From NCBI RefSeq assembly GCF_019904295.1, contig NZ_CP065362.1:372001-436000 (forward strand): a stretch of 64,000 nt of DNA. The letters are read 5' to 3'. The DNA comes from Ruegeria sp. SCSIO 43209 (GTDB lineage Bacteria > Pseudomonadota > Alphaproteobacteria > Rhodobacterales > Rhodobacteraceae). Each line of letters opens with the position of its first letter. Position 1 is the stretch's first letter. Of this stretch, positions 1 to 64,000 are shown one piece after another. The position numbers and the translations under genes are program-made. A model generated the notes under the pieces. The model was not told where the DNA came from and did not search any database. It worked only from the letters and a program-made list of their open reading frames with translations.

Positions 1-79
1 AGCCCTGCCGCCGGTTGCCATGTTCTTCCTGATGCAGAAACACTTCATCGCGGGCCTGACCCTCGGTGCCGTAAAATAA
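1..79 (+). CDS. Sugar ABC transporter permease, C-terminal end (partial)
   Basis: Only the last 25 codons are inside the window, read in the frame starting at base 2 and ending with TAA at 77-79. The tail reads ALPPVAMFFLMQKHFIAGLT followed by LGAVK. This is the typical end of MalG-type inner-membrane permeases of carbohydrate ABC importers (family knowledge: aromatic-rich last helix, then a Gly-rich end with GAVK). It lies 22 bp before the GH4 alpha-galactosidase and on the same strand. The importer therefore probably supplies galactosides or oligosaccharides to the operon that follows. The substrate cannot be read from this fragment. Confidence 0.75.
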   Translation, partial: ALPPVAMFFLMQKHFIAGLTLGAVK

Positions 80-101
80 CGTCAAACCAGAGGTTTACCT
101 C

Positions 102-1442
102 ATGACCAAGATCACCTTTGTAGGTGCAGGTTCCACGATCTTCATGCAGAACATCGTGGGCGACGCCCTGCTCACCCCTGCCCTTGCAGACAGCCACTTT
201 GCGCTGATGGATATCGATCCGGTGCGCTTGGCCGAAAGCGAAGCTGTGGCCAAGGCCATGATCCGCTCAGTCGGCACGGGTGCAACCGTCTCAACCCACA
301 CGGATCGTCGCGCGGCGCTGGACGGCGCAGATTTCGTGATCACTGCCTTTCAGGTTGGCGGGTATGAGCCTTGCACGGTGACAGATTTTGAAATCCCAAA
401 ACAATATGGCCTGCGTCAGACTATCGCCGATACGCTGGGTGTTGGTGGCATTATGCGCGGCCTGCGCACTGTGCCCGTTCTGTGGGGCGTCGCGCAGGAC
501 ATGATGCAGTTGTGCCCCAACGCAACGCTGCTGCAATACGTGAATCCGATGGCCATCAACACCTGGTCTCTGGCTGAGCGCTTCCCTAATCTGAAACATG
601 TCGGCCTGTGCCATTCTGTCCAGAACACGGTCGAAGAACTGGCGCATGATCTAGACCTGCCCAAGGCGGACTTTCGCTACAAAGTTGCCGGCATCAATCA
701 CGTCGCGTTCTTCCTCAAGCTCGAGCATGAAGGCCGCGATCTGTATCCGGCTTTGCGTCAGGGCTATCGCGCCGGGCATTTACCCAAGCCTCCGCTGCTA
801 ATGCCGCGCTGTCCAAACAAAGTCCGGTACGAAGTGATGGACCATCTTGGATACTTCTGCACCGAAAGTTCCGAGCATTTTGCAGAATACGTTCCTTGGT
901 TCATCAAAGACGGTCGCAATGACCTGATCGAACAGTTCAGCATACCGCTGGACGAATACCCGACCCGCTGTGTCGAGCAGGTGGCCAATTGGAAGGAACA
1001 GGCCAAGACCCTGACAGATGGTCGGAACATCGAAGTAACCCGAAGCCATGAATTCGCCGCCGACCTTATGAACGCAATCGTGACAGACACGCCGTACACA
1101 GCCTACGGCAACCTGCCAAATACGGGTCAGATTCCGCAATTACCCCTAGGTGCAGCGGTTGAAACGCCGTGTCTGGTTGACTCGAATGGCGTCCAGCCTT
1201 CCGTGGTCACGGATATCCCACCACAACTGATCGCGTTGATGCGGACCCAGATCAACGTACAAGAGCTAACGGTTCGCGCGCTGACCGAAGAAAACCCCGA
1301 ATACATCTATCACGCCGCAATGATGGATCCCCATACTGCAGCCGAGCTGGATCTGCGCCAAATTCGCGGCCTCGTCACCGATCTGCTTTCTGCCCATGGC
1401 GATTGGCTGCCAGATTGGTGCCGCCCCGCCCGCGCAGCTTAA
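102..1442 (+). CDS. melA: GH4 family alpha-galactosidase (MelA-like)
   Basis: A 446-aa cytoplasmic NAD- and metal-dependent glycosidase of family GH4, which cleaves alpha-glycosides by a redox-elimination mechanism (family knowledge). Seen here: an N-terminal Rossmann fold with FVGAGS at residues 6-11 and acidic residues D37/D39 after beta-2, the family stretch around GVGG (113-116), and metal-site residues C170-H171 (GLCHSVQ) and N199-H200 (GINH). Length fits GH4 (about 430-480 aa). ATG at 102 follows an AGAGG ribosome site. It lies between a sugar permease and a galactonate-type pathway, so alpha-galactosidase is favoured over the alpha-glucosidase or glucuronidase activities also found in GH4. 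Exact specificity is inferred. Confidence 0.8.
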   Translation: MTKITFVGAGSTIFMQNIVGDALLTPALADSHFALMDIDPVRLAESEAVAKAMIRSVGTGATVSTHTDRRAALDGADFVITAFQVGGYEPCTVTDFEIPKQYGLRQTIADTLGVGGIMRGLRTVPVLWGVAQDMMQLCPNATLLQYVNPMAINTWSLAERFPNLKHVGLCHSVQNTVEELAHDLDLPKADFRYKVAGINHVAFFLKLEHEGRDLYPALRQGYRAGHLPKPPLLMPRCPNKVRYEVMDHLGYFCTESSEHFAEYVPWFIKDGRNDLIEQFSIPLDEYPTRCVEQVANWKEQAKTLTDGRNIEVTRSHEFAADLMNAIVTDTPYTAYGNLPNTGQIPQLPLGAAVETPCLVDSNGVQPSVVTDIPPQLIALMRTQINVQELTVRALTEENPEYIYHAAMMDPHTAAELDLRQIRGLVTDLLSAHGDWLPDWCRPARAA

Positions 1443-1496
1443 TCTTCGTCTTCTCAAAAAACACTCAATTCCAACGCCAGACTGACAGAGCCAATA

Positions 1497-3206
1497 ATGA
1501 CCAAGAAACGCCGTTCACAGCATTGGTACGGAAAACTCGATAAGGACGGGTTCATTCACCGGTCCTGGATGAAAAACCAGGGCTTTCCGGATCACGCTTT
1601 TGACGGGCGCCCCATCATCGGCATCTGCAACACATGGTCGGAACTGACGCCCTGCAATTCGGGCCTTCGTGATCTAGCCGAAGGCGTGAAACGGGGCGTG
1701 TGGGAGGCGGGCGGCTTTCCAGTGGAATTCCCCGTTATGTCGCTGGGCGAGACCCAGATGAAACCCACCGCCATGCTGTTTCGCAACCTGCTGGCGATGG
1801 ATGTCGAGGAATCGATCCGCGCCTATGGTATCGACGGCGTTGTCCTGCTGGGTGGATGCGACAAGACCACCCCGGGGCAGCTGATGGGTGCAGCCTCGGT
1901 CGATTTGCCGTCCATCGTGGTTAGCTCTGGCCCGATGCTGAACGGCAAATACCGGGGTCAGGATATCGGTTCGGGCACTGATGTCTGGAAGTTTTCCGAA
2001 GCTGTTCGTGCCGGAGAAATGACACTTCAGGATTTCATGAACGCTGAATCAGGCATGTCGCGTAGCGCGGGTGTGTGCATGACTATGGGCACCGCTAGTA
2101 CCATGGCCTCATTGGTTGAGGCGATGGGCATATCGCTGCCCACCAACGCCGCCCTGCCTGCCGTTGATGCCCGCCGCATGGCACTGGCGCATCTGACCGG
2201 CAAGCGCATTGTCGAGATGGTGGACGAGGGTCTCAAACCATCAGATATCCTGACCAAGGAGGCGTTTGAGAATGCCATCCTCGCCAATGCAGCCGTCGGA
2301 GGATCGACAAACGCAGTGGTCCACCTGTTGGCACTTGCAGGTCGCGTGGGTGTCGACTTGACGTTGAAAGACTTTGAAATCGGATCGGAAATCCCCCTGC
2401 TGGTCAATTGCATGCCTTCTGGCAAATACCTGATGGAGGATTTCTGTTATGCAGGCGGTGTGCCAGTGGTTCTGAGCGAACTCAAACCTTTCCTGCGCCC
2501 GGCAAGAACAGTTCTGAACAAGGACATCTCGGCCCACTGTGAAGGGGCTGAGTGTTTCAACACAGACGTCATCCGCCCATTTGACGATCCGGTAAAACCC
2601 GCCGCAGGCCTGCGGGTTCTGCACGGCAATCTTGCGCCCAACGGGGCAATCGTGAAGCCTTCGGCGGCCACAGATGCACTGCTGGAAACCGAGGCCGAAG
2701 CATACGTTTTTGAGAGCATCGAAGATCTGAAAGCCAATATCGACCGCGACGACTTACCAGTAACACCTGAGACCATTCTGGTCCTCAAAGGTTGTGGGCC
2801 CAAGGGCTATCCAGGGATGCCCGAGGTTGGGAACATGCCGATCCCGGCCAAGCTGGTCAAAGACGGCGTACGCGACATGATCCGGATCTCGGACGCGCGT
2901 ATGTCTGGTACTGCATTCGGGACAGTTATCCTGCATGTCAGCCCTGAGGCTCAGGCTGGTGGTACGTTGGCGTTGGTCAAAACCGGTGACCGTATTCGCG
3001 TGTCCGCCAGCAAGGGCGAGCTGCAGCTGCTGGTCGACGAAAAGGAACTGGACGCCCGCCGCGCCCTGTGGCAACCGGACGATCCGCATTACTCGCGCGG
3101 GTATGCGAAGCTTTATATCGACCACGTGTTGCAGGCTGATCGCGGCGCGGACCTTGATTTCCTTGTGGGCAAAGACACGCGCCTAGTGACGAGAGAGAGC
3201 CACTGA
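1497..3206 (+). CDS. IlvD/Edd-family sugar-acid dehydratase (galactonate/arabinonate type)
   Basis: A 569-aa dehydratase of the IlvD/Edd family, expected to turn an aldonate into its 2-keto-3-deoxy acid with an iron-sulfur cluster and Mg2+. Cluster cysteines are visible at C53 (TPCN), C121 (GGCDKTTPG) and C194 (AGVCMT). K123 matches the lysine that is carbamylated in L-arabinonate dehydratase. The N-terminus (RSQHWYGKLDKDG) and overall pattern resemble the L-arabinonate/D-galactonate subgroup more than IlvD or Edd. The following genes encode DgoK and DgoA, which handle the product of galactonate dehydration, so D-galactonate is the favoured substrate. L-arabinonate or D-fuconate are alternatives. 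Its TGA stop shares bases with the ATG of the next gene. Confidence 0.8.
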   Translation: MTKKRRSQHWYGKLDKDGFIHRSWMKNQGFPDHAFDGRPIIGICNTWSELTPCNSGLRDLAEGVKRGVWEAGGFPVEFPVMSLGETQMKPTAMLFRNLLAMDVEESIRAYGIDGVVLLGGCDKTTPGQLMGAASVDLPSIVVSSGPMLNGKYRGQDIGSGTDVWKFSEAVRAGEMTLQDFMNAESGMSRSAGVCMTMGTASTMASLVEAMGISLPTNAALPAVDARRMALAHLTGKRIVEMVDEGLKPSDILTKEAFENAILANAAVGGSTNAVVHLLALAGRVGVDLTLKDFEIGSEIPLLVNCMPSGKYLMEDFCYAGGVPVVLSELKPFLRPARTVLNKDISAHCEGAECFNTDVIRPFDDPVKPAAGLRVLHGNLAPNGAIVKPSAATDALLETEAEAYVFESIEDLKANIDRDDLPVTPETILVLKGCGPKGYPGMPEVGNMPIPAKLVKDGVRDMIRISDARMSGTAFGTVILHVSPEAQAGGTLALVKTGDRIRVSASKGELQLLVDEKELDARRALWQPDDPHYSRGYAKLYIDHVLQADRGADLDFLVGKDTRLVTRESH

Positions 3207-3973
3207 TGGATCAACCTGCTACATTTCAAGACCTCAACGGAGCCTCTGTTTATATCACCGGCGGCGGTTCGGGCGTTGGTGCAGCGTTGACTGACGGGTT
3301 CATGGCCCAAGGGGCTAAAGTTGCCTTTATCGGTCGGTCAGATGCCGGTGAATTTGTCGAACAGATGCGTGACAAGCATGGCCGCGCCCCCTTGTTCCTG
3401 CAGGGTGACATGACTGATACCGAGCTGTTGCACGCCACCATGGCCAAAGCAGCTGAAGCCCATGGCCCGATTAAAGTGCTGGTCAACAACGCCGCGAATG
3501 ACAAGCGGCACTCACTTGAAGAATCTACAACCGAGTTCTGGGACTGGATGATCGAAGTCAACCTAAAGGCCTATTATTTTGCCTGTCAGGAAGCCGCGCG
3601 ACAGATGAAGGACAAAGGCGGTTCGATCATCAATTTCAGTTCGATCAGTTACCTGATGGGGAACGCAGGTTATCCAATCTATACAAGTTCAAATGCGGCA
3701 ATCACCGGCATGACACGCTCGTTGGCGCGTGAACTTGGGCCACATAAAATTCGCGTCAACGCGCTGGCACCGGGATGGGTTCTGACACAGAAACAGCTGG
3801 ACATGTGGGCCACACCCGAAGATCTGGCTGCGCATATGGATCGCCAGAGCCTGAAAGAGCATCTGACGCCCGAAGACATGATCGCACCAACCCTGTTTCT
3901 GGCTTCAAGCGCAAGCCGTGCAATGACCGGGCAGTGCATGGTGGTTGACGGCGGCGTGGTAGGAACGGGGTGA
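3206..3973 (+). CDS. SDR-family oxidoreductase, probable galactose 1-dehydrogenase, catalytic Lys replaced by Asn
   Basis: A 255-aa classical short-chain dehydrogenase/reductase. Seen: TGGGSGVG at 18-25 (cofactor binding), NNAA at 94-97, N119 (EVN), S146 and Y159 of the active site, and a C-terminal VDGGV. At the position of the invariant lysine of Y-x3-K the sequence is Y159-T-S-S-N163, so the lysine is replaced by Asn (codon aat at 3691-3693). In the operon it is the only dehydrogenase that could oxidise galactose to the lactone used by the SMP-30 protein, which supports a galactose 1-dehydrogenase role. The missing lysine makes activity uncertain, so it may be inactive or use an altered mechanism. 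It overlaps the dehydratase stop and is followed after 4 bp by dgoK. Confidence 0.7.
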   Translation: MDQPATFQDLNGASVYITGGGSGVGAALTDGFMAQGAKVAFIGRSDAGEFVEQMRDKHGRAPLFLQGDMTDTELLHATMAKAAEAHGPIKVLVNNAANDKRHSLEESTTEFWDWMIEVNLKAYYFACQEAARQMKDKGGSIINFSSISYLMGNAGYPIYTSSNAAITGMTRSLARELGPHKIRVNALAPGWVLTQKQLDMWATPEDLAAHMDRQSLKEHLTPEDMIAPTLFLASSASRAMTGQCMVVDGGVVGTG

Positions 3974-3977
3974 CGCT

Positions 3978-4871
3978 ATGAATGTCGAGTGGATCGCTGT
4001 TGACTGGGGAACATCTCATCTGCGGGCATGGGCCATGCAAGGTGATAGCGTTTTGGCACAGGCCGCGTCGTCAGATGGTATGTCCCGCACAACCGGCGGA
4101 GGTTTTCAGGCAGCCCTGCTGGCTTTGATCGAAGATTGGCTGCCCGGGCAACCGGTAGATGTGATCGCCTGCGGAATGGTCGGGGCACGACAGGGTTGGG
4201 TCGAGGCCCCGTATTCTGCGGTTCCATCCGAGCCCATTCCGGTCGTACCCTTCCGCGTTCCAAACACCGATCCGCGTATTCGGGCCTTCGTTGTTCCTGG
4301 GCTGAAACAGACCAGCCCTCCCGATGTGATGCGCGGCGAAGAGACTCAGATCGCGGGGTTCCTCAGCACGCATCAGAATTGGGACGGTGTGATTTGCCTA
4401 CCCGGCACGCATACAAAATGGGCCCAGATCAGTGCCGGAGAGGTGGTCAGTTTCCGAACCTTCATGACCGGCGAGTTGTTTGATCTGCTGCGCGGGCAAT
4501 CCGTTCTGCAGCATTCAATTGACGAGGGCTGGGACGACGTGAATTTTACCGAAGCGGTTGCCGACATGCTGTCGAAACCCGAGCAGCTGGCAGCGCGCCT
4601 ATTCGGGCTACGGGCTGCTGATTTGCTGCACGGTCAAAGCAAGAGCGTTGCACGCGCCCGTCTTTCAGGGTTCCTGATTGGCGCCGAGCTTGCCGCATCG
4701 CGGCCCTATTGGCTGGGCCAACAATTGGCGATCATCGGCTCGGAAAGTCTGACCAAGGCCTACGCGACCGCCCTGCAGCAACAAGGTGCCATGGTCGAAA
4801 CCGCAGACGCCACAATCGCAACACTTGCGGGTCTGTCGCAGGCCCGAACATTAACGAGGCAAACCGCATGA
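3978..4871 (+). CDS. dgoK: 2-dehydro-3-deoxygalactonokinase DgoK
   Basis: A 297-aa cytoplasmic kinase of the DgoK family that phosphorylates 2-keto-3-deoxygalactonate to the 6-phosphate with ATP. The N-terminal phosphate-loop motif VDWGTSHLRAW (8-18) and the RGEETQIAGFL and PGTHTKW stretches are diagnostic of the family. The length is normal. Its stop overlaps the start of dgoA in an ATGA junction (4868-4871), so the two are translationally coupled. It is the central step of the De Ley-Doudoroff pathway predicted for this operon. I see no missing residues or frameshift. Confidence 0.92.
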   Translation: MNVEWIAVDWGTSHLRAWAMQGDSVLAQAASSDGMSRTTGGGFQAALLALIEDWLPGQPVDVIACGMVGARQGWVEAPYSAVPSEPIPVVPFRVPNTDPRIRAFVVPGLKQTSPPDVMRGEETQIAGFLSTHQNWDGVICLPGTHTKWAQISAGEVVSFRTFMTGELFDLLRGQSVLQHSIDEGWDDVNFTEAVADMLSKPEQLAARLFGLRAADLLHGQSKSVARARLSGFLIGAELAASRPYWLGQQLAIIGSESLTKAYATALQQQGAMVETADATIATLAGLSQARTLTRQTA

Positions 4872-5473
4872 GCCGCCCCATCATCGCCATCCTGCGTGGG
4901 CTGAACCCTGACGAGGCGCTACCGGTCGGTCACACCCTGCTAGAAGCGGGAATTGACCGGATTGAGGTTCCGCTGAACTCTCCCGATCCGCTGGAAAGTA
5001 TCCGAGTTCTCGCCTCGAAGATCGGGGACCGTGCGCTTATCGGAGCGGGCACTGTATTAACCCCCGATCAAGTTGACGCGATTGCTGATGTCGGAGGTAG
5101 ATTGATCGTTTCGCCGAATTGCGATGTGCCCGTGATCCAACGCTCTGTCGCGCTTGGGCTGCAAAGCTGGCCAGGTGTGTTCACGCCGACCGAGGCCTTC
5201 GCAGCGCTCCAGGCCGGGGCTACAGGGTTAAAACTTTTCCCCGGTTCGCTTGCCGGTCTTGCAGGGTTGGCTGCGCTGCGCCCTGTTTTGCCGCCGGGTG
5301 CTCAGGTCTTTGCCGTGGGCGGTGCAGGCCCCGAGAACTTTGGAGCCTGGATCGAGGCCAGCGCCGACGGCTTCGGAATTGGATCTGCGCTCTATAAGCC
5401 CGGAATGTCAGTTGGAGATATAGCAAACCGTGCCCGGCAAATCGTTGCTGCCTATGATGAGGCCGTTGGATGA
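4868..5473 (+). CDS. dgoA: 2-dehydro-3-deoxy-6-phosphogalactonate aldolase DgoA
   Basis: A 201-aa class I aldolase of the KDPG/KDPGal family that splits KDPGal into pyruvate and glyceraldehyde 3-phosphate. Seen: ILRGL near the N-terminus, E33 (IEVPL), GAGTVLTP (59-66), and the Schiff-base lysine K122 in TGLKLFPG. Offsets fit E. coli DgoA. The frame is open further upstream, but ATG 4868 is chosen because it gives the standard N-terminus (MSRPIIAILRG) and an ATGA overlap with dgoK. The 3' end overlaps the lactonase gene in the same way (5470-5473). Galactose specificity is inferred from the DgoK neighbour. Confidence 0.92.
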   Translation: MSRPIIAILRGLNPDEALPVGHTLLEAGIDRIEVPLNSPDPLESIRVLASKIGDRALIGAGTVLTPDQVDAIADVGGRLIVSPNCDVPVIQRSVALGLQSWPGVFTPTEAFAALQAGATGLKLFPGSLAGLAGLAALRPVLPPGAQVFAVGGAGPENFGAWIEASADGFGIGSALYKPGMSVGDIANRARQIVAAYDEAVG

Positions 5474-6330
5474 GTCAGGTCTATGACGACCGCCCCTGCG
5501 AATTGGGCGAGGGGCCATTGTGGCACCCTAAACGGCAACAGCTTTTCTGGTTCGATATCATCGGCAAGCGATTGATGACGCGAGAAAATGAACAAGCGCA
5601 TAGCTGGGCGTTCGATGAACATGTCTCAGCCGCAGGATGGGTAGACCGTGACACTTTGCTGATCGCGTCGGAAACCGGCCTGTGGCGATTTGGGCTTGAG
5701 AGTCGAGCCAAAGATTTGATCGCCCCGCTTGAGGTCGACAATCCGGTGACTCGATCCAATGATGGGCGCGCCGATCCTTGGGGCGGGTTCTGGATTGGCA
5801 CCATGGGCAAACAGGCAGAAGTAGGCGCAGGTTCGATCTATCGCTATTGGAATGGCGAGCTACGGCCATTGGTCCGAGATATCACCATCTCAAATGCAAT
5901 TTGCTTTGCGCCGGACCGATCCTGCGCCTATTACAGCGATACCGCCACCAAGCTGGTCATGCGTTGGGAACTGGACGCGCAGACAGGCTGGCCCATAGGA
6001 AAAGCGGCGGTCTTCCTTGACCTGCAAAGCGAAGATCTGAACCCGGACGGTGCCGTGGTTGATCACGACGGAAACATCTGGATCGCCCAATGGGGTGCCA
6101 GCCGGGTTGCAGCCTATACGCCCGGCGGTCAATTCCTGAGAGCGGTTGGTTTCGATGCCAAACACACTTCGTGCCCGAGTTTTGGTGGTGATGACCTGAC
6201 TACACTGTTCTGCACCACCGCCCGCCAAGGGCTGGACGCGGACACTCTTGTAAGAACGCCGACGAATGGCATGACACTCACCGCGCCAAATGTGGCGCAA
6301 GGTCAAGCTGAACACAGAGTTATACTATGA
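5470..6330 (+). CDS. SMP-30/gluconolactonase-family sugar lactonase
   Basis: A 286-aa six-bladed beta-propeller lactonase of the SMP-30/Gre/LRE family, which opens aldonolactones with a divalent metal. Expected metal and substrate residues are present: E14 (GEGPLW), N97 (SNDGR), N142 (ISNAI) and D193 (NPDG). In this operon it would hydrolyse galactono-lactone made by a galactose dehydrogenase into galactonate for the IlvD-type dehydratase. It starts in an ATGA overlap with dgoA and ends in an ATGA overlap with the beta-galactosidase (6327-6330), which points to one polycistronic message. No signal peptide is visible, so it is cytoplasmic. Confidence 0.87.
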   Translation: MSQVYDDRPCELGEGPLWHPKRQQLFWFDIIGKRLMTRENEQAHSWAFDEHVSAAGWVDRDTLLIASETGLWRFGLESRAKDLIAPLEVDNPVTRSNDGRADPWGGFWIGTMGKQAEVGAGSIYRYWNGELRPLVRDITISNAICFAPDRSCAYYSDTATKLVMRWELDAQTGWPIGKAAVFLDLQSEDLNPDGAVVDHDGNIWIAQWGASRVAAYTPGGQFLRAVGFDAKHTSCPSFGGDDLTTLFCTTARQGLDADTLVRTPTNGMTLTAPNVAQGQAEHRVIL

Positions 6331-8240
6331 AGCCGGAACTTGGCGTTTGCTATTACCCTGAACACTGGCCCGAAGAAAACTGGGCTCAGGACGCCGCGCG
6401 CATGGTCGAGATTGGCTTGAAATGGGTCAGGATCGGCGAATTCGCCTGGAGCCGAATGGAACCCACTGCTGGAGACCTGCAATTCGACTGGTTGGATCGC
6501 GCGATTGAAACCTTGGGTGCGGCAGGGCTGAAGATTGTGCTGGGCACCCCGACGGCAACACCTCCGCGATGGATGCTGGACAAGCATCCCGACATGCTGG
6601 CTGTGGATGCTGATTGCAATCTACGCAAGTTCGGCTCACGCAGACATTATTGCTTTAGTCACACCGGCTATATCGACGAATGCAAGCGGATCACGAAGAT
6701 CATGGGTCGGCGCTATGGCCGCAACCCGTATATCGCTGCTTGGCAAATCGATAACGAATATGGCTGTCACGATACGACGCTCAGCTATAGTGCTGCGGCG
6801 CTGTATGCTTTTCACCGCTGGCTGTCGAACCGATACAACTCGATCGACGCGTTGAACGATGCCTGGGGGAATGTGTTCTGGTCGATGGAATATAACAGCT
6901 TCGATCAGATCGAGCTGCCGAACCAGCCCGTAACCGAGCCCAACCCGGCACACGTCTTGGCGTTTCGCAGGTTCAGTTCGGATCAAGTGGTGGCGTTCAA
7001 CAAGGCCCAGGTCGATGCGCTGCGGCCGCTAACGGATCAACCATTGCTGCACAATTACATGGGGCGTGTGCTGGAATTCGATCATTTCGATGTAGGCAGG
7101 GATTTGGACATCGCGACGTGGGACAGCTATCCTATTGGCTTCCTGTCGGATCGGTTGGAAGTGGACGAGCCGCACAAGACTGCATTTCTGCAGCAGGGTG
7201 ATCCGGACATGCAGGCCTTTCACCACGACCTATACCGCGCCGTCGGTCGAGGCCGTTGGTGGGTCATGGAACAGCAACCCGGTCCAGTGAACTGGGCCCC
7301 CTACAACCCGGCACCCCTGCCCGGCATGGTGCGTCTCTGGTCGCTTGAGGCGGTGGCCCATGGGGCCGAAGTGGTCAGCTATTTCCGCTGGCGGCAAGCA
7401 CCGTTCGGGCAGGAACAGATGCATGCCGGTCTACTTACCCCGCATGGCGACGAAGCACCCGGTTTGGCAGAGGCGCGTCAGACCGCCGATGATCTGGCCG
7501 CGATAGGCACGGTTAAACCAGCCCATGCACAGGTTGCTATCGTCTTCGATTATGCATCTGACTGGGCCTGGACAACGCAGCCTCAGGGCGCGGGGTTCGA
7601 CTATTTCCGGCTCGTATTCTCTGCCTACCGCGCGTTGCGGCGCGCTGGGTTGTCGGTGGATTTCGTGCCTCAGGACAAGGTCGGCAAGGAGCACTATAAT
7701 CTGATCCTAGCACCGGGCCTGGCTGCCCTAGGCGATCTTGAACAAAGGCTACTACAAGGATGTGATCTTGCCGTTCTGGGACCGCGCAGCGGGGCAATCA
7801 CCGCAGATTTTCAGATCCATGATTCGGGGCGCCCAGGTCTTGATGGCCTCAGCAGCCATGTCGATCTGATCGAAACTTTGCCACCCGGCGTAACCCGTAT
7901 TGTCGAAGGGGGTGGTGCTGCGGAACATTGGGTTGAGCGCTTGTCAGGCTCCGCCCAAAAATTGCTTTCTTTCGCAGATGGCGCTGCGGCGTTGCATGGC
8001 GGTGCCGGTCTTTGGTATTTGGCGGGGTTCCCCGATGAGGCCCTTTGGGATCGCGTCATAGCCATGGCGGCCCAGAAAACGGATCTGGCGCTCCATCCGA
8101 TGCCCAAAGGGCTGCGGCGGCGCGAGACGCAGTCGCACGAAGTGCTGATCAACTATAATGCGCATTCAGTGACATGGGACGGCCAGCAGATCGAGGGATG
8201 TGATGTCCTGTTCAGGACGCGCGGTTCATATAAACGTTAA
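6327..8240 (+). CDS. GH42 beta-galactosidase
   Basis: A 637-aa beta-galactosidase of family GH42. Seen: N-terminal barrel start GVCYYPEHWP (6-15), acid/base E144 in WQIDNEYG, nucleophile E315 in VMEQQPGPVNW, then the trimerisation/beta domain containing ETADDLA-like helices and VAIVFDY. The length is slightly below the usual 650-690 aa, with a short C-terminal domain. There is no signal peptide, so it acts on imported galactosides. The ATG overlaps the lactonase stop. It feeds galactose into the dgo genes upstream and glucose into the downstream kinase. Natural substrate (lactose-like or algal galactoside) cannot be read from sequence. Confidence 0.9.
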   Translation: MKPELGVCYYPEHWPEENWAQDAARMVEIGLKWVRIGEFAWSRMEPTAGDLQFDWLDRAIETLGAAGLKIVLGTPTATPPRWMLDKHPDMLAVDADCNLRKFGSRRHYCFSHTGYIDECKRITKIMGRRYGRNPYIAAWQIDNEYGCHDTTLSYSAAALYAFHRWLSNRYNSIDALNDAWGNVFWSMEYNSFDQIELPNQPVTEPNPAHVLAFRRFSSDQVVAFNKAQVDALRPLTDQPLLHNYMGRVLEFDHFDVGRDLDIATWDSYPIGFLSDRLEVDEPHKTAFLQQGDPDMQAFHHDLYRAVGRGRWWVMEQQPGPVNWAPYNPAPLPGMVRLWSLEAVAHGAEVVSYFRWRQAPFGQEQMHAGLLTPHGDEAPGLAEARQTADDLAAIGTVKPAHAQVAIVFDYASDWAWTTQPQGAGFDYFRLVFSAYRALRRAGLSVDFVPQDKVGKEHYNLILAPGLAALGDLEQRLLQGCDLAVLGPRSGAITADFQIHDSGRPGLDGLSSHVDLIETLPPGVTRIVEGGGAAEHWVERLSGSAQKLLSFADGAAALHGGAGLWYLAGFPDEALWDRVIAMAAQKTDLALHPMPKGLRRRETQSHEVLINYNAHSVTWDGQQIEGCDVLFRTRGSYKR

Positions 8241-8307
8241 TCTAGATACCGCTAACATAACCTGTTAGATGGCGTGACGCTGGTCATGGCTCCAACAGGT
8301 TGCGACA

Positions 8308-10152
8308 ATGAAATATACCCGTTCTGACTTTCCCAATGGCTTTCTGTTTGGTGCGGCTTCCCCTGCAGAACCGGCAACTGGCCTAGACATGCACCGCTTT
8401 ACAGTTCGTTGGCAACACATCATGCCAGACGGTCGCATTCCTGATGCACGCGCATTGGATCAGTGCGAGCAGCGGATTGATCAGCTTTTGGCACACAGCA
8501 TTCGGCCATGCATCGTGCTGGATCACAACGATATCCCCCCAGCGCTGGAGGATATCGGCGGGTGGCGCAATCGAGTAATGGTCGACTATTTTGCAGCGTT
8601 TTCTGAGGTAATCGTCGCTCGGATGGGTGATCGGATATTCAACATCTCTACCTTGAATCCGTCCGTCGGAATCGAACGCGACCCTCGCACCAATGCCCGC
8701 AGCCTGCACCATCAATTGCTTGCACAGGGCGCGGCGCGTCAGGAAATGCGGAGCTATGGGATGGCCAATCTGGGTGTAGAGGTCGATCCGCTCATCCTTG
8801 ATACGATAACCAACGGGCAATACTCGCAGTCTTTGCTGGATCGATTGGCCAGCCACTTTCCCGAAAATTGGCGGGATGATTTTTCCATCATCGCCGAGCC
8901 GATTGATTGGTGCAGCGTAGTCGTGAAAGAAGGCACTGACATAGACAGGCTCATGCGCACAACACATGAGCAATCGCTGCCTTCATTCGTGACCGTAGCT
9001 GCCGATGCGGGTCACGACTTGGTGCATACGCTGGAGCGCATGCATGACGCGCTTGAATCCGACACCTTGGTACACGGCATTTTCGTTCAGTCCGGGACCG
9101 ACGTCGAGGCGTTACAGACAATCCAAACAAGTGACGCCCAGCCGGCCCCATGGATTAGACCCAAGGGAGGGTTACACGCACATTGGAATCTGGTGGCTGA
9201 TATCGGCGGCACAAATACAAGATTGGGCGTCGTAACCGAGGGGGCGCTGACCGATCTTCGCAAACATCCCACCGGCTCCGTAAGCGACCTGCAAGACGCA
9301 TTACACAGTTTGTGCGACGAGGTCGGAACAAAACCGCGCGCGGTCGTTGCTGCCGGGGCGGGGCCGGTTCAGGACGGCACCATTCGCCTGACCAATGCCA
9401 ATCTTGATCTTTCCGAAGACGCTCTGGCCCGAGCGACCGGCGCGCACCATACCTATGTCATCAATGATTTCACTGCTGCCGCATGGTCAGTCGCCGAGAT
9501 TACCGAGAATGATGTTGAGGTATTGCAGGGCTCAGCCGCTCCACCATTGGGGACACGGCTAGTTGTTGGGCCGGGAACCGGGCTGGGCGTGGGCGCCCTG
9601 CTCTACTCTGAAGGACATTTTCACACCGTTTCCGGCGAAGGCGGCCATGTTGGATTGTCCCCGCGCCATCTTGACGAGGTCGAAGTTTTCAGCGCAGCGC
9701 GCCAGATCATACCCGAGTGCTTTTTTGACGATACGCTCACCATCGAGGCCGAGATGTTCCTGAGCGGAACCGGGCTGCCGGTCCTCTATCAGGCGATCGG
9801 GATGGCCGAGGGTCTGCCCGAGGGTGTGGTACGTTCGGCAAAAGACATTCTGCAGGATGCGCAGGACGGCTCGGATACCTGCGCTGTCAAAGCGGCGCGA
9901 ATGTTTACCGAGCATCTGGGCGCCATAATGGGCGATCTTGCTGTTGCTCTTATCCCCTCCGGAGGTGTGTTTCTGGTTGGCGGGGTGGCCGAAAAGAACC
10001 GCTGGCTGTTTGGTCAGGATTTTCTGCGTGCCTTCAACGCGGGTGGGCGGTTCGATGAATTGCGGCAATCGATGAACCTGTATGTGTCAGAACAGGATGA
10101 GTTTGGCATTGTTGGCGCTAACAATTTCTGTAAGAATGCCTTGGCACGGTAA
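8308..10152 (+). CDS. Fusion: degenerate GH1-like domain + glucokinase (Glk)
   Basis: A 614-aa protein with two parts. Residues about 8-285 follow the GH1 beta-glycosidase fold in order (FPNGFLFGAAS, RFTVRWQHIMPDGR, PPALEDIGGW, MGDRIFNISTLN, then IFVQSGTD near the end). However, the acid/base Glu of TLNEP is Pro118 and the ITENG nucleophile region reads FVTVAADAG, so neither catalytic glutamate is present. It is also only about 285 aa against roughly 440 for GH1. Residues about 295-614 form a full Glk-type glucokinase: DIGGTNTRLG (299-308), catalytic D387 in VINDF, GPGTGLG (421-427), GEGGH (443-447). The kinase should phosphorylate glucose freed from galactosides. The GH1-like part may bind sugar or regulate the kinase (inference). 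No stop or frameshift separates the parts. Confidence 0.85.
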   Translation: MKYTRSDFPNGFLFGAASPAEPATGLDMHRFTVRWQHIMPDGRIPDARALDQCEQRIDQLLAHSIRPCIVLDHNDIPPALEDIGGWRNRVMVDYFAAFSEVIVARMGDRIFNISTLNPSVGIERDPRTNARSLHHQLLAQGAARQEMRSYGMANLGVEVDPLILDTITNGQYSQSLLDRLASHFPENWRDDFSIIAEPIDWCSVVVKEGTDIDRLMRTTHEQSLPSFVTVAADAGHDLVHTLERMHDALESDTLVHGIFVQSGTDVEALQTIQTSDAQPAPWIRPKGGLHAHWNLVADIGGTNTRLGVVTEGALTDLRKHPTGSVSDLQDALHSLCDEVGTKPRAVVAAGAGPVQDGTIRLTNANLDLSEDALARATGAHHTYVINDFTAAAWSVAEITENDVEVLQGSAAPPLGTRLVVGPGTGLGVGALLYSEGHFHTVSGEGGHVGLSPRHLDEVEVFSAARQIIPECFFDDTLTIEAEMFLSGTGLPVLYQAIGMAEGLPEGVVRSAKDILQDAQDGSDTCAVKAARMFTEHLGAIMGDLAVALIPSGGVFLVGGVAEKNRWLFGQDFLRAFNAGGRFDELRQSMNLYVSEQDEFGIVGANNFCKNALAR

Positions 10153-10191
10153 TTTGGCCGCGCATTTTCAAGCAGGCCGAGGGATAGCAGA

Positions 10192-11118
10192 ATGATCCTG
10201 TGCTGTGGAGAAGCTCTGATCGATATGATTGCCGAACCAACGGTTTCTGGCAGCAAAGGGTTTGTGCCACATTCCGGCGGCGCGATCTTCAATACAGCAA
10301 TTGCATTGGGTCGTTTGGGCATTCAAACGGGGCTTCTGTCAGGGCTATCTACGGACATGTTCGGAGAACAGTTGATCGCCGCCTTGCAGATCAGCCATGT
10401 CGCGACCTCGCACGTTATCCGCTCGGACCGTCCTACGACACTTGCATTCGTGCAGTTGCGGGATGGGCACGCCACATACAGTTTTGTCGATGAGAATACG
10501 GCGGGCCGGATGCTGCGGCCCGAAGACATGCCGGATCAACTACCGGGCGTTTCCGCACTGTATTTCGGAGGGATCAGCCTGGCTTGCGAACCCTGTGCCG
10601 ATGCCTACGCGGCCACACTTGATCGTCATGGCGCGGATCGTGCCGTAATGCTGGACCCCAATATTCGACCCAGCTTTATCAAGGATCAGACGCGATACCG
10701 GACCCGCTTGAACCGTATGATCGCAAAGACCGACATCATTAAAGTTTCCGATGAAGACCTTGATTGGATTATACCGGGCCCCGAAAGCCATGCCGAGAAA
10801 ATTCCACTGCTGCTTCGAGCAGGACCAGCGATTGCAATCGTGACCAAAGGGGGGGATGGCGCGACAGGCTATCTTTCTGATGGAACGGACGTATCCGTAC
10901 CCGTCCAGAAAGTTAAGGTCGTGGATACTGTTGGTGCTGGCGATACGTTCAACGCAGGTGTGCTGGCTGCGCTAAGCCAAACCGGTCATCTCAACAAGCC
11001 CGCCTTGCGCACTTTGCCCACAAGCAGTCTTCGCGACGCGCTTGAATACGGTGCAAAGGTCGCTGCCGTCACCGTATCCCGAGCGGGGGCAAACCCGCCT
11101 TGGGCACAGGAGCTCTGA
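10192..11118 (+). CDS. PfkB-family carbohydrate kinase, probable fructokinase
   Basis: A 308-aa ribokinase/PfkB-family kinase. Seen: N-terminal CCGEALIDM, GGAIFNTAIALGRLG (PfkB signature 1 region), and the C-terminal signature DTVGAGDTFNAG with catalytic base D251. The GEALIDMI and PGG-like start resemble fructokinases rather than KDG kinases or ribokinases. It lies 39 bp downstream of the glucokinase fusion and is the last gene of the operon, ahead of a strong terminator. With an alpha-galactosidase and a glucokinase nearby, fructose from raffinose-type sugars is a plausible substrate (inference). KDG kinase activity is an alternative. Confidence 0.82.
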   Translation: MILCCGEALIDMIAEPTVSGSKGFVPHSGGAIFNTAIALGRLGIQTGLLSGLSTDMFGEQLIAALQISHVATSHVIRSDRPTTLAFVQLRDGHATYSFVDENTAGRMLRPEDMPDQLPGVSALYFGGISLACEPCADAYAATLDRHGADRAVMLDPNIRPSFIKDQTRYRTRLNRMIAKTDIIKVSDEDLDWIIPGPESHAEKIPLLLRAGPAIAIVTKGGDGATGYLSDGTDVSVPVQKVKVVDTVGAGDTFNAGVLAALSQTGHLNKPALRTLPTSSLRDALEYGAKVAAVTVSRAGANPPWAQEL

Positions 11119-11199
11119 AGGTATACAGACCGATGCCGTGTTCAAGCTAAGACAGCAGCAAGGTCCAACGCCGCGTTCTTAATCGCAGCTGAAACAAAA

Positions 11200-11223
11200 G
11201 GCCCCCGAGATTGCTCGGGGGCC
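11200..11223. terminator. Bidirectional intrinsic terminator
   Basis: A perfect 10-bp stem (GGCCCCCGAG at 11200-11209, CTCGGGGGCC at 11214-11223) with a 4-nt loop. It is flanked by AAACAAAA on the left and CTTTGTT on the right, so a T-rich tract follows in both directions. It sits between the converging fructokinase gene (+) and tauC-type gene (-) and should end both transcripts. Confidence 0.88.
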
Positions 11224-11253
11224 GCTTTGTTACCACAGTATCGGAAAGACCGA

Positions 11254-12519
11254 TCAGCTGCGGCCTTTCCATGGCACCAGCCAGTTCTCGGCCTTGCGCA
11301 TCAGGATATCGATTCCATATCCGATCACCCCGATAAGGACGATCCCCATGATGACAATGTCAGTCAGCTGGAATTTGGATGCGGCGATGATCATCATGCC
11401 GGCGCCCTTTTGTGCGGCAACCAGTTCAGCCGCAACAACAGTTCCCCAACAGACACCCATAGCCACACGTGCACCGGTGAAAATCTCGGGCAGCGAGTTG
11501 GGCACGATCACATGGCGCATGATCTGCCATTTCGACGCCCCCAGAGAATACGCTGCGTGGATTTTCGAGATGTTCACACCGGACACACCAGCCCGCGCGG
11601 CGATGGTCATGATCCAAAGGGCCGCAAGGAACAGCAGAACGATCTTGCCGGTCTCCCAGATGCCGAACCAGATGATCACCAGTGGGATCAGCGCAAGTGG
11701 CGGCACCGGTCGCATGAACTCGACAATCGGATCGAACCAGCCGCGGAACCAACCGGATAGGCCCATTGCATAACCCAGCGGAATCCCCACAAGCGCACCT
11801 GCGATAAACCCAGCAATCACGCGCAACAGCGACCAGCCCAGATGCTCCCAAAGCGAGAAGTTCTGGTAGCCTTCATTCGCAATCTCAAAGAACCGGGCCA
11901 CAACGGTTTCAGGGGCTGGAAGCCAGATGGGGTTCATCTGCAAGCCCTGTTTGGGGGTGAAACTGATCGCCCCTTTCCCGGTCAGCGTTACGGTACCATC
12001 GCCTGTATCAACCTTTTGGCCTTCACCTATAGGTGTGCCGTTGATCGCGACGATCTTTGCACCCTCATTACGTTTGGCATCATCGTTCTTGTCGAACAGG
12101 ATCGTCGATGAGCGGCCCGCAGCAGCGGCAACCGCATCGTCTTTGGCAAATCCGCTGCCGGGCTCGACCTCGAATTTCTCTGCTTCCTCACCGAAGGCTG
12201 GAACGCGAACAAAAATCGTGGCTTCATCCGTGCTGCCATCCGCGTTTTCGAGCGTATAGGTGAATTGCGTATCACCCACAAATGGGCCCGGCACATGGAT
12301 CGGAAACAACTTCGAGCCGGTGAAAGCCGCCCAGATCACAAAGATCACGAGAACCGAGATTATCGACGCAGCCCTATCCGCTCGTACGGCACTTTCGTCG
12401 CCGAAAGTCACAGTTTTCAAGCTTGTGAAATCCTGACGCGATTGCAAACCGCGGCGTAACGCGTAGACGATGAAAAACGCGCCACCGAACAGGCCGATAT
12501 AGAAGAGAAGTACAATCAT
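11254..12519 (-). CDS. tauC: Taurine-type ABC transporter permease (TauC family) with inserted extracytoplasmic domain
   Basis: A 421-aa inner-membrane permease. The C-terminal 220 residues are a normal TauC/SsuC permease: GWSLLRVIAGFIAGALVG, the PPLALIPLVIIWFGIWETGK stretch, and the EAA loop AAYSLGASKWQIMRHVIVP. The N-terminal part has two hydrophobic segments (about 1-20 and 48-68), then roughly 110 extra residues (about 78-190). This soluble stretch is rich in Asp/Thr and beta-strand-like (FTYTLENADGSTD, GDGTVTLTGKGAISFTP) and is absent from the usual 250-280-aa family members. It probably faces the periplasm. The gene overlaps tauB by 4 bp. Substrate could be taurine or another sulfonate, and the neighbouring cuyA-like and hpsN-like genes argue for C3 sulfonates. 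Confidence 0.85.
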   Translation of the reverse strand: MIVLLFYIGLFGGAFFIVYALRRGLQSRQDFTSLKTVTFGDESAVRADRAASIISVLVIFVIWAAFTGSKLFPIHVPGPFVGDTQFTYTLENADGSTDEATIFVRVPAFGEEAEKFEVEPGSGFAKDDAVAAAAGRSSTILFDKNDDAKRNEGAKIVAINGTPIGEGQKVDTGDGTVTLTGKGAISFTPKQGLQMNPIWLPAPETVVARFFEIANEGYQNFSLWEHLGWSLLRVIAGFIAGALVGIPLGYAMGLSGWFRGWFDPIVEFMRPVPPLALIPLVIIWFGIWETGKIVLLFLAALWIMTIAARAGVSGVNISKIHAAYSLGASKWQIMRHVIVPNSLPEIFTGARVAMGVCWGTVVAAELVAAQKGAGMMIIAASKFQLTDIVIMGIVLIGVIGYGIDILMRKAENWLVPWKGRS

Positions 12520-13322
12520 GATGCCTGCTCCGTCCGACCCATAATTTCTTCTTCCATCTCCCAGATCATCGAGAGGATCTCATCGCGCTTTTCCGCAAAA
12601 CCTTCGGATTTCTTCACATCACGCAGATCGGCATTCACACCGCGTTCAGCAAAAGGCAGATTGTATTCGCGGTGAATGCGCCCCGGTCTGGGGGCCATGA
12701 CAATCAAACGCTCACCCAGCAACAAGGCCTCTTCGACCGAGTGGGTGATCAGGATGATCGTCTTGCCCGTTTCTTTCCAAAGCTTCAGGACAAGGCCCTG
12801 CATTTTCTCACGGGTCAGCGCATCCAAAGCACCCAGCGGTTCGTCCATCAGGATGACGTCCGGCTCGTTTGCCAGGCACCGCGCCAACGCAACACGCTGC
12901 TGCATCCCGCCCGATAGTTCATAAACCGCCTTGTCCTTGAAATCCTGCAGCCCCACGACCTCAAGCAGATGGTCGGAAATCTGGTCACGCTCGGCTTTGG
13001 GCATGCCTTTCATACGCGGGCCAAACTCGACATTTTCCCGCACGTTCATCCATTCGAACAACGCGCCCTTCTGAAACACCATCCCGCGTTCAGCATCAGG
13101 GCCTTTGACCAGATGGCCGTTCAGTTCAATCTTGCCAGATGTCGGCGCCAGAAATCCTGCAACGATGTTCAGCAACGTCGTTTTACCACAGCCCGACGGG
13201 CCAAGGACAGACATCAGCTCACCCTCTTTAAGGCTGAGTGAAACATCTTGTAGGGCCTGTACTGAGGAGCCGTTGGGTAAGTCAAAGCGCATGGACAATT
13301 CTACGATGTCCAGTTCAGGCAT
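12516..13322 (-). CDS. tauB: Taurine-type ABC transporter ATP-binding protein
   Basis: A 268-aa ABC ATPase of the TauB/SsuB group. Seen: Walker A GPSGCGKTT (41-49), Q-loop around GMVFQKGALFEW, signature LSGGMQQRVALARCLA, Walker B VILMDEPLGALD and the switch histidine in ILITHSVEEAL. It sits on the cytoplasmic side with the TauC-type permease, whose start it overlaps by 4 bp. A 74-bp gap containing a strong hairpin separates it from tauA upstream. It provides energy for sulfonate import. Confidence 0.9.
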   Translation of the reverse strand: MPELDIVELSMRFDLPNGSSVQALQDVSLSLKEGELMSVLGPSGCGKTTLLNIVAGFLAPTSGKIELNGHLVKGPDAERGMVFQKGALFEWMNVRENVEFGPRMKGMPKAERDQISDHLLEVVGLQDFKDKAVYELSGGMQQRVALARCLANEPDVILMDEPLGALDALTREKMQGLVLKLWKETGKTIILITHSVEEALLLGERLIVMAPRPGRIHREYNLPFAERGVNADLRDVKKSEGFAEKRDEILSMIWEMEEEIMGRTEQAS

Positions 13323-13350
13323 CCTGCCTCCTTCCTGCTTTCATAGCTGT

Positions 13351-13377
13351 CGACCGGCCCGAAACCGGGGCCGGTCG
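13351..13377 (-). promoter_or_regulatory. Intercistronic hairpin between tauA and tauB
   Basis: A perfect 10-bp inverted repeat (CGACCGGCCC at 13351-13360, GGGCCGGTCG at 13368-13377) with a 7-nt loop lies just after the binding-protein gene. No T-run follows, so it is not a full terminator. Such hairpins commonly stabilise the binding-protein mRNA or attenuate read-through, giving more TauA than TauBC (inference from similar operons). Confidence 0.6.
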
Positions 13378-13396
13378 CATGAAATGTCCTGCGTGA

Positions 13397-14392
13397 TTAG
13401 TTATTCGCAGCTGTCAGCGGGCCTGCATTAACGGCACCATCATACGAATCCAGAGCGGATTCGATGCTGCCTGCCGACACGAACACGTTTGCAACACCCT
13501 GCATGAAGTCTTGCGCGCCACCTCCCAGCCACTTCTCGGACAGCTGGTCTTCAACTGACGGGAAGGTGAAAGTCGCGATTGTGGCTTCAGCGTCTGCAGG
13601 ATCCATACCAGCATCCTTGGCAATCACCGGCAGCATTTCATCTTTGCTGTCGCCTGCGTTCCACTTGGCGTTGGCATCTGCGGTAACCTTAAGGAACTTC
13701 GACAGAAGCTCGGGCTCTTCTTCGATGAAGCTTGCCGGAGCGCTAGTGACGTCGAACACCAGGATACCGATCTCTTCTTTTTCAGCACCGGTCAGCAGGA
13801 TGTTGCCATGCTCGGTCATGCGACGAAGCGCGCCACCCCAGCCGCAAACCATATCGAGGTTGCCCTGCGCAAATGCCGCGGCGCCATCGGCCGGAGCCAT
13901 GTCAACAATTTCCATTGAACCGATGTCGACACCAAAGTGAGACATTTGCGACAGGAAACCGTAATGCGCAGCTGTGCCGATCGGAACACCGACCTTCTTG
14001 CCGTTCAATTCACCCGCATTGCCCTTGTCGATTTCAAGCGCTTCGGCAACAACGCAGTTGTCGTTGTCTGAATAGCTGACCGCCACATCGACGATCTGGA
14101 TGTCCTGACCGGCCGAAGTGGTTACCACAAACGGTGGTACCCCTTGGCTGACCGCGATCTGTACATCACCCGAGGCCATCGCAGCTGACATGGCGGTACC
14201 GGTGTCGAAAGACACCCAGTTGATCTTGACGCCCAGTTCTTCTTCGTAGGTTCCGTTTGCTTTCGCATACTGGAACGGCATCGGCCATTCGAGGAAATAT
14301 GCAACCGTCAGTTCATCAAGCGCGGCGGCTTGTGAAGCGGTAACGGCCGCAATCCCGGCATATGCTGTTGTGAGCAGATATTTCTTGATCAT
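13397..14392 (-). CDS. tauA: Taurine-type ABC transporter periplasmic substrate-binding protein
   Basis: A 331-aa periplasmic binding protein of the TauA/SsuA/NrtA family. The N-terminus is a Sec signal peptide (MIKKYLLTTAYAGIAAVTAS, cleavage near QAAA). The mature part begins with LTVAYFLEWPMPFQYAK, followed by the family motifs of a two-lobed sulfonate/nitrate-binding protein (INWVSFDTGTAMSAAMASGD, VPIGTAAHYGF). It is first in the tauABC-type operon and is divergently placed from a LysR regulator 176 bp away. The ATG has a GGGAGAA ribosome site. Taurine is the family default. Cysteate, DHPS or another sulfonate is equally possible given the adjacent catabolic genes. Confidence 0.87.
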   Translation of the reverse strand: MIKKYLLTTAYAGIAAVTASQAAALDELTVAYFLEWPMPFQYAKANGTYEEELGVKINWVSFDTGTAMSAAMASGDVQIAVSQGVPPFVVTTSAGQDIQIVDVAVSYSDNDNCVVAEALEIDKGNAGELNGKKVGVPIGTAAHYGFLSQMSHFGVDIGSMEIVDMAPADGAAAFAQGNLDMVCGWGGALRRMTEHGNILLTGAEKEEIGILVFDVTSAPASFIEEEPELLSKFLKVTADANAKWNAGDSKDEMLPVIAKDAGMDPADAEATIATFTFPSVEDQLSEKWLGGGAQDFMQGVANVFVSAGSIESALDSYDGAVNAGPLTAANN

Positions 14393-14512
14393 TTTGACTA
14401 TTTTCTCCCTGCTGGTTCCACTTGTCGGCTCTTGAAACGTCCGAACTCTGGAACAGTAGAAAAACCATAGTCCTTACGCGTTGAATTAGTAAATCAAAAT
14501 ACTGGTTGCGTA

Positions 14513-14537
14513 AAAAGCGAAACTTTGTTTCGCTTTT
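14513..14537. promoter_or_regulatory. Perfect 11-bp inverted repeat upstream of the LysR gene
   Basis: AAAAGCGAAAC (14513-14523) and GTTTCGCTTTT (14527-14537) form a perfect inverted repeat with a 3-nt spacer, 31 bp before the LysR start and 120 bp from tauA. It could be an operator for the regulator or a weak attenuator hairpin followed by TTTT. Either reading is inference. Confidence 0.5.
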
Positions 14538-14568
14538 GACTGATAGTTCGCTGGTTTGGGAGCACCCG

Positions 14569-15543
14569 ATGACAAAGAAAGCACTCAGTCTCAGGTGGCT
14601 GGAGGTCTTCCAACTTATTTCCAAGTTGGGTTCAATCCAAAAGGTGTCAGCTGAAACCGGTTTGTCAATCAGTACGGTCTCCAATCACTTGCGCAGTCTT
14701 GAAAAGGCGCTGGATGTGGATTTGGTGGACCACAGCCGCAGACCAATGGGTCTGACACCCGCAGGCACGGTGTTCTCACGACATGTGCATGACGGCCTGA
14801 TCGCCTTGAAACGGGGCGAGGCCGAGCTTCGCTCGGGCAGTTGGCAACATGCAACAGATTTGCGTCTGGGCCTGATTGACGATTTTGACAGCCGGGTCGC
14901 GCCAGAACTGTTCCGTCATCTCTCTGCAAGCCTGCCGCGGTGCAATTTTCGCCACTTTACCCGCCCCAGCCATGAGATTCTTGACAAACTGCAGTCTCAA
15001 AAGCTGGATGCAGGCGTTGCGACCCGACCTCCTGAGCACTTTGAGGGGTTAATCGAATTCCCGCTACTTCGAGATCCGTTTATCGTCATTCTTCCGCCCG
15101 CATATGACGGACCGGTCGAGGAACTGACCAAATCAGACAGTCCGCTTCCGCTTTTACGATATTCGCGTGATCACACCATAGGCAGACTCATCGAAATTCA
15201 GCTAACCCGTAGCAAGATCAACCTGCCCAACCGGTTCGAACTTGAATGTAATCAGTCAATTATCGGACTTGTCGCCGGGGGCAGTGGTTGGACGATCACG
15301 ACTGCTGCCAGCTACTATCGCGCACGACGATTCCACAAAGATACACGCGCATTACCTTTCCCGGGCAAAAGCTTTGCGCGTACCGTATCGTTGTTCACGA
15401 CCAATATCTATCCGTCGACAACCACACGACTGATCCACAACACACTGCAAAACCTGATCCGTCGTCATGTGACCGAGCCTATGAATTCGCGGTTTCCGTG
15501 GTTGAATGACGACTTTCGAACCATTCCCGCACCCCCCGAATGA
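14569..15543 (+). CDS. LysR-family transcriptional regulator (sulfonate locus)
   Basis: A 324-aa LysR-type regulator. ATG 14569 is chosen: it follows GGGAG and starts the HTH correctly (MTKKALSLRWLEVFQLISKL). The winged helix-turn-helix spans about residues 8-65 (GSIQKVSAETGLSISTVSNHL) and the effector domain follows. It lies between the divergent tauABC-type operon and the cuyA-like operon, so it probably controls both in response to a sulfonate. It is a clear paralogue of the LysR protein at 24531-25505: both share SLxWLExFQ, TGLxISTVSxHLRxLE, FPGKSFART and a GWTITT block. This subgroup differs from Cbl/CysB by its divergent effector domain. Confidence 0.85.
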   Translation: MTKKALSLRWLEVFQLISKLGSIQKVSAETGLSISTVSNHLRSLEKALDVDLVDHSRRPMGLTPAGTVFSRHVHDGLIALKRGEAELRSGSWQHATDLRLGLIDDFDSRVAPELFRHLSASLPRCNFRHFTRPSHEILDKLQSQKLDAGVATRPPEHFEGLIEFPLLRDPFIVILPPAYDGPVEELTKSDSPLPLLRYSRDHTIGRLIEIQLTRSKINLPNRFELECNQSIIGLVAGGSGWTITTAASYYRARRFHKDTRALPFPGKSFARTVSLFTTNIYPSTTTRLIHNTLQNLIRRHVTEPMNSRFPWLNDDFRTIPAPPE

Positions 15544-15761
15544 GCAACCAGGTAATCTGAGCGCAATATCGAAGTTATTTTCCGGCTTTTTCGAAACCGG
15601 GTACAGTGCGCTTGACCGACGCGCCCCATCCGCTGTGATTAGGCCTGACCTTGCAGCTTGACTACAGGCGGCATTCTAAACCCAGAAACCTACCCAGCGG
15701 CCCATGTTGGCAAGACCTACCGGTCTTGAACCATGTGCCGGGCCCAGATCAGGACAGCTTG

Positions 15762-16775
15762 ATGCATCTTTCCCGTTTTCCCCGTGTTTTTCTTGCCCAT
15801 CTGCCAACACCGCTTGAACGGATGGATCGTATGTCCGAGGCTCTGGGAATCGATCTTTGGATCAAGCGAGACGACTGCACCGGCATGTCGACGGGTGGCA
15901 ACAAGACCCGCAAACTAGAGTTTCTGTTCGGCGAAGCGCTCGAACAAGGCGCAGACATGGTGATGACACAAGGGGCAACGCAATCGAACCATGCGCGTCA
16001 AACCGCTGCATTCGCTGCCCGGCTGGGTTTGAAATGTCATATCCTACTGGAAGACCGCACCAGCTATAACAACGCCAACTACAACAACAATGGCAATGTC
16101 CTGCTGGATCATCTGCATGGCGCAACCACCGAGAAGTTTCCCGGCGGCCACGACATGCCCGCCGAGATGGAGCGTTCGGCCGCGAAGAAGCGTGAAGAAG
16201 GTCACAACGTCTATGTCATTCCGGGCGGAGGTTCGAACCCGACCGGAGCGCTTGGCTATGTAAACTGCGCGCTAGAGCTTGTGAGCCAAGCCAATAACGC
16301 CGGTCTCAAAATCGATCGCGTGGTGCATGCGACGGGCTCCTCGGGCACGCAAGCCGGGCTGGTCACCGGGCTTTGCGCCATGAATACGGGCATTCCGGTT
16401 CTTGGCATTGGCACCCGCGCGCCGCAGCCCAAACAAGAGCAGATGGTCTATGATCTAGCCTGCAACACGGCTGAGAAATTGGGTTGCCCAGACGTGGTGC
16501 GGCGCGAGGATGTGATGGCCAATACCGACTATGTAGGCGACGGCTACGGCTTGCCGACCGAAAGCGGCATTGAGGCGATCCGCATGTTTGCCGAACTGGA
16601 AGGCATTCTGCTCGACCCGGTCTATTCCGCCAAAGGGGCCGCCGGTCTGATCGATCTGGCGCGCAAGGGCTCGTTCAAGGATGAGCGCGTGGTGTTCTTG
16701 CATACCGGAGGCTCGGTTGGCCTGTTCGGTTATGATTTCGCTTTCGATCACACCGACCGCTGGGTCAATCTGTAA
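15762..16775 (+). CDS. cuyA: PLP-dependent L-cysteate sulfo-lyase (CuyA-like)
   Basis: A 337-aa PLP enzyme of the ACC deaminase/D-cysteine desulfhydrase family. ATG 15762 is chosen over the upstream in-frame start because AGGA precedes it and the protein then begins [20 protein letters not shown], as I recall for CuyA of Ruegeria pomeroyi (about 339 aa). PLP lysine K48 is in [10 protein letters not shown], with [11 protein letters not shown] at 70-80 and the PLP phosphate loop [10 protein letters not shown]. CuyA converts L-cysteate to pyruvate, ammonia and sulfite. The sulfonate transporter and HpsN-like dehydrogenase nearby support that role. D-cysteine desulfhydrase is the main alternative. 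Confidence 0.8.
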
Positions 16776-16810
16776 ATCACGGTGATAAGTTCCAGCAAGC
16801 AGGTCTTTGC

Positions 16811-17506
16811 ATGAAACCCCGCGTCACCGGCATATTGGGCGGAATGGGCCCAGAGGCGACAATTCTGTTGCAGCAGCGCGTGTTATCCAAGGTACAGGCG
16901 GCGGATGATGCCGATCACCTGCCACTATTGATTGACATGAACCCACAGGTGCCTTCCCGCATCGCGCACCTGATCGAGGGCAACGGGTCTGATCCCGGGC
17001 CGGTTCTGGCCGATATGGCGAGAGGATTGGAGCAATCAGGGGCAACCGCGCTTGCGATGCCGTGTAACACCGCACACCACTATGCGGCGCAGATAGAGGA
17101 CGCCGTCTCGATCCCCTTTCTAAACATGGTAGACCTGTCCGTGGATCAAGCGGCGCAGCTCCTGCCTTCTGGCAGCCAGGTCGGAATTCTTGCCTCCCCA
17201 GCGCTGCGAAAGGTCGGAATTTTTGACGCCCCCCTGAACCGCGCCGGATTTACCGCAATCTGGCCCGAGGATGAAGATAGGATGCTCGGCACGATCCGCC
17301 ACATCAAATCTGAAGGGCCAACCGGCGCTGCACTCAGCACACTTTCCGACGCTGCTAACGCCCTTTCGGGCCGGGGTGCCGCGCTTTTGTTTGTGGCCTG
17401 CTCCGAATTCTCTCTGCTCACCCGCGACTTGCCCAAAAGCGTTCCGATCATCGACACCGTCGATGTTCTGGCGGGCGCTATCCACTCCCACTCTCTGACG
17501 CGTTGA
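16811..17506 (+). CDS. Aspartate/glutamate racemase family protein
   Basis: A 231-aa cofactor-independent racemase of the Asp/Glu family. Seen: GILGGMGPEAT (7-17) and the two catalytic cysteines C85 (MPCNTAHHY) and C197 (VACSEFS), both present. It is co-transcribed with the cysteate sulfo-lyase 35 bp upstream and the HisD-family gene downstream, whose ATG is 8 bp past its stop. In this setting it could interconvert D- and L-cysteate, which are isosteric with aspartate and feed CuyA (inference). A plain aspartate racemase role is the alternative. Confidence 0.82.
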   Translation: MKPRVTGILGGMGPEATILLQQRVLSKVQAADDADHLPLLIDMNPQVPSRIAHLIEGNGSDPGPVLADMARGLEQSGATALAMPCNTAHHYAAQIEDAVSIPFLNMVDLSVDQAAQLLPSGSQVGILASPALRKVGIFDAPLNRAGFTAIWPEDEDRMLGTIRHIKSEGPTGAALSTLSDAANALSGRGAALLFVACSEFSLLTRDLPKSVPIIDTVDVLAGAIHSHSLTR

Positions 17507-17514
17507 GGTTTCCC

Positions 17515-18789
17515 ATGGCCGTCTCTTATCTGAAAACCGCCCTGCCCCGCCCCGATGCAGAAAATTCGGATATCCGCGATATCGTCGCAATCATGCTCTC
17601 CAATATCGAGCGTGAGGGCGAAGAGGCCGTTCGGCGCTATGCCGGAACGCTCGATGGCTGGACGGGAGAGTTCGTGTTGACTGATGAAGCGCGCAAAGCC
17701 GCATGTGACCGCGTGCCTGAACAGGTCAAAGACGACATCCGCTTTGCCCATGCCAATATCCGTCGATTCGCCGAAGCGCAGATGACCACGGTGAGCGAAT
17801 GCGAGATCGAGGTGATGCCCGGCCTGATTGCAGGTCAGAAACAGATCCCGATCTCGAGCGCGGGATGCTACGTTCCTGGTGGTCGGTATAGCCATATCGC
17901 AAGTGCGTTGATGACAATTACCACGGCAAAGGTGGCTGGGGTGTCCCACATCACGGCGGTCTCGCCACCGCGTCCCGGTGCGGGCATCCCTGATGCAATA
18001 GTTTATGCGATGGACCTTAGCGGTGCAGATCTGATCCTGAATTTGGGCGGAGTTCAGGGGATTGCTGCGATGGCCCATGGCTTTTTTGGTGCGCGGCCAG
18101 CCGACATTCTTGTCGGTCCGGGAAACTCCTATGTCGCCGAGGCGAAACGGATGCTGTTTGGTAAGGTTGGCATCGACATGTTTGCAGGTCCAACCGATAC
18201 CTTGGTCATTGCCGATCACACAGCATCGATCGAGACTGTCGCCTGGGATCTGGTGAGCCAAGCCGAGCACGGCGTCGATAGCCCTGTCTGGCTGGTCAGC
18301 ACCGATAAAGCTTTGGCCCAGGGTGTTATCGCGCGCGCCGATGCCCTGATCGAAAGTCTTCCCGAGCCGAACGCTAGTGCAGCGCGCACGGCATGGCGCG
18401 ACCGGGCCGAGATCATTCTTTGCAACAGCCGCGACGAGGCTGCCAGGGTCGCCAATAACTACGCGCCCGAACATCTGCAGGTGATCGCCGAGGACCTGGA
18501 TTGGTGGCTGGACCAACTGACCACCTATGGATCGCTGTTTCTGGGTGCCGAAACAACAGTGCCCTTCGGCGACAAGACGTCCGGGCCAAATCATGTTTTG
18601 CCGACAAGCGGAGCGGCCCGATATACCGGCGGTCTGTCAGTGCATAAATTCACCAAAACGGTGACATGGCAGCGCTGCTCAGCGCAAGCCTCGCACGAGC
18701 TTGCTGAACGCACTGCTAGGATCAGTCGGATGGAAGGCATGGAAGGCCACGCACGCGCGGCAGAAATGCGATTGTCTAAAGTGTGCTAA
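17515..18789 (+). CDS. hpsN: HisD-family zinc alcohol dehydrogenase, probable sulfopropanediol dehydrogenase (HpsN-like)
   Basis: A 424-aa protein of the histidinol dehydrogenase family. ATG 17515 follows GAGG, and an in-frame TTG at 17503 is less likely. Conserved family elements: GCYVPGGRY, GPGNSYVAEAKR, AGPTDTLVIAD, the zinc ligands Q and H of SQAEHG, the catalytic EH of YAPEHLQ, D in the GDKTSGPNHVLPT stretch, and the C-terminal GHA. The tail GGLSVHKFTKTVTWQ resembles HpsN, which oxidises (R)-2,3-dihydroxypropane-1-sulfonate to sulfolactate, more than biosynthetic HisD. It lies beside CuyA, a racemase and a sulfonate transporter, with no other his genes in view. HpsN is an inference; a sulfonate dehydrogenase of other specificity is possible. 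Confidence 0.68.
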   Translation: MAVSYLKTALPRPDAENSDIRDIVAIMLSNIEREGEEAVRRYAGTLDGWTGEFVLTDEARKAACDRVPEQVKDDIRFAHANIRRFAEAQMTTVSECEIEVMPGLIAGQKQIPISSAGCYVPGGRYSHIASALMTITTAKVAGVSHITAVSPPRPGAGIPDAIVYAMDLSGADLILNLGGVQGIAAMAHGFFGARPADILVGPGNSYVAEAKRMLFGKVGIDMFAGPTDTLVIADHTASIETVAWDLVSQAEHGVDSPVWLVSTDKALAQGVIARADALIESLPEPNASAARTAWRDRAEIILCNSRDEAARVANNYAPEHLQVIAEDLDWWLDQLTTYGSLFLGAETTVPFGDKTSGPNHVLPTSGAARYTGGLSVHKFTKTVTWQRCSAQASHELAERTARISRMEGMEGHARAAEMRLSKVC

Positions 18790-18822
18790 ATCTGGCCCAA
18801 GGATGCTGTTGATTAGTCAGAT

Positions 18823-20289
18823 TCACCGCATCACGAACGGATCGGGGATCGGATCGTCGCTTGTGCGCAACCAGACCGATTTGACCCGTGTGTAATCAAG
18901 CGCCGCCTGTAGGCCCCCTTCGCGCCCGTGGCCCGACAGTCCATGACCTCCGAATGGAGCAATCGGGCTGACAGCGCGATATGTGTTAACCCAGACAATG
19001 CCAGCCCGAATTCTGCGGATCATTCGATGTGCGCGGGTCAAGTCTTTGGTAAAGACACCCGACGCCAGCCCAAACGCGGTGTTGTTGGCTATTTGTACCG
19101 CCTCCGCTTCGGTCCCGAAACTGACCACCGAGAGGATCGGACCAAAGGCTTCGCGCGTCAGACAGGGCGCATCAGGCGCGTCCGTACAATCAATGATTGT
19201 CGGTGGAAAATAGTGCCCCTCACGGTCCAAAGGTTGCCCACCCGCTATCACGGTAGCCCCTGCCGAGACGGAATCAGCAACCAGATCTGCAGCAGTCACA
19301 AGCTGAGCCTGAGTGCACAGCGGGCCAACCTCGGTCTTTAGGTCATCGGGCGCCCCGATCACGATCTCACCCGCTTTTTCGGTGAGCCGGGCCAGAAACT
19401 CATCTTTGATCTTGTCAGAGATTACCAATCGCGATCCCGCCACGCAGCTTTGCCCGGTCGCAGCAAAGATCCCCGAGACCTGCGCGTTCACAGCACTTTC
19501 GATATCGGCATCTTCGAACACGATGAACGGGGATTTTCCGCCCAGTTCCAACGAAGTCGAAGCGAGGTTTTCAGCCGAGTTGCGCACGATATGGCGCGCG
19601 GTTTCCGGGCCGCCTGTAAAGGCAACATGATCGACATCCGGGTGACTGGTCAGAACGGCGCCGCATTCCGGCCCGAAGCCGGTGATGACGTTCAGAACTC
19701 CGGGCGGGAAGCCTGCCTGATCGAAAATACGCGCGAATTCCAGCATCGGGGCCGGACCATCTTCGGATGCTTTCAGAACGACTGTGCAACCGGCGGCAAG
19801 CGCCGGGCCAATCTTGACCGCAGACAGGAACAGTTGCGAATTCCACGGCACTATGGCGGCCACCACACCAACTGGTTCGCGGCGCAGCCAAACCTCCATG
19901 TCGGGCTTGTCGATCGGCAGGTGCGCCCCTTCGATTTTGTCCGCCAATCCGGCATAGTAACGGTAGTAGTCCGCGACATAGGCGATCTGAGCAGAGGTTT
20001 CGCGAATGATCTTGCCGGTATCGCGCGTTTCAAGCTCGGCTAAGGTCTGAGCATTTTCGGCGACCAGATCGGCCAGCCGGTACAACAGTTTACCACGCGC
20101 CGTTGCTGTCATGGTCGCCCATTCGGGGGCATTCAGCGCTGAACACGCAGCCTCAACCGCGGCGTTCACATCATGTGTTCGGGCCTCAGGCATTTTCGCC
20201 CAAACGGTGCCCGTCGCGGGATCAAGGCTGTCGAAATGCGCGGTCCCATCCGAAAACGTGCCGCCGATATAGTGCTGAAACTGCCGCAT
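18823..20289 (-). CDS. NAD(P)-dependent aldehyde dehydrogenase
   Basis: A 488-aa aldehyde dehydrogenase of the ALDH superfamily. Seen: VPWNSQLFL (cofactor loop), FTGGPETARHI, general base Glu in LELGGKSP, catalytic Cys in GQSCVAGSR, and the C-terminal PFGGHGLSGHGREGG. It resembles betaine-aldehyde/semialdehyde types but the substrate cannot be read. It is the last gene of the minus-strand operon, 9 bp after the LLM monooxygenase and preceded by AAGGAGAG. It probably oxidises an aldehyde formed downstream of the monooxygenase step (inference). It converges with the HpsN-like gene with 33 bp between. Confidence 0.87.
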   Translation of the reverse strand: MRQFQHYIGGTFSDGTAHFDSLDPATGTVWAKMPEARTHDVNAAVEAACSALNAPEWATMTATARGKLLYRLADLVAENAQTLAELETRDTGKIIRETSAQIAYVADYYRYYAGLADKIEGAHLPIDKPDMEVWLRREPVGVVAAIVPWNSQLFLSAVKIGPALAAGCTVVLKASEDGPAPMLEFARIFDQAGFPPGVLNVITGFGPECGAVLTSHPDVDHVAFTGGPETARHIVRNSAENLASTSLELGGKSPFIVFEDADIESAVNAQVSGIFAATGQSCVAGSRLVISDKIKDEFLARLTEKAGEIVIGAPDDLKTEVGPLCTQAQLVTAADLVADSVSAGATVIAGGQPLDREGHYFPPTIIDCTDAPDAPCLTREAFGPILSVVSFGTEAEAVQIANNTAFGLASGVFTKDLTRAHRMIRRIRAGIVWVNTYRAVSPIAPFGGHGLSGHGREGGLQAALDYTRVKSVWLRTSDDPIPDPFVMR

Positions 20290-20298
20290 TTTCTCTCC

Positions 20299-21336
20299 TT
20301 AGGCGAAGGCGGGCATGACGTCCGCGATGAACCGCTCTAGCGAGGCTTTCTTGCGCTCAAAGCTCATCCCACTGTCGATCCAGAAAGAATACTCATCATA
20401 TCCAAGATCGCTATAGCCCTTGAGGCGTTCGATTGCTTTGTCAGGCGTGGCGATCACATTGTCCCGGATCATCGCCTCGGGCGAATAGAAGGGATGGTTA
20501 GCGATGTCGTCATCGCTCAGCGTCTGGATCAGACCCTGCGACACAGGGCGTTCGTTTTTGAACCACGCGCCGAAATAGCAATAAAAGCGATTGATCTCTT
20601 CCGCCGCGCGACGGGCATCCGCCTCGTCCGAGGCGATATAGGTGTGGTTCAACAGCATGATTTCGGGGCGCGGGACGTCATGGAATTTGGCGCAGGCTGC
20701 GTTGAACGTATCCATCAGCCGGGTGATCTCTTCGTCGCCCTGCCACAAAGGGGTGACCTGCACGTGACAACCGTTCGATACCGCAAACTCATGACTGTTG
20801 GGATCGCGCGCGGCAACCCAGATCGGTGGACCGTTTTGTTGCAGAGGCTTGGGCGAAGATGTGGTTGCCGGGAAAGAATGAAACTCTCCGTCCAGCGCAT
20901 GATCGCCCTCCCAAAGACCCCGCACTGCCGGAACAAGCTCGCGCATACGCTGGCCTGCCTCCCAGGCGTCCAGCCCCGGCACCATCCGCTCGTATTCATA
21001 GCTGTAGGCGCCACGCGCGATGCCCAGATCCAAACGGCCATTCGTGATCATGTCCGTCATTGCGGCCTCTCCGGCCAGCCGGATCGGATGCCAGAACGGA
21101 GCGATAACGGTTCCGGTTCCCAGACGCACATTGTTGGTCTGGCGTGCCAGATCGACGATATTCAGGAACGGGTTCGGCGAGATGGTGAAATCCATCCCGT
21201 GATGTTCGCCGGTCCAGACCGCATGCATACCACCCGCATCAGCGATCTTGGCCAGTTCTATGAAGTTTTCATACAGCTCCTGCTGGTCCTGATCGGGAGA
21301 GGTGCGTTCCATATGAACGAAAAGCGAAAACCGCAT
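20299..21336 (-). CDS. LLM-class flavin-dependent monooxygenase
   Basis: A 345-aa luciferase-like monooxygenase. ATG 21336 is chosen because GAGGAGG precedes it and it gives MRFSLFVHMER; the open frame upstream is not needed. Typical features are the WTGEHHG motif, VRLGTGTVIAPFWHPIRLAGEAA, GRLDLGIARGAY and PPIWVAARDP. It uses reduced FMN supplied by the flavin reductase encoded 1 bp upstream. Related enzymes oxidise alkanals, limonene or sulfonates, or perform Baeyer-Villiger-type or amide-cleaving oxidations. The substrate here is unknown. It sits in a five-gene operon with a hydrolase and an aldehyde dehydrogenase. Confidence 0.87.
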   Translation of the reverse strand: MRFSLFVHMERTSPDQDQQELYENFIELAKIADAGGMHAVWTGEHHGMDFTISPNPFLNIVDLARQTNNVRLGTGTVIAPFWHPIRLAGEAAMTDMITNGRLDLGIARGAYSYEYERMVPGLDAWEAGQRMRELVPAVRGLWEGDHALDGEFHSFPATTSSPKPLQQNGPPIWVAARDPNSHEFAVSNGCHVQVTPLWQGDEEITRLMDTFNAACAKFHDVPRPEIMLLNHTYIASDEADARRAAEEINRFYCYFGAWFKNERPVSQGLIQTLSDDDIANHPFYSPEAMIRDNVIATPDKAIERLKGYSDLGYDEYSFWIDSGMSFERKKASLERFIADVMPAFA

Positions 21337-21337
21337 G

Positions 21338-22258
21338 TCAGTGACCTCCTCGTGTAATCGGGCGAACCTCGCCGCTGTTCTTGTTTCCGTAGTAAATGCC
21401 AAAATCTCCCAGCCGGGATTCCTCGGACAATCGTTCCAGCATGGTTCGGGTCGCCGTGTCGGTTACAGTGCCAAAGGATACGACATCCAGTGGGACGAAA
21501 TTACCTTTCTTCGGCTCACCATCTGCGGCCTGACACAGAAACGCGATATGTTGACGCTTTTTCTCTGCATCCTCGTAAACCGAATAAACAAAGCCCGGCT
21601 CTGCGGTCAGCCCGGTGGCCTCAATCAATTGTTCCAATGCCGCTGAAACACCTTCTGACCCAACCACTGCCTCGGGCGGTGCAAGCGCGCCGTCACCGGC
21701 ATCGATCAACAGAACCTCACCTGCGCGTTCGATCAAGGCTGAGACGATCAGGCCGGTGTCCTGCATCAAGGCACCAGCAGCTGTTGATGGTGTTACATAG
21801 GCCCCCCTTACATATCCGAGACCGGGTGCCGGAGTATTGTCGAAGGCTTTGACCTCGCCGATCAGGATCACATGATCCCCCGCTTCGACGGTTTTGTGCA
21901 TAGAGCAGTCAAACCAGGCCGACGACCCATCGATCAACGGCGATCCCGCAGGTCCACGCCGCCACTCGACGCTGGCAAACCGGTCTTCGACGGGCCGGGC
22001 AAAGGTATTGGATACCTCGATCTGTGTCTCTGACAGGATATTGACGGCAAACCCGTCTGCGGCAATCAATGCGTCATAGTTCTTTGAACTGTTGGCGAGA
22101 CAAACCAGCACAAGCGGCGGGTCTAGTGAGACGGATGTGAACGAGTTCGCGGTAAACCCGATCGGGTTACCTTGGGTATCATGCGACGTAACCACGGTGA
22201 CGCCCGTCATGAACGCTCCAAATGCATTTCGCAGCGTGCGGGGATCAAGTGAGGTCAT
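21338..22258 (-). CDS. Flavin reductase with C-terminal degenerate NUDIX-like domain
   Basis: A 306-aa protein. Residues 1-165 are a flavin reductase domain (FGAFMTGVTVVTSHD, GFTANSFTSVSLDPPLVLVCL, FAVNILSE, H-V-I-L-I-G-E-V). Residues about 170-300 are additional: LIVSALIERAGEVLLID then EGVSAALEQLIEATGLTAE, which follows the spacing of a NUDIX box (G-x5-E-x7-R-E-U-x-E-E-x-G-U), but with Glu-Gln for Arg-Glu and Ala for the metal-binding second Glu. NUDIX hydrolysis is therefore unlikely and the domain may bind a nucleotide or effector. Most partners of LLM enzymes are 160-190 aa. ATG 22258 overlaps the hydrolase stop in ATGA. Confidence 0.82.
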   Translation of the reverse strand: MTSLDPRTLRNAFGAFMTGVTVVTSHDTQGNPIGFTANSFTSVSLDPPLVLVCLANSSKNYDALIAADGFAVNILSETQIEVSNTFARPVEDRFASVEWRRGPAGSPLIDGSSAWFDCSMHKTVEAGDHVILIGEVKAFDNTPAPGLGYVRGAYVTPSTAAGALMQDTGLIVSALIERAGEVLLIDAGDGALAPPEAVVGSEGVSAALEQLIEATGLTAEPGFVYSVYEDAEKKRQHIAFLCQAADGEPKKGNFVPLDVVSFGTVTDTATRTMLERLSEESRLGDFGIYYGNKNSGEVRPITRGGH

Positions 22259-23067
22259 TGCGCAATCCTTTCTTCGGCGGGCTGGCCGAGCCATTCAACC
22301 AGATGCGCTGTTACTTCATCGGGTGCTGTCAAGTTCACCATATGTCGGTGGCCTTGGATCACAACGGCCCGACCGTTTTGAACTGCTGCGGCCATAGCTT
22401 GTGACATAGCCGGGGTTGAGTTCGAGTCTCCGTCGCCGGTGAGCGCCAGAAACGGGCATGAAATCCGATTCATCTTGCTGGCGTAGGTGGCATCGCCCCG
22501 CGCAAAAGCGGAATAGGCGATGGCGTAGCCTCGTTGATCCACAGACCCAAGCCACGACGCCACCTGCGCACGGGCAGCCAGATCACCCGGACTGTCACCA
22601 AACCAGCGCGACAACGGCGTTTCCAGATCAACTCGACCCGCGCTGATTTCAGCGGCCCGTTGGATGACTGCGGCGCGGGCTGAGGCATCGCGACAGAAGA
22701 CGCCGTTCAACATAGCAACACGGCTAGTGATGTCGGGGTGCTCCGCCGCAAAGCCGGCGGCAATCAGAGCCCCCATTGAATGCCCGATGATTGCGACCGG
22801 AGCCAGATTCAATGCGTCGACAACATCATGCATCCAGCCAACAAAATCCGGCAATTGGCTTCCAGATGACAGACGGTCACTGCCTCCATGCCCCGGCAGA
22901 TCAACCGCAATTATACGGCAATGCTGGCTCAGCGTGTCAAACTGAGGGCCCCAGGCCGCAGATTGCATGCCAACGCCATGGATCATAAAGACCGGTTGCC
23001 CTTCGCCCGCCTCTCTGAACGCGACTGATCGGCCCGAGTTAGACAGCTGCAGGGTTGTCAACGTCAT
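22255..23067 (-). CDS. Alpha/beta hydrolase
   Basis: A 270-aa alpha/beta-fold hydrolase. ATG 23067 gives MTLTTLQLSNSGRSVAFREAG; upstream frame is ignored. Seen: oxyanion HGVG motif in FMIHGVGMQSAAW, nucleophile Ser in GHSMGAL, and a late GHRHM with the catalytic His region (acid probably D in LTGDGDS). It overlaps the DUF1185 gene by 29 bp and the flavin reductase by 4 bp, so it is part of the same tightly packed operon. It likely cleaves an ester, lactone, thioester or enol-lactone made by the LLM monooxygenase (inference). Confidence 0.85.
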   Translation of the reverse strand: MTLTTLQLSNSGRSVAFREAGEGQPVFMIHGVGMQSAAWGPQFDTLSQHCRIIAVDLPGHGGSDRLSSGSQLPDFVGWMHDVVDALNLAPVAIIGHSMGALIAAGFAAEHPDITSRVAMLNGVFCRDASARAAVIQRAAEISAGRVDLETPLSRWFGDSPGDLAARAQVASWLGSVDQRGYAIAYSAFARGDATYASKMNRISCPFLALTGDGDSNSTPAMSQAMAAAVQNGRAVVIQGHRHMVNLTAPDEVTAHLVEWLGQPAEERIAQ

Positions 23068-23641
23068 GACCAAGTTCCTCGATGTCCCGATAGCGATCCC
23101 CGATCCGGTGGTGCGGCCGCCCTCCAATCGATGCACCCAGTGCAATCAGAATCTCATCTGCCGCAGGTGCATCTGCGACCGAAGTCTGGATCGTAAGGTA
23201 GTGAGAGCGACGACCCCCATCATGTTTGTCCATCAAGGGGATCAGCAGCGGCGCATTGGCAGGGCCGCGCGTATTGCAGAAGGAAAGGTAGGATTTCGCG
23301 CCGACTGCTTTGCGATAATGATTGCCAAAATGCAGCGTGTGGATCAGGGCCGACGCATGCTCGACCTCTCCGTTCAAGCCCACAATCGCGGATTTTCCAT
23401 AGGCTTCGACGCGGTCGCCGCCACCTGAAGCATCCAAAATCATTTTGGTCAGCAACTCCCCCAATCCGGGGGCGCAATCGCGGATCGCGGGGCCAAGATC
23501 TTCGACAAAACCCTGACCAGCCCAAGGGTTCCGAATGACAGCTATTGCGGCAATTAGCTTCAGCGGAGTGTCCGCCAACTTACCACCCTCGATCAGAGTG
23601 TCTTCGACATGCAGAAGCGTTTTTCGAATTTCGGCGGACAT
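23039..23641 (-). CDS. DUF1185 family protein (annotated elsewhere as amino acid synthesis)
   Basis: A 200-aa protein recognised as DUF1185. Seen: N-terminal EIRKTLLHVEDTLIEGG, AVIRNPWAGQGFVEDL, a GDRVEAYGKSAIVGLNGEVEH block and HYLTIQTSVADAPAADEILIALG. The family has no firmly assigned reaction. It has no signal peptide or membrane segment. ATG 23641 is chosen for its AAGGA site. It is the promoter-proximal gene of the operon and lies 33 bp from the palindrome that the divergent GntR regulator probably binds. Co-occurrence with hydrolase, flavin reductase and LLM enzyme suggests a shared catabolic substrate. Confidence 0.78.
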   Translation of the reverse strand: MSAEIRKTLLHVEDTLIEGGKLADTPLKLIAAIAVIRNPWAGQGFVEDLGPAIRDCAPGLGELLTKMILDASGGGDRVEAYGKSAIVGLNGEVEHASALIHTLHFGNHYRKAVGAKSYLSFCNTRGPANAPLLIPLMDKHDGGRRSHYLTIQTSVADAPAADEILIALGASIGGRPHHRIGDRYRDIEELGHDVDNPAAV

Positions 23642-23673
23642 GGTGATTCCTTTGGCAAGCCTTTGGTCGAGAA

Positions 23674-23687
23674 TATGGTATACCATA
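23674..23687. promoter_or_regulatory. Perfect 14-bp palindrome, probable GntR/FCD operator
   Basis: TATGGTATACCATA is fully self-complementary and contains TGGTATACCA, the typical core recognised by FadR-subfamily GntR regulators (TGGT-n-ACCA). It sits 32 bp before the DUF1185 start on one side and 44 bp before the GntR start on the other. It probably gives autoregulation and control of the five-gene operon. Confidence 0.75.
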
Positions 23688-23731
23688 ATACGATATGTCA
23701 ATCATACTTGTTCCGGATCCGTACCACAGAT

Positions 23732-24430
23732 ATGAAAGCGTCGATGATGAACACCGACTCCACCCTACAAAAGATCGAAAAAGCACCGCAAACCTTGCGG
23801 GATATCGTGCAAGCGCGCCTGCGCGAAGCGATCATCGCCGGGCATTTTGCCCCCGGTGAGCGGCTTGTTGAACGCCCGCTTTGCGATCAGCTTGGTGTCA
23901 GCCGCACCGTCATCCGCGAGACGATCCGGTTTCTGGAAGCCGAAGGTTTGGTTGAAATTATCCCCAACCGCGGGCCAATCGTCTCGACCCTCAGCTGGGA
24001 CCAAGCGCGGCAAATCTATGACATCCGCTTACAGCTAGAAGGCTCAGCCGCCGCCGCCTGTGCACAAGCGCATGAGACAGGTTTCGCAAACGATCTGGGC
24101 AAGGCATTGAAAGCAGTGGGCGCGGCGCAGAATGACACCGAATGGTCAAATCTGCTACAGGCCACAACTCGCTTCTATGAAATGATTTTTTTACAGGCTG
24201 GGCACAGCATCGCCTGGGATGTCGTGCAACGTCTGAACGGCCGGATCAGCCGCCTGCGGGCCTTGACCCTCGCAGCGCGGAATCGAGAGCGTTCTGGGAT
24301 GAGCCACATGACTGCCATCCATGATGCCATCCTCAGTGGTGATCCTGCCAAAGCCCGAAAAGCAGTCGAAAGCCATATCGCGGATGCTGCACAGACCGCG
24401 CGCGGCTTTTTGGAAAGCTCTGAAACCTGA
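23732..24430 (+). CDS. GntR-family regulator, FCD (FadR-like) subfamily
   Basis: A 232-aa regulator with an N-terminal winged helix (about 25-85: LREAIIAGHFAPGERLVERPL, GVSRTVIRETIRFLEAEGLVE) and a helical FCD effector domain (about 95-225: YDIRLQLEGSAAAACA, the metal/ligand His in MSHMTAIHDAI, SHI at the end). The start is uncertain: ATG 23732 and ATG 23744 are both possible and neither has a strong ribosome site. It is divergent from the DUF1185-LLM operon, with a matching palindrome between them, so it is the likely repressor. The effector is unknown. Confidence 0.85.
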   Translation: MKASMMNTDSTLQKIEKAPQTLRDIVQARLREAIIAGHFAPGERLVERPLCDQLGVSRTVIRETIRFLEAEGLVEIIPNRGPIVSTLSWDQARQIYDIRLQLEGSAAAACAQAHETGFANDLGKALKAVGAAQNDTEWSNLLQATTRFYEMIFLQAGHSIAWDVVQRLNGRISRLRALTLAARNRERSGMSHMTAIHDAILSGDPAKARKAVESHIADAAQTARGFLESSET

Positions 24431-24530
24431 GTGCTCGGCAATTGAGCCAGAATTCCAAGATTCTGATATCAAAGCTCTCATTATCTGCGTAGATTTGCCG
24501 GGAATGCCCTGATCTCACGAAAGCACCGGA

Positions 24531-25505
24531 ATGCCGCGTCAGTCTACTCCGAAAGACCTCAGCCTCAAATGGCTGGAACTGTTTCAGATATGCGCGCAAA
24601 AGGGCTCGCTACAGGCGGCCTCAAAGGAAACAGGGCTGACGATAAGCACCGTTTCCCATCACCTGCGCAATCTCGAAGACCATCTGGGCGTTGAGCTGTT
24701 CAACCACACCCGTAGACCCATGGTTCTGACCCCAAAGGGCCGGGTCTTCCTGCGCAATATCGACGATGCGCTGCACCTGATCCGAAAGGCCAAGGCCGAA
24801 GCGTCTGCAGGAAGCATCACCGAGGCCAGCTATCTGCGTTTCGGCACGATCGAAGACTTCGACAGCGACATCATTCCAGAGCTGGCGGTCTATCTTTACG
24901 CGAATATGCCCGCCTGTGATTTCATGTACCACACGGATTCCAGCCACGCGATTATCGACATGCTGCGCGACAGGCAGTTGGATCTGGGGATTTCCACTAC
25001 TCCTAGCGAACGAATGCGCGATCTGCAGGATCGCCCCCTTCTGCGCGATCCATTTGTGATCGTTTTGCCTGCGGTGAATGACAAGTCTTTGCAAGACATT
25101 GTTGAGGGTAGAACCAAATTGCCGTTTCTACGATATTCCAGCAATCTGATCATCGCGCGCCAGATCGAGTCCCAATTACGCCGGATGGGGATTTCGTCCT
25201 CTCACAGGTTTGAATGCAGCAACAATCAGACGCTGATGTCGATGGTGTCCTCCGGTGCGGGTTGGACCATCACGACGCCGCTGCTGTATTCTCGGGCAAA
25301 GCGGTTCCAATCAAAGCTGTGCATGCACCCATTTCCGGGCAAGAGCTTTGCACGCACACTGGCGCTGGTCGCGACGCCGGATTGTTCAAGATCAGTGATT
25401 GAGCTTGTGGATGCCAAAACCCGATCATTGATCAATGACCGCATCATTTCCCCACTGCGCGATGATATCCCGTGGCTGACGGATAGTTTCAAACTTATCG
25501 AATAG
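24531..25505 (+). CDS. LysR-family transcriptional regulator (paralogue of 14569-15543)
   Basis: A 324-aa LysR-type regulator with the HTH at about residues 11-70 (LSLKWLELFQICAQKGSLQA, ETGLTISTVSHHLRNLEDHLG) and a LysR effector domain. It is the same length as, and aligns throughout with, the LysR protein at 14569. Shared blocks include TRRPMxLTPxG, PLLRDPF.VILP, GWTITT and PFPGKSFART. It lies after the GntR gene and converges with the MttB-like gene, leaving 14 bp. Its target could be the LLM operon, the mttB gene or unlinked genes. The sequence gives no decisive operator. Confidence 0.83.
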   Translation: MPRQSTPKDLSLKWLELFQICAQKGSLQAASKETGLTISTVSHHLRNLEDHLGVELFNHTRRPMVLTPKGRVFLRNIDDALHLIRKAKAEASAGSITEASYLRFGTIEDFDSDIIPELAVYLYANMPACDFMYHTDSSHAIIDMLRDRQLDLGISTTPSERMRDLQDRPLLRDPFVIVLPAVNDKSLQDIVEGRTKLPFLRYSSNLIIARQIESQLRRMGISSSHRFECSNNQTLMSMVSSGAGWTITTPLLYSRAKRFQSKLCMHPFPGKSFARTLALVATPDCSRSVIELVDAKTRSLINDRIISPLRDDIPWLTDSFKLIE

Positions 25506-25519
25506 CACTGGATCAGCTT

Positions 25520-27037
25520 TCAAAGAATGTTGAAGCGATCTCGGATTTGCCGATCCTGTTCGTCTGACAGGTATCTTGGCGTATGGGTCTGCAAAATTTC
25601 TTGAGCCCGATGTCGCGCGCGGCTCCAGGCATCTTGCGCTCCGTTTTCTGCCCAAGTCCGGGGCTCATCCCTGTCTGCGAGTGAGGGATAAAAGTAATCC
25701 CGTTCCATGGCCGCAAAAGTATGCTGACCACCCAGAAAATGGCCCTCGCCCAGAACTGCTTCGCAGATTGCGTCAAAGCCCAGATTCTCGTGTGTCACCT
25801 CTATCCCCCTCAAAGCGCGGTAGGTGTACGAGTGCATCTCATCATCCAACACGAACGCCTCAAAACTTGCACCCAGCAACGAGGCCGTCATGCCTGAGCT
25901 TTCATAGATCAGATTACCACCTGCCAGCGCCGCCGCCATTGAGGTCAGTCCCTTTTCCATCCCGTATTGAGCATCGATCGCCTTGGCATCAGACATCGAA
26001 CAGGCCACGCCTGAAGGCAGCCCAAGCCAATTTGATAATTGTGCTGATGCTGCATTCAGGACAGCCGTCTCTCCGCTGCCACCTGAGAACGCGCCGGTCC
26101 GAAGGTCAATCACCAGTGGCCAATTCGAAAAGACCATAGGAAACCCGGGCTGGATCGCGTGGACCATTACCAGACTCGCAAGGGTTTCTGCCAATGACTG
26201 CGCCAGAAAACCAGCCAAGGTCGCCGGTGCAGTCGCGCCGGCCTGAGCAGCGGTGATGCAAGAAATCGGAATATTGTGTTCGATGCAGGCGTAGACCACA
26301 TCCACCGCGTCTTCACCGTAGCGCATCGGCGAGATCACCGGGCTTATATGTGCTTTCATGAACGGGCGTTTTGCGAATTCACCGGGTCCCCCGGCTGCGA
26401 TATCCAATATCTCAACAATTGGCGCAACGTGCTGCGCCAATGTAAAAGACGTCGCGGTGGGCTTGGAGGTATTCTTCAACAGCGCATAGACGGTGTTCAC
26501 ATCCAGATCGAAGGTTTCCTCCAGATCGGTTGCAACGCAACAGCGGGTGAACCAGCTGACATTTGGCAAGACATCCTGAAGACGCGTGAAATCATGCAAG
26601 TCCTGCAAGGTCGAAGGCCGATAGTGACCACTGCGCAGATCAAGCGTCTGAACCGCCGCCCCTCCGGTTCCGAAATAGACGCGATTACCGCCAACTTCGA
26701 TGGATCGGGCTGGATCACGCCCGTGCAGAACGAAGGTCTTGGCGGCCTGATCAATCGCCTGTTCCACAAGTTGAGGCGAAAAAAGTATCCTCCCCTCCCC
26801 GCTATCTTGCGCCCCAACCGCCAACAAATCAGAACGCAAGCGATCCGGCACCTCGCCGATCCCCAGCTTCTCAAGAAGATCCAGAGCCGTGTTGTAAATC
26901 CGCTCAAGCTCAAACCCAGTCAAGGGTTTGTAAGCGCCTCCCGGTTGACCTGGCGGACAGGGGTCGAGCGCAGGCTTTTCAGCTCGCTGTGCGATACGTC
27001 CTTTTCGACCGGACCTTTTCGCCTGCTGCGCAGCCAT
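25520..27037 (-). CDS. Trimethylamine methyltransferase (MttB) family protein, non-pyrrolysine
   Basis: A 505-aa member of the MttB/COG5598 superfamily. Seen: YNTALDLLEKLGIGEVPD near the N-terminus, YFGTGGAAVQTLD, FMKAHISPVISPM, ITAAQAGATAPATLAG, and GEGHFLGGQHTFAAMERDYFYP near the C-terminus. No in-frame amber codon interrupts it, so it belongs to the non-pyrrolysine branch, which demethylates quaternary amines such as glycine betaine or carnitine (family knowledge). No corrinoid protein gene is adjacent. It is divergent from a dimethylglycine-dehydrogenase-like gene. The GGAGG site fits ATG 27037. Substrate is inferred to be a quaternary amine. Confidence 0.83.
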   Translation of the reverse strand: MAAQQAKRSGRKGRIAQRAEKPALDPCPPGQPGGAYKPLTGFELERIYNTALDLLEKLGIGEVPDRLRSDLLAVGAQDSGEGRILFSPQLVEQAIDQAAKTFVLHGRDPARSIEVGGNRVYFGTGGAAVQTLDLRSGHYRPSTLQDLHDFTRLQDVLPNVSWFTRCCVATDLEETFDLDVNTVYALLKNTSKPTATSFTLAQHVAPIVEILDIAAGGPGEFAKRPFMKAHISPVISPMRYGEDAVDVVYACIEHNIPISCITAAQAGATAPATLAGFLAQSLAETLASLVMVHAIQPGFPMVFSNWPLVIDLRTGAFSGGSGETAVLNAASAQLSNWLGLPSGVACSMSDAKAIDAQYGMEKGLTSMAAALAGGNLIYESSGMTASLLGASFEAFVLDDEMHSYTYRALRGIEVTHENLGFDAICEAVLGEGHFLGGQHTFAAMERDYFYPSLADRDEPRTWAENGAQDAWSRARHRAQEILQTHTPRYLSDEQDRQIRDRFNIL

Positions 27038-27226
27038 TTGTGATCCTCCAACCGCATCAGGTTGATCAATTCAACTAAACGCCCAGGGCCAATTTCAACC
27101 GCATTCGAATTACTACGAGTTAATGAGCTTTTATTTTCGATTTTTTACGTAACAATATCCAACCGCTTGTGAACCAACTGACAGAACAGGCTAATCCCCA
27201 AAAGACTACCTACCGGAGGGTCCTTG

Positions 27227-29662
27227 ATGAAATCGCGCACTAAAGTGGTCGTTATTGGCGGCGGTATCGCCGGCTGCTCGACTCTGTATCACTTGACCCG
27301 TGAAGGTTGGACCGATGTGGTGCTGGTCGAGCGCGATGAGTTGACCAGCGGCACAACTTGGCATTCGGCCGCGCAAGTGACCAATTTTGGCATGAACCAG
27401 ACCATGGTTGGTCTGAAGACCCACTCGATCAACCTGTATAAGGAACTGGCCGAGGATCCGGACTATCCTATCAACTACCACCACGGTGACGGCGGCATCC
27501 GGCTTGCAAATACGCCTGAGCAGATGCAGGGGTACCACCATTTTGCGTCTATGGCGCGCGGAATGGATGTGCATTTCGAGGTCATAGATGCAGAGGAATG
27601 CGCCCGCCGGCACCCGTTGATTTCCACCGACAACCTTTTAGGAGGGCTATGGGATCCGCTAGATGGCGACATCGATCCGGCTCAACTGTGCCAAGCTCTG
27701 GCACGCCGTGCGCGCAAAGCCGGGGCCGAGGTATATCGCAATACTCCGGTCACAGGACTGACACAGCACAAGGACGATACCTGGACGGTTCACACGGAAC
27801 ACGGCAATATTGACTGCGATATCGTAGTTAACGCTTGTGGTTATCGGGTCAACGAAGTGGGCGCTATGATGGGCGTGCACCACCCTGTCGCTTCGATGGA
27901 GCATCAGTATTTTCTGACAGAAGAAATCGCATCAATCCGCGACGCAGGCCATCGGATGCCTCTGCTGCGCTGTCCGATCAGCGACTATTATTGTCGGCAG
28001 GAGAAGAACGGCTTGCTGGTCGGCTTCTACGAGCAGGATTGCAAAACCTGGGGCATGGACGGGATCGATCCGAATTTTGTGAACGCGCTGTGCCCTGACG
28101 ATCTGGACCGCGTGACGGATGTGCTGGAAGGTGCCTTCGCACGCATGCCTGCACTGATGGATGTCGGCATTCATACAGTGGTGAATGGTCCGATCACCTA
28201 CACAATTGACGGCGCACCTTTGGTCGGGCCAATCCCCGGAAAGCGCAATGCTTTCTGCATCATCGGTCTGCGCGCGGGTTTGGGCGAAGGGGGTGGCCAT
28301 GGCTGGCTGCTGGCCCAACAGATCGTTCATGGCGAAGCCTGCTATGACACCTGGTGCCTTGATCCGCGTCGGTTTACCGGCCACACAAATGTGGAGCTGA
28401 CCGCGCTGAAAGCCATCGAAGATTACCAGAATGAATTCCGCTTTCATTTCCCGCATGAACACCGGCCTGCCGGTCGCCCCGCCAAAACCACACCGCTGAC
28501 CCCGATCCTCGCAGCAGAAGGGGCTGAATTTACAGTGGTCAACGGTTGGGAGCGGGTCGACTACATCAAGCCTGCACCAGATTTTCACCCAACGCTGAGT
28601 TTCAGTTTTGATGAGACCTTTGACGTCGTGGCAGCGGAAATCAGAAACCTTCAAGAAAATGTCGGACTGGCCGAAGTTAACGGCTTCAACCGGCTGGAAA
28701 TCACCGGAACCGATCGGCATCGGTTTCTGGATCGGATGATGTGCGGCGCGGTGACAAAACGCGACGGGCGGGTCGGCCTTGGTTATCTGCTGAACCACCA
28801 CGGGATGGTCAAAGCCGAGGCCACCATCGCCAACCTTCCCGCGAGTGATCGCGGCCCGGCACGGGTCTGGTACGGGTCCGCCGCCGCCAGCGAATACCAT
28901 GATATGGACTGGCTAAAGGCGCATCTGCATGATGGCGAAGATGTGCAAATCCGCTCACTCACCAATGATCAGACAATATTAGTGCTGGCCGGACCCAAAT
29001 CGCGCGACGTGCTGTCCGCTTGTGCTCGAGGAGACTGGTCGCGAGAAGCTTTTCCCTGGCTGTCAGTTCGCGAGTGCTTTGTCGGGTTCGCGCCAGCAAC
29101 TGTATTGAATATCAGCTTCTCAGGGGAACTGGCCTACGAGATACATGTCCCGAACGCCTCACTATACGCGGCCTATCTGGCGCTCAGAAAAGCTGGCGAG
29201 ACACATGACTTGAAATTATTTGGTGCTCGCGCCGTCGAGTCCATGCGGATGGAGAAAGGGTTCTTGCACTGGAAAGCCGATCTGCTCACAGAGTTCGACC
29301 CGTTTGAGACCGGTTTGGATCGGTTCGTGAAACTGACCAAAGGCGATTTCATTGGCCGAAACGCGTTGCAGAGACGCCTTGAGAACGGGCCTCAAAAGAA
29401 ACTGGTAAGCCTGAAAATCGATACAATCAAAGCACCTGCCTATGCTGGAGCCTCTCTGATGTTGGACGACATGGTTGTTGGTACGATCACGTCAGGTGAC
29501 TGGGGCCACAGAACAGGGCTAAACCTTGCTTACGGCTTTGTGAATCCGGAATTTTCCGAACCCGGCAGCCGAATGCAACTTGACCTGTGCGGAGAAATGA
29601 TCGCTGCCGAGGTGATTGCGCCGTCCCCGTATGACCCGGACCTCTCACGCGTGCGAGGCTAA
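27227..29662 (+). CDS. Dimethylglycine/sarcosine dehydrogenase-like flavoprotein with GcvT domain
   Basis: An 811-aa two-part flavoprotein. An N-terminal DAO-type FAD domain has VVVIGGGIAGCST (8-19) and the expected covalent-FAD histidine H46 in GTTWHSAA. The C-terminal half from about residue 440 is a GcvT-like folate-binding domain (EVNGFNRLEITGTDR, SGELAYEIHVP, SMRMEKGFLHW). It would oxidatively demethylate an N-methyl amino acid and pass the C1 unit to tetrahydrofolate. ATG 27227 with GGAGGG six bases upstream is preferred to TTG 27224. It is paralogous to the protein at 56029. It faces the MttB-like gene across 189 bp, consistent with successive removal of N-methyl groups. Confidence 0.85.
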   Translation: MKSRTKVVVIGGGIAGCSTLYHLTREGWTDVVLVERDELTSGTTWHSAAQVTNFGMNQTMVGLKTHSINLYKELAEDPDYPINYHHGDGGIRLANTPEQMQGYHHFASMARGMDVHFEVIDAEECARRHPLISTDNLLGGLWDPLDGDIDPAQLCQALARRARKAGAEVYRNTPVTGLTQHKDDTWTVHTEHGNIDCDIVVNACGYRVNEVGAMMGVHHPVASMEHQYFLTEEIASIRDAGHRMPLLRCPISDYYCRQEKNGLLVGFYEQDCKTWGMDGIDPNFVNALCPDDLDRVTDVLEGAFARMPALMDVGIHTVVNGPITYTIDGAPLVGPIPGKRNAFCIIGLRAGLGEGGGHGWLLAQQIVHGEACYDTWCLDPRRFTGHTNVELTALKAIEDYQNEFRFHFPHEHRPAGRPAKTTPLTPILAAEGAEFTVVNGWERVDYIKPAPDFHPTLSFSFDETFDVVAAEIRNLQENVGLAEVNGFNRLEITGTDRHRFLDRMMCGAVTKRDGRVGLGYLLNHHGMVKAEATIANLPASDRGPARVWYGSAAASEYHDMDWLKAHLHDGEDVQIRSLTNDQTILVLAGPKSRDVLSACARGDWSREAFPWLSVRECFVGFAPATVLNISFSGELAYEIHVPNASLYAAYLALRKAGETHDLKLFGARAVESMRMEKGFLHWKADLLTEFDPFETGLDRFVKLTKGDFIGRNALQRRLENGPQKKLVSLKIDTIKAPAYAGASLMLDDMVVGTITSGDWGHRTGLNLAYGFVNPEFSEPGSRMQLDLCGEMIAAEVIAPSPYDPDLSRVRG

Positions 29663-29670
29663 TCCCAAAG

Positions 29671-30588
29671 TTACTCCCCGTTTCGATAGGCTGTTGGTGT
29701 CTGCCCGAATTGCATCCGGAACGCCCGCGTCATTGCGCTTGGGTTCTCATACCCGCAGCGGCTGGCGATCTCGGCCACGGACTGCTGGGTCTCGACCGCA
29801 AGTTTACGCGCCAAATTCAGACGCAGGCGACGATAGAGCGCCTGCGGTGTTACACCCAGCTCGGACAAAACCCGGGTCTCAATCTTCTTTTGAGAGCACC
29901 CGAGCTGACGAGCGATATCCTTTATCATTACTGGCGCATCCAACGTGCCCTGCATGACGCCCAGCACCCGATTCACCAGCCTGTCTTCGGATTTCATCTG
30001 TGGTGAAGCAGCACTTGGTTCACCACGGTTCATCAGAAGATGCGCCACCTCCATCGACAACAGCGGCCCGTGATCCGCGAGAATCAGCGCAGTCGCCAGA
30101 TCATAAGCAGCCATCGCGCCTGAACAGGTGATCCGGTCCCGGTCGATCACAAAACGTTCCTGCACGACCTCGACATCGGTAAAAGTTTCTTCGAACCGGG
30201 AAAGTTCATCCCAGTGAATGGTCGCGCGATGCCCTTCCAACAGTCCCGCACGCGCGAGCAACCAACTCCCTGTGTCCAGACCAGCCAGTTTGCGATGACG
30301 GGTTGCGGCCCTGCGCAAAGCGCGATGAGTATCGGGAACCGAGTGTTCCAGATACCCATAAGACGGCATGACAACCAAAGCATCACCCGCCTCAATGCCC
30401 ATCGCTCCATGCGGCGCGACCTGCAACCCGCTGGAGCTTTGAACTGGCGCACCATGGGGTGAATAAAACTGCCAGGCATAGAGATCCTGCCCCGCCAAAG
30501 TGTTCGCCGCGCGCAATGGCTCAACCATGTTGGCGAGGCAAAGGTTCGAGAACCCGTCGAACAGCAAAAAGTTATAGATCTGGGTCAA
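29671..30588 (-). CDS. GATase1-AraC family transcriptional regulator (CdhR/GbdR type), TTG start
   Basis: A 305-aa regulator with an N-terminal DJ-1/PfpI (GATase1-like) domain (NFLLFDGFSNLCLANMVEPL, DTGSWLLARAGLL) and a C-terminal AraC double HTH (about 205-300: IARQLGCSQKKIETRVL, VAEIASRCGYENPSAMTRAF). This architecture is that of CdhR (carnitine), GbdR (glycine betaine) and ArgR regulators. The only start giving the complete N-terminus is TTG at 30588, because an in-frame TAG lies three codons upstream; the ribosome site is weak. It is divergent from the acyl-CoA dehydrogenase operon, its likely target, and converges with the DMGDH-like gene. Confidence 0.83.
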   Translation of the reverse strand: MTQIYNFLLFDGFSNLCLANMVEPLRAANTLAGQDLYAWQFYSPHGAPVQSSSGLQVAPHGAMGIEAGDALVVMPSYGYLEHSVPDTHRALRRAATRHRKLAGLDTGSWLLARAGLLEGHRATIHWDELSRFEETFTDVEVVQERFVIDRDRITCSGAMAAYDLATALILADHGPLLSMEVAHLLMNRGEPSAASPQMKSEDRLVNRVLGVMQGTLDAPVMIKDIARQLGCSQKKIETRVLSELGVTPQALYRRLRLNLARKLAVETQQSVAEIASRCGYENPSAMTRAFRMQFGQTPTAYRNGE

Positions 30589-30609
30589 ATTTTTCTAACT
30601 CGGCATGAT

Positions 30610-30619
30610 ATCGTACGAT
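30610..30619. promoter_or_regulatory. 10-bp palindrome in the AraC / acyl-CoA dehydrogenase divergent region
   Basis: ATCGTACGAT is a perfect palindrome lying 22 bp from the regulator start and 64 bp before the acyl-CoA dehydrogenase. It is a candidate regulator or promoter element. AraC-type sites are usually direct repeats, so assignment to the adjacent regulator is weak. Confidence 0.35.
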
Positions 30620-30683
30620 TACTGCATGTCATCGTGTCAGGCAATTACGTTTCATTGCCAATCAGACATCAGGGGAACGCGTC

Positions 30684-31844
30684 ATGCAATTTGGCTTAAC
30701 CGAAGAACAGGAAATGATCGTCTCAACAGTGCGGAGCTTTGTTGAGAACGAGATTTACCCCCACGAAGCTGAGGTCGAACGCACCGGACAGGTGCCGCAA
30801 GAGCTGGGCGACGAAATCAAGCGGAAATGCATTGAACTGGGATTTTATGCCTGTAACTTCCCCGAAGAAGTTGGTGGCGCGGGTCTCTCGCATCTTGATT
30901 TCACTCTTGTCGAACGCGAGCTCGGCCGAGGTTCGATGGCATTGACCCACTTCTTCGGTCGCCCGCAGAATATCCTGATGGCCTGCAACGCCGACCAGCG
31001 TGAACGCTATTTGTTGCCTGCCGTGCGTGGCGAAAAGATGGATGCTCTAGCTATGACCGAACCTGACGCGGGGTCAGATGTTCGGGGCATGAAATGTCAG
31101 GCCATTCGCGATGGCGGTGACTGGGTCGTCAACGGTTCGAAACACTTCATCTCGGGCGCGGAGCACGCGGATTTCTTCATCGTGTTCATCGCAACAGGTG
31201 TGGATGAAACTCCGAAAGGCCCCAAAAAACGGATCACTACCTTCCTCGTAGATCGTGGTACGCCGGGTTTTGAAGTGCGCGAGGGGTACAACTCAGTCAG
31301 CCACAAAGGCTACAAGAACTATATCCTGTATTTTGACAATTGCCGTTTGCCCGACGCACAGGTTCTGGGCGAGGTCGATGGCGGTTTCGCCGTGATGAAC
31401 GAGTGGCTCTATGCAACGCGCCTGACGGTTGCTGCTTTTTCGGTCGGGCGCGCGCGGCGCTGTTTTGATTATGCGCTGAACTACGCGGCTGAACGCAAGC
31501 AATTCGGCCAGCCGATCGGTAAGTTTCAGGGTGTCGGCTTTCAGATCGCCGACATGATCACCGAGATCGACGCTGCTGACTGGCTGACGCTCGCGGCCGC
31601 ATGGCGACTGGATCAGGACTTGCCCTCAAATCGCGAGATTGCCTCGGCCAAGCTTTATGCTTCGGAAATGCTGGCAAAGGTCACGGATACGACGCTGCAA
31701 ATCTATGGTGGCATGGGTCTGATGGACGACTTCCCGATCGAACGGTTCTGGCGGGATGCGCGCGTAGAACGTATCTGGGATGGTACGAGTGAAATCCAGC
31801 GGCATATCATCAGTCGTGATCTGCTGCGGCCTCTGGGTGCCTGA
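30684..31844 (+). CDS. Acyl-CoA dehydrogenase (CaiA / butyrobetainyl-CoA dehydrogenase-like)
   Basis: A 386-aa FAD-dependent acyl-CoA dehydrogenase. Seen: FGLTEEQEMIVSTVRSFVENE (start), MTEPDAGSDVRGM (FAD loop), KHFISGAEHADFF, RKQFGQPIGKFQ (family signature 2), and the end AYERIWDGTSE-like VERIWDGTSEIQRHIISRD. Length is typical. Together with the CaiD-like hydratase and acyl-CoA synthetase that follow on the same strand, it suggests oxidation of gamma-butyrobetainyl-CoA, or a related omega-amino acyl-CoA, to the crotonyl analogue. That substrate is inference. It is divergent from the GATase1-AraC regulator. Confidence 0.87.
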   Translation: MQFGLTEEQEMIVSTVRSFVENEIYPHEAEVERTGQVPQELGDEIKRKCIELGFYACNFPEEVGGAGLSHLDFTLVERELGRGSMALTHFFGRPQNILMACNADQRERYLLPAVRGEKMDALAMTEPDAGSDVRGMKCQAIRDGGDWVVNGSKHFISGAEHADFFIVFIATGVDETPKGPKKRITTFLVDRGTPGFEVREGYNSVSHKGYKNYILYFDNCRLPDAQVLGEVDGGFAVMNEWLYATRLTVAAFSVGRARRCFDYALNYAAERKQFGQPIGKFQGVGFQIADMITEIDAADWLTLAAAWRLDQDLPSNREIASAKLYASEMLAKVTDTTLQIYGGMGLMDDFPIERFWRDARVERIWDGTSEIQRHIISRDLLRPLGA

Positions 31845-31851
31845 GGCCCGA

Positions 31852-33867
31852 ATGAGCAAGGATATCTCCCGTCTTCTACGCCCGGAATCCATCGCGGTGA
31901 TCGGCGGCGGCGCGTGGTGCAAGCAGGTTATCCTGCAATCGGAACGCATGGACTACGCAGGGAAAATCTGGCCTGTCTATCCCAAGGCGGATGAAATTGC
32001 CGGGCACAAGGCCTACGCACGGATTGAAGACCTGCCATCGTCCCCGGACGCGGCCTTTGTTGGCATCAACCGTCACGCCACCGTTGAGGCCGTTCAGGTT
32101 CTGTCAGACATGGGCAGCGGCGGCGCAGTTTGCTTTGCCTCTGGCTTCTCGGAAGCTGCAGCCGAGGATCAGGCAGGAGGAGATTTGCAATCAGAGTTGA
32201 TCAATGCAGCAGGCAGCATGCCCATTCTTGGGCCAAACTGCTATGGCTTTATCAATGCGCTTGATGGTGCGCTATTGTGGCCCGATCAGCATGGAGCCGC
32301 TCGGGTAGATCGAGGCGTTGCCATTCTGACCCAGAGCTCCAACATCTCGATCAACCTGACTATGCAGAAACGAGCCCTGCCGATTGCCTATATGGTGACT
32401 TGCGGGAACATGGCGCAGACCAGCCAGGCTGAGATTGCCATGTCGCTGATCGATGATCCACGGGTCACTGCCGTCGGTTTACATATCGAGGGCTTCAAGG
32501 ATATCCGCGAATGGGAGGCCCTTGCTGCCAAGGCACATCGGAAAGGCGTGCCTCTGATCGCACTTAAGGTGGGTGCATCCGAACAGGCGCAGGCAGCAAC
32601 AGTTTCTCATACCGCCTCACTGGCTGGGAGCGATACGGGTGCGCAGGCTTTGCTAAACCGGCTGGGCATCCCGCGCCTGTCCTCGCTGCCCGAGTTTCTG
32701 GAATCCTTGAAACTGTTACATTGCTATGGGCCTTTGCCGGGGGGCAACATTGCGTCGATCAGCTGCTCGGGCGGCGAGGCCAGCCTGATCGCAGATATGG
32801 CGATCGGCACTGGCCTCAGATTTCCAGAACTGTCCAGAGACAAGCAAACCCGATTGCGCGATGCGCTTGGTCCGATGGTCGCACTAAGCAATCCACTCGA
32901 TTACCACACCTATATCTGGCGCGATGAAGAGGCGATGGCGAACGCCTGGGCGGGAATGACTGGCGACGACATAGATCTGACATTCACGATCGTTGATTAC
33001 CCGACCACCGATCCCACAGATTGGGCCGCTGCCACGCGTACAGCACAAAAAGTGCGGGCAGATACGGGTGCGCGTTTTGCCGTGGTTTCTACCCTGCCCG
33101 AATTGCTACCTGAGGATGTAGCACAAACCCTAATGGAGGCCGGTGTGGTACCCTTCATGGGTCTCCGCGAAGCCCTTTCTGCCACGCGCGCGGCGGGTCA
33201 GGTCGCCGCACCTGCAAGCGTGCTAGTCTGCTTGCCGGGTACGTCTGATGTCACGCATACGCTGTTCGAAGCCGAGGCCAAGCAAGCTCTGGCTGCCCAT
33301 GGTTTGCGCATCCCTCGGAACAGGTCCGTTCGTGGCGCAAAGGAAGCCCTCAGCGCGGCGCAAGAAATGGAAGCGCCATTTGCTGTCAAAGGCGTCGGCC
33401 TTGCCCACAAGTCCGAACATTCCGCTGTACGATTGAGGGTTCAGGCTGCCGATGTGACAGGTGTGGCAGCGGATATTGGAACTGATGAGATTCTGATCGA
33501 AGAGATGATCACGGGTGCGGTGGCTGAAATCCTCGTCGGTGTGGTGCGGGACCCTGCCCATGGCTTTGTGCTGACAATAGGGGCCGGTGGTGTCTTGACC
33601 GAAATATTGCGCGATACCACCTCTCTTCTGGTCCCGGCAACATCCGACAGTATTCGCGCTGCTCTCGGCGAACTAAAGATCGCGTCATTGCTGGCAGGCT
33701 ATCGCGGCCAACCAGCGGCTGATATGGATGAAATCGTTGCCGCCATTCAGGCCGTTCAAGACTATGTAATGCAAAATGCCGAAACGCTCGGCGAGGTCGA
33801 AATCAACCCGCTTCTCTGCACGCCCACCCGGGCGGTGGCGGTGGATGCGCTTATCAGAAAGGCCTGA
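31852..33867 (+). CDS. Acyl-CoA synthetase, ADP/NDP-forming type (acetate-CoA ligase family)
   Basis: A 671-aa fusion of the alpha and beta parts of an NDP-forming acyl-CoA synthetase. ATG 31852 is chosen (MSKDISRLLRPESIAVIGGG) rather than the upstream frame that overlaps the dehydrogenase. Order: CoA-binding domain (1-130), succinyl-CoA-ligase-like flavodoxin domain with the phospho-histidine motif VSHTASLAGSD (H253), and a C-terminal ATP-grasp domain from about 460 (EAKQALAAHGL, APFAVKGVGLAHKSE, EIL.VGVVRDP, GEVEINPL). It should activate or release the CoA thioester of the pathway, replacing the CaiC ligase used in enterobacteria. It starts 8 bp after the dehydrogenase. Confidence 0.85.
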   Translation: MSKDISRLLRPESIAVIGGGAWCKQVILQSERMDYAGKIWPVYPKADEIAGHKAYARIEDLPSSPDAAFVGINRHATVEAVQVLSDMGSGGAVCFASGFSEAAAEDQAGGDLQSELINAAGSMPILGPNCYGFINALDGALLWPDQHGAARVDRGVAILTQSSNISINLTMQKRALPIAYMVTCGNMAQTSQAEIAMSLIDDPRVTAVGLHIEGFKDIREWEALAAKAHRKGVPLIALKVGASEQAQAATVSHTASLAGSDTGAQALLNRLGIPRLSSLPEFLESLKLLHCYGPLPGGNIASISCSGGEASLIADMAIGTGLRFPELSRDKQTRLRDALGPMVALSNPLDYHTYIWRDEEAMANAWAGMTGDDIDLTFTIVDYPTTDPTDWAAATRTAQKVRADTGARFAVVSTLPELLPEDVAQTLMEAGVVPFMGLREALSATRAAGQVAAPASVLVCLPGTSDVTHTLFEAEAKQALAAHGLRIPRNRSVRGAKEALSAAQEMEAPFAVKGVGLAHKSEHSAVRLRVQAADVTGVAADIGTDEILIEEMITGAVAEILVGVVRDPAHGFVLTIGAGGVLTEILRDTTSLLVPATSDSIRAALGELKIASLLAGYRGQPAADMDEIVAAIQAVQDYVMQNAETLGEVEINPLLCTPTRAVAVDALIRKA

Positions 33868-33870
33868 GAA

Positions 33871-34650
33871 ATGGACCCGATCAAGACCCGCCGTGACGGC
33901 GCAATTCTCGAAGTGACGCTGGATCGGCCAAAAGCCAATGCGATCGATCTAGCTACCAGCCGCATCATGGGGCAGGTATTTGCCGAGTTTCGCGATGATC
34001 CCGAACTGCGCGTCGCGATCTTGACCGGAGCAGGTGACAAATTCTTTTGCCCTGGCTGGGACCTGAAGGCAGCCGCCGAAGGCGATGCCGTAGATGGAGA
34101 TTATGGTGTCGGTGGCTTTGGCGGTTTGCAGGAGTTACGCGATCTGAACAAACCGGTCATCGCGGCCATCAATGGTATTGCCTGTGGTGGCGGGCTCGAG
34201 CTTGCGATTTCAGCCGATATGATCCTGGCCGCTGAACACGCAACTTTTGCCCTGCCTGAGATTCGATCCGGAACCGTTGCAGATGCGGCGAGCGTCAAGC
34301 TACCCAAACGCATTCCCTACCACATCGCGATGGAGCTATTGCTGACTGGACGCTGGTTCGATGCCGAAGAAGGTCAGCGTTGGGGCTTGGTCAATGAAGT
34401 CCTGCCTGCCGATCAACTGATGGATCGTGCCTGGGAATTGGCGCGTCTGCTCGCCTCGGGTCCTCCGCTGGTTTATGCTGCGATCAAAGAGGTCGTGCGC
34501 GAAGCTGAAGACAGCAAATTTCAGGACGCCATGAACCGCATCACCAAGCGCCAGCTGCGCACCGTCGATATCCTCTATTCCAGCGAGGATCAGCTTGAAG
34601 GCGCAAAAGCCTTCGCTGAAAAGCGTGATCCGGTCTGGAAAGGAAAATAA
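33871..34650 (+). CDS. caiD: Enoyl-CoA hydratase, carnitinyl-CoA dehydratase-like (CaiD)
   Basis: A 259-aa crotonase-superfamily enzyme. It resembles E. coli CaiD closely along its length: GAILEVTLDRPKANAIDLAT near the N-terminus, ILTGAGDKFFCPGWDLKAAAEG, an oxyanion-hole ACGGGLELAISADM stretch, and the C-terminal AFAEKRDPVWKGK, which is almost the CaiD end. CaiD interconverts carnitinyl-CoA and crotonobetainyl-CoA. It is 4 bp after the acyl-CoA synthetase, so it is in the same operon. No CaiB CoA-transferase or CaiT transporter is in the window. An enoyl-CoA hydratase for another short-chain substrate is possible. Confidence 0.82.
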   Translation: MDPIKTRRDGAILEVTLDRPKANAIDLATSRIMGQVFAEFRDDPELRVAILTGAGDKFFCPGWDLKAAAEGDAVDGDYGVGGFGGLQELRDLNKPVIAAINGIACGGGLELAISADMILAAEHATFALPEIRSGTVADAASVKLPKRIPYHIAMELLLTGRWFDAEEGQRWGLVNEVLPADQLMDRAWELARLLASGPPLVYAAIKEVVREAEDSKFQDAMNRITKRQLRTVDILYSSEDQLEGAKAFAEKRDPVWKGK

Positions 34651-34797
34651 GTTCAAAACACCGCTGCCTTCATCGCATTGGCGCAGTTTTGCTCCAATCG
34701 CTCAGCTAAGCTTGTTTTTTGTCAGAACACACTTTTACTATCCTGCAATTCAGGCCACAGCTACTTTAACTGGAAGAAGGAATGTCAAAGCGGCCCG

Positions 34798-35379
34798 ATG
34801 CAGGACAAGAAAACAGAACCAGAACTTGAGATCGGGCGAACCCTGCAGCGTTTGCGACAGGAACGTCAGCTCACGGTGACCGAACTCGCCGCGCAGTCAA
34901 AGGTTTCCGCGCCGATGATCAGCCGGATCGAAAATGGTCATGTGTCGCCGTCCCTTGGTACCTTACACGCGTTGGCAGATGCACTATCTGTCTCTCTGAT
35001 GGCGATGTTCAGCCATACCGACACGACCTCGGATGTGCATCACGTTCAGGCGGGAACCGGGTTGCGGTCGCGGCGTATCACACCAGACCATGCCCATGAC
35101 TATCTACTGCTCGGCAAACACAGCGGGCCTAGCGGGTCATTCCAATCCGCACGCATCCGCATCTCAAAACAAGACCAACGCAAGTTGCCTAACTATCAGC
35201 ACGAAGGCTACGTCTTCATCTACATGATTGAAGGCAGCGCCATCTATGGCTGTGGGACCGAAGAGTTCCAGATGTCAGAAGGTGACACGCTCAGCTTCGA
35301 CGCCAAGCTCCCACATGGGGTACGGGTCATCCTGTCAGACGAAATTGAATTCGTGACCGTGTCGACGCGACCGCATTGA
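34798..35379 (+). CDS. XRE-family regulator with cupin sensor domain
   Basis: A 193-aa regulator with an N-terminal helix-turn-helix of the Cro/CI type (about 12-66: IGRTLQRLRQERQLTVTELA, SKVSAPMISRIENGHVSPSL) and a C-terminal cupin domain (HEGYVFIYMIEGSAIYGCG, EGDTLSFDAKLPHGVRV). ATG 34798 gives the proper HTH start although its ribosome site is weak. A separate out-of-frame mini-ORF of 15 codons begins at ATG 34782 behind AAGGA and could be a leader, with no other support. It lies 147 bp downstream of the caiD-like gene on the same strand, so it may control the quaternary-amine operon. Confidence 0.8.
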   Translation: MQDKKTEPELEIGRTLQRLRQERQLTVTELAAQSKVSAPMISRIENGHVSPSLGTLHALADALSVSLMAMFSHTDTTSDVHHVQAGTGLRSRRITPDHAHDYLLLGKHSGPSGSFQSARIRISKQDQRKLPNYQHEGYVFIYMIEGSAIYGCGTEEFQMSEGDTLSFDAKLPHGVRVILSDEIEFVTVSTRPH

Positions 35380-35393
35380 TCTTTGCAGATGCC

Positions 35394-36191
35394 CTAGGCT
35401 CCACGCCGCGTTTGCCATCCGATCAGACTGAAACACGCGAACACTACTGCAGCAACACAAACAATGGATGGCCCTGCAGGCGTATCAAACATGTAAGCAG
35501 CCCGTAGCCCGGCGATTGCGGAGAATGCGCCAATCGCCGCCGCAATCAATGCCATCGCTTCCGGAGATCTGGCCAGACTGCGCGCAGCCGCCGCCGGGAT
35601 GATCAGCATTGCAGCAATCAGTAGAACACCTACGACCTTTATCGCCACGGCCACTGTAACTGCCAGAGACAGCGTCAGGATCAACTGCTCTCGCTTGGGG
35701 TCAAAGCCGCTGGCATAGGCCAACTCTTCATTCATGGTCGCCGTCAAAAGCTGCGACCAGCGCCATACGATCAGGGCCACGACAAGCGCTGCGCCCCCCC
35801 AGATCACAACCAGATCGGTGCGTGACACGGCCAGAATATCACCGAAGAGATAGGCCATCAGGTCGATGCGAACACCGGACAGGAACGATACGGCGACTAG
35901 ACCGAAGGCAAGTGCAGAATGTGCTAGAACACCCAGCAGTGTATCCATCGCGTAGCCACGTCCGGACAACAGTGTCACGGTAAGTGCCATTGCAAGCGCA
36001 ACAGCTAGCGCCCCAGTAAAGATGGACAGCTGAAACGTCAGCGACAAAGCGACACCCAGGATTGCCGCATGGGCGGTGGCATCCCCGAAATAGGCCATTC
36101 GACGCCAGACAACAAAACACCCCAGCGGTGCCGCAGCAAAAGCAACGCCAACACCTGCAAGCGTCGCGCGCGTCATGAAATCATCCAGCAT
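35394..36191 (-). CDS. znuB: Zinc ABC transporter permease ZnuB
   Basis: A 265-aa inner-membrane permease of the metal ABC-3 family with seven to eight hydrophobic segments. Characteristic stretches: GVGVAFAAAPLGCFVVWRRM, YFGDATAHAAILGVAL (with the metal-path His), and VVGVLLIAAMLIIPAAAARS. Its ATG overlaps the TAA of znuC by one base (36191). It is the last gene of the zur-znuC-znuB operon and pairs with the divergent znuA. It should import Zn2+ when zinc is scarce. The end converges with the XRE-cupin gene, 14 bp away. Confidence 0.92.
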   Translation of the reverse strand: MLDDFMTRATLAGVGVAFAAAPLGCFVVWRRMAYFGDATAHAAILGVALSLTFQLSIFTGALAVALAMALTVTLLSGRGYAMDTLLGVLAHSALAFGLVAVSFLSGVRIDLMAYLFGDILAVSRTDLVVIWGGAALVVALIVWRWSQLLTATMNEELAYASGFDPKREQLILTLSLAVTVAVAIKVVGVLLIAAMLIIPAAAARSLARSPEAMALIAAAIGAFSAIAGLRAAYMFDTPAGPSIVCVAAVVFACFSLIGWQTRRGA

Positions 36192-36937
36192 TATTCTGCG
36201 GCTTCCTGAGAGGTTTCACAGTGACCGTGATCGTGATCATGGTCGTGATCATGGCGATAGAGGGCCAGTGCGCCTCCGGTACCCGTTCCGAACAGGGCCC
36301 GATATTCCGGGGCCGAAGCTACGACTGCGGGGGACCCTTGGCAGCACACATGACCATTGAGGCAGATCACCCTGTCCGACGCGCTCATGACCACGTGCAA
36401 TTCATGGCTGATCATCAGTATGGCGCATCCGGTTTCACGCCGGACCTCCTCGATCTGACGATAAAACGCCGCAGACCCCGGTTGGTCGAGACCCTGAGTG
36501 GCTTCGTCCAAAAGCAGAACGTCGGGCCGATTGATCAACGCCCGCGCCAGCAAGACGCGCTGAAACTGTCCGCCTGACAATTGCGACATTTGGCGCTTTA
36601 GCAGATCCGGCACCCCAGCAGTTTCAAGCGCTTCTGTACATTGAAGCCTAGAGACACGATCCGTCAGACGCATGAATCTTTCGACTGATATCGGCAGGGT
36701 CGGATCAATGTGCAGTTTTTGGGGGACATACCCGATTTTTAGCCCAGGCTTCAGTGTAACCTTACCTTCCGCAGGCTTGGTCGCGCCAATGACGGCACGC
36801 AACAGGCTGGTCTTTCCCGATCCGTTTGGACCAACGATCGTCACGATTTCACCAGCCTCAATCGTCATGCCGACATGGCGCAGAACGGTATTCGCGCCAT
36901 AACGCACGCTGAGATTTTCAACGGTGATCAGGGTCAT
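36191..36937 (-). CDS. znuC: Zinc ABC transporter ATP-binding protein ZnuC with His-rich tail
   Basis: A 248-aa ABC ATPase. ATG 36937 is chosen (MTLITVENLSVRYGANTVLR); longer reading into zur is rejected. Seen: Walker A GPNGSGKTS, signature LSGGQFQRVLLARAL, Walker B VLLLDEATQGLDQ, switch His in LMISHELH. The C-terminus carries an alternating His-Asp tail (YRHDHDHDHDHGHCE), which could bind Zn2+ on the cytoplasmic side. The start is 2 bp after the zur stop. It energises the ZnuAB importer. Confidence 0.92.
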   Translation of the reverse strand: MTLITVENLSVRYGANTVLRHVGMTIEAGEIVTIVGPNGSGKTSLLRAVIGATKPAEGKVTLKPGLKIGYVPQKLHIDPTLPISVERFMRLTDRVSRLQCTEALETAGVPDLLKRQMSQLSGGQFQRVLLARALINRPDVLLLDEATQGLDQPGSAAFYRQIEEVRRETGCAILMISHELHVVMSASDRVICLNGHVCCQGSPAVVASAPEYRALFGTGTGGALALYRHDHDHDHDHGHCETSQEAAE

Positions 36938-36939
36938 GT

Positions 36940-37452
36940 CTACGCCTTCTCGGTGCAGTCTGGGCAGAGTCCCTCGGCTTCTACAACGGTTCGTTCGATT
37001 TCGAAACCCGCCGCGCGCGCGGCTGCGCCGAGGACGCCATTGGACGGTGCCGACTGAGCTTCGGCGACAGCGTCGCATTTTCTGCAGATCATGAAGGCCG
37101 GGGAATGGACCTCTCCGGGATGAGAGCAGGCCACAAAGGCGTTCAAACGTTCAATTTTATGGACGAACCCGTACTGGACCAGAAAATCCAGCGCGCGATA
37201 AGCCACCGGCGGCTGCGAGCCAAAACCGGCTTCGCGCAAACGATCAAGTATAGCGTAAGCCCCAAGCGACTTGTGATCTTGCAACAGCATTTCAAGAACT
37301 TTTCGCCGCACAGGGGTTAGCCGCAACCCTTCTTCCCTGCACCGAGCATCCGCTGTGGCCAACGCCGTTTCGACGCAATTCTTGTGATCATGCTCCTGAA
37401 ATCCTACCGGCGCATCTTCAACAACCGAAATAGGGTGCGTCTCGCTTGTCAT
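36940..37452 (-). CDS. zur: Zinc uptake regulator Zur (Fur family)
   Basis: A 170-aa Fur-family repressor. ATG 37452 is chosen (MTSETHPISVVED); ATG 37467 is possible. Seen: winged helix LRLTPVRRKVLEMLLQDHKS and PPVAYRALDFLVQYGFVHKI, regulatory His/Cys residues, and the structural zinc pairs CRKC and CPDC. The CPDC pair near the C-terminus and the position beside znuCB and znuA identify Zur rather than Fur. It is the first gene of zur-znuC-znuB and lies next to a Zur box, so it is probably autoregulated. Confidence 0.9.
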   Translation of the reverse strand: MTSETHPISVVEDAPVGFQEHDHKNCVETALATADARCREEGLRLTPVRRKVLEMLLQDHKSLGAYAILDRLREAGFGSQPPVAYRALDFLVQYGFVHKIERLNAFVACSHPGEVHSPAFMICRKCDAVAEAQSAPSNGVLGAAARAAGFEIERTVVEAEGLCPDCTEKA

Positions 37453-37478
37453 GTTACTCCATATCATATAGGTCGGTC

Positions 37479-37496
37479 GTAATGTTATAAAATCAC
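37479..37496. promoter_or_regulatory. Zur box between zur-znuCB and znuA
   Basis: GTAATGTTATAAAATCAC is an inverted repeat matching at 7 of 9 positions per half and close to the known alphaproteobacterial Zur consensus (GTAATGTTATAACATTAC-like). It lies 12 bp before the znuA start and 26 bp before the zur start, so one site can repress both operons when zinc is plentiful. Confidence 0.8.
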
Positions 37497-37508
37497 ATAG
37501 AGAACCTG

Positions 37509-38507
37509 ATGTCCAGAAAGTTGCTCCCACTAGCCATGACCACTGCATTGATGGCCGGAACCGCCGTGGCGGATGCACCCAAGGTTGCGGTTGACATCGC
37601 ACCCGTTCACTCATTGGTGGCCCGGGTGATGGAAGGTGTCGGAACACCTGATCTGATCATACAACCTGGCGCATCGCCTCACGAATACAACCTTCGTCCA
37701 TCAGAAGCAGCCGCACTGCAAGAGGCCGATCTGGTATTCTGGATTGGCGAGGACCTGACCCCTTGGATGGAAGGCGCTGTCGATACGCTCAGCGCTGGTG
37801 CATCGGTTACGGAATTGCTTGAGTCGGACGGAACGGTTCTGCTTGATATCCGTGAAAACGCAGCATTCGAAGCGCATGACCATGGCGACGAAAAAAACAA
37901 CGATGATCATGCAGAGGACGAAGAGCATGATGAGCATAGTCACGAGGAAGAGCATACTCATGATGATCAAGAAGCTCATGAGGGCCACGCACATGGCGCG
38001 CACGATCCTCATGCCTGGCTCTCTCCGGCAAACGCGGAAATCTGGCTGAACACGATCGCCGCGCAGCTTTCTGCAGCTGACCCAGACAACGCAGATGCCT
38101 ACTTTGCAAACGCAGCAGCCGCGCGTGAAGAAATGGCCACTCTTTCAGCGGAAGTGACCGAAACACTGGAACCAGTCAAAGGTGGCAGCTTTATCGTATT
38201 CCACGATGCCTATCAGTATTTCGAAGATGCCTTTGGCTTCCCGGCCTCGGGCGCAATTTCCCTCAGCGACGCGACTGCCTCAAGCCCGGCAAGGATCGCC
38301 GAAATTCAAAGCCGTATCCGCGACGAAGGTGTGGATTGTGTTATGACCGAACCGCAGTTCAACCCCGGGATCGTCACAACCGTTCTTGAAGGTACTGAAG
38401 CCAAAACCGGCATCATGGACCCGCTCGGATCTGATCTGGAACCCGGAGCGGATCTTTACCCGCAACTCATCCGCAATCTGGCCAAAACACTGTCTGAGTG
38501 CCTCTGA
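37509..38507 (+). CDS. znuA: Zinc ABC transporter periplasmic binding protein ZnuA
   Basis: A 332-aa periplasmic zinc-binding protein. Signal peptide MSRKLLPLAMTTALMAGTAVAD. Seen: first metal His in VDIAPVHSLVARVMEG, PGASPHEYNLRPSEAAAL, second metal His in the AHDPHAWLSP stretch, and the third in FIVFHDAYQYFE. Between them is a disordered loop (about residues 119-165) packed with His, Asp and Glu, the acidic His-rich loop of ZnuA that is absent from manganese-binding relatives. It is divergent from zur-znuC-znuB under a shared Zur box. It delivers Zn2+ to ZnuB. Confidence 0.93.
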   Translation: MSRKLLPLAMTTALMAGTAVADAPKVAVDIAPVHSLVARVMEGVGTPDLIIQPGASPHEYNLRPSEAAALQEADLVFWIGEDLTPWMEGAVDTLSAGASVTELLESDGTVLLDIRENAAFEAHDHGDEKNNDDHAEDEEHDEHSHEEEHTHDDQEAHEGHAHGAHDPHAWLSPANAEIWLNTIAAQLSAADPDNADAYFANAAAAREEMATLSAEVTETLEPVKGGSFIVFHDAYQYFEDAFGFPASGAISLSDATASSPARIAEIQSRIRDEGVDCVMTEPQFNPGIVTTVLEGTEAKTGIMDPLGSDLEPGADLYPQLIRNLAKTLSECL

Positions 38508-38570
38508 CTCAATCAACAGCCCGGTCGGGATTTGGTTCCAACCGAGCTGAAGTCTGAGTGGTCTTTCCGC

Positions 38571-38805
38571 TCATCGCTCCGACAAAGTCATCAGTATTCG
38601 GCTACCGGCCTCCCTAAGCTGCCCAATTTGGCGGTTAAGCTGCCGGCGCAAGTCAATCATCGCCAGCGGACTTTCGATGCCGCGCTCGACCATAGGTTGG
38701 ATCACGCCAATCTATTCCTCCAGAAACGCCGCCTCCACACCTGTACGGTCGGGAAGATCAAATTCTTGTCCGGATATCTGAGCCTCAAGTCTCGCGCGCG
38801 ACGCG
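38571..38805 (-). pseudogene. Remnant of HlyD-type membrane fusion protein (type I secretion)
   Basis: On the minus strand, RARLEAQISGQEFDLPDR is followed by a stop after AAFLEE. In another frame, PMVERGIESPLAMIDLRRQL and NRQIGQLREAGSR then run to TGA at 38571-38573. These are typical pieces of the coiled-coil hairpin of HlyD/LapC membrane fusion proteins. Frame changes and an internal stop show it is dead. The remnant adjoins the broken ATPase near 38805 without an intervening gene end, so a deletion probably joined the two. The region from 38508 to 38570 holds nothing I recognise. Confidence 0.6.
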
Positions 38806-39679
38806 ATCGCAATCGCCCGTCGCGGCCTGCCAATCGCCTAGATCACGCCACGAATACGAAAGGGAAGGGCAGATCGACCAAAGCAACCAGCGAGGCAGAC
38901 GTAAAGAAATCCCGGACAACCTCAAAATCCCGAAGGATCCAGGCCATGCGTCCATTCTGCCCGCCCCGGGCTTACATTTTAAGCGCCATCAACTGATTGA
39001 ACAGCCGTTCGGTGATCTTCAGGTCCGCCCATTTTCCCGCTGTATCGATGAACCGTGTCCACAGGTTCTTGATCAGGAAATCGAACAACAGTGCAAGGCC
39101 AACCCCGACGACTAGAGCCAGCAAGCTATCAACCACTTCGTTTGGCAGAATGGGGTCATGAACGACCATGGTGAACCGCGACGTCACCAGCCCAAGCACG
39201 CTTGTCACCATCGCGGCCAATAGGATCTGAATGTAGACCCCGCGCAGATCGCTGAACGCGGACCAAAACCGATGACCTTGTGGCCTAAACGATTCTCGTT
39301 CCAGCGGCGCGAGCATTATGCTCGCAATATCCTGCGCGTCTTGCGCAGTCGTGTTTCCTGTCGCCGCCAGATCTGAGGTTCGCTGAATCCGCTGCTGGCA
39401 TCGATCACAAGAAAGCGTCGGTGTCTTCTCGATCCAGAACCACTAAAGGTTGAACATCTGGGGCAAACGCCAGGACCAGAAACAAGTTCAGGTCCAGTTT
39501 CAGTAACCGCGCTTTCCCAAAACCTGACTGTAGCCCACCGCTTCCACTGCGCTGACCGCCTAGGCGACTTCATTGCCCTAGAACACCCGAAAGATATCCA
39601 CCTCGGACAACCCAAGACCCAAATGCTCTGTCAGTAGTCGGAGGTGCGTATTCAGCGGGTTAGTCGCAGTCGGGTTCAC
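38805..39679 (-). pseudogene. Remnant of LapB-type type I secretion ABC transporter
   Basis: Reading the minus strand from GTG 39679 gives VNPTATNPLNTHLRLLTEHL and then a stop after IFRVF. Later pieces in shifting frames are FLVLAFAPDVQPLVVLDRED, LVIDASSGFSEPQIW, an intact stretch at 39316-38972 (SDLRGVYIQILLAAMVTSVL, SRFTMVVHDPILPNEVVDSL, FNQLMALKM), and after another stop ILRDFEVVRDFFTSASLVAL with VDLPFPFVFVA. The order matches LapB/RtxB-type exporters: C39-like domain, then transmembrane domain. Several stops and frameshifts are present and the whole ATPase domain is missing. It directly follows an intact TolC-family gene on the same strand. Confidence 0.78.
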
Positions 39680-39687
39680 GACGGATA

Positions 39688-41004
39688 TCACAAGGTTGGA
39701 TCGGTCGGCTGTGCAACACCCAACGCGTCCAGGATATCGCCCGTGACCGCCAGCACGGCATATTCTGCACGACGTGCCTGAGCCTCAAGCTGGATCACCC
39801 GAACCTGCGCAAGATTCAACTCGCGCAACGCATCCAATATCTGTACCAGCGTGCTGCGCCCGATATCAAACTGTCCACGAGCTGCATCCAGCGCTTGCTC
39901 ATTGATCTCGACAGCGCGCCGGGCTGTGGCGAGCCGTCGCTGAATTGAATTGGTCTCTTCCAAGGCCTGGGAGAGATTACGTTGCAACTCGCGCCGCAAT
40001 TCTTCTTCATCAGCCCGGCTTTGTTGAAGATTCGCCCTTGCGGTTTCGACATTGGCGCGCGCGGATCCCCCTTGGTAAATCGGGACCGTTACACCCAATC
40101 GGGCCTGCACACCGTCGTCGATACTGCCCTGGTCGAAATCTGTCTCAAGAATCGCAGAGAGTGTTGGGCGGGTCGCTCTTTCAGCAACCACAACCTCTTG
40201 CGCACGCACTTGACTGAAGGCGACCTGAGTACGCAGACGCGGGCTGCGTGCAACCATTTGCTGCGAGGTGGCCGCTGCCAGAATGGGTGCGGGGGGGATG
40301 GTCGGAATAGCACCGGGTCGCGTTCCGAAGACTTCGACCCATGTTGCCGTCGCCAGTTCCACATCCGTCTGAGCCTGCGCTAATTCTGTCTCGGCATTAG
40401 ACTTCCGCCCCTGCCCCGCCAGCAAATCCGCCACCGACCCCGCCCCGGCATCAAAACGGGACTGGAGGTCGCTGACCAAAACGTCCGTACGATCCAGATT
40501 CTGCTGGGCTTGTTCTTCGAGGCGGCGATTTCGATCCAGATCAATTATGGTTTCGATGGCCTCGAAGCTCAGCGCGCTCAGCTCTGACAATTCGTTTAAC
40601 CAGGTCTGCCGGGCTTCAATCTGACGCAAACCCACACGACCCGAGACTTTGCCACCATCATAGATGATCTGACTAAGCCGCAGGATCGGTACGGTATCCC
40701 CATCGGACGTCAGGGATGTCTCGGCCTCGATCTGCGGCAGGAACGCGCCTTGCTCGGCATCAATGCGGGATTTCGAAGCCAGAACGCTGGCGGCTCCGGC
40801 TGCGGTGGTGGGCGATGTCGCGACAGACCTTCGCACCAACTCAGCGAATTCAGTTCGTGCGACGTTTCCCTTCAGATTATTCCCCCCCGATAAGGGAGCG
40901 GGGGCTGGTGTCGCCCCGGGATCAAAGGACTTGGTTCCCTGTAGATCCTGACTGCAGCCCGCCAAAATAATAGTGGCTATCACAACCGACAACCATGCCC
41001 TCAT
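39688..41004 (-). CDS. TolC-family outer membrane efflux lipoprotein
   Basis: A 438-aa outer-membrane channel protein of the TolC/OEP family. The N-terminus has a lipoprotein signal with lipobox LAGCS (Cys16). The body has long alpha-helical repeats typical of the periplasmic tunnel (IEARQTWLNELSELSALSFE, RARAQEVV-like heptads) and duplicated halves. It resembles the AggA/LapE partners of LapBC-type secretion systems. The other two components lie just downstream as pseudogenes, so this gene may be an orphan or may serve other exporters. The reading frame is intact. The 277-bp region from 41005 to 41281 upstream has no gene I can support and should hold its promoter. Confidence 0.82.
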   Translation of the reverse strand: MRAWLSVVIATIILAGCSQDLQGTKSFDPGATPAPAPLSGGNNLKGNVARTEFAELVRRSVATSPTTAAGAASVLASKSRIDAEQGAFLPQIEAETSLTSDGDTVPILRLSQIIYDGGKVSGRVGLRQIEARQTWLNELSELSALSFEAIETIIDLDRNRRLEEQAQQNLDRTDVLVSDLQSRFDAGAGSVADLLAGQGRKSNAETELAQAQTDVELATATWVEVFGTRPGAIPTIPPAPILAAATSQQMVARSPRLRTQVAFSQVRAQEVVVAERATRPTLSAILETDFDQGSIDDGVQARLGVTVPIYQGGSARANVETARANLQQSRADEEELRRELQRNLSQALEETNSIQRRLATARRAVEINEQALDAARGQFDIGRSTLVQILDALRELNLAQVRVIQLEAQARRAEYAVLAVTGDILDALGVAQPTDPTL

Positions 41005-41281
41005 CCCGCCAAAGCTCCTGATTTCAACTCTGAGATAAGCAACAAATTTCCAGTCAGTTAATCGTGGAACTTGCTGCCCGCATTTTGCGTTACAGGAGAA
41101 AGTGCGGTAAAAAGGTAACCATATTCTTTACGAGTTTAATGTTCTGGCACGACATCAGTTTATCAAGATGCGGGTCCAGAAAAATCAAGCGGAGCAAGGG
41201 CGCAAATCCCATCTGATAATCCGCGAGCTTTCGGCCGCCAGCAATGTTCTGTTTAGCAAGTTTGATTCAACCAATCACAAC

Positions 41282-42424
41282 TCATCCAACCTTGTTGCCT
41301 TGGCTCCAGACACCGCGCAAAACTGGTGTTTGACCCATGCGACGCACACGCAGAACGTCACCACGCAGACCTACATTCAGGATGCCACGGTCATCAAGAC
41401 CGACAGCCATTGCAGGATTACGTGTAACCGTGGCCACAGCACGTGGCAGGTCGTCCCAAACATTGGCAAGATGAAAAGCCGACAACAGTAGCGCAGAAGG
41501 CACATAGTCGGAAGACACAATTTCCAGAAGATCGGCCTTTGCAAGATCTTCAGCCGCGACATTGCCGGAATGCGAGCCGCCACGGATCAGATTCGGGGCA
41601 CCCATCATGACGGCGATGTTGCGGGTACGGCAGGCCTCGGCCGCCTCGAACGTGGTTGGGAACTCGGCGAAAGCCACACCATTTTCGGACGATTTTTCGA
41701 CATGCTGCGCCGTGGTATCGTCATGGCTGGCCAGCGCGGCGCCAAGACGGGCGGCCTCGATCACTGCACCGGCTTCGTGCTTTTCTCCGAAACGCTGCTG
41801 TAGACCACGCAGGCTCTCGACATGTGCAACGAAATCGGCGTCGGTCATACCGCGCTTTTTGGCGACATAGGTCTTCAATGCACTCAGATCGCTGAATTGA
41901 CGTTGACCCGGCGTGTGGTCCATCAGGCTGACAATGCCAACCCTGTCTTCCGGCCCGAAGGTCGCCAATTCCTCAAGCAGTGTCTCCGAGCAGATCTCGG
42001 CCCGCAGGTGAAGGAAATGGCTGATCTTGAAATAGCCTGCGGCGCGCGCCGACAACAGTTCGTCCGCCAGTTTGCGGGCATAGTCGATGTAACGGCCCTT
42101 GCCGCTGTGAATGGAACCTACTCGCATGGCGTCGAACACGGTTGTGATTCCGGTCGAAGCCAGCTCGCTATCATGCGCGATCAGGGCCGGAAGATGAGGC
42201 CAGTCCACTTCCGGGCGAGGCTCGATATGACGTTCGATATTGTCGGTGTGCAGCTCGACCAGTCCCGGAAGGATGTAATCACCTGCACAATCGACTGAGC
42301 CGGTCGGAACATGATCCCCTTCGGTGATCTCGGAAATGACGCCCTGTTCGATTGTCACCGAACCGGTTACTACCCGATCGGGCATCACAAGCTGGGCATT
42401 CGCAAGGCACAGATTATCTGACAT
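41282..42424 (-). CDS. phnM: Alpha-D-ribose 1-methylphosphonate 5-triphosphate diphosphatase PhnM
   Basis: A 380-aa amidohydrolase of the C-P lyase pathway that removes pyrophosphate from ribose methylphosphonate triphosphate. ATG 42424 is chosen (MSDNLCLANAQLVMPDRVV); the frame is open to 42475 upstream. Metal ligands H59 and H66 are in VELHTDNIERH, followed by SHDDTT (metal Asp/His region) and APNLIRGGSHSGN. It is divergent from DUF1045, with only 49 bp between starts, and separated from the other phn genes by DUF1045 and phnN. Confidence 0.92.
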   Translation of the reverse strand: MSDNLCLANAQLVMPDRVVTGSVTIEQGVISEITEGDHVPTGSVDCAGDYILPGLVELHTDNIERHIEPRPEVDWPHLPALIAHDSELASTGITTVFDAMRVGSIHSGKGRYIDYARKLADELLSARAAGYFKISHFLHLRAEICSETLLEELATFGPEDRVGIVSLMDHTPGQRQFSDLSALKTYVAKKRGMTDADFVAHVESLRGLQQRFGEKHEAGAVIEAARLGAALASHDDTTAQHVEKSSENGVAFAEFPTTFEAAEACRTRNIAVMMGAPNLIRGGSHSGNVAAEDLAKADLLEIVSSDYVPSALLLSAFHLANVWDDLPRAVATVTRNPAMAVGLDDRGILNVGLRGDVLRVRRMGQTPVLRGVWSQGNKVG

Positions 42425-42473
42425 ATCGCTGTCACAAGCCTTTGCCAAAGAGGGCGCGGGAAAAGGGGAATTC

Positions 42474-43145
42474 ATGTCATACTCTCGATTTGCAATCTAC
42501 TACGTGCCGCCCGAAGGACCATTGGAACAGTTCGGCGCGCGCTGGCTGGGATGGGATGTCGTGCAGGGCTGCGAGGTGCCTCAGCCCGATCTGCCCGATT
42601 TGCATGACGTTACGATGACACCGCGCAAATACGGCTTTCACGGAACGCTGAAACCACCCTTTCAACTTGCCGGAGGTTATTCGCTTGAAGCCCTGAAAGC
42701 GGCGGCGTCTGAGATGGCCGCTGGCCTGGCGCCTTCGAGCTGTGAAGGGCTGAGTCTGACGAGGCTGGGCCGGTTTCTCGCTTTGACCCCACAGGGCGAT
42801 GTGAGCGGCTTGCAAAGAATTGCTGCGGCCTGTGTACGTGAGCTTGACCCGTTTCGCGCCCCAACCAATGAGGCTGAACTTGAGCGGCGGCGCGGTGCAA
42901 GGTTGAGCCCACGTCAAGACGCACTGTTGATCGAGTGGGGTTATCCCTATGTGATGGACGAGTTTCGGTTTCACATGACGCTGACGGGTCGGCTGCCGAA
43001 TGGTGATATTCCTGTATGGACCGAGGCGCTGCGCCGCCATTTGCCAGCCTTGCCCGAGCCCTTCATCATCGACCAAATTGCCTTGTGCGGCGAGCGCATT
43101 GATGGGCGTTTCGAGCTTATTCATCGGTACGCGCTCGCTGGTTGA
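42474..43145 (+). CDS. DUF1045 phosphonate-metabolism protein, 2H phosphoesterase-like
   Basis: A 223-aa protein of DUF1045, a family found in alphaproteobacterial phn clusters. ATG 42474 follows AGGGGAATTC. Two H-x-T motifs are present: H56-G-T58 in YGFHGTLKPPF and H167-M-T169 in FRFHMTLTGRL. They are spaced as in 2H phosphoesterases, which open cyclic phosphodiesters. The C-P lyase pathway ends with a cyclic ribose phosphate normally opened by PhnP, which is not in this window, so DUF1045 may do this job (inference). It is divergent from phnM and its 3' end overlaps phnN by 25 bp tail to tail. Confidence 0.85.
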   Translation: MSYSRFAIYYVPPEGPLEQFGARWLGWDVVQGCEVPQPDLPDLHDVTMTPRKYGFHGTLKPPFQLAGGYSLEALKAAASEMAAGLAPSSCEGLSLTRLGRFLALTPQGDVSGLQRIAAACVRELDPFRAPTNEAELERRRGARLSPRQDALLIEWGYPYVMDEFRFHMTLTGRLPNGDIPVWTEALRRHLPALPEPFIIDQIALCGERIDGRFELIHRYALAG

Positions 43146-43672
43146 AGGACCCCTGCGGCGCGCGCAACCGTCTCGGCCAGTGGGCCATCGTTGGAAATGG
43201 TGATAACGTCCAACCCATCGGGCAAGGGTTTTTCTGCCTGAGCAAGCCGACTTGCAATCTCACTATCGCTTTCTCGGCCGCGAGTCGCCAAACGCCGAGC
43301 AAGAGTTTCCGGCTTCGCGGTGATATTCAGGACAATGAAGCGCGGGAATTTTTCTGCGGCCTCGAGCAGAGCTTTACGGGAGAAATTTGCCAGACAATCT
43401 GCGCCATCACTCAGCCGATCTTTGACGGCAACCGGTATCCCGTAGCAAAGCCCATGAGCAACCCAATGCACCGCAAAGGCACCATTCACCGCCATTTCTT
43501 CAAATTCGGCGAGTTCGACGGCGTCATAGTCTTCCCCGCCCAACTCTGGTGCACGGGTGATGACGCGGCGCACCAAATGCAAATCGGGCAACAAGTCACA
43601 AAGCCCTAGCATCACACTGTCTTTGCCAGCCCCCGACGGGCCAACCACAGCGATGAGGCGACCCCGGGTCAT
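43121..43672 (-). CDS. phnN: Ribose 1,5-bisphosphate phosphokinase PhnN
   Basis: A 183-aa kinase with a guanylate-kinase-like fold that converts ribose 1,5-bisphosphate to PRPP, the last step of C-P lyase carbon recovery. Seen: Walker A GPSGAGKDS (11-19), RRVITRAP (substrate loop), and LATRGRESDSEIASRL (lid). Its ATG overlaps the phnL stop in ATGA (43669-43672). It is the last gene of the phnGHIJKLN operon. Confidence 0.9.
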   Translation of the reverse strand: MTRGRLIAVVGPSGAGKDSVMLGLCDLLPDLHLVRRVITRAPELGGEDYDAVELAEFEEMAVNGAFAVHWVAHGLCYGIPVAVKDRLSDGADCLANFSRKALLEAAEKFPRFIVLNITAKPETLARRLATRGRESDSEIASRLAQAEKPLPDGLDVITISNDGPLAETVARAAGVLQPASAYR

Positions 43673-44352
43673 GCCGCGACCTCGGGTGAAAACTGACTGG
43701 CGTCGATTTCGCGATCACAAACGCGCGCCCTAGCCGCTTCGTCATGGAAAATGCCGATGATTGCAGTACCACGCGCCTTTGCCTCTTCGATGAGCCTTAG
43801 AACAACCTCGCGATTGGCCGCATCCAGACTGGCAGTCGGCTCATCCAACAGCATCGCGGGATAGGAATGGGCGAACCCGCGTGCGATGTTGACACGCTGC
43901 TGTTCACCACCCGAGAAGGTAGTCGGTGAAAGGGTCCAGAGCCGCTCGGGAATGTTCAGTTGCCGCAACAGAGCTTCAGCCCGCGCCTTCGCGTCAGCAG
44001 CGGAAATGCCCACAGCCCGCAAGGGCTCGGCCACGACATCGACGGTGGGCACGCGCGGAACCACGCGGAGAAACTGGCTGACATAACCCAGAACCTCGCG
44101 GCGCAGGGCGATAACTGTCCGAGGCTCTGCCTGCACGATATCCACATCACCGATGCGAATTTCTCCGCTTCGGGCCAGATAGTTGCCATAGATCATACGC
44201 ATGAGGGTGGACTTGCCCGCTCCAGACGCGCCCGTCAGCGCTACGCATTCGCCCGGAGAGACCAAGAAGGATACATCGCTCAGCACCTCGATCACGGCCG
44301 CACCTTGATTATGGAGAGTGAAAGTCTTTGAGACGTTGTTAAGCTCAATCAT
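43669..44352 (-). CDS. phnL: Phosphonate C-P lyase system protein PhnL
   Basis: A 227-aa ABC-type ATPase that is part of the C-P lyase system and not a transporter. Seen: Walker A GASGAGKST, YVSQFLRVVPR (Q-loop, PhnL type), signature FSGGEQQRVNIARGFA, Walker B MLLDEPTASLD, and switch His in IFHDE. With PhnG, H, I and M it is needed for transfer of phosphonate to ATP (family knowledge). It lies 3 bp downstream of phnK and overlaps phnN. Confidence 0.92.
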   Translation of the reverse strand: MIELNNVSKTFTLHNQGAAVIEVLSDVSFLVSPGECVALTGASGAGKSTLMRMIYGNYLARSGEIRIGDVDIVQAEPRTVIALRREVLGYVSQFLRVVPRVPTVDVVAEPLRAVGISAADAKARAEALLRQLNIPERLWTLSPTTFSGGEQQRVNIARGFAHSYPAMLLDEPTASLDAANREVVLRLIEEAKARGTAIIGIFHDEAARARVCDREIDASQFSPEVAA

Positions 44353-44355
44353 TGC

Positions 44356-45126
44356 TCACACCTGCAAAACGGAACTGACAAGAAGTTGGCTATAAGCGTG
44401 TTGCGGGTCATCAAGCACTTGATCGGTCAGGCCTGCCTCGACCACGCGGCCCGATTTCATCACCATCAACCGATCTGCCAGCAGGCGCACCACGGCCAGA
44501 TCATGCGTGACGATGATCGCCGACAAGCCCATGTCGCGAACTAACCCACGCAACAAGTCGAGCAACCGCGCCTGAACGGACACGTCCAGACCGCCCGTTG
44601 GCTCATCCATGAACACCAGCCGAGGACCGGTCACGAGGTTTCGTGCAATCTGCAGGCGCTGCTGCATCCCACCCGAAAATGTCGTCGGGCGATCATCCAC
44701 ACGGGAGGCATCGATCTCCACTCGTTGAAGCCAATCCGTGGCCTTGTCACGTATGTCGCCATAGTGACGCTCTCCAACGGCCATCAGCCGTTCACCTACA
44801 TTCCCACCGGCGCTGACGCCCATGCGTAACCCGTCGCGTGCATGTTGGTGGACAAATGCCCAATCGGTACGGCTCAGCATCCGGCGCTCGGGCTCGGACA
44901 TCGTTACCGTGTCCTGCGGACCTTTTGCGCGGGTGTCGAACACAACCTCTCCGGCATCCGGGGTCAGATGCCCGGCCATGCAATTCAGCAGTGTCGACTT
45001 ACCTGACCCGCTTTCGCCAACGATCCCCATGACCTCGCCGGGATAGAGGTCGAATGACACATCGGCACAGCCGATATTTGGGCCATAGCGCTTTGTGATG
45101 TCCCGAACAGACAGCAAAGGTGTCAT
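44356..45126 (-). CDS. phnK: Phosphonate C-P lyase system protein PhnK
   Basis: A 256-aa ABC-type ATPase that docks on the PhnGHIJ core complex. ATG 45126 is chosen (MTPLLSVRDITKRYGPNIG); longer frame into phnJ is rejected. Seen: Walker A GESGSGKST, FVHQHARDGLRMGVSAGGN (characteristic of PhnK), signature FSGGMQQRLQIARNLV, Walker B VFMDEPTGGLD and ATHDLAV-like IVTHDLAVVRLLADR. The start overlaps the phnJ stop in ATGA. Confidence 0.92.
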   Translation of the reverse strand: MTPLLSVRDITKRYGPNIGCADVSFDLYPGEVMGIVGESGSGKSTLLNCMAGHLTPDAGEVVFDTRAKGPQDTVTMSEPERRMLSRTDWAFVHQHARDGLRMGVSAGGNVGERLMAVGERHYGDIRDKATDWLQRVEIDASRVDDRPTTFSGGMQQRLQIARNLVTGPRLVFMDEPTGGLDVSVQARLLDLLRGLVRDMGLSAIIVTHDLAVVRLLADRLMVMKSGRVVEAGLTDQVLDDPQHAYSQLLVSSVLQV

Positions 45127-45974
45127 GCGGCGTCCTTTCCTTTGTGACCCGCCGCCTGGCGCGCCTCGCAATAGTCGGTATCCGAGCAGACGAACATCCG
45201 CCCACCCGCGTCATCGATGATTACCTCGTCCAGATAGCTGTCCTCTGCACCGCACAAGCCGCAGGCTTGGTCGGCCTTGGACGCCTCAAACGGATGATCC
45301 TCAAAATCCAGTGAGACAACCTGCGTGTAGGGTGGCAGCGCGTAGATCCGTTGTTCACGCCCAGCTCCGAACAGCTGGATCGCAGCCATATCACCAAGCT
45401 TTGGGTTATCGAATTTCGGGATTGGCGACGGGTCCATTACATAGCGGCCTTCGACCTTCACCGGGTAAGCATACGACGTCGCGATATGCCCGTGACGACT
45501 GATATCTTCGTACAGCTTCACATGCATCAGCCCGTATTCCTCAAGGCTGTGCATCTTGCGGGTTTCGCTCTCTCGCGGTTCCAGAAAGCGCAACGGCTCA
45601 GGGATAGGCACCTGATAGACAAGAATCTGACCTTCTTGCAGCGGCTCCTCGGGAATCCGGTGGCGAGTCTGAATCACGGAGGCGTCGCTTGTCGTTGTGG
45701 TTGTTTCAACCCCTGCAGTGCGTTCAAAGAAGGTGCGGATCGAGACCGCGTTTGTGGTATCGTCCGAGCCCTGATCGATCACCTTGAACGTGTCATCCGG
45801 GGTCAACACAGCGGCCGAGACCTGCACACCGCCCGTACCCCAGCCATACGGCATAGGCATTTCGCGCGAGGCAAACGGCACCTGATAGCCCGGGATCGCC
45901 AGACTTTTCAGAATTGCACGGCGGATCATCCGCTTGGTCTGCTCGTCCAGATAAGCAAAGTTATAGGCGTTCAT
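45123..45974 (-). CDS. phnJ: C-P lyase core enzyme PhnJ (radical SAM)
   Basis: A 283-aa radical SAM enzyme that breaks the carbon-phosphorus bond of ribose 1-alkylphosphonate 5-phosphate. The unusual iron-sulfur motif C-x2-C-x21-C is complete: C238, C241 and C263, with the extra catalytic C269 in SDTDYCE. The conserved glycine-rich stretch MPMPYGWGTGGVQ (40-52), involved in radical transfer, is intact. It overlaps phnI by 4 bp and phnK by 4 bp. All key residues are present, so the lyase should be functional. Confidence 0.95.
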   Translation of the reverse strand: MNAYNFAYLDEQTKRMIRRAILKSLAIPGYQVPFASREMPMPYGWGTGGVQVSAAVLTPDDTFKVIDQGSDDTTNAVSIRTFFERTAGVETTTTTSDASVIQTRHRIPEEPLQEGQILVYQVPIPEPLRFLEPRESETRKMHSLEEYGLMHVKLYEDISRHGHIATSYAYPVKVEGRYVMDPSPIPKFDNPKLGDMAAIQLFGAGREQRIYALPPYTQVVSLDFEDHPFEASKADQACGLCGAEDSYLDEVIIDDAGGRMFVCSDTDYCEARQAAGHKGKDAA

Positions 45975-47059
45975 TCCGCAGCCTCCTGCACCTGATCCGC
46001 GCCAGCCTCGCGGCGTAGTTTGCGCACCAGTTCCAGTTCAGACTGGAAGTCGACGTAATGCGGCAGCTTGATATGCTCTAGAAACCCCGTCGCCTGTATG
46101 TTGTCCGCGTGATAGAGGACAAACTCGGCATCCTGAGCAGGTGCGCCAACATTATCCTCACCCAGTTCTTCCCACCGCAGCGCACGGTCGACCAAAGCCA
46201 TCGAGATCGCCTTGCGTTCCGTCTGACCAAACACAAGCCCATAACCTCGGGTGAATTGCGGCGGCTCGGTTTTGGAGCCCTTGAACTGGTTAACCGTTTC
46301 ACATTCGGTCAGAACGACCTCACCGATTTCGATGGCAAAGCCGAGTTCAGGGATCTCCATTTCAACCGGCACGGACCCGATCCGAAGCTCTCCAACAAAG
46401 GCGTGATTGCGCGCGTATCCGCGCTGTGTGGAATACGCCAGACCGAGGGTGAAACCTTCATCCGCGCGGGTCAGCGCCTGAAGGCGCAGGGCGCGATCGG
46501 CGGGCATCTCAAGCGGCTCGCGGGTCAGATCAGGTGGCGGCGTATCGTCATTCGGCGTTTCCTCGATCAGGCCTTCGCGATTGAGGAAATCAGTGACATG
46601 CGGCACATCGCCCAGTTCAGCTTCGCGCGCTGGGGCTTTGGGCACCTCACCATCAGCAGCCAGTTTGAAATCCAGTAAGCGATGAGTGTAGTCGAAGGTC
46701 GGCCCAAGCACCTGCCCGCCCGGCAAGTCCTTGAAGGTTGCCGAAATGCGCCGGTCACAAGCCATTGCCCCGGTATCAACAGGCTCGGATGCGCCAAAGC
46801 GTGGCAACGTGGTTCGATAGGCGCGGATTAAGAAGATGGCCTCAATCAGATCGCCGCGCGACTGCTTGATCGCAAGCGCGGCCAGATCAGGATCGAACAA
46901 CGAGCCTTCGGCCATAACCCGATTGACCGCCAGGCTAAGCTGTTCGCGGATTTGCGCGATGCTCAGTTCCGCCACATCGGTATCACCGCGGCGTTCTTCG
47001 GCAAGCCAAGCGTGGGCGTTCTCAATCGCGCGCTCACCGCCTTTTACTGCGACATACAT
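45971..47059 (-). CDS. phnI: C-P lyase core subunit PhnI
   Basis: A 362-aa subunit of the PhnGHIJ core, a nucleosidase-like protein that with PhnG, H and L attaches phosphonate to the ribose of ATP. Seen: MYVAVKGGERAIENAHAWLA at the start, ISATFKDLPGGQVLGPTFDY, LAYSTQRGYARNHAFVGELR, FGQTERKAISMALVDRAL. Length is normal. Start and stop overlap phnH and phnJ (47059 and 45971-45974). Confidence 0.94.
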   Translation of the reverse strand: MYVAVKGGERAIENAHAWLAEERRGDTDVAELSIAQIREQLSLAVNRVMAEGSLFDPDLAALAIKQSRGDLIEAIFLIRAYRTTLPRFGASEPVDTGAMACDRRISATFKDLPGGQVLGPTFDYTHRLLDFKLAADGEVPKAPAREAELGDVPHVTDFLNREGLIEETPNDDTPPPDLTREPLEMPADRALRLQALTRADEGFTLGLAYSTQRGYARNHAFVGELRIGSVPVEMEIPELGFAIEIGEVVLTECETVNQFKGSKTEPPQFTRGYGLVFGQTERKAISMALVDRALRWEELGEDNVGAPAQDAEFVLYHADNIQATGFLEHIKLPHYVDFQSELELVRKLRREAGADQVQEAAE

Positions 47060-47625
47060 CAGGACACCTCGGTCGTTCTTGGCAAAGCCGCTAGGCGGCT
47101 GCCATTCGTGAAGATGAAGTCGAGCCCCAGTGGATATAGCGTCTGATTATGCTGAAACGCCTCAAGCTCGGGCAATGAAAGCGCGGCTTTATCCTTGATT
47201 CCCGGACCTGTCAGTGTCGCCCCTGAAGCGATGAGTTCGGGGCATTCCACGATCAACGTGACAGAACGATCCGGATATTCAGACGTCCCGATCGGGTATG
47301 CGTTCAATGGTCCCAGATCCGACCACGCACCAATGGCAAACATACAATGCGACGGGCCGGTCAGCGGTGCGCCTGTGTGGAATGCAAGCCAGCTGCGTAC
47401 GGCGTCGCAATCTAGCGCACCTGCCAGATAAACGGGCGTCTCAGTGTCGCAAAGCGTCAACAACACCGCACCTGCTGCTGGTGACATTGGGGCCGGAGGA
47501 ACTGCGCCAGAAATCTCTTGCACGGTACCAGGACGCGCCATTGCTTCCATCACGCTGCGAAAGGCGTGGGCAGATTGGATCGCGGGATCCTTGAAACCGC
47601 CGATCAGGGCTTCTGACTGCATCAA
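47059..47625 (-). CDS. phnH: C-P lyase core subunit PhnH
   Basis: A 188-aa subunit of the C-P lyase core, with a PLP-transferase-like fold lacking PLP. Seen: AHAFRSVMEAMARPGTVQEI, DTETPVYLAG, and FIFTNGSRLAALPRTTEV near the end. It overlaps phnG by 4 bp (47622-47625) and meets phnI at one shared base. Normal length, no defect seen. Confidence 0.93.
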   Translation of the reverse strand: MMQSEALIGGFKDPAIQSAHAFRSVMEAMARPGTVQEISGAVPPAPMSPAAGAVLLTLCDTETPVYLAGALDCDAVRSWLAFHTGAPLTGPSHCMFAIGAWSDLGPLNAYPIGTSEYPDRSVTLIVECPELIASGATLTGPGIKDKAALSLPELEAFQHNQTLYPLGLDFIFTNGSRLAALPRTTEVS

Positions 47626-48077
47626 TCCTCTCCTCGTACCATGGTGAAGAAATCAACCTTAGTGGCTGCGGCTTTGGCGGCACGCGCGGCCTTTGCATTG
47701 GTCAGCTCATCTCGCAAAGGGGTCAGCACTTTTGTGCGCAACAGATCAGACACATCTGTCTGCATCAGTGCATCAACCAGCGCGGCGACTTCGGCATCTT
47801 CTTTCCGACGGCCTTGTATATAGGCATGTCCGACTTCGCCCGCTCCCAGAGTCAGCGCACAGCGTGTTACCGTCATTTCGCCCAGATTGAACGGCGCACC
47901 GGTCCCGCCAGCGCGAGCCCGAACCATGGTGCTGCCAATCTCAGGAGCACGCAGCCATGTGAAGCCGGGGCGAGGCATCGCTGCATCCAATAGGGCGGCC
48001 ACGCGCCCCTCCGGCGCTTTGGCCAGCAGGCTCATCCAAGCCTTCCGGTCCGCGTTTTCATCAAAAGTGTCTTTCAT
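47622..48077 (-). CDS. phnG: C-P lyase core subunit PhnG
   Basis: A 151-aa subunit of the C-P lyase core. ATG 48077 is chosen (MKDTFDENADRKAWMSLLAK); the 12 residues upstream would run into the promoter region. Seen: RAPEIGSTMVRARAGGTGAPFN with the family motif, MTVTRCAL and GHAYIQGRRKEDAEVAALVDA. It is the first gene of the phnGHIJKLN operon, divergent from phnF across 81 bp that carries a tandem 8-bp repeat. Confidence 0.92.
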   Translation of the reverse strand: MKDTFDENADRKAWMSLLAKAPEGRVAALLDAAMPRPGFTWLRAPEIGSTMVRARAGGTGAPFNLGEMTVTRCALTLGAGEVGHAYIQGRRKEDAEVAALVDALMQTDVSDLLRTKVLTPLRDELTNAKAARAAKAAATKVDFFTMVRGED

Positions 48078-48096
48078 CTCGACAACTTTTCCATAT

Positions 48097-48112
48097 ACTA
48101 TACAACTATACA
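48097..48112. promoter_or_regulatory. Tandem 8-bp direct repeat in the phnG-phnF divergent region
   Basis: ACTATACA occurs twice with no spacer (48097-48104 and 48105-48112), 20 bp before the phnG start and 47 bp before phnF. It may be the site for the GntR-type PhnF or overlap a -10 element. Assignment is inference. Confidence 0.4.
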
Positions 48113-48158
48113 CATCTTATCATATTTGCCGCCGTCAGACAGAGGAATTTTGTGAAAC

Positions 48159-48878
48159 TTGCGTGACACTCCCACCAAAACCCCGATCTGGAAGGCCATC
48201 GCCGACGCACTTCGCAGCGATATGGCCGAAGGGCGCTATGGCCCGGGTGATAAGCTGCCAACCGAAGCGGCACTGGCAGAGCGGTTCGGTGTGAACCGCC
48301 ATACGGTGCGTCACGGCATCTCGGCCCTTGTGGATGAGGGCCTAATCCGAACGCGCCGGGGCGCGGGCGCTTTCGTGGCAGCCACGCCCACCGATTACCC
48401 CATCGGCTCGCGGGTGCGATTCCATGAAAACCTCATCGCTGCTGGTCGCAGACCAGAAAAGAGGGTGCTTCATGTTGAAGAACGGGCAGCGACCGAGGGC
48501 GAGGCCACCGCGCTGACTGTTTCACCCGGTGATCAGATCTGTGCGTATCACGGCCTCTCATTGGCGGACGGGCACCCGATTGCCGTGTTCGAAAGCATGT
48601 TTCCTCTTGATCGACTGCCAGGCATCTGCGCAGCGCTACAACACACCAGCAGCGTTACCGAGGCGTTAAACAGGTCGGGTGTCACTGACTATACTCGGGC
48701 CTCAACCCGTCTGACGGCCACGCGCGCCACGGCCACTCAAGCTCTGCATCTGCAGGTTTCGGAAGGTGATCCGCTTCTCAGATCATCCGGGGTGAATGTG
48801 GACGAAAAGGGACAACCGGTTGAATTTGGCCGAACCTGGTTTGTTGGAGATCGGGTGACACTGACCCTTGAGAGTTAA
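48159..48878 (+). CDS. phnF: GntR/HutC-family regulator PhnF, TTG start
   Basis: A 239-aa regulator with an N-terminal winged helix (WKAIADALRSDMAEGRYGPG, RFGVNRHTVRHGISALVDEG) and a C-terminal UTRA effector domain (RVRFHENLIAAGRRPEKRVL, GVNVDEKGQPVEFGRTWF). The full HTH requires TTG 48159 as start, since an in-frame TGA lies at 48153-48155; AGAGGA is 12 bp upstream. It is divergent from phnGHIJKLN and its end overlaps the acyltransferase gene by 4 bp tail to tail. It probably represses the phn genes, alongside phosphate control. Confidence 0.87.
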   Translation: MRDTPTKTPIWKAIADALRSDMAEGRYGPGDKLPTEAALAERFGVNRHTVRHGISALVDEGLIRTRRGAGAFVAATPTDYPIGSRVRFHENLIAAGRRPEKRVLHVEERAATEGEATALTVSPGDQICAYHGLSLADGHPIAVFESMFPLDRLPGICAALQHTSSVTEALNRSGVTDYTRASTRLTATRATATQALHLQVSEGDPLLRSSGVNVDEKGQPVEFGRTWFVGDRVTLTLES

Positions 48879-49492
48879 GGCTCGTATTTCTCCAGAAACG
48901 CATCAGCCGTCAGAGCACGGAAATCGTCGAGCGCCAACCGCAACTTGTCATGAGACCAATTCCACCAGGCCAATGCGATCAACCGATCGGCGATGTGTCG
49001 TGGCTGACGCAGTCGCAAGGGTCTTGCAGGTTTACCGGCAACAATTGTGTAGGGGTCTACATTCTTCGTCACCAAGGCACCCGCAGCCACAACAGCCCCG
49101 TCACCCAGTGTGACCTCGGGCTTTATCATCGCGCCTGCGCCAATCCATGTATCGTTCCCGATATGGACAATTCGGGATTTGCGGTGACTGAAAAACACCT
49201 CGTCCCGATCCGCATCGTCCCAATAATCGTTCGAGCGATACAGGAAATGGTGACAGGACGCCGTGTGCAGCGGGTGATCAGTCGCGCCGATCCGCGAAAA
49301 CGCGGCGATGTTGGCGAACTTACCGACCTTCGCGTTGGCGATGTCGGCATAACGATCGCAATAGCTGTAGTCGCCCATTTTTGTATGTACGACGCGACTG
49401 CCCTTGCCGATTTCAACATAGGCCCCGAACGTGCTTTCGGTAATCTCACATTCGGGGTGAATGCAGGGCTGTTCCGCTGAAAGCCGCGCCAT
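48875..49492 (-). CDS. Hexapeptide-repeat acyltransferase of phosphonate clusters
   Basis: A 205-aa left-handed beta-helix acyltransferase. ATG 49492 is chosen (MARLSAEQPCIHPECEI) and overlaps the phnE2 stop in ATGA. Hexapeptide repeats are visible (GAYVEIGKGSRVVHTKMGDY, VHIGNDTWIGAGAMIKPEVTLG, AVVAAGALVTKNVDPYTIVAG), with a catalytic-type His in IGATDHPLH. The family is regularly found in phn operons and may acetylate aminophosphonates, as PhnO does by another fold (inference). It is last in the phnCDE1E2 operon. Confidence 0.83.
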   Translation of the reverse strand: MARLSAEQPCIHPECEITESTFGAYVEIGKGSRVVHTKMGDYSYCDRYADIANAKVGKFANIAAFSRIGATDHPLHTASCHHFLYRSNDYWDDADRDEVFFSHRKSRIVHIGNDTWIGAGAMIKPEVTLGDGAVVAAGALVTKNVDPYTIVAGKPARPLRLRQPRHIADRLIALAWWNWSHDKLRLALDDFRALTADAFLEKYEP

Positions 49493-50817
49493 CAGTCTTT
49501 CCGCCCGATCAGCTTGCCGCGCAACCAGCCCGAGGCCCAATCCATGAACATCACCATGATGATGATCAGGACAATGTAATAGGCGACCTCTTCCCAATCT
49601 TTCTGCGTCTGGATGGCTTGCGTCAGCATCAGTCCGATGCCGCCACCGGTGATCGCACCGATGATCGTCGCAGAACGTGTATTGGATTCGAGGAAATATA
49701 GAATCTGGGCCAGCAGCACAGGAACAACCTGCGGGATCACCCCGAACCGGTATCGCTGTAGCGGTTTGGCCCCGGTCGAGGACACCCCCTCGATCTGTTT
49801 CTGATCAACGTTTTCCAACGCCTCCGAGAAGATCTTGCCAAACGTGCCCGTGTCGGTAATCAGAATCGCCAACGCGCCGGTCAATGGTCCGGGGCCAAAG
49901 GCCCGAGCCAGAACCACAGTCCAGATCAATGCGTCCACACCGCGCACAAAGTCGAAAAGACGGCGCGTTGCGGCGCGAAGCAACATGATCGGCGAAAACC
50001 GTTTGGCGGCGAGAAAGGCCAATGGCAGCGCGATCATAGCGGCACCCATCGTACCCAGAAATGCCATCAGGATCGTTTCTCCGATGGCCCAGGCCACATC
50101 CTTATGCCGCCACATCGCGTTGTTCCACCAGTCAGAGACTGCGCCTGCGATATTCGAACGGCTTGGATCGATCTGCGCGCCAAACAGGATTTCACCAAGC
50201 CCATGGCCGTGGTAGGGACTGTCAAGCGTGAACCAGAACAACTCCCAACCCGGGAAATAGTTGAACACTTCAGTCCGAGCGCCCGTCATGGTGATCCGGC
50301 CCTCAGGCGTTGTGACGCCAACACGCCGTTCAGATGCGGAAATCCAGTCGGGCAGTTCAGAGGGCAGATTTGTCGTCAGGCGACGTCCCTTGGCCTGCAC
50401 TTCGATCAGCTGGAAGTCGGGTATTTCAATCTCGGTCCGGTTGTCAGGCAGGAACCGCACGATATGATTGCGGCCCAGATCGATCGTCGTCACCTCTTCA
50501 CCCGATACCCAATCGGGGCGCTGACCTTCGGGATAAGTGCCCTTACGCTCGCCCTCAACAGCATAGGTCACCTGGCCGGACCGGTTATTGCGTGTGACAT
50601 GCACTTTGTGTGACCAGCTATCAGAAGCCAGTGTAACGGCGTTGTCCAGATTGGCACGTTGCGCAAGGCCCGGCAGGTCGAAGGCAAAGAAGATGTAGGT
50701 GAGATAAACGAGGATCACGACAGGGATGCTAAAGCCGATCAATCGTTTACGCTGAAATAGCTTTTCGGCGTCAAGCTTGGCCCCGTCCAGCCCGAAGTTC
50801 CAATCAATTGTGGTCAT
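49492..50817 (-). CDS. phnE: Phosphonate ABC transporter permease PhnE2 with inserted extracytoplasmic domain
   Basis: A 441-aa permease. After one hydrophobic segment (about 28-48) there is a soluble stretch of roughly 150 residues (about 52-205: NLDNAVTLASDSWSHKVHVT, VRFLPDNRTEIEIPDFQLIE, RRVGVTTPEGRITMTGARTE) absent from the usual 260-300-aa PhnE. A normal PhnE permease then follows (AMWRHKDVAWAIGETILMAF, ILITDTGTFGKIFSEALENV as EAA loop, GAITGGGIGLMLTQ). The start overlaps phnE1 by 4 bp. The inserted part probably faces the periplasm and may contact PhnD. Confidence 0.87.
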   Translation of the reverse strand: MTTIDWNFGLDGAKLDAEKLFQRKRLIGFSIPVVILVYLTYIFFAFDLPGLAQRANLDNAVTLASDSWSHKVHVTRNNRSGQVTYAVEGERKGTYPEGQRPDWVSGEEVTTIDLGRNHIVRFLPDNRTEIEIPDFQLIEVQAKGRRLTTNLPSELPDWISASERRVGVTTPEGRITMTGARTEVFNYFPGWELFWFTLDSPYHGHGLGEILFGAQIDPSRSNIAGAVSDWWNNAMWRHKDVAWAIGETILMAFLGTMGAAMIALPLAFLAAKRFSPIMLLRAATRRLFDFVRGVDALIWTVVLARAFGPGPLTGALAILITDTGTFGKIFSEALENVDQKQIEGVSSTGAKPLQRYRFGVIPQVVPVLLAQILYFLESNTRSATIIGAITGGGIGLMLTQAIQTQKDWEEVAYYIVLIIIMVMFMDWASGWLRGKLIGRKD

Positions 50818-51689
50818 TGGCCCTGCCCTTCGGTCAGACGGTTGCGGTAGCGGCTGGACACCTGATCGAAGAATACGATGGTGCTGAATAGCAGGATGAA
50901 AATCGCGCCGGCCTCGTCAAAACGACCCGGACCCCAAGCCATGGCATTGCGCAGTTCGTAACCCAACCCTCCCGCGCCGACAAAGCCGAGGATGGCAGAA
51001 GCGCGAATATTGATCTCAAATCGCAGCAACGTGTAGCTGATATAGTTTGGCGCGACGTGTGGCAGGATACCCAGCATCATCTGTTTCGACCAAGTCGCCC
51101 CGGTCGAAGCCAACCCCTCAACCGGTTTCAGGTCAGCGTTTTCGGATACTTCCGAGAACATTTTACCAAGCGCCCCTGCGGTGTGGATTGAGATAGCGAT
51201 CATCGCCGGCACCGGACCGCCCCCAAGGACGAAGATCAGCACAAGCGCGATAACGATTTCCGGCACTGCGCGCATTACATCCGAGATACGCCGGAAGACC
51301 GGGATTAAACCCGGCCATTTCGCCAGCCCGCGTGTGCCAAGAAGCGACAGGATCAGACCACCGATGGCCCCGATCAACGTGGAAACTGCGGCAATGTTCA
51401 CCGTCTCAACCAGTGCAGGGAAGTACTTCACGATCAGGCCAGGCAGATCGGCCCGCTTTTCCCAAGCTTCAGAGAACACATCCGTCGGGTAATCACCGAT
51501 CTGATGCAATCCGTCCCAGAACCCACCCGCGTTTCGGGAATCCGCAATGTTGAAACCTGATACCATCAGGACCACAAAGATCAGCAACGTCAGCCCACCA
51601 TAAAGCCTGCGCTTGTGAACTTGTGCCATATAGCTGGATTGAATGGTCTCGACGCCGCCTGGCGCCGCACCGATTGATAAATCTGCCAT
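50814..51689 (-). CDS. phnE: Phosphonate ABC transporter permease PhnE1
   Basis: A 291-aa inner-membrane permease. ATG 51689 is chosen (MADLSIGAAPGGVETIQSSY); the upstream frame runs through the hairpin. Seen: one N-terminal membrane helix (LYGGLTLLIFVVLMVSGFNI), ALVETVNIAAVSTLIGAIGG, DVMRAVPEIVIALVLIFVLG, the EAA loop SIHTAGALGKMFSEVSEN, and ILGFVGAGGLGYELRNAMAW. It forms a heteromeric channel with PhnE2. It follows phnD after a strong hairpin. Confidence 0.91.
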   Translation of the reverse strand: MADLSIGAAPGGVETIQSSYMAQVHKRRLYGGLTLLIFVVLMVSGFNIADSRNAGGFWDGLHQIGDYPTDVFSEAWEKRADLPGLIVKYFPALVETVNIAAVSTLIGAIGGLILSLLGTRGLAKWPGLIPVFRRISDVMRAVPEIVIALVLIFVLGGGPVPAMIAISIHTAGALGKMFSEVSENADLKPVEGLASTGATWSKQMMLGILPHVAPNYISYTLLRFEINIRASAILGFVGAGGLGYELRNAMAWGPGRFDEAGAIFILLFSTIVFFDQVSSRYRNRLTEGQGQ

Positions 51690-51712
51690 CCCTAGCCCCG
51701 AATGAATAAAGA

Positions 51713-51736
51713 CCGGCAACCCCAATGGGTTGCCGG
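51713..51736 (-). promoter_or_regulatory. Intercistronic hairpin between phnD and phnE
   Basis: A perfect 10-bp stem (CCGGCAACCC at 51713-51722, GGGTTGCCGG at 51727-51736) with loop CAAT. No T-run follows on the minus strand (ATTCATTCGG-like), so read-through is expected. It probably stabilises the phnD message and lowers permease expression, as the tauA-tauB hairpin may do. Confidence 0.6.
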
Positions 51737-51754
51737 AAACGTCATGTGCGCGCG

Positions 51755-52669
51755 TTAGCCACCGATTTTGGCTTTGCGGGCCTCAACAATCGAGATGTAG
51801 GTGTCATGCGATACCGGCTGGAAACCCAGCGTCTCGCCTGCCGCCACACCATAAGCGCAATCGGGGTCACGCTCGTGCAGGCCATCGACAAGATCTGTCA
51901 TGGTCGCACGGACATCGGCAGGCAACGCCTTGCGCAGAACCACAGGGCCTTCGGGGATAACGTTCGATTTCCAGATCTGGACCATGTCGTTCATGTCGAC
52001 AAGACCTGCGTCAACCGCTTTGCGCAGGGCACCAGAATTGTATCCATCTTCCCAGTTACCCTGACCATCGGCCCAGGTCACACCACCATCAATGTCGCCA
52101 TTATTCACAGCGACGATCGTCTGCTCGTGGCCACCAGTGAATTTGACCTCACCGAAATACTCACCCGACTCCATGGTGATACCTTCTTTGTATTGCGGGA
52201 TTTCGATCGAGGGGATCAGATAACCTGAGGTCGAGTTCGGATCACCAAACCCAAACACTCTGCCTTTCATGTCGTCCAGTGAGGTGACGCCACTATCCTT
52301 GCGGGCGAACCCAATCGAGTGATACCCGATTGAACCATCCACATTGACCTTGATCAGAACGGGCTCAACTGCTTCGGGGTCTTGCAGATAGGTGGCTGCG
52401 TAAGAAGAGGCACCCAGCCATGCCATGTCGAGTGTACCGCCCAACAGGCCCTGTATCACACCGTTGTAATCCGCCGGGGCGAATAGCTTGGTCTCAACTC
52501 CTAACGCCTCAGAGGTATAGTCTGCAAGACACTGGTACGAGTTCATGCGGTCCTGGGCATTTTCACCACCGAGGATGCCAATGCGAAACTCGGTGATTTC
52601 TTCGGCAAGAGCAGCAGTGCTCAAAACGGTCGTGGCGGCAAACGCCAGTGCGAGGGTCTTTTTCATCAT
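51755..52669 (-). CDS. phnD: Phosphonate ABC transporter substrate-binding protein PhnD
   Basis: A 304-aa periplasmic binding protein. Signal peptide MMKKTLALAFAATTVLSTAALA. Seen: EFRIGILGGENAQDRMNSYQ, LGVETKLFAPADYNGVIQGL, GTLDMAWLGASSYAATYLQ, and FGFGDPNSTSGYLIPSIEI, all typical of PhnD. It should bind alkyl- or aminoalkylphosphonates. It lies between phnC and phnE1, with 54 bp to phnC. Confidence 0.93.
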   Translation of the reverse strand: MMKKTLALAFAATTVLSTAALAEEITEFRIGILGGENAQDRMNSYQCLADYTSEALGVETKLFAPADYNGVIQGLLGGTLDMAWLGASSYAATYLQDPEAVEPVLIKVNVDGSIGYHSIGFARKDSGVTSLDDMKGRVFGFGDPNSTSGYLIPSIEIPQYKEGITMESGEYFGEVKFTGGHEQTIVAVNNGDIDGGVTWADGQGNWEDGYNSGALRKAVDAGLVDMNDMVQIWKSNVIPEGPVVLRKALPADVRATMTDLVDGLHERDPDCAYGVAAGETLGFQPVSHDTYISIVEARKAKIGG

Positions 52670-52723
52670 TTTCTCCGTTCGGTTAGATGAAGGTGGCCCG
52701 CGACGGACGCGGGGGAAACTGGC

Positions 52724-53539
52724 TCAGACGTAGGCTTCCGCTTCGCGGACCTCTGGCCTGTCCAGTGTTTCGATCTCGGTCGAGGTTGCGGCCTCGGAAA
52801 AGTCTGCACCTGCACCGTAGATGTCGCGCGCTACGCCCGTGGTCAGCTGCGCAGGGGTGCCGTCGAACACAATCCGACCATCACGCATTCCGATGACCCG
52901 GTCGCAGTAGCGACGTGCGGTATCCAATGTGTGCAGATTAGCAATGACCATGCGGCCGTCTTCTTCGTGAATGGCGCGCAGCGATTGCATCACAACCTGC
53001 GCATTCATCGGGTCGAGCGAGGCGATCGGTTCATCCGCCAGAATGATCTTCGGGTCCTGCATCAGCGCGCGGGCGATGGCGACGCGTTGCTGCTGGCCGC
53101 CTGACAAGGCTTCGGCTCGCTTGGGTGCTTGCTCGGCAATGCCTAGCCGATCCAGAATTTCAATCGCCTTATGAATATCCGACCGCGGGTACAGGTTGAA
53201 CATCGTCGAAAAGGTCGATTGCCTGTTCAGCGTGCCATGCAAAACGTTCGAGACGACATCCATGCGCGGTACAAGATTGAACTGCTGGAAAATCATCGCA
53301 CAGCGCGATTGCCATTCGCGTTTGGCAGCACCGCGAAGCGCAGAGATCTCTTCGCCTTCAAAAGTAATTGTGCCGGTCGTTGCATCGCTCAGACGGTTGA
53401 CCATGCGCAAAAGCGTGGATTTTCCAGCTCCGGAGCTGCCTATAATCCCGATCATGGTTGGCTTGTCGACAACGATATTCGCCGAATCCACGGCCCGTTT
53501 GTCACCAAACTTTTTGGTCAGCTTTTCAATTCTCAGCAT
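52724..53539 (-). CDS. phnC: Phosphonate ABC transporter ATP-binding protein PhnC
   Basis: A 271-aa ABC ATPase. ATG 53539 is chosen ([19 protein letters not shown]) behind a G-rich ribosome site. Seen: Walker [11 protein letters not shown]-loop [20 protein letters not shown] (PhnC type), signature [16 protein letters not shown], Walker [13 protein letters not shown], and switch His in ANLHTLDTA. It is the first gene of phnCDE1E2-acyltransferase and has a candidate Pho box upstream. Confidence 0.93.
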
Positions 53540-53620
53540 ATCGCCCCCATCGTTGCGAGGCGGATAGAACGTCAAAACAAAAGCTTCGTGACGCTTTTGA
53601 ATCGTTTCGTTTACATCTAC

Positions 53621-53638
53621 GCGAAAGATTTGTGACAG
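53621..53638 (-). promoter_or_regulatory. Candidate Pho box upstream of phnC
   Basis: The minus strand reads CTGTCACAAATCTTTCGC. The first half matches the PhoB consensus CTGTCAT-like repeat followed by an A/T spacer, and the second half is degenerate. It lies 81 bp before the phnC start, in the only promoter region of that operon. Phosphate-starvation control would be expected for phn genes. Confidence 0.5.
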
Positions 53639-53757
53639 GCGCGATGATTGCCTGTTTCTGCAGCGAGTGTCGTATCTCGCAGGGCTCCACGCGAGTTTTA
53701 TCCACAGGGCGTCACAAAACTGTTACGCTTGAGCGCAGAAAGAACTAACCTTCACCT

Positions 53758-54051
53758 ATGACCCGTCTTCATGCCAGCCTTCTTCTTCTATGCCTTGCGG
53801 TGCCTTCTACTGCGCAGTCTAAAATGGCGGATGTCAGCTGTGATGACAGCGCGCGGATGGCACAGACACTGAAACAGGTTCTGGGGGCCGAACGTCAGGG
53901 CATGGGTTTGCGCGATCCCGAAACGATGCTGGAGGTTTGGGTCAAACGTACAAGCGGAGACTGGATGATCGTTCAGAACTACGCCAACGGTACTTCATGC
54001 ATCGTCGCGATGGGGGACCATTGGCAAGGTGAGGTGCCAGACCCGGCTTAG
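53758..54051 (+). CDS. Small secreted protein of unknown function
   Basis: A 97-aa protein that I cannot assign to a named family. It has a clear Sec signal peptide (MTRLHASLLLLCLAVPSTAQ), a mature part of about 75 residues with two cysteines (VSCDDSAR and NGTSCIVAM) that could form a disulfide in the periplasm, and a central EVWVKRTSGDWMIVQNYANG that suggests a small beta-sheet. It lies alone between the divergent phnC promoter and the converging CMD gene. Codon use looks like its neighbours, so it is probably a real gene. Confidence 0.7.
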   Translation: MTRLHASLLLLCLAVPSTAQSKMADVSCDDSARMAQTLKQVLGAERQGMGLRDPETMLEVWVKRTSGDWMIVQNYANGTSCIVAMGDHWQGEVPDPA

Positions 54052-54137
54052 GCAGGTGTCAGCAGACCGCGCGAACTGCAGACGCGCAATCTCGCTGATT
54101 GTGTTGTTCCTTCTAAAGATCTCGCGAAGGGATCAGG

Positions 54138-54524
54138 TCAGTCCAGCAGCCCACGTTCGGTCAGGACTTTGCGAGCGACACGGAAGCATTCAAGAGACTG
54201 CGGGACGCCACAATAAATGCCGATCACATGAATGATTGATCGGATTTCCTCTTTGGTGACACCATTGTTCAACGCGCCGTTACAGTGGATTTCCCATTCA
54301 TGCATCTTGCCGAGTGCCCCAATCATAGCGAGGTTCATCATCGAACGGGTCTTGTGATCGATCGTGTCATCCCCCCAGCCGAAGCCCCAGCACCAAGCAG
54401 TCATGTTCTCTTGGAATGAGCGGGTAAAATCATCCGCCGCTGCCAGGTTCTTCTCAACATACTCGGCGCCCAGCGTCGACTTGCGCTGCTTCAGGCCATG
54501 TTCAAACAGGTTGTCGTCCATCAT
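54138..54524 (-). CDS. Carboxymuconolactone decarboxylase (CMD) family protein
   Basis: A 128-aa protein of the CMD/AhpD-like fold. Seen: DDFTRSFQENMTAWCWGFGW, LDHKTRSMMNLAMIGALGKM (as IDHKTRSMMNLAMIGALGKM) and the helix EIRSIIHVIGIYCGVPQSLE. It has the PcaC-type pattern and no CxxC pair, so peroxidase activity is unlikely. A GAGGAG site precedes the start (ATG-ATG at 54524 and 54521). It is downstream of the Rieske oxygenase on the same strand after 198 bp in which I see no gene. Its substrate is unknown and a role in the betaine pathway is only positional. Confidence 0.8.
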   Translation of the reverse strand: MMDDNLFEHGLKQRKSTLGAEYVEKNLAAADDFTRSFQENMTAWCWGFGWGDDTIDHKTRSMMNLAMIGALGKMHEWEIHCNGALNNGVTKEEIRSIIHVIGIYCGVPQSLECFRVARKVLTERGLLD

Positions 54525-54722
54525 TCTCTCCTCAGGTGAAACGACCGATCTGCAACTTAGTCGGTCCTGGCTCGATATTCCGCTAAAGCCGCCGCCCCTG
54601 TCTTACAACCAACCCCACCACCGAAGGCAAGGGGCTCGATCGCGTCGTTCTGGTCGGGTGTGCCCTTTGGCACAGCGTTGGCTTCGGTGATGTCTTATCT
54701 GGCCCATCCACAGCACGTAACG

Positions 54723-55814
54723 TTATTCAATCGCCTCGCGCATCCATTGTTGAAGCTTCGCAACGGAATGCTCGCTCATGACGCCACAGGCCGGATCAAG
54801 CACCAGCGGTCCCGGTTTGTACCCTTTGGATTTCAGGCCGCGGTGAACGGATTCCACTAACCGAATATCTTCGGCCACAGTCGTTTCGCGATCCTGAGTG
54901 GCAAGGCCACGGATCACGTCGCTTTCATGACCGCCTTCTGTGTACCACCCGCGCCAAACGGTACAGCTGTCCACTGTATTTGCCCGCCAATGATAGGTGT
55001 TCAGAACATTTCCCGGATAGCATTGGAACGAGAACATCGGCCACAGGAACCAGCTTTGATAGTCGCCCGCGTGCATGTTGCTTTCCAGATCAATCGGATA
55101 GGTCATCTTTTCGAGGCTTTGGCACTCGGTCGTGTGACGCAGCACGTAACCTCCCGACACATCGGGCTGAATGTCATAGGTTTCCGGTTTGATCACGCCT
55201 TCTGCAAAGGTCGGGTGATTAGTTGGGCAGTGATAGCATTCCGAGTAATTCTCGATCGAAACCTTCCAATTGCAGTTCTCGGGAATTTCCACCCACTCTA
55301 AGGGGGCCAGAGCGTTAGTGTTCGGCACGAACTCAGACAACTCGTCCCGGACACCGGGATACCATTCGTCCATCGTTGCCGCGTTATCGTCCAAATTGAC
55401 AAAGATGAACCCAAGGAAGTCTTCGGTCCGTACTTCGGTCAGACAGATTTTCGCGCGATCAAAACCGGGAACTTTCTTGATGTTCGGCCCAGACCGCAGG
55501 CCGCCGGTAAGCTCATAGGTCCACTGATGATAGGGACAAACCACTACACGGGTATTCCCAGTTCCGGTCACCAGTTCATGCGCACGATGCTGGCATACGT
55601 TGTAGAAAGTCCTGACAAGATTGTCGCGTCCGCGAATGGCAAAAAGGTTCTGACCAGCGATTTCGAACGCAAAGTAATCGCCTACATTTGGGATATCTGC
55701 CGCATGACCTGCGTATTGCCAAGTTCTGCACAACAGGCCGTTCATCTCTTTGTCGAATATGTCAGGATCCGTATAGTACCGGGCCTCGAGCGAGTGGGTT
55801 GGCAGGACAGTCAT
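54723..55814 (-). CDS. Rieske non-heme iron oxygenase, quaternary-amine demethylase type
   Basis: A 363-aa oxygenase alpha subunit. Rieske ligands are C74-x-H76 (NVCQHRAHE) and C93-x2-H96 (VCPYHQW). Mononuclear iron histidines are H195 and H200 in ENYSECYHCPTNHPTF, with a late Asp in DRETTVAED as the likely third ligand. The sequence resembles stachydrine (proline betaine) demethylase, glycine betaine monooxygenase GbcA and carnitine monooxygenase. No reductase gene lies nearby. It is divergent from a dimethylglycine-dehydrogenase-like gene, which could remove the second N-methyl group. Substrate is inferred as a proline-type betaine from the downstream epimerase. Confidence 0.87.
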   Translation of the reverse strand: MTVLPTHSLEARYYTDPDIFDKEMNGLLCRTWQYAGHAADIPNVGDYFAFEIAGQNLFAIRGRDNLVRTFYNVCQHRAHELVTGTGNTRVVVCPYHQWTYELTGGLRSGPNIKKVPGFDRAKICLTEVRTEDFLGFIFVNLDDNAATMDEWYPGVRDELSEFVPNTNALAPLEWVEIPENCNWKVSIENYSECYHCPTNHPTFAEGVIKPETYDIQPDVSGGYVLRHTTECQSLEKMTYPIDLESNMHAGDYQSWFLWPMFSFQCYPGNVLNTYHWRANTVDSCTVWRGWYTEGGHESDVIRGLATQDRETTVAEDIRLVESVHRGLKSKGYKPGPLVLDPACGVMSEHSVAKLQQWMREAIE

Positions 55815-55937
55815 ATTTTTTCTCCTGATACAAACCGAGCTGGTGTTTCAGTCAAAAAGATCGCGTCAGGATTCGTAACATCCGTACGCGTCACAATACC
55901 ACTTGAAACATCTGTACCGCACATTGCTTACCTCGGT

Positions 55938-55980
55938 ATGTACATTTGTGCCATTTTTAATTGACAGTGGTACATATGTA
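55938..55980. promoter_or_regulatory. Paired GTACAT palindromic elements in the Rieske / DMGDH divergent region
   Basis: ATGTACAT (55938-55945) and TACATATGTA (55971-55980) are perfect palindromes sharing GTACAT, spaced 30 bp apart (GTACAT starts at 55940 and 55970), about three helical turns. They lie between the divergent starts at 55814 and 56029. They may be a regulator-binding pair. No regulator gene is adjacent. Confidence 0.4.
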
Positions 55981-56028
55981 GCAATAGGAAGTCCACAGAA
56001 TTCCATGTCTCGGAAACAGGAAGTTGCG

Positions 56029-58503
56029 ATGTCTAAAAAGGAACTGCCTGCACGCGCAAAGGTCGTCATTGTCGGCGGTGGCGTCATGGGTTGCGGACTG
56101 GCCTATCACCTGGGCCATGAAGGTTGGGGCGAAGACACGGTGCTGTTGGAAAAGGCCGAGTTAACTTCGGGCTCCACCTGGCATGCCGCTGGTCAGATTA
56201 CTCACTCCACCAGTTCCTACGGGCTGGGCAAAATGGTCGACTATAACATTGGCCTTTATTCCAAGACACTTGAGGAAGAAACCGGTCAAGCGGTCACGTG
56301 GCATGGCTGCGGTTCATTCCGTCTGGCCTATACCGAGGATGAGATGGACTGGCTGCGCCACACATTATCAGTTGGCCGAGCGCTGGGATTCAACATCGAG
56401 TTGGTAGGGCCTGATTTTATAGCTGAAAAGCACCCCTACTATAACCTCGACGGTGTCATTGGCGCGCTTTACACGCCAGATGACGGTCACGTTGATCCTT
56501 CGAACGTGACTATGGCGATGGCAGCTGGGGCCCGCCAGAAAGGTGTGAAGATTTTCCGCCACTGTCGCGCGACCAACATCACCCAGAACGATGCAGGTGA
56601 ATGGGTGGTGGAAACCGAACAAGGCACCATCATCTGCGAACACGTCGTTAATGCAGGCGGCACCTATGCCCGTCAGATGGGCGAATGGTCGAACCTGCAA
56701 TTACCCATGACCTCGATGACCCATCATTATTTTGTCACTGAAGATGTGCCTGAATTCAAAGACCTGATAACTGAGCTGCCGGTGATCCGCGATGACAAGA
56801 TGGTCTCGGGCTATATCCGCATGGAACAGAAGAAGGGCCTGATCGGAATCTACGAAAAAGAGAACGCAAACTCTGTCTGGCACGATGAATGCCCTTGGGA
56901 ATACGAAAACTGGCTATTCGAGGCGGATTATGACCGTGTCATGCCATGGCTGGAAAACTCGTTGGAACGGATGCCGATCTTTGCTGAACTGGGCATCACC
57001 CGCGAAGTCCATGGTGCAATCAGCCACCCGCCAGATGGCAACCCGATGGTCGGCCCCGCACCCGGCGTCAAGAATTACTGGTGCTGCTGTGGCACGCAGA
57101 TCGGCATCGGTTGGGGGCCTGGTCTGACCCGTGAACTGGCCAAATGGATGGTACACGGTGCTGCCGATATCAACATGCGTGACTATGATCCGCGCCGCTT
57201 TGGCAGCTATGCCAAGAAAGACTGGCAGGTCATCAAGGCGCATGAGGATTACAAGCTGCGGCACGAGATCCCCTTTCCGCATTTCAACCGCCTTGCAGGG
57301 CGTCCGATCAAACCCTCGCCGCTTTATGAAATCCTCAAGGAAAAAGGCGCGGTCTATGAAGAGGTTTTCGGCCACGAACGCCCCCGCTGGTTCGCGCGCA
57401 ATGGTGTTGAACAGCGTGATCACTATTCGTTCCGCCGTAACGAGGTTTTCGACATGGTGGCGCTGGAATGCCAGGCCGTACGTGAACGCGTCGGCATCAT
57501 GGACGTGACCGCGTTCACCAAAGTCGAAGTTTCCGGCCCCGATGCCTATGCCTATCTTGACCGTCTGACGGCCAACAAGATGCCGCAAAAAGACGGCTCG
57601 ATCACGCTGACCCACTTTTTGAATCGCCGAGGCCGGATCGAGCTTGAGACGACGATCGTTCGCATGGCCGAAGAACGCTTCTACCTTGTATGTGCCGCCT
57701 TCTTCGAACAACGCCTTGTCGATCACCTGAACCAGAACCTCACGGGAGAGACAGTCTTTGTCAAAACGCTCTCCGAAGATTGGTCGGCTTTGTCCCTGAG
57801 CGGGCCAAAATCCCGCGAGGTGCTGGCCAGATGCACCGACGCGGACCTGTCCAACGCCGGGTTCCGCTGGCTGTCGGCTCGGGAAATCACCATCGCGGGG
57901 CACAAGGTCTGGGCCTTTCGCATGTCCTATGCGGGCGAGTTGGGTTGGGAATTCCACATGCCGGATGAAGCCTGCGTTGACGTCTACAACGCACTGTGGA
58001 CTGCCGGCGAGGAATTTGGCATCGAAAACTACGGCTCGTTTGCGATGAACAGCCTGCGCATGGAAAAAGCATTCCCCGGTGCTGGAGAACTGACCAACGA
58101 GGTCACGCTGCCAGAGGCCAATGTCAGCCGGTTCTTCAAGCTGGACAAAGAGTATCTAGGTGTCGAAGCAACGCGCGCCAGTGCCGCTCAGTCTGAGGCG
58201 GGCGAGATGCCTTGGATTTGCGCCTATTTGGAGATCGAACCGGATGGGGTCGAAGATGGTCATGGGGGCGAGGCTATTCGGATCAAAGGCGAGGTTGTCG
58301 GTGCAGCGGCCTCGGTCGCCTATGGCCACAGCGTCGGCAAAATCCTCGCCTTTGCTTACGTCAAGCCACACGTGAATGTTCCGGGCACAGAGATCGAAGT
58401 AGTTATCGCTGGTGTACCCCGCAAAGGGCTTGTCCTCGGCGAAGCAGCCTATGATCCGAAATCTGAGCGCCCACGTACGGATGCGGTTCGTGAATTGGCG
58501 TGA
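56029..58503 (+). CDS. Dimethylglycine dehydrogenase-like flavoprotein with GcvT domain
   Basis: An 824-aa flavoprotein. ATG 56029 is chosen (MSKKELPARAKVVIVGGG) with AGGAAG upstream; earlier in-frame ATGs lie in the promoter region. The FAD-binding GGGVMGCG (17-24) and covalent-FAD His H52 (GSTWHAAGQ) are present. The second half is a GcvT-like folate domain (VEVSGPDAYAYLDRLTANKM, SYAGELGWEFHMP, NSLRMEKAF). It likely demethylates an N-methylated amino acid such as N-methylproline or dimethylglycine. It is a paralogue of the protein at 27227. It faces the Rieske gene and is followed by two enolase-superfamily genes on its strand. Confidence 0.86.
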   Translation: MSKKELPARAKVVIVGGGVMGCGLAYHLGHEGWGEDTVLLEKAELTSGSTWHAAGQITHSTSSYGLGKMVDYNIGLYSKTLEEETGQAVTWHGCGSFRLAYTEDEMDWLRHTLSVGRALGFNIELVGPDFIAEKHPYYNLDGVIGALYTPDDGHVDPSNVTMAMAAGARQKGVKIFRHCRATNITQNDAGEWVVETEQGTIICEHVVNAGGTYARQMGEWSNLQLPMTSMTHHYFVTEDVPEFKDLITELPVIRDDKMVSGYIRMEQKKGLIGIYEKENANSVWHDECPWEYENWLFEADYDRVMPWLENSLERMPIFAELGITREVHGAISHPPDGNPMVGPAPGVKNYWCCCGTQIGIGWGPGLTRELAKWMVHGAADINMRDYDPRRFGSYAKKDWQVIKAHEDYKLRHEIPFPHFNRLAGRPIKPSPLYEILKEKGAVYEEVFGHERPRWFARNGVEQRDHYSFRRNEVFDMVALECQAVRERVGIMDVTAFTKVEVSGPDAYAYLDRLTANKMPQKDGSITLTHFLNRRGRIELETTIVRMAEERFYLVCAAFFEQRLVDHLNQNLTGETVFVKTLSEDWSALSLSGPKSREVLARCTDADLSNAGFRWLSAREITIAGHKVWAFRMSYAGELGWEFHMPDEACVDVYNALWTAGEEFGIENYGSFAMNSLRMEKAFPGAGELTNEVTLPEANVSRFFKLDKEYLGVEATRASAAQSEAGEMPWICAYLEIEPDGVEDGHGGEAIRIKGEVVGAAASVAYGHSVGKILAFAYVKPHVNVPGTEIEVVIAGVPRKGLVLGEAAYDPKSERPRTDAVRELA

Positions 58504-58574
58504 TCTGAATGTCAGTGCGCCGGGGATTGCTCCTCAGCGCATGGCGGCCATCGCAGGAGCCCTGTGGTGAAACC

Positions 58575-59690
58575 ATGAAGATAACGCGTATCCAAGTTTT
58601 CAAGACCCCCCTGCCCTATATCGGCGGCTCATATGGCTGGGGGGCGGGCAACGCGATCACAACGTCGATGTCTTCGGTAGTGGTGATCGACACGGATGCA
58701 GGGCTGCAGGGCTGCGGCGAGTTTGCCCCTTGCGGCGAGAACTACATGATCGCTCATTCCGAAGGGGTCGAGGCCTTTGCCCGCCTTGCCGCCCCGCATT
58801 TACTGGGTGAGGACCCCCGCCAGCTGTCCAAGATCGAACGGCTGATGGATAACATGGTACAAGGCCACGGCTATGCCAAAGCGCCCTTTGATGCAGCGTG
58901 TTGGGATATTCTGGGGCAGTCCACCGGACAATCTGTCTGGATGCTGATGGGCGGCAAACTCACCGATGGTGCACCGATGTACCGGGTTGTACCGCAGAAA
59001 CCTGTCTTGGCAGAGACCATTGCCGAGATGGAACAGCACCGGGCAGCGGGATACCGGCAGTTCCAGATCAAGGTTGGCGGGGATTGGGTGACTGATATCG
59101 ACCGTATCCGCGAAGGCGTGCCCCTGCTGAAACCCGGTGAAAAGGCTATGGCAGATGCCAATCAGGGTTGGCGCGTTGACAACGCCATCCGTGTGGCCCG
59201 CGCAACCCGCGATCTGGACTTTATCCTCGAACAACCCTGCCACAGTTACCACGAGTGCCAGCAGGTGCGCCGCGTAGCCGAGCAACCAATGAAACTAGAT
59301 GAATGCGTCACCGGGATTGAAATGGCCCGACGCATCGTGAACGATCGGGGTGCCGAAATTTGTTGCTTGAAGATTTCTAACCTGGGCGGCCTGTCCAAAG
59401 CCCGCCGGGTGCGTGATTTCATGATTGATCACGGTATTCCGGTTGTCTCCGAGGACACATGGGGCGGTCAGATCACCACCGCCGCAGTTGCCCATTTTGC
59501 GGCCTCGACACCCCAAGAGATGCTGATCAACTCGACCGATCTGATGAACTACAATACCCGTAACACCGGGATTGGCGGCCCCACAGTAAGGGACGGCAAA
59601 CTCTATGCCACAGATACTCCGGGGCTTGGGGTGACGCCGGACTTTGACAGCCTTGGCCCACCTGTCGCAACCTACGAATCCTGCGCCTGA
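58575..59690 (+). CDS. hpbD: Enolase-superfamily enzyme, hydroxyproline-betaine epimerase-like (HpbD)
   Basis: A 371-aa member of the mandelate racemase/muconate lactonizing group. ATG 58575 is chosen (MKITRIQVFKTPLPY). Catalytic residues in order: K166 (QIKVGG), metal ligands D194, E219 (LEQPC) and D242 (KLDE), second base K266 (CLKISNLGG). Two opposed lysines fit 1,1-proton transfer, that is epimerisation. The length and pattern resemble 4-hydroxyproline betaine 2-epimerase (HpbD) of Pelagibaca. Rieske and DMGDH-like genes beside it match the known hydroxyproline-betaine pathway. It starts 71 bp after the DMGDH-like stop. Another betaine or N-methyl amino acid epimerase is possible. Confidence 0.78.
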   Translation: MKITRIQVFKTPLPYIGGSYGWGAGNAITTSMSSVVVIDTDAGLQGCGEFAPCGENYMIAHSEGVEAFARLAAPHLLGEDPRQLSKIERLMDNMVQGHGYAKAPFDAACWDILGQSTGQSVWMLMGGKLTDGAPMYRVVPQKPVLAETIAEMEQHRAAGYRQFQIKVGGDWVTDIDRIREGVPLLKPGEKAMADANQGWRVDNAIRVARATRDLDFILEQPCHSYHECQQVRRVAEQPMKLDECVTGIEMARRIVNDRGAEICCLKISNLGGLSKARRVRDFMIDHGIPVVSEDTWGGQITTAAVAHFAASTPQEMLINSTDLMNYNTRNTGIGGPTVRDGKLYATDTPGLGVTPDFDSLGPPVATYESCA

Positions 59691-59703
59691 TGGAAACCGC
59701 TTG

Positions 59704-60807
59704 ATGAAGATTACTCGCATCACCGCCTGGGAAGTCCCGCTGACCTCGCATGACACCTATTACATGGCCGAGGGCAAGACCTGCGATACGACGGTTTCCG
59801 TGGTCGTCCGCCTGGATACCGACACCGGCGCATCGGGCTGGGGAGAGGTTTGTCCGATCCCGCATTATTTACCCGCCTATGCCAAGGGCGTGGCTCCAGC
59901 GCTTGAAGAGATGGCACCCGTTCTCATCGGCGCTAACCCGGTTGGTCCCGAAGCGCTGATGGAGCGCCTTAATAAGCATCTGATCGGGCATGGCTACGCC
60001 AAGTCAGCCATTGATACAGCGCTTTGGGATCTGACCGCACAGGCAGCAGGACTGCCGCTTCATGCTTTGCTGGGTGGGCGGGCGGTTGCGGATATACCGC
60101 TGTATCACTCTATCACCTGTATCGCGCCGGATGAAATGGCGCACATGGCGCGCGATGCCTTTGATCAGGGCATGCGACAGTTTCAGGTGAAGCTGGGCGC
60201 GGACAACAACTGGGAAGCCGACGTTGCTCGTTTGATTCAGGTGCGCGAGGCTGTAGGTGATGGCCCGTTGGTTTATGGAGACTGGAATTGCGGGTCAGAT
60301 ACGCTGACCGCTACACGAGTTGGTCGCGCTGTCTCGCATCTGGACATAATGCTGGAACAACCCTGCGCCACGATTGAGGAATGCGCCCATGTCCGCGCCG
60401 CGACTGGTCTGCCGATGAAGCTGGACGAAAGCGCCTGTGACATTCATTCGGTTCTGGCAGGACACCGCGCTGGCTGCATGGATGCCGCCGCACTGAAACT
60501 GTCGAAGATGGGCGGCCTTTCGACGATGCGTCAAATCCGCGATCTCTGCCTGTCGCTTGGCACGCAGATGTGCATCGAGGACACTTGGGGCAGCGATGTT
60601 ACGACCGCCGCCTCGCTGCATCTTGCAGCCTCAACCCCAGCGCGCGGCATCATGAATACCTGCGATTTGTCCCACTATGTCAAACCGCGTCTCGATCCGA
60701 ATGCACCTAGCCGCCGGAACGGTCGCATCGCCCCACCCGAAGGCCCCGGCCTTGGCGTCACGCCTGATGCAGACGCTTTGGACCAGCCAGTAACCATCAT
60801 CGATTGA
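59704..60807 (+). CDS. Enolase-superfamily enzyme, cis-3-hydroxy-L-proline dehydratase-like
   Basis: A 367-aa mandelate racemase/MLE-type enzyme. ATG 59704 is chosen (MKITRITAWEVPLTSHDTYY), 13 bp after the previous gene. Catalytic lysines K163 (QVKLGAD) and K265 (LKLSKMGG) and metal ligands D193, E218 and D241 are all present. The KLSKMGGLSTMRQIRDLC block and the DTYYMAEG lid resemble cis-3-hydroxy-L-proline dehydratase and related proline-analogue enzymes. It differs clearly from the neighbour at 58575, so the two probably act at different steps. The exact reaction (epimerase or dehydratase) is open. Confidence 0.72.
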   Translation: MKITRITAWEVPLTSHDTYYMAEGKTCDTTVSVVVRLDTDTGASGWGEVCPIPHYLPAYAKGVAPALEEMAPVLIGANPVGPEALMERLNKHLIGHGYAKSAIDTALWDLTAQAAGLPLHALLGGRAVADIPLYHSITCIAPDEMAHMARDAFDQGMRQFQVKLGADNNWEADVARLIQVREAVGDGPLVYGDWNCGSDTLTATRVGRAVSHLDIMLEQPCATIEECAHVRAATGLPMKLDESACDIHSVLAGHRAGCMDAAALKLSKMGGLSTMRQIRDLCLSLGTQMCIEDTWGSDVTTAASLHLAASTPARGIMNTCDLSHYVKPRLDPNAPSRRNGRIAPPEGPGLGVTPDADALDQPVTIID

Positions 60808-60836
60808 TCCCAACCCCGCACGCCAAGAGGCCTGTT

Positions 60837-62198
60837 ATGGAAGACTTCAGCAACGCCTACCCCTCCCATGATCCCGAATGGGTCAAAGACATGCACGCGG
60901 ACCATTACCTGCAAAGCTGGTCAAAGCAGGGCAGCCGCCCGCGCGTCATAACAGGTGCTCAGGGCAGTTGGTTCTGGGACAGCGACGGCAAACGCTACCT
61001 CGATTTTCAAAGCCAGCTGGTGAACGCCAATATGGGTCATCAGCACCCCAAGATCGTACAAGCGATTAAGGATCAGGCGGACAAGCTTTGTTATATCGGC
61101 CCGGCCATGGGCTCGGATGTTCGATCAGAACTCGCGGCAATCATGACCGAGATCACACCTGCCAACATCTCATCAACCTTTTTTACAACAGGAGGGTCCG
61201 CCGCCAATGAAACCGCGATCCGTTTGGCGCGGCATTACACCGGTCGGACAAAGATCATTGCCCGCTACCGTTCCTACCACGGGGCAACCGGTGGCACGCT
61301 ATCGCTGACCGGCGACCCGCGCCACCATCTGACCCGCGCCGATATGCCGGGCATCGTGCGGATGCTTGATCCTTACGTCTATCGGTTACCAACAGGCCAC
61401 AAAGACCCGGCCCAGTGCCCGGTCGCCCAAGGCGGGCCGCATCTGGAAGAAATCCTGATGTATGAAAACCCCAACACCGTGGCCGCTGTCATTCTGGAAC
61501 CTATTGTCGGCACAAACGGGATCATCGTGCCACCCGACGGATATCTGCAATCTATTAAGGCAACCTGCGAAAAATACGGCATCCTACTGATCGCGGATGA
61601 GGTCATGGCCGGGTTTGGCCGGACCGGAAAATGGTTCGCCGTCGATCACTGGGGTGTTCAGCCGGACATCATTTGTTCGGCCAAGGGCATCAACTCGGGC
61701 TACGTGCCGCTTGGCACCATGTCCGTCAGTACCGAGCTGCATGACTGGCTGCGCGATTACCCATTGCCCGGAGGCCTGACTTATGCCGGCCATCCGCTGG
61801 CATGCGCATCTGGCATTGCCGCGATCCGAGCCATGCAGGAAGAAGGCACGCTGGCCCACGCCAACGCGGTGGGGGAAAAGATGCGCGCAGAGCTGCACAA
61901 GCTGGCAAAGAAACACCCCTCGATCGGGGATATTCGCGGCAAGGGCATGTTCAACGGCATCGAACTGGTCAAGAACCGCGACACCCGCGAACCGCTGGTG
62001 CCATTTGCCGCCAAAGGTGCGGACGCCAAACCCATGAGCGAGATGATGAGCTTTGCGATGAACGAAGGCCTCTACCTGTCCTTCTTCTCGAACGTGATCC
62101 GCCTGACCCCACCGCTCAACATCAGTGAAGACGACCTGATGACAGGGCTGGCGATTCTGGACCGCACCCTCGACATCGCCGACCGGGAGTGTCTCTGA
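60837..62198 (+). CDS. Class III PLP-dependent aminotransferase
   Basis: A 453-aa aminotransferase of fold type I, class III (omega/ornithine group). ATG 60837 is chosen behind AGAGG. Seen: FTTGGSAANETAIRLARHYT, RYRSYHGATGGTLSLTG, ILEPIVGTNGIIVPPDGYL, LIADEVMAGFGRTGKWFA and the PLP lysine in CSAKGINSGYVPLG. It resembles taurine/beta-alanine:pyruvate-type enzymes. It is 29 bp after the dehydratase-like gene on the same strand. It could transaminate an amino acid formed after ring opening of the proline analogue (inference). Confidence 0.85.
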   Translation: MEDFSNAYPSHDPEWVKDMHADHYLQSWSKQGSRPRVITGAQGSWFWDSDGKRYLDFQSQLVNANMGHQHPKIVQAIKDQADKLCYIGPAMGSDVRSELAAIMTEITPANISSTFFTTGGSAANETAIRLARHYTGRTKIIARYRSYHGATGGTLSLTGDPRHHLTRADMPGIVRMLDPYVYRLPTGHKDPAQCPVAQGGPHLEEILMYENPNTVAAVILEPIVGTNGIIVPPDGYLQSIKATCEKYGILLIADEVMAGFGRTGKWFAVDHWGVQPDIICSAKGINSGYVPLGTMSVSTELHDWLRDYPLPGGLTYAGHPLACASGIAAIRAMQEEGTLAHANAVGEKMRAELHKLAKKHPSIGDIRGKGMFNGIELVKNRDTREPLVPFAAKGADAKPMSEMMSFAMNEGLYLSFFSNVIRLTPPLNISEDDLMTGLAILDRTLDIADRECL

Positions 62199-62371
62199 GA
62201 ACTAGTCGGCGCGAACGATCGCATTTCGGAAATCCAAAGCCATCACATAGCCCTACGCCGCAGCCTCCGCTCGTTGCGAGCGCAATCACAAAATGAACGC
62301 TCTGGTCAGACCCTTCTACGCGTTGCTGACCAAGAAGGCTTGCGCGGCCTTCTGGAAGGAAGGCCAGGCAA

Positions 62372-62851
62372 TCACGGCAGCATATCGGATATTCTGCTAA
62401 ATCCCGCCAGATCGAAACCAAAGGAAATTGGATCGCCGACCCGGTTTACGCTTTCAATACTCAACAGATTGCCAGCGCGCATCTTTGACATCCAGTCCTG
62501 AGAAACAGGAGAACGGGCAAAACAACCCTGTGCTTCGCAGGTTAGAAAATCCAGCCGCGCGATCTCGGCATCATCCACTTTAGCAATCAGCCCTTCAGAG
62601 AACAGCAGGCCAAATGGCAGTGTCAGCACCGCTTCGATCTCGTCTCTGCCGGCAGGTTTGACGAACGCAATCGAAGCAAGCCTTTGATTATTCTCGGTTA
62701 AGATAATGGTCTGGGTCATTTCACAAATCAGTTCAGTTCCGTTGACCTGATTGCTGCAGTTGACCGACCACAATGGCGCTTCGTTTTCCTGTGCGCCAAG
62801 TTGAGTTGTCAAACCGAACGACGCCACCAAAGCGTAGATCCAAGTTTTCAT
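62372..62851 (-). CDS. Invasion-associated locus B (IalB) family periplasmic protein
   Basis: A 159-aa exported protein. ATG 62851 (MKTWIYALVASFGLTTQLGA) gives a clean signal peptide; an ATG five codons upstream is possible. Seen: LWSVNCSNQVNGTELICEMT (IalB start with paired cysteines), ASIAFVKPAG, LPFGLLFSEGLIAKVDD, and LTCEAQGCFA with the second cysteine pair. IalB proteins are small periplasmic or outer-membrane-associated proteins of alphaproteobacteria with poorly defined function. It lies 18 bp after the autotransporter gene and may share its transcript. The 173 bp from 62199 to 62371 show no gene. Confidence 0.8.
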   Translation of the reverse strand: MKTWIYALVASFGLTTQLGAQENEAPLWSVNCSNQVNGTELICEMTQTIILTENNQRLASIAFVKPAGRDEIEAVLTLPFGLLFSEGLIAKVDDAEIARLDFLTCEAQGCFARSPVSQDWMSKMRAGNLLSIESVNRVGDPISFGFDLAGFSRISDMLP

Positions 62852-62869
62852 ACTGCTGTTCCTCATAAA

Positions 62870-64000
62870 CTAGAATTGTATCCCAAGGCCAATGCCAACC
62901 TGCAGGGCTTCGGTTGAGTCCCCAAACATATGGTCCAGGCTCAGGTTGATAAAGCTGCTGTCATCCAAAGCAAACAATCCCAACCGCGCGGACACGACGC
63001 CGTGGGCGTCACCGATATAGCTGGTATTCACGAACCCTCCGTCGGCGGCGCTGGCCCCACTGAAGCCAGCGGTTACCGACACCGTGTCGTCAGACGAGAG
63101 GATGGCACCGGCGCGCAGGCTCGCACGCAGTTTCTGCGAGGCGCTCAGGATCTGCTCGGTCCCGATCTCAATCGACGGCGTCAGCGAATAGATCATCTCG
63201 TTGTCGTCCTGCAAGACGATACCTGACAAAGTGGCATCGCCATTGCTTTCCGTCGCCAACCGCGTCGCATCGACGGCCAGTTCGGGGCGCAGATACGCTC
63301 CACCAGCGCCAAGTCTTTGATCATACGCCAGGCTGAGCCGCAGGTTCTGGTGGTTCATCTTGTGCTTGATCTCGCTGACACCAACGGTGTCCACAATTGT
63401 GCCATTGGGCAAAACGCCCCGGATCCCACCTGCACGGCTTGTATCGTAGTTTGACCAACCTGCCGACAGCATGGCCGCAAACTCCCACGCGCCTGTGTAT
63501 TTGGTCAGCGATGCACCCAGATTGAACCGATCGCCGGATGCATTGTATTGCGATCCGTTCTGCAGGCTGATCTGGTCGTAGCCCAGGGCAAACCCTGCAT
63601 ACAACTCATCCCCCACCGGTAGACGGACACCCGCCGACCAATTGGTGTTATTGACGTTCAGATCGTTGTAAATCCCGGTCTGCTCGCGGTCGAAGAAATA
63701 GCGGCCGCCGGTAAACCAGATACAGTTACGCGGATCATCCCCGGCTTGATAATTGGTGTAGCGTTCGCAGTTTTGCAGCGTATCCGCGAATACCCGCGTG
63801 CCAAAATACGCATCCACCGCATCTGCGGCGTAGTCCGCTGTCGACAAGCTCTCAATGGCCGCGATCACATCGGCCTCGGATTGCATGTTCCCGATCAGCG
63901 CCAAAAGCTCGCCCTGGTCGGACGTTCCCCGCCCGTTCAGGACATCATTGATATAGTCACCGATCGCGGTCTGGTTGGAGTTCATCCTAGGCGTCGAATA
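62870..64000 (-). CDS. Autotransporter-type outer membrane beta-barrel protein, C-terminal part (partial)
   Basis: The frame is open from the window edge to the stop at 62870, and the first in-window ATG (63985) is preceded by in-frame codons (YSTPR), so the gene starts outside. Residues after that ATG hold a short linker (TAIGDYINDVLNG) of the kind found before autotransporter barrels. A beta-barrel of about 280 residues with alternating hydrophobic strands follows (WSAGVRLPVGDELYAGFALG, TKYTGAWEFAAMLSAGWSNY, YLRPELAVDATRLA), ending in the outer-membrane signature ALQVGIGLGIQF with terminal Phe. The passenger domain and its function lie outside the window. Confidence 0.82.
   Translation of the reverse strand, partial: YSTPRMNSNQTAIGDYINDVLNGRGTSDQGELLALIGNMQSEADVIAAIESLSTADYAADAVDAYFGTRVFADTLQNCERYTNYQAGDDPRNCIWFTGGRYFFDREQTGIYNDLNVNNTNWSAGVRLPVGDELYAGFALGYDQISLQNGSQYNASGDRFNLGASLTKYTGAWEFAAMLSAGWSNYDTSRAGGIRGVLPNGTIVDTVGVSEIKHKMNHQNLRLSLAYDQRLGAGGAYLRPELAVDATRLATESNGDATLSGIVLQDDNEMIYSLTPSIEIGTEQILSASQKLRASLRAGAILSSDDTVSVTAGFSGASAADGGFVNTSYIGDAHGVVSARLGLFALDDSSFINLSLDHMFGDSTEALQVGIGLGIQF

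Follow-up and report, generated by a model that had tools for sequence, protein, structure and literature searches.

A glucokinase fused to an eroded family 1 glycosidase domain in Ruegeria

In a galactoside operon of Ruegeria sp. SCSIO 43209, a single open reading frame joins a glucokinase (Glk) to a domain that resembles a family 1 glycoside hydrolase (GH1) without its active site. The locus raises the question of how the two parts came to be joined, and why a glycosidase domain that has lost its catalytic residues should be retained. The gene lies within the window, by which we mean the whole 64,000-nucleotide stretch analysed, on a 512-kb contig of a 4.6-Mb genome. Its frame starts with ATG and has no internal stop codon (Table 1). 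The operon runs in the order GH4, dehydratase, SDR, DGOK, aldolase, SMP-30 lactonase, GH42, fusion gene and PfkB. In a sequence search the named relatives of the protein were almost exclusively from Ruegeria.

Table 1. Coordinates of the fusion gene, its parts and its neighbours within the window
Feature	Coordinates	Strand	Basis
Pseudo-GH1::glucokinase fusion gene, 614 aa	8308..10152	+	
GH1-derived reduced barrel (predicted), residues 1-273	8308..9126	+	Pfam/phmmer, AlphaFold, Foldseek, VIA, alignment
Pro118 codon where the GH1 acid/base Glu is expected	8659..8661	+	sequence, alignment
FVTVAADAG, residues 227-235, where the nucleophile motif TENG is expected (Val230 for Glu)	8986..9012	+	
Linker, residues 274-292, model confidence mostly low	9127..9183	+	AlphaFold
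Glk glucokinase domain, residues 293-614	9184..10149	+	Pfam; alignment to 1q18
GH42 beta-galactosidase, immediately upstream of the fusion gene	6327..8240	+	Pfam; synteny
PfkB sugar kinase, downstream of the fusion gene	10192..11118	+	Pfam; synteny
Remaining operon: GH4, dehydratase, SDR dehydrogenase, DGOK, KDPG/KHG-type aldolase, SMP-30 lactonase	102..6330	+	
Operator-like motif ATACCGCTAACAT, ends 50 bases upstream of the fusion ATG	8246..8258	+	

As judged from its sequence, the C-terminal half is a complete Glk glucokinase and a predicted kinase. Residues 295-609 match the Pfam family PF02685 at 221 bits (cut-off 22.1) over positions 1-312 of the 314 in the model, and an alignment to glucokinase 1q18 (E 3.1e-30) covers almost the whole domain. 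The motifs D[IV]GGTN, NDFTA and GEGGH and the Glu before LSG, which we take to mark the phosphate and glucose sites of Glk enzymes, are all present and aligned to 1q18. The NCBIfam equivalog model TIGR00749 is matched below its cut-off (169.5 against 225.5). The fusion is the sole PF02685 protein found in the window genome, and the sole match in all 50 fusion-bearing genomes of a survey confined to PF02685 among the glucokinase families, of which ROK is another. A Glk domain within a two-domain protein is also known from NCBIfam NF010701 (bifunctional transcriptional regulator/glucokinase). However, only the Glk half of the window protein matches that model (136 bits against a cut-off of 920), and the match falls at positions 20-331 of 638, indicating that the kinase is N-terminal in NF010701.

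The first-pass annotation assigned some 285 N-terminal residues to GH1. Pfam recovers this for residues 25-118 (PF00232, 71 bits, E 7.5e-20), while the assignment of the remainder comes from longer relatives and predicted structure. Residues 1-290 match GH1 beta-glucosidases of the PDB in phmmer (best E 7.3e-25), and residues 1-291, one more than the stretch for which a structure prediction had been proposed, are predicted by AlphaFold and Foldseek to have the GH1 fold. The domain is thus related to GH1 by sequence and, in its predicted structure, as a (beta/alpha)8 barrel; chance likeness is excluded by the E-values and by the occurrence of a shortened fusion in 18 other Ruegeria genomes. With the beta-glucosidase equivalog TIGR03356 the protein scores 88.5 bits against a cut-off of 478.5. 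Both catalytic glutamates are indeed missing, as first noted, Pro118 replacing the acid/base Glu of NEP and FVTVAADAG replacing TENG, and 2 of 11 active-site positions, which we take to be the canonical GH1 set, are retained. The loss, put at about 150 residues of loops in the first-pass annotation, comes to 161 residues when measured against full-length relatives, most of them in catalytic-face loops and helix 1. On the catalytic face, loops 1 and 4-8 have been lost or cut down and loops 2 and 3 have not been deleted, while helix 1 is lost and helix 6 partly lost, so that the core is altered too. By alignment the stretch labelled helix 6 contains the beta6-alpha6 loop, and we scored 26 columns as loop, as a matter of judgement, and 6 more as helix. 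What remains is predicted to be a barrel of eight strands without helix 1 and without an active site, in a model that may lean on the full-length GH1 sequences that made up 10 of the 27 input rows. The AlphaFold model of the whole protein is weak (pTM 0.58) and has no trusted domain contact or interface. A distant GH1 match in Faecalimonas umbilicata (L055; 25% identity over residues 25-119) is not a match to a Glk fusion.

The search for the same architecture in relatives was rewarded: Glk is fused to a full or shortened GH1 domain in 50 of 54 Ruegeria genomes, 31 having a full-length fusion (frames of 775-810 codons) and 19 a shortened one (615-720 codons). The other four comprise a Glk without GH1 (G061), a copy that ends at a contig end (G065), a diverged glk only (G017) and a genome with none (G053). 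A sequencing join or frameshift was rejected, as the shortened frame is open in 19 genomes, 18 of them besides the window genome. The fetched loci yielded 24 different full-length proteins and 19 different shortened ones, whose GH1 halves are referred to here as relics. All 11 active-site positions are kept in every one of the 24 full-length proteins, and 0 to 3 of the 11 in the shortened ones. The full-length proteins (for example those of R. intermedia, L040, and Ruegeria sp. EL01, L042, 775 aa) have the same architecture as the window protein and are homologous to it throughout, with 46-48% identity in the best segment among the full-length matches of the sequence search, but they have a complete GH1 with its whole active site and lie at the agl locus, neither of which holds for the window protein. 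In searches of open-access papers, judged by title, we found none on the full-length fusion.

How the fusion arose is suggested by more distant genomes. A search of 394 sampled genomes of the family with the full-length fusion gave matches at E 1e-60 or better in 215. Many of these extend over both GH1 and Glk, which are then neighbouring genes, usually with one stop codon between them; others take in GH1 alone. At 20 of 29 loci (L078-L106) Glk lies in the same frame as GH1, with its DIGG 11-31 codons past the GH1 stop, although these loci were ranked by read-through score and same-frame pairs are over-represented among them. One of the 20 (L080) has a second stop between GH1 and Glk. Of the rest, one has Glk in another frame, one is the solo GH1 of the window genome and seven were not parsed by the pattern. 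Where bgl and glk are separate genes in the agl operon of other family members, they encode the same two proteins in the same order and often in the same frame; unlike the window gene, which is one frame with a dead GH1 half, they are divided by a stop and a start codon and both products are presumably active. Since bgl and glk are so often neighbours with one stop between them, the fusion probably arose by loss of that stop codon in the agl operon of a Ruegeria ancestor.

The loss of the active site appears to be tied to departure from the agl locus. As judged by position, aglF is no more than 6 kb away from 30 of the 31 full-length fusions, and from none of the 12 shortened ones in aglF-bearing genomes. 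All 18 full-length loci that were mapped follow the lacI gene of the agl locus, with PfkB next in 17 (none occurs in the stretch of L066). The window relic and eight others sit between the GH42 and PfkB genes of the galactoside (gal) operon, so that PfkB comes after Glk at both loci alike. Six shortened fusions (L038, L046, L058, L059, L060 and L061) have other surroundings but retain PfkB, and in L058, L059 and L060 the gene past PfkB resembles, by eye, the one past PfkB in L042. At the agl loci of G000, G014, G007, G022, G011, G002 and G061, lacI is followed by a solo GH1 gene with no Glk or PfkB in the stretch, which in G061 ends with the contig just past GH1. A second full-length GH1 occurs in 12 of 19 genomes with a shortened fusion and in none of the 31 with a full-length one (Fisher 4e-7, not corrected for kinship), and the seven shortened-fusion genomes without it are exactly those without aglF. 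The GH1 half thus decays where Glk has left agl, the enzyme then being supplied by a solo gene or the uptake system being gone.

The one exception among the 31, in which a full-length fusion lies away from agl, may show such a move in progress. In this genome (G052; loci L113 and L114) the fusion has upstream an end fragment of lacI, another lacI-type gene and GH42, as around L046 and L058, with PfkB downstream. On another contig, the agl locus of G052 has lacI whole, but of the GH1 gene behind it no more than roughly the first 73 codons remain, and aglF is split in two. The lacI-GH1 junction at both sites fits a block copied to a new site, with the old one then truncated, and the GH1 half of the fusion would still be whole because no other GH1 copy in the genome is whole. 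We consider G052 likely to be a snapshot of relocation, as pieced together from tblastn matches in one genome. The opposite end of the series is seen in G061, which is cleanly split, with a solo GH1 in agl and Glk alone (a 368-codon frame) in the gal operon.

The relics fall into more than one group in the Glk tree, and forcing them to be monophyletic costs 35 log units. A single origin of the shortened forms was thus rejected (AU p 0.0069), although recombination or long branches could mislead this test. Our results therefore suggest that the active site and many loops were lost in at least two lineages. The window relic groups with the other gal-locus relics and G002, and the Glk of G061 is on a long branch. 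In the GH1 tree, which includes six of the seven solo loci, the solo genes and the fused ones are intermixed, except that the solo genes of G000, G007 and G061 are basal. In relics of the other group, deletions in the core are as few as observed in 0 to 18 of 5000 shuffles of gap placement (19 for L010), a comparison that is partly circular, the core having been defined on the window's own model with helices 1 and 6 left out, and that is fairer for this group than for the window's.

The relic has mostly been retained under purifying selection and does not appear to be just junk, which is consistent with the first-pass view of a dead GH1 in frame with a complete glucokinase, the frame being unbroken and recurrent in relatives. 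We estimated omega by codon likelihood with our own GY94-type script on topologies from the Glk tree. For seven gal-locus relics omega is 0.268 (lnL -5423.0, against -5573.6 at omega 1), and a two-class model fits better (lnL -5313.3), with 45% of sites at 0.067 and 55% at 0.53. The window trio G000, G003 and G015, which have large deletions in common, gives 0.293 (lnL -2588.4, against -2638.4 at omega 1). The value for eight relics of the other group is 0.222, and some of this constraint may date from before activity was lost. For the whole relic, an omega of 1 was thus rejected. Alone, L007, L008 and L058 give 0.37 for the relic. For Glk, omega is 0.056-0.060 in the same sets (the last one left out), so that relic values of 0.27-0.29 are four to five times looser, and full-length GH1 gives 0.046. 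Synonymous sites are near saturation between most species, and few pairs were usable. Pairwise medians point in the same direction: 0.299 for the relic (7 of 171 pairs), 0.069 for Glk of the relic proteins (30 of 171), 0.062 for full-length GH1 (54 of 276) and 0.133 for full-length Glk (33 of 276). The domain therefore combines lost catalytic residues with selective constraint. The closest relic pair, L007 and L008, which is also the one recent pair, differs in the relic at 22 codons nonsynonymously and at 10 synonymously, against 1 and 10 in Glk, and its relic looks nearly neutral (pairwise omega 0.63).

The operator-like motif ATACCGCTAACAT ahead of the fusion gene also occurs with small changes upstream of the eight other gal-locus relics and of the Glk of G061. 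Two patterns made from it were found at three places in the genome: here, in the agl intergenic region (G000 C1:2352170) and at C1:3124611, upstream of a transporter-like gene. Read backwards as a control, the first pattern had 0 matches against 2 and the second 2 against 1, so the second is not enriched. PMC4052901 describes an AglR motif, and a GapR regulon for which no motif letters are printed; by eye, the agl intergenic region matches that AglR motif. The ATACCGCTAACAT motif may be a candidate LacI-family operator common to glk and agl. Concerning the start of translation, the Met found eight residues ahead of the Glk motif in many relatives is gone in all nine gal-locus relics, the window's included. 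Of these nine, L006 is the only one with an ATG in the 30 codons ahead of Glk, and four others, the window's among them, have a GTG one codon before the Glk motif.

We suggest, at a probability of roughly 60%, that the pseudo-glycosidase is kept folded as a built-in structural scaffold that the kinase does not easily shed. The ancestor would have been a beta-glucosidase::glucokinase fusion in Ruegeria, most simply derived by the stop loss described above. Copies of the GH1::Glk-PfkB block, or the block itself, would then have come to lie elsewhere, in the window at the end of the galactoside operon, while the agl locus of this genome has a solo GH1. Once outside agl, the GH1 half would have shed its catalytic residues and most active-site loops, the remaining core staying under purifying selection. 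The ancestry, the graded erosion and its gene context, like the loss of catalytic residues and the selection, come from comparison of the genes; what we infer is that the barrel takes up its fold in the cell and is inactive, and that selection acts on the dependence of kinase folding on it. The kinase may have come to rely on the barrel for its translation start and folding, and production, folding and solubility of the attached kinase would all require the barrel to be folded. Such reliance can be escaped, as G061, with its Glk alone, indicates, so that at least one lineage can do without the domain. A further and more tentative proposal, to which we give slightly less than even odds, is that a natural reduced TIM barrel has been made at least twice, a GH1 of about 440 residues having become, mainly through removal of loops on the catalytic face, an obligatory non-catalytic glucokinase domain of about 270.

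Some of the constraint on the relic could reflect avoidance of misfolding rather than use. Taken further, the relic would be passive, an unused GH1 that decays and persists only since the kinase needs an open frame and a start, with the mild constraint due to avoidance of aggregation. The 19 distinct shortened proteins vary in length (611 to 707 aa) and in their deletions, the gal-locus Glk domains without a Met of their own seem dependent on the relic's start, L007/L008 evolve almost neutrally and G061 lacks the GH1 part altogether, all of which such decay would explain. We nevertheless consider it unlikely, because omega is well under 1 in two groups and in the window trio, nearly half of the relic sites fall in the strongly constrained class, and 56 residues are invariant across the nine gal-locus relics.

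That the domain might serve as a sugar sensor or channel was suggested in the first-pass annotation, and a non-catalytic domain under purifying selection in a galactoside operon might indeed bind a sugar or metabolite in its emptied barrel and tune the kinase. The undeleted catalytic-face loops 2 and 3, the latter with a GGWRN that is invariant in gal-locus relics, and the His of YHWEL, present in 10 of 19 relics, are compatible with this. Most GH1 sugar-binding loops and residues are deleted or changed, however, conservation peaks in the N-terminal cap, the remaining top loops of the gal-locus relics are of low identity (0.47, similar to the 0.48 of helices), few active-site residues are left in any relic, and relics persist in other gene surroundings as well, so that a sensory or regulatory role seems quite improbable. 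An active glycosidase with a displaced catalytic residue or narrow specificity was rejected and has a negligible chance of being correct: one catalytic Glu survives in 5 of 19 relics (the nucleophile in L007, L008, L023 and L058, the acid/base in L010), but no relic has both, the window protein has neither, and a full-length GH1 is encoded at another place in 12 of the 19 relic genomes.

Among the closest known systems are the Klotho proteins of animals, pseudo-GH1 extracellular co-receptors that are catalytically defective and retained for non-catalytic use. Like Klotho, the window domain is derived from GH1, has lost its catalytic residues and has been retained; unlike Klotho, it is missing 161 residues and its partner is a kinase domain on the same chain. 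The fusion is also relevant to annotation. A plasmid copy in R. conchae (L003), one half of which is GH1 without catalytic Glu and the other half glucokinase, is annotated as a family 1 glycosylhydrolase (WP_260026929.1). For a full-length fusion of 775 aa in Ruegeria sp. AD91A (L112), the only entry in the annotation table is a 349-aa ROK family protein that begins within the frame. No gene is listed for the GH1 half in that table, which is incomplete.

A pseudoenzyme is usually met as a finished product, whereas within this one genus we find the full-length fusion, an apparently just-moved block (G052), intermediates, strongly reduced forms and complete loss (G061), a graded natural record of an enzyme becoming a non-catalytic part of another protein. 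The erosion has a plausible trigger, the kinase leaving the operon of the glucosidase. The series makes it possible to ask whether structural dependence on a fused domain sets in before or after catalysis is lost, and it bears on the minimum size of a natural TIM barrel. If the reduced-barrel reading is true, Ruegeria would hold a stepwise living series from a two-enzyme fusion to a pseudoenzyme scaffold.
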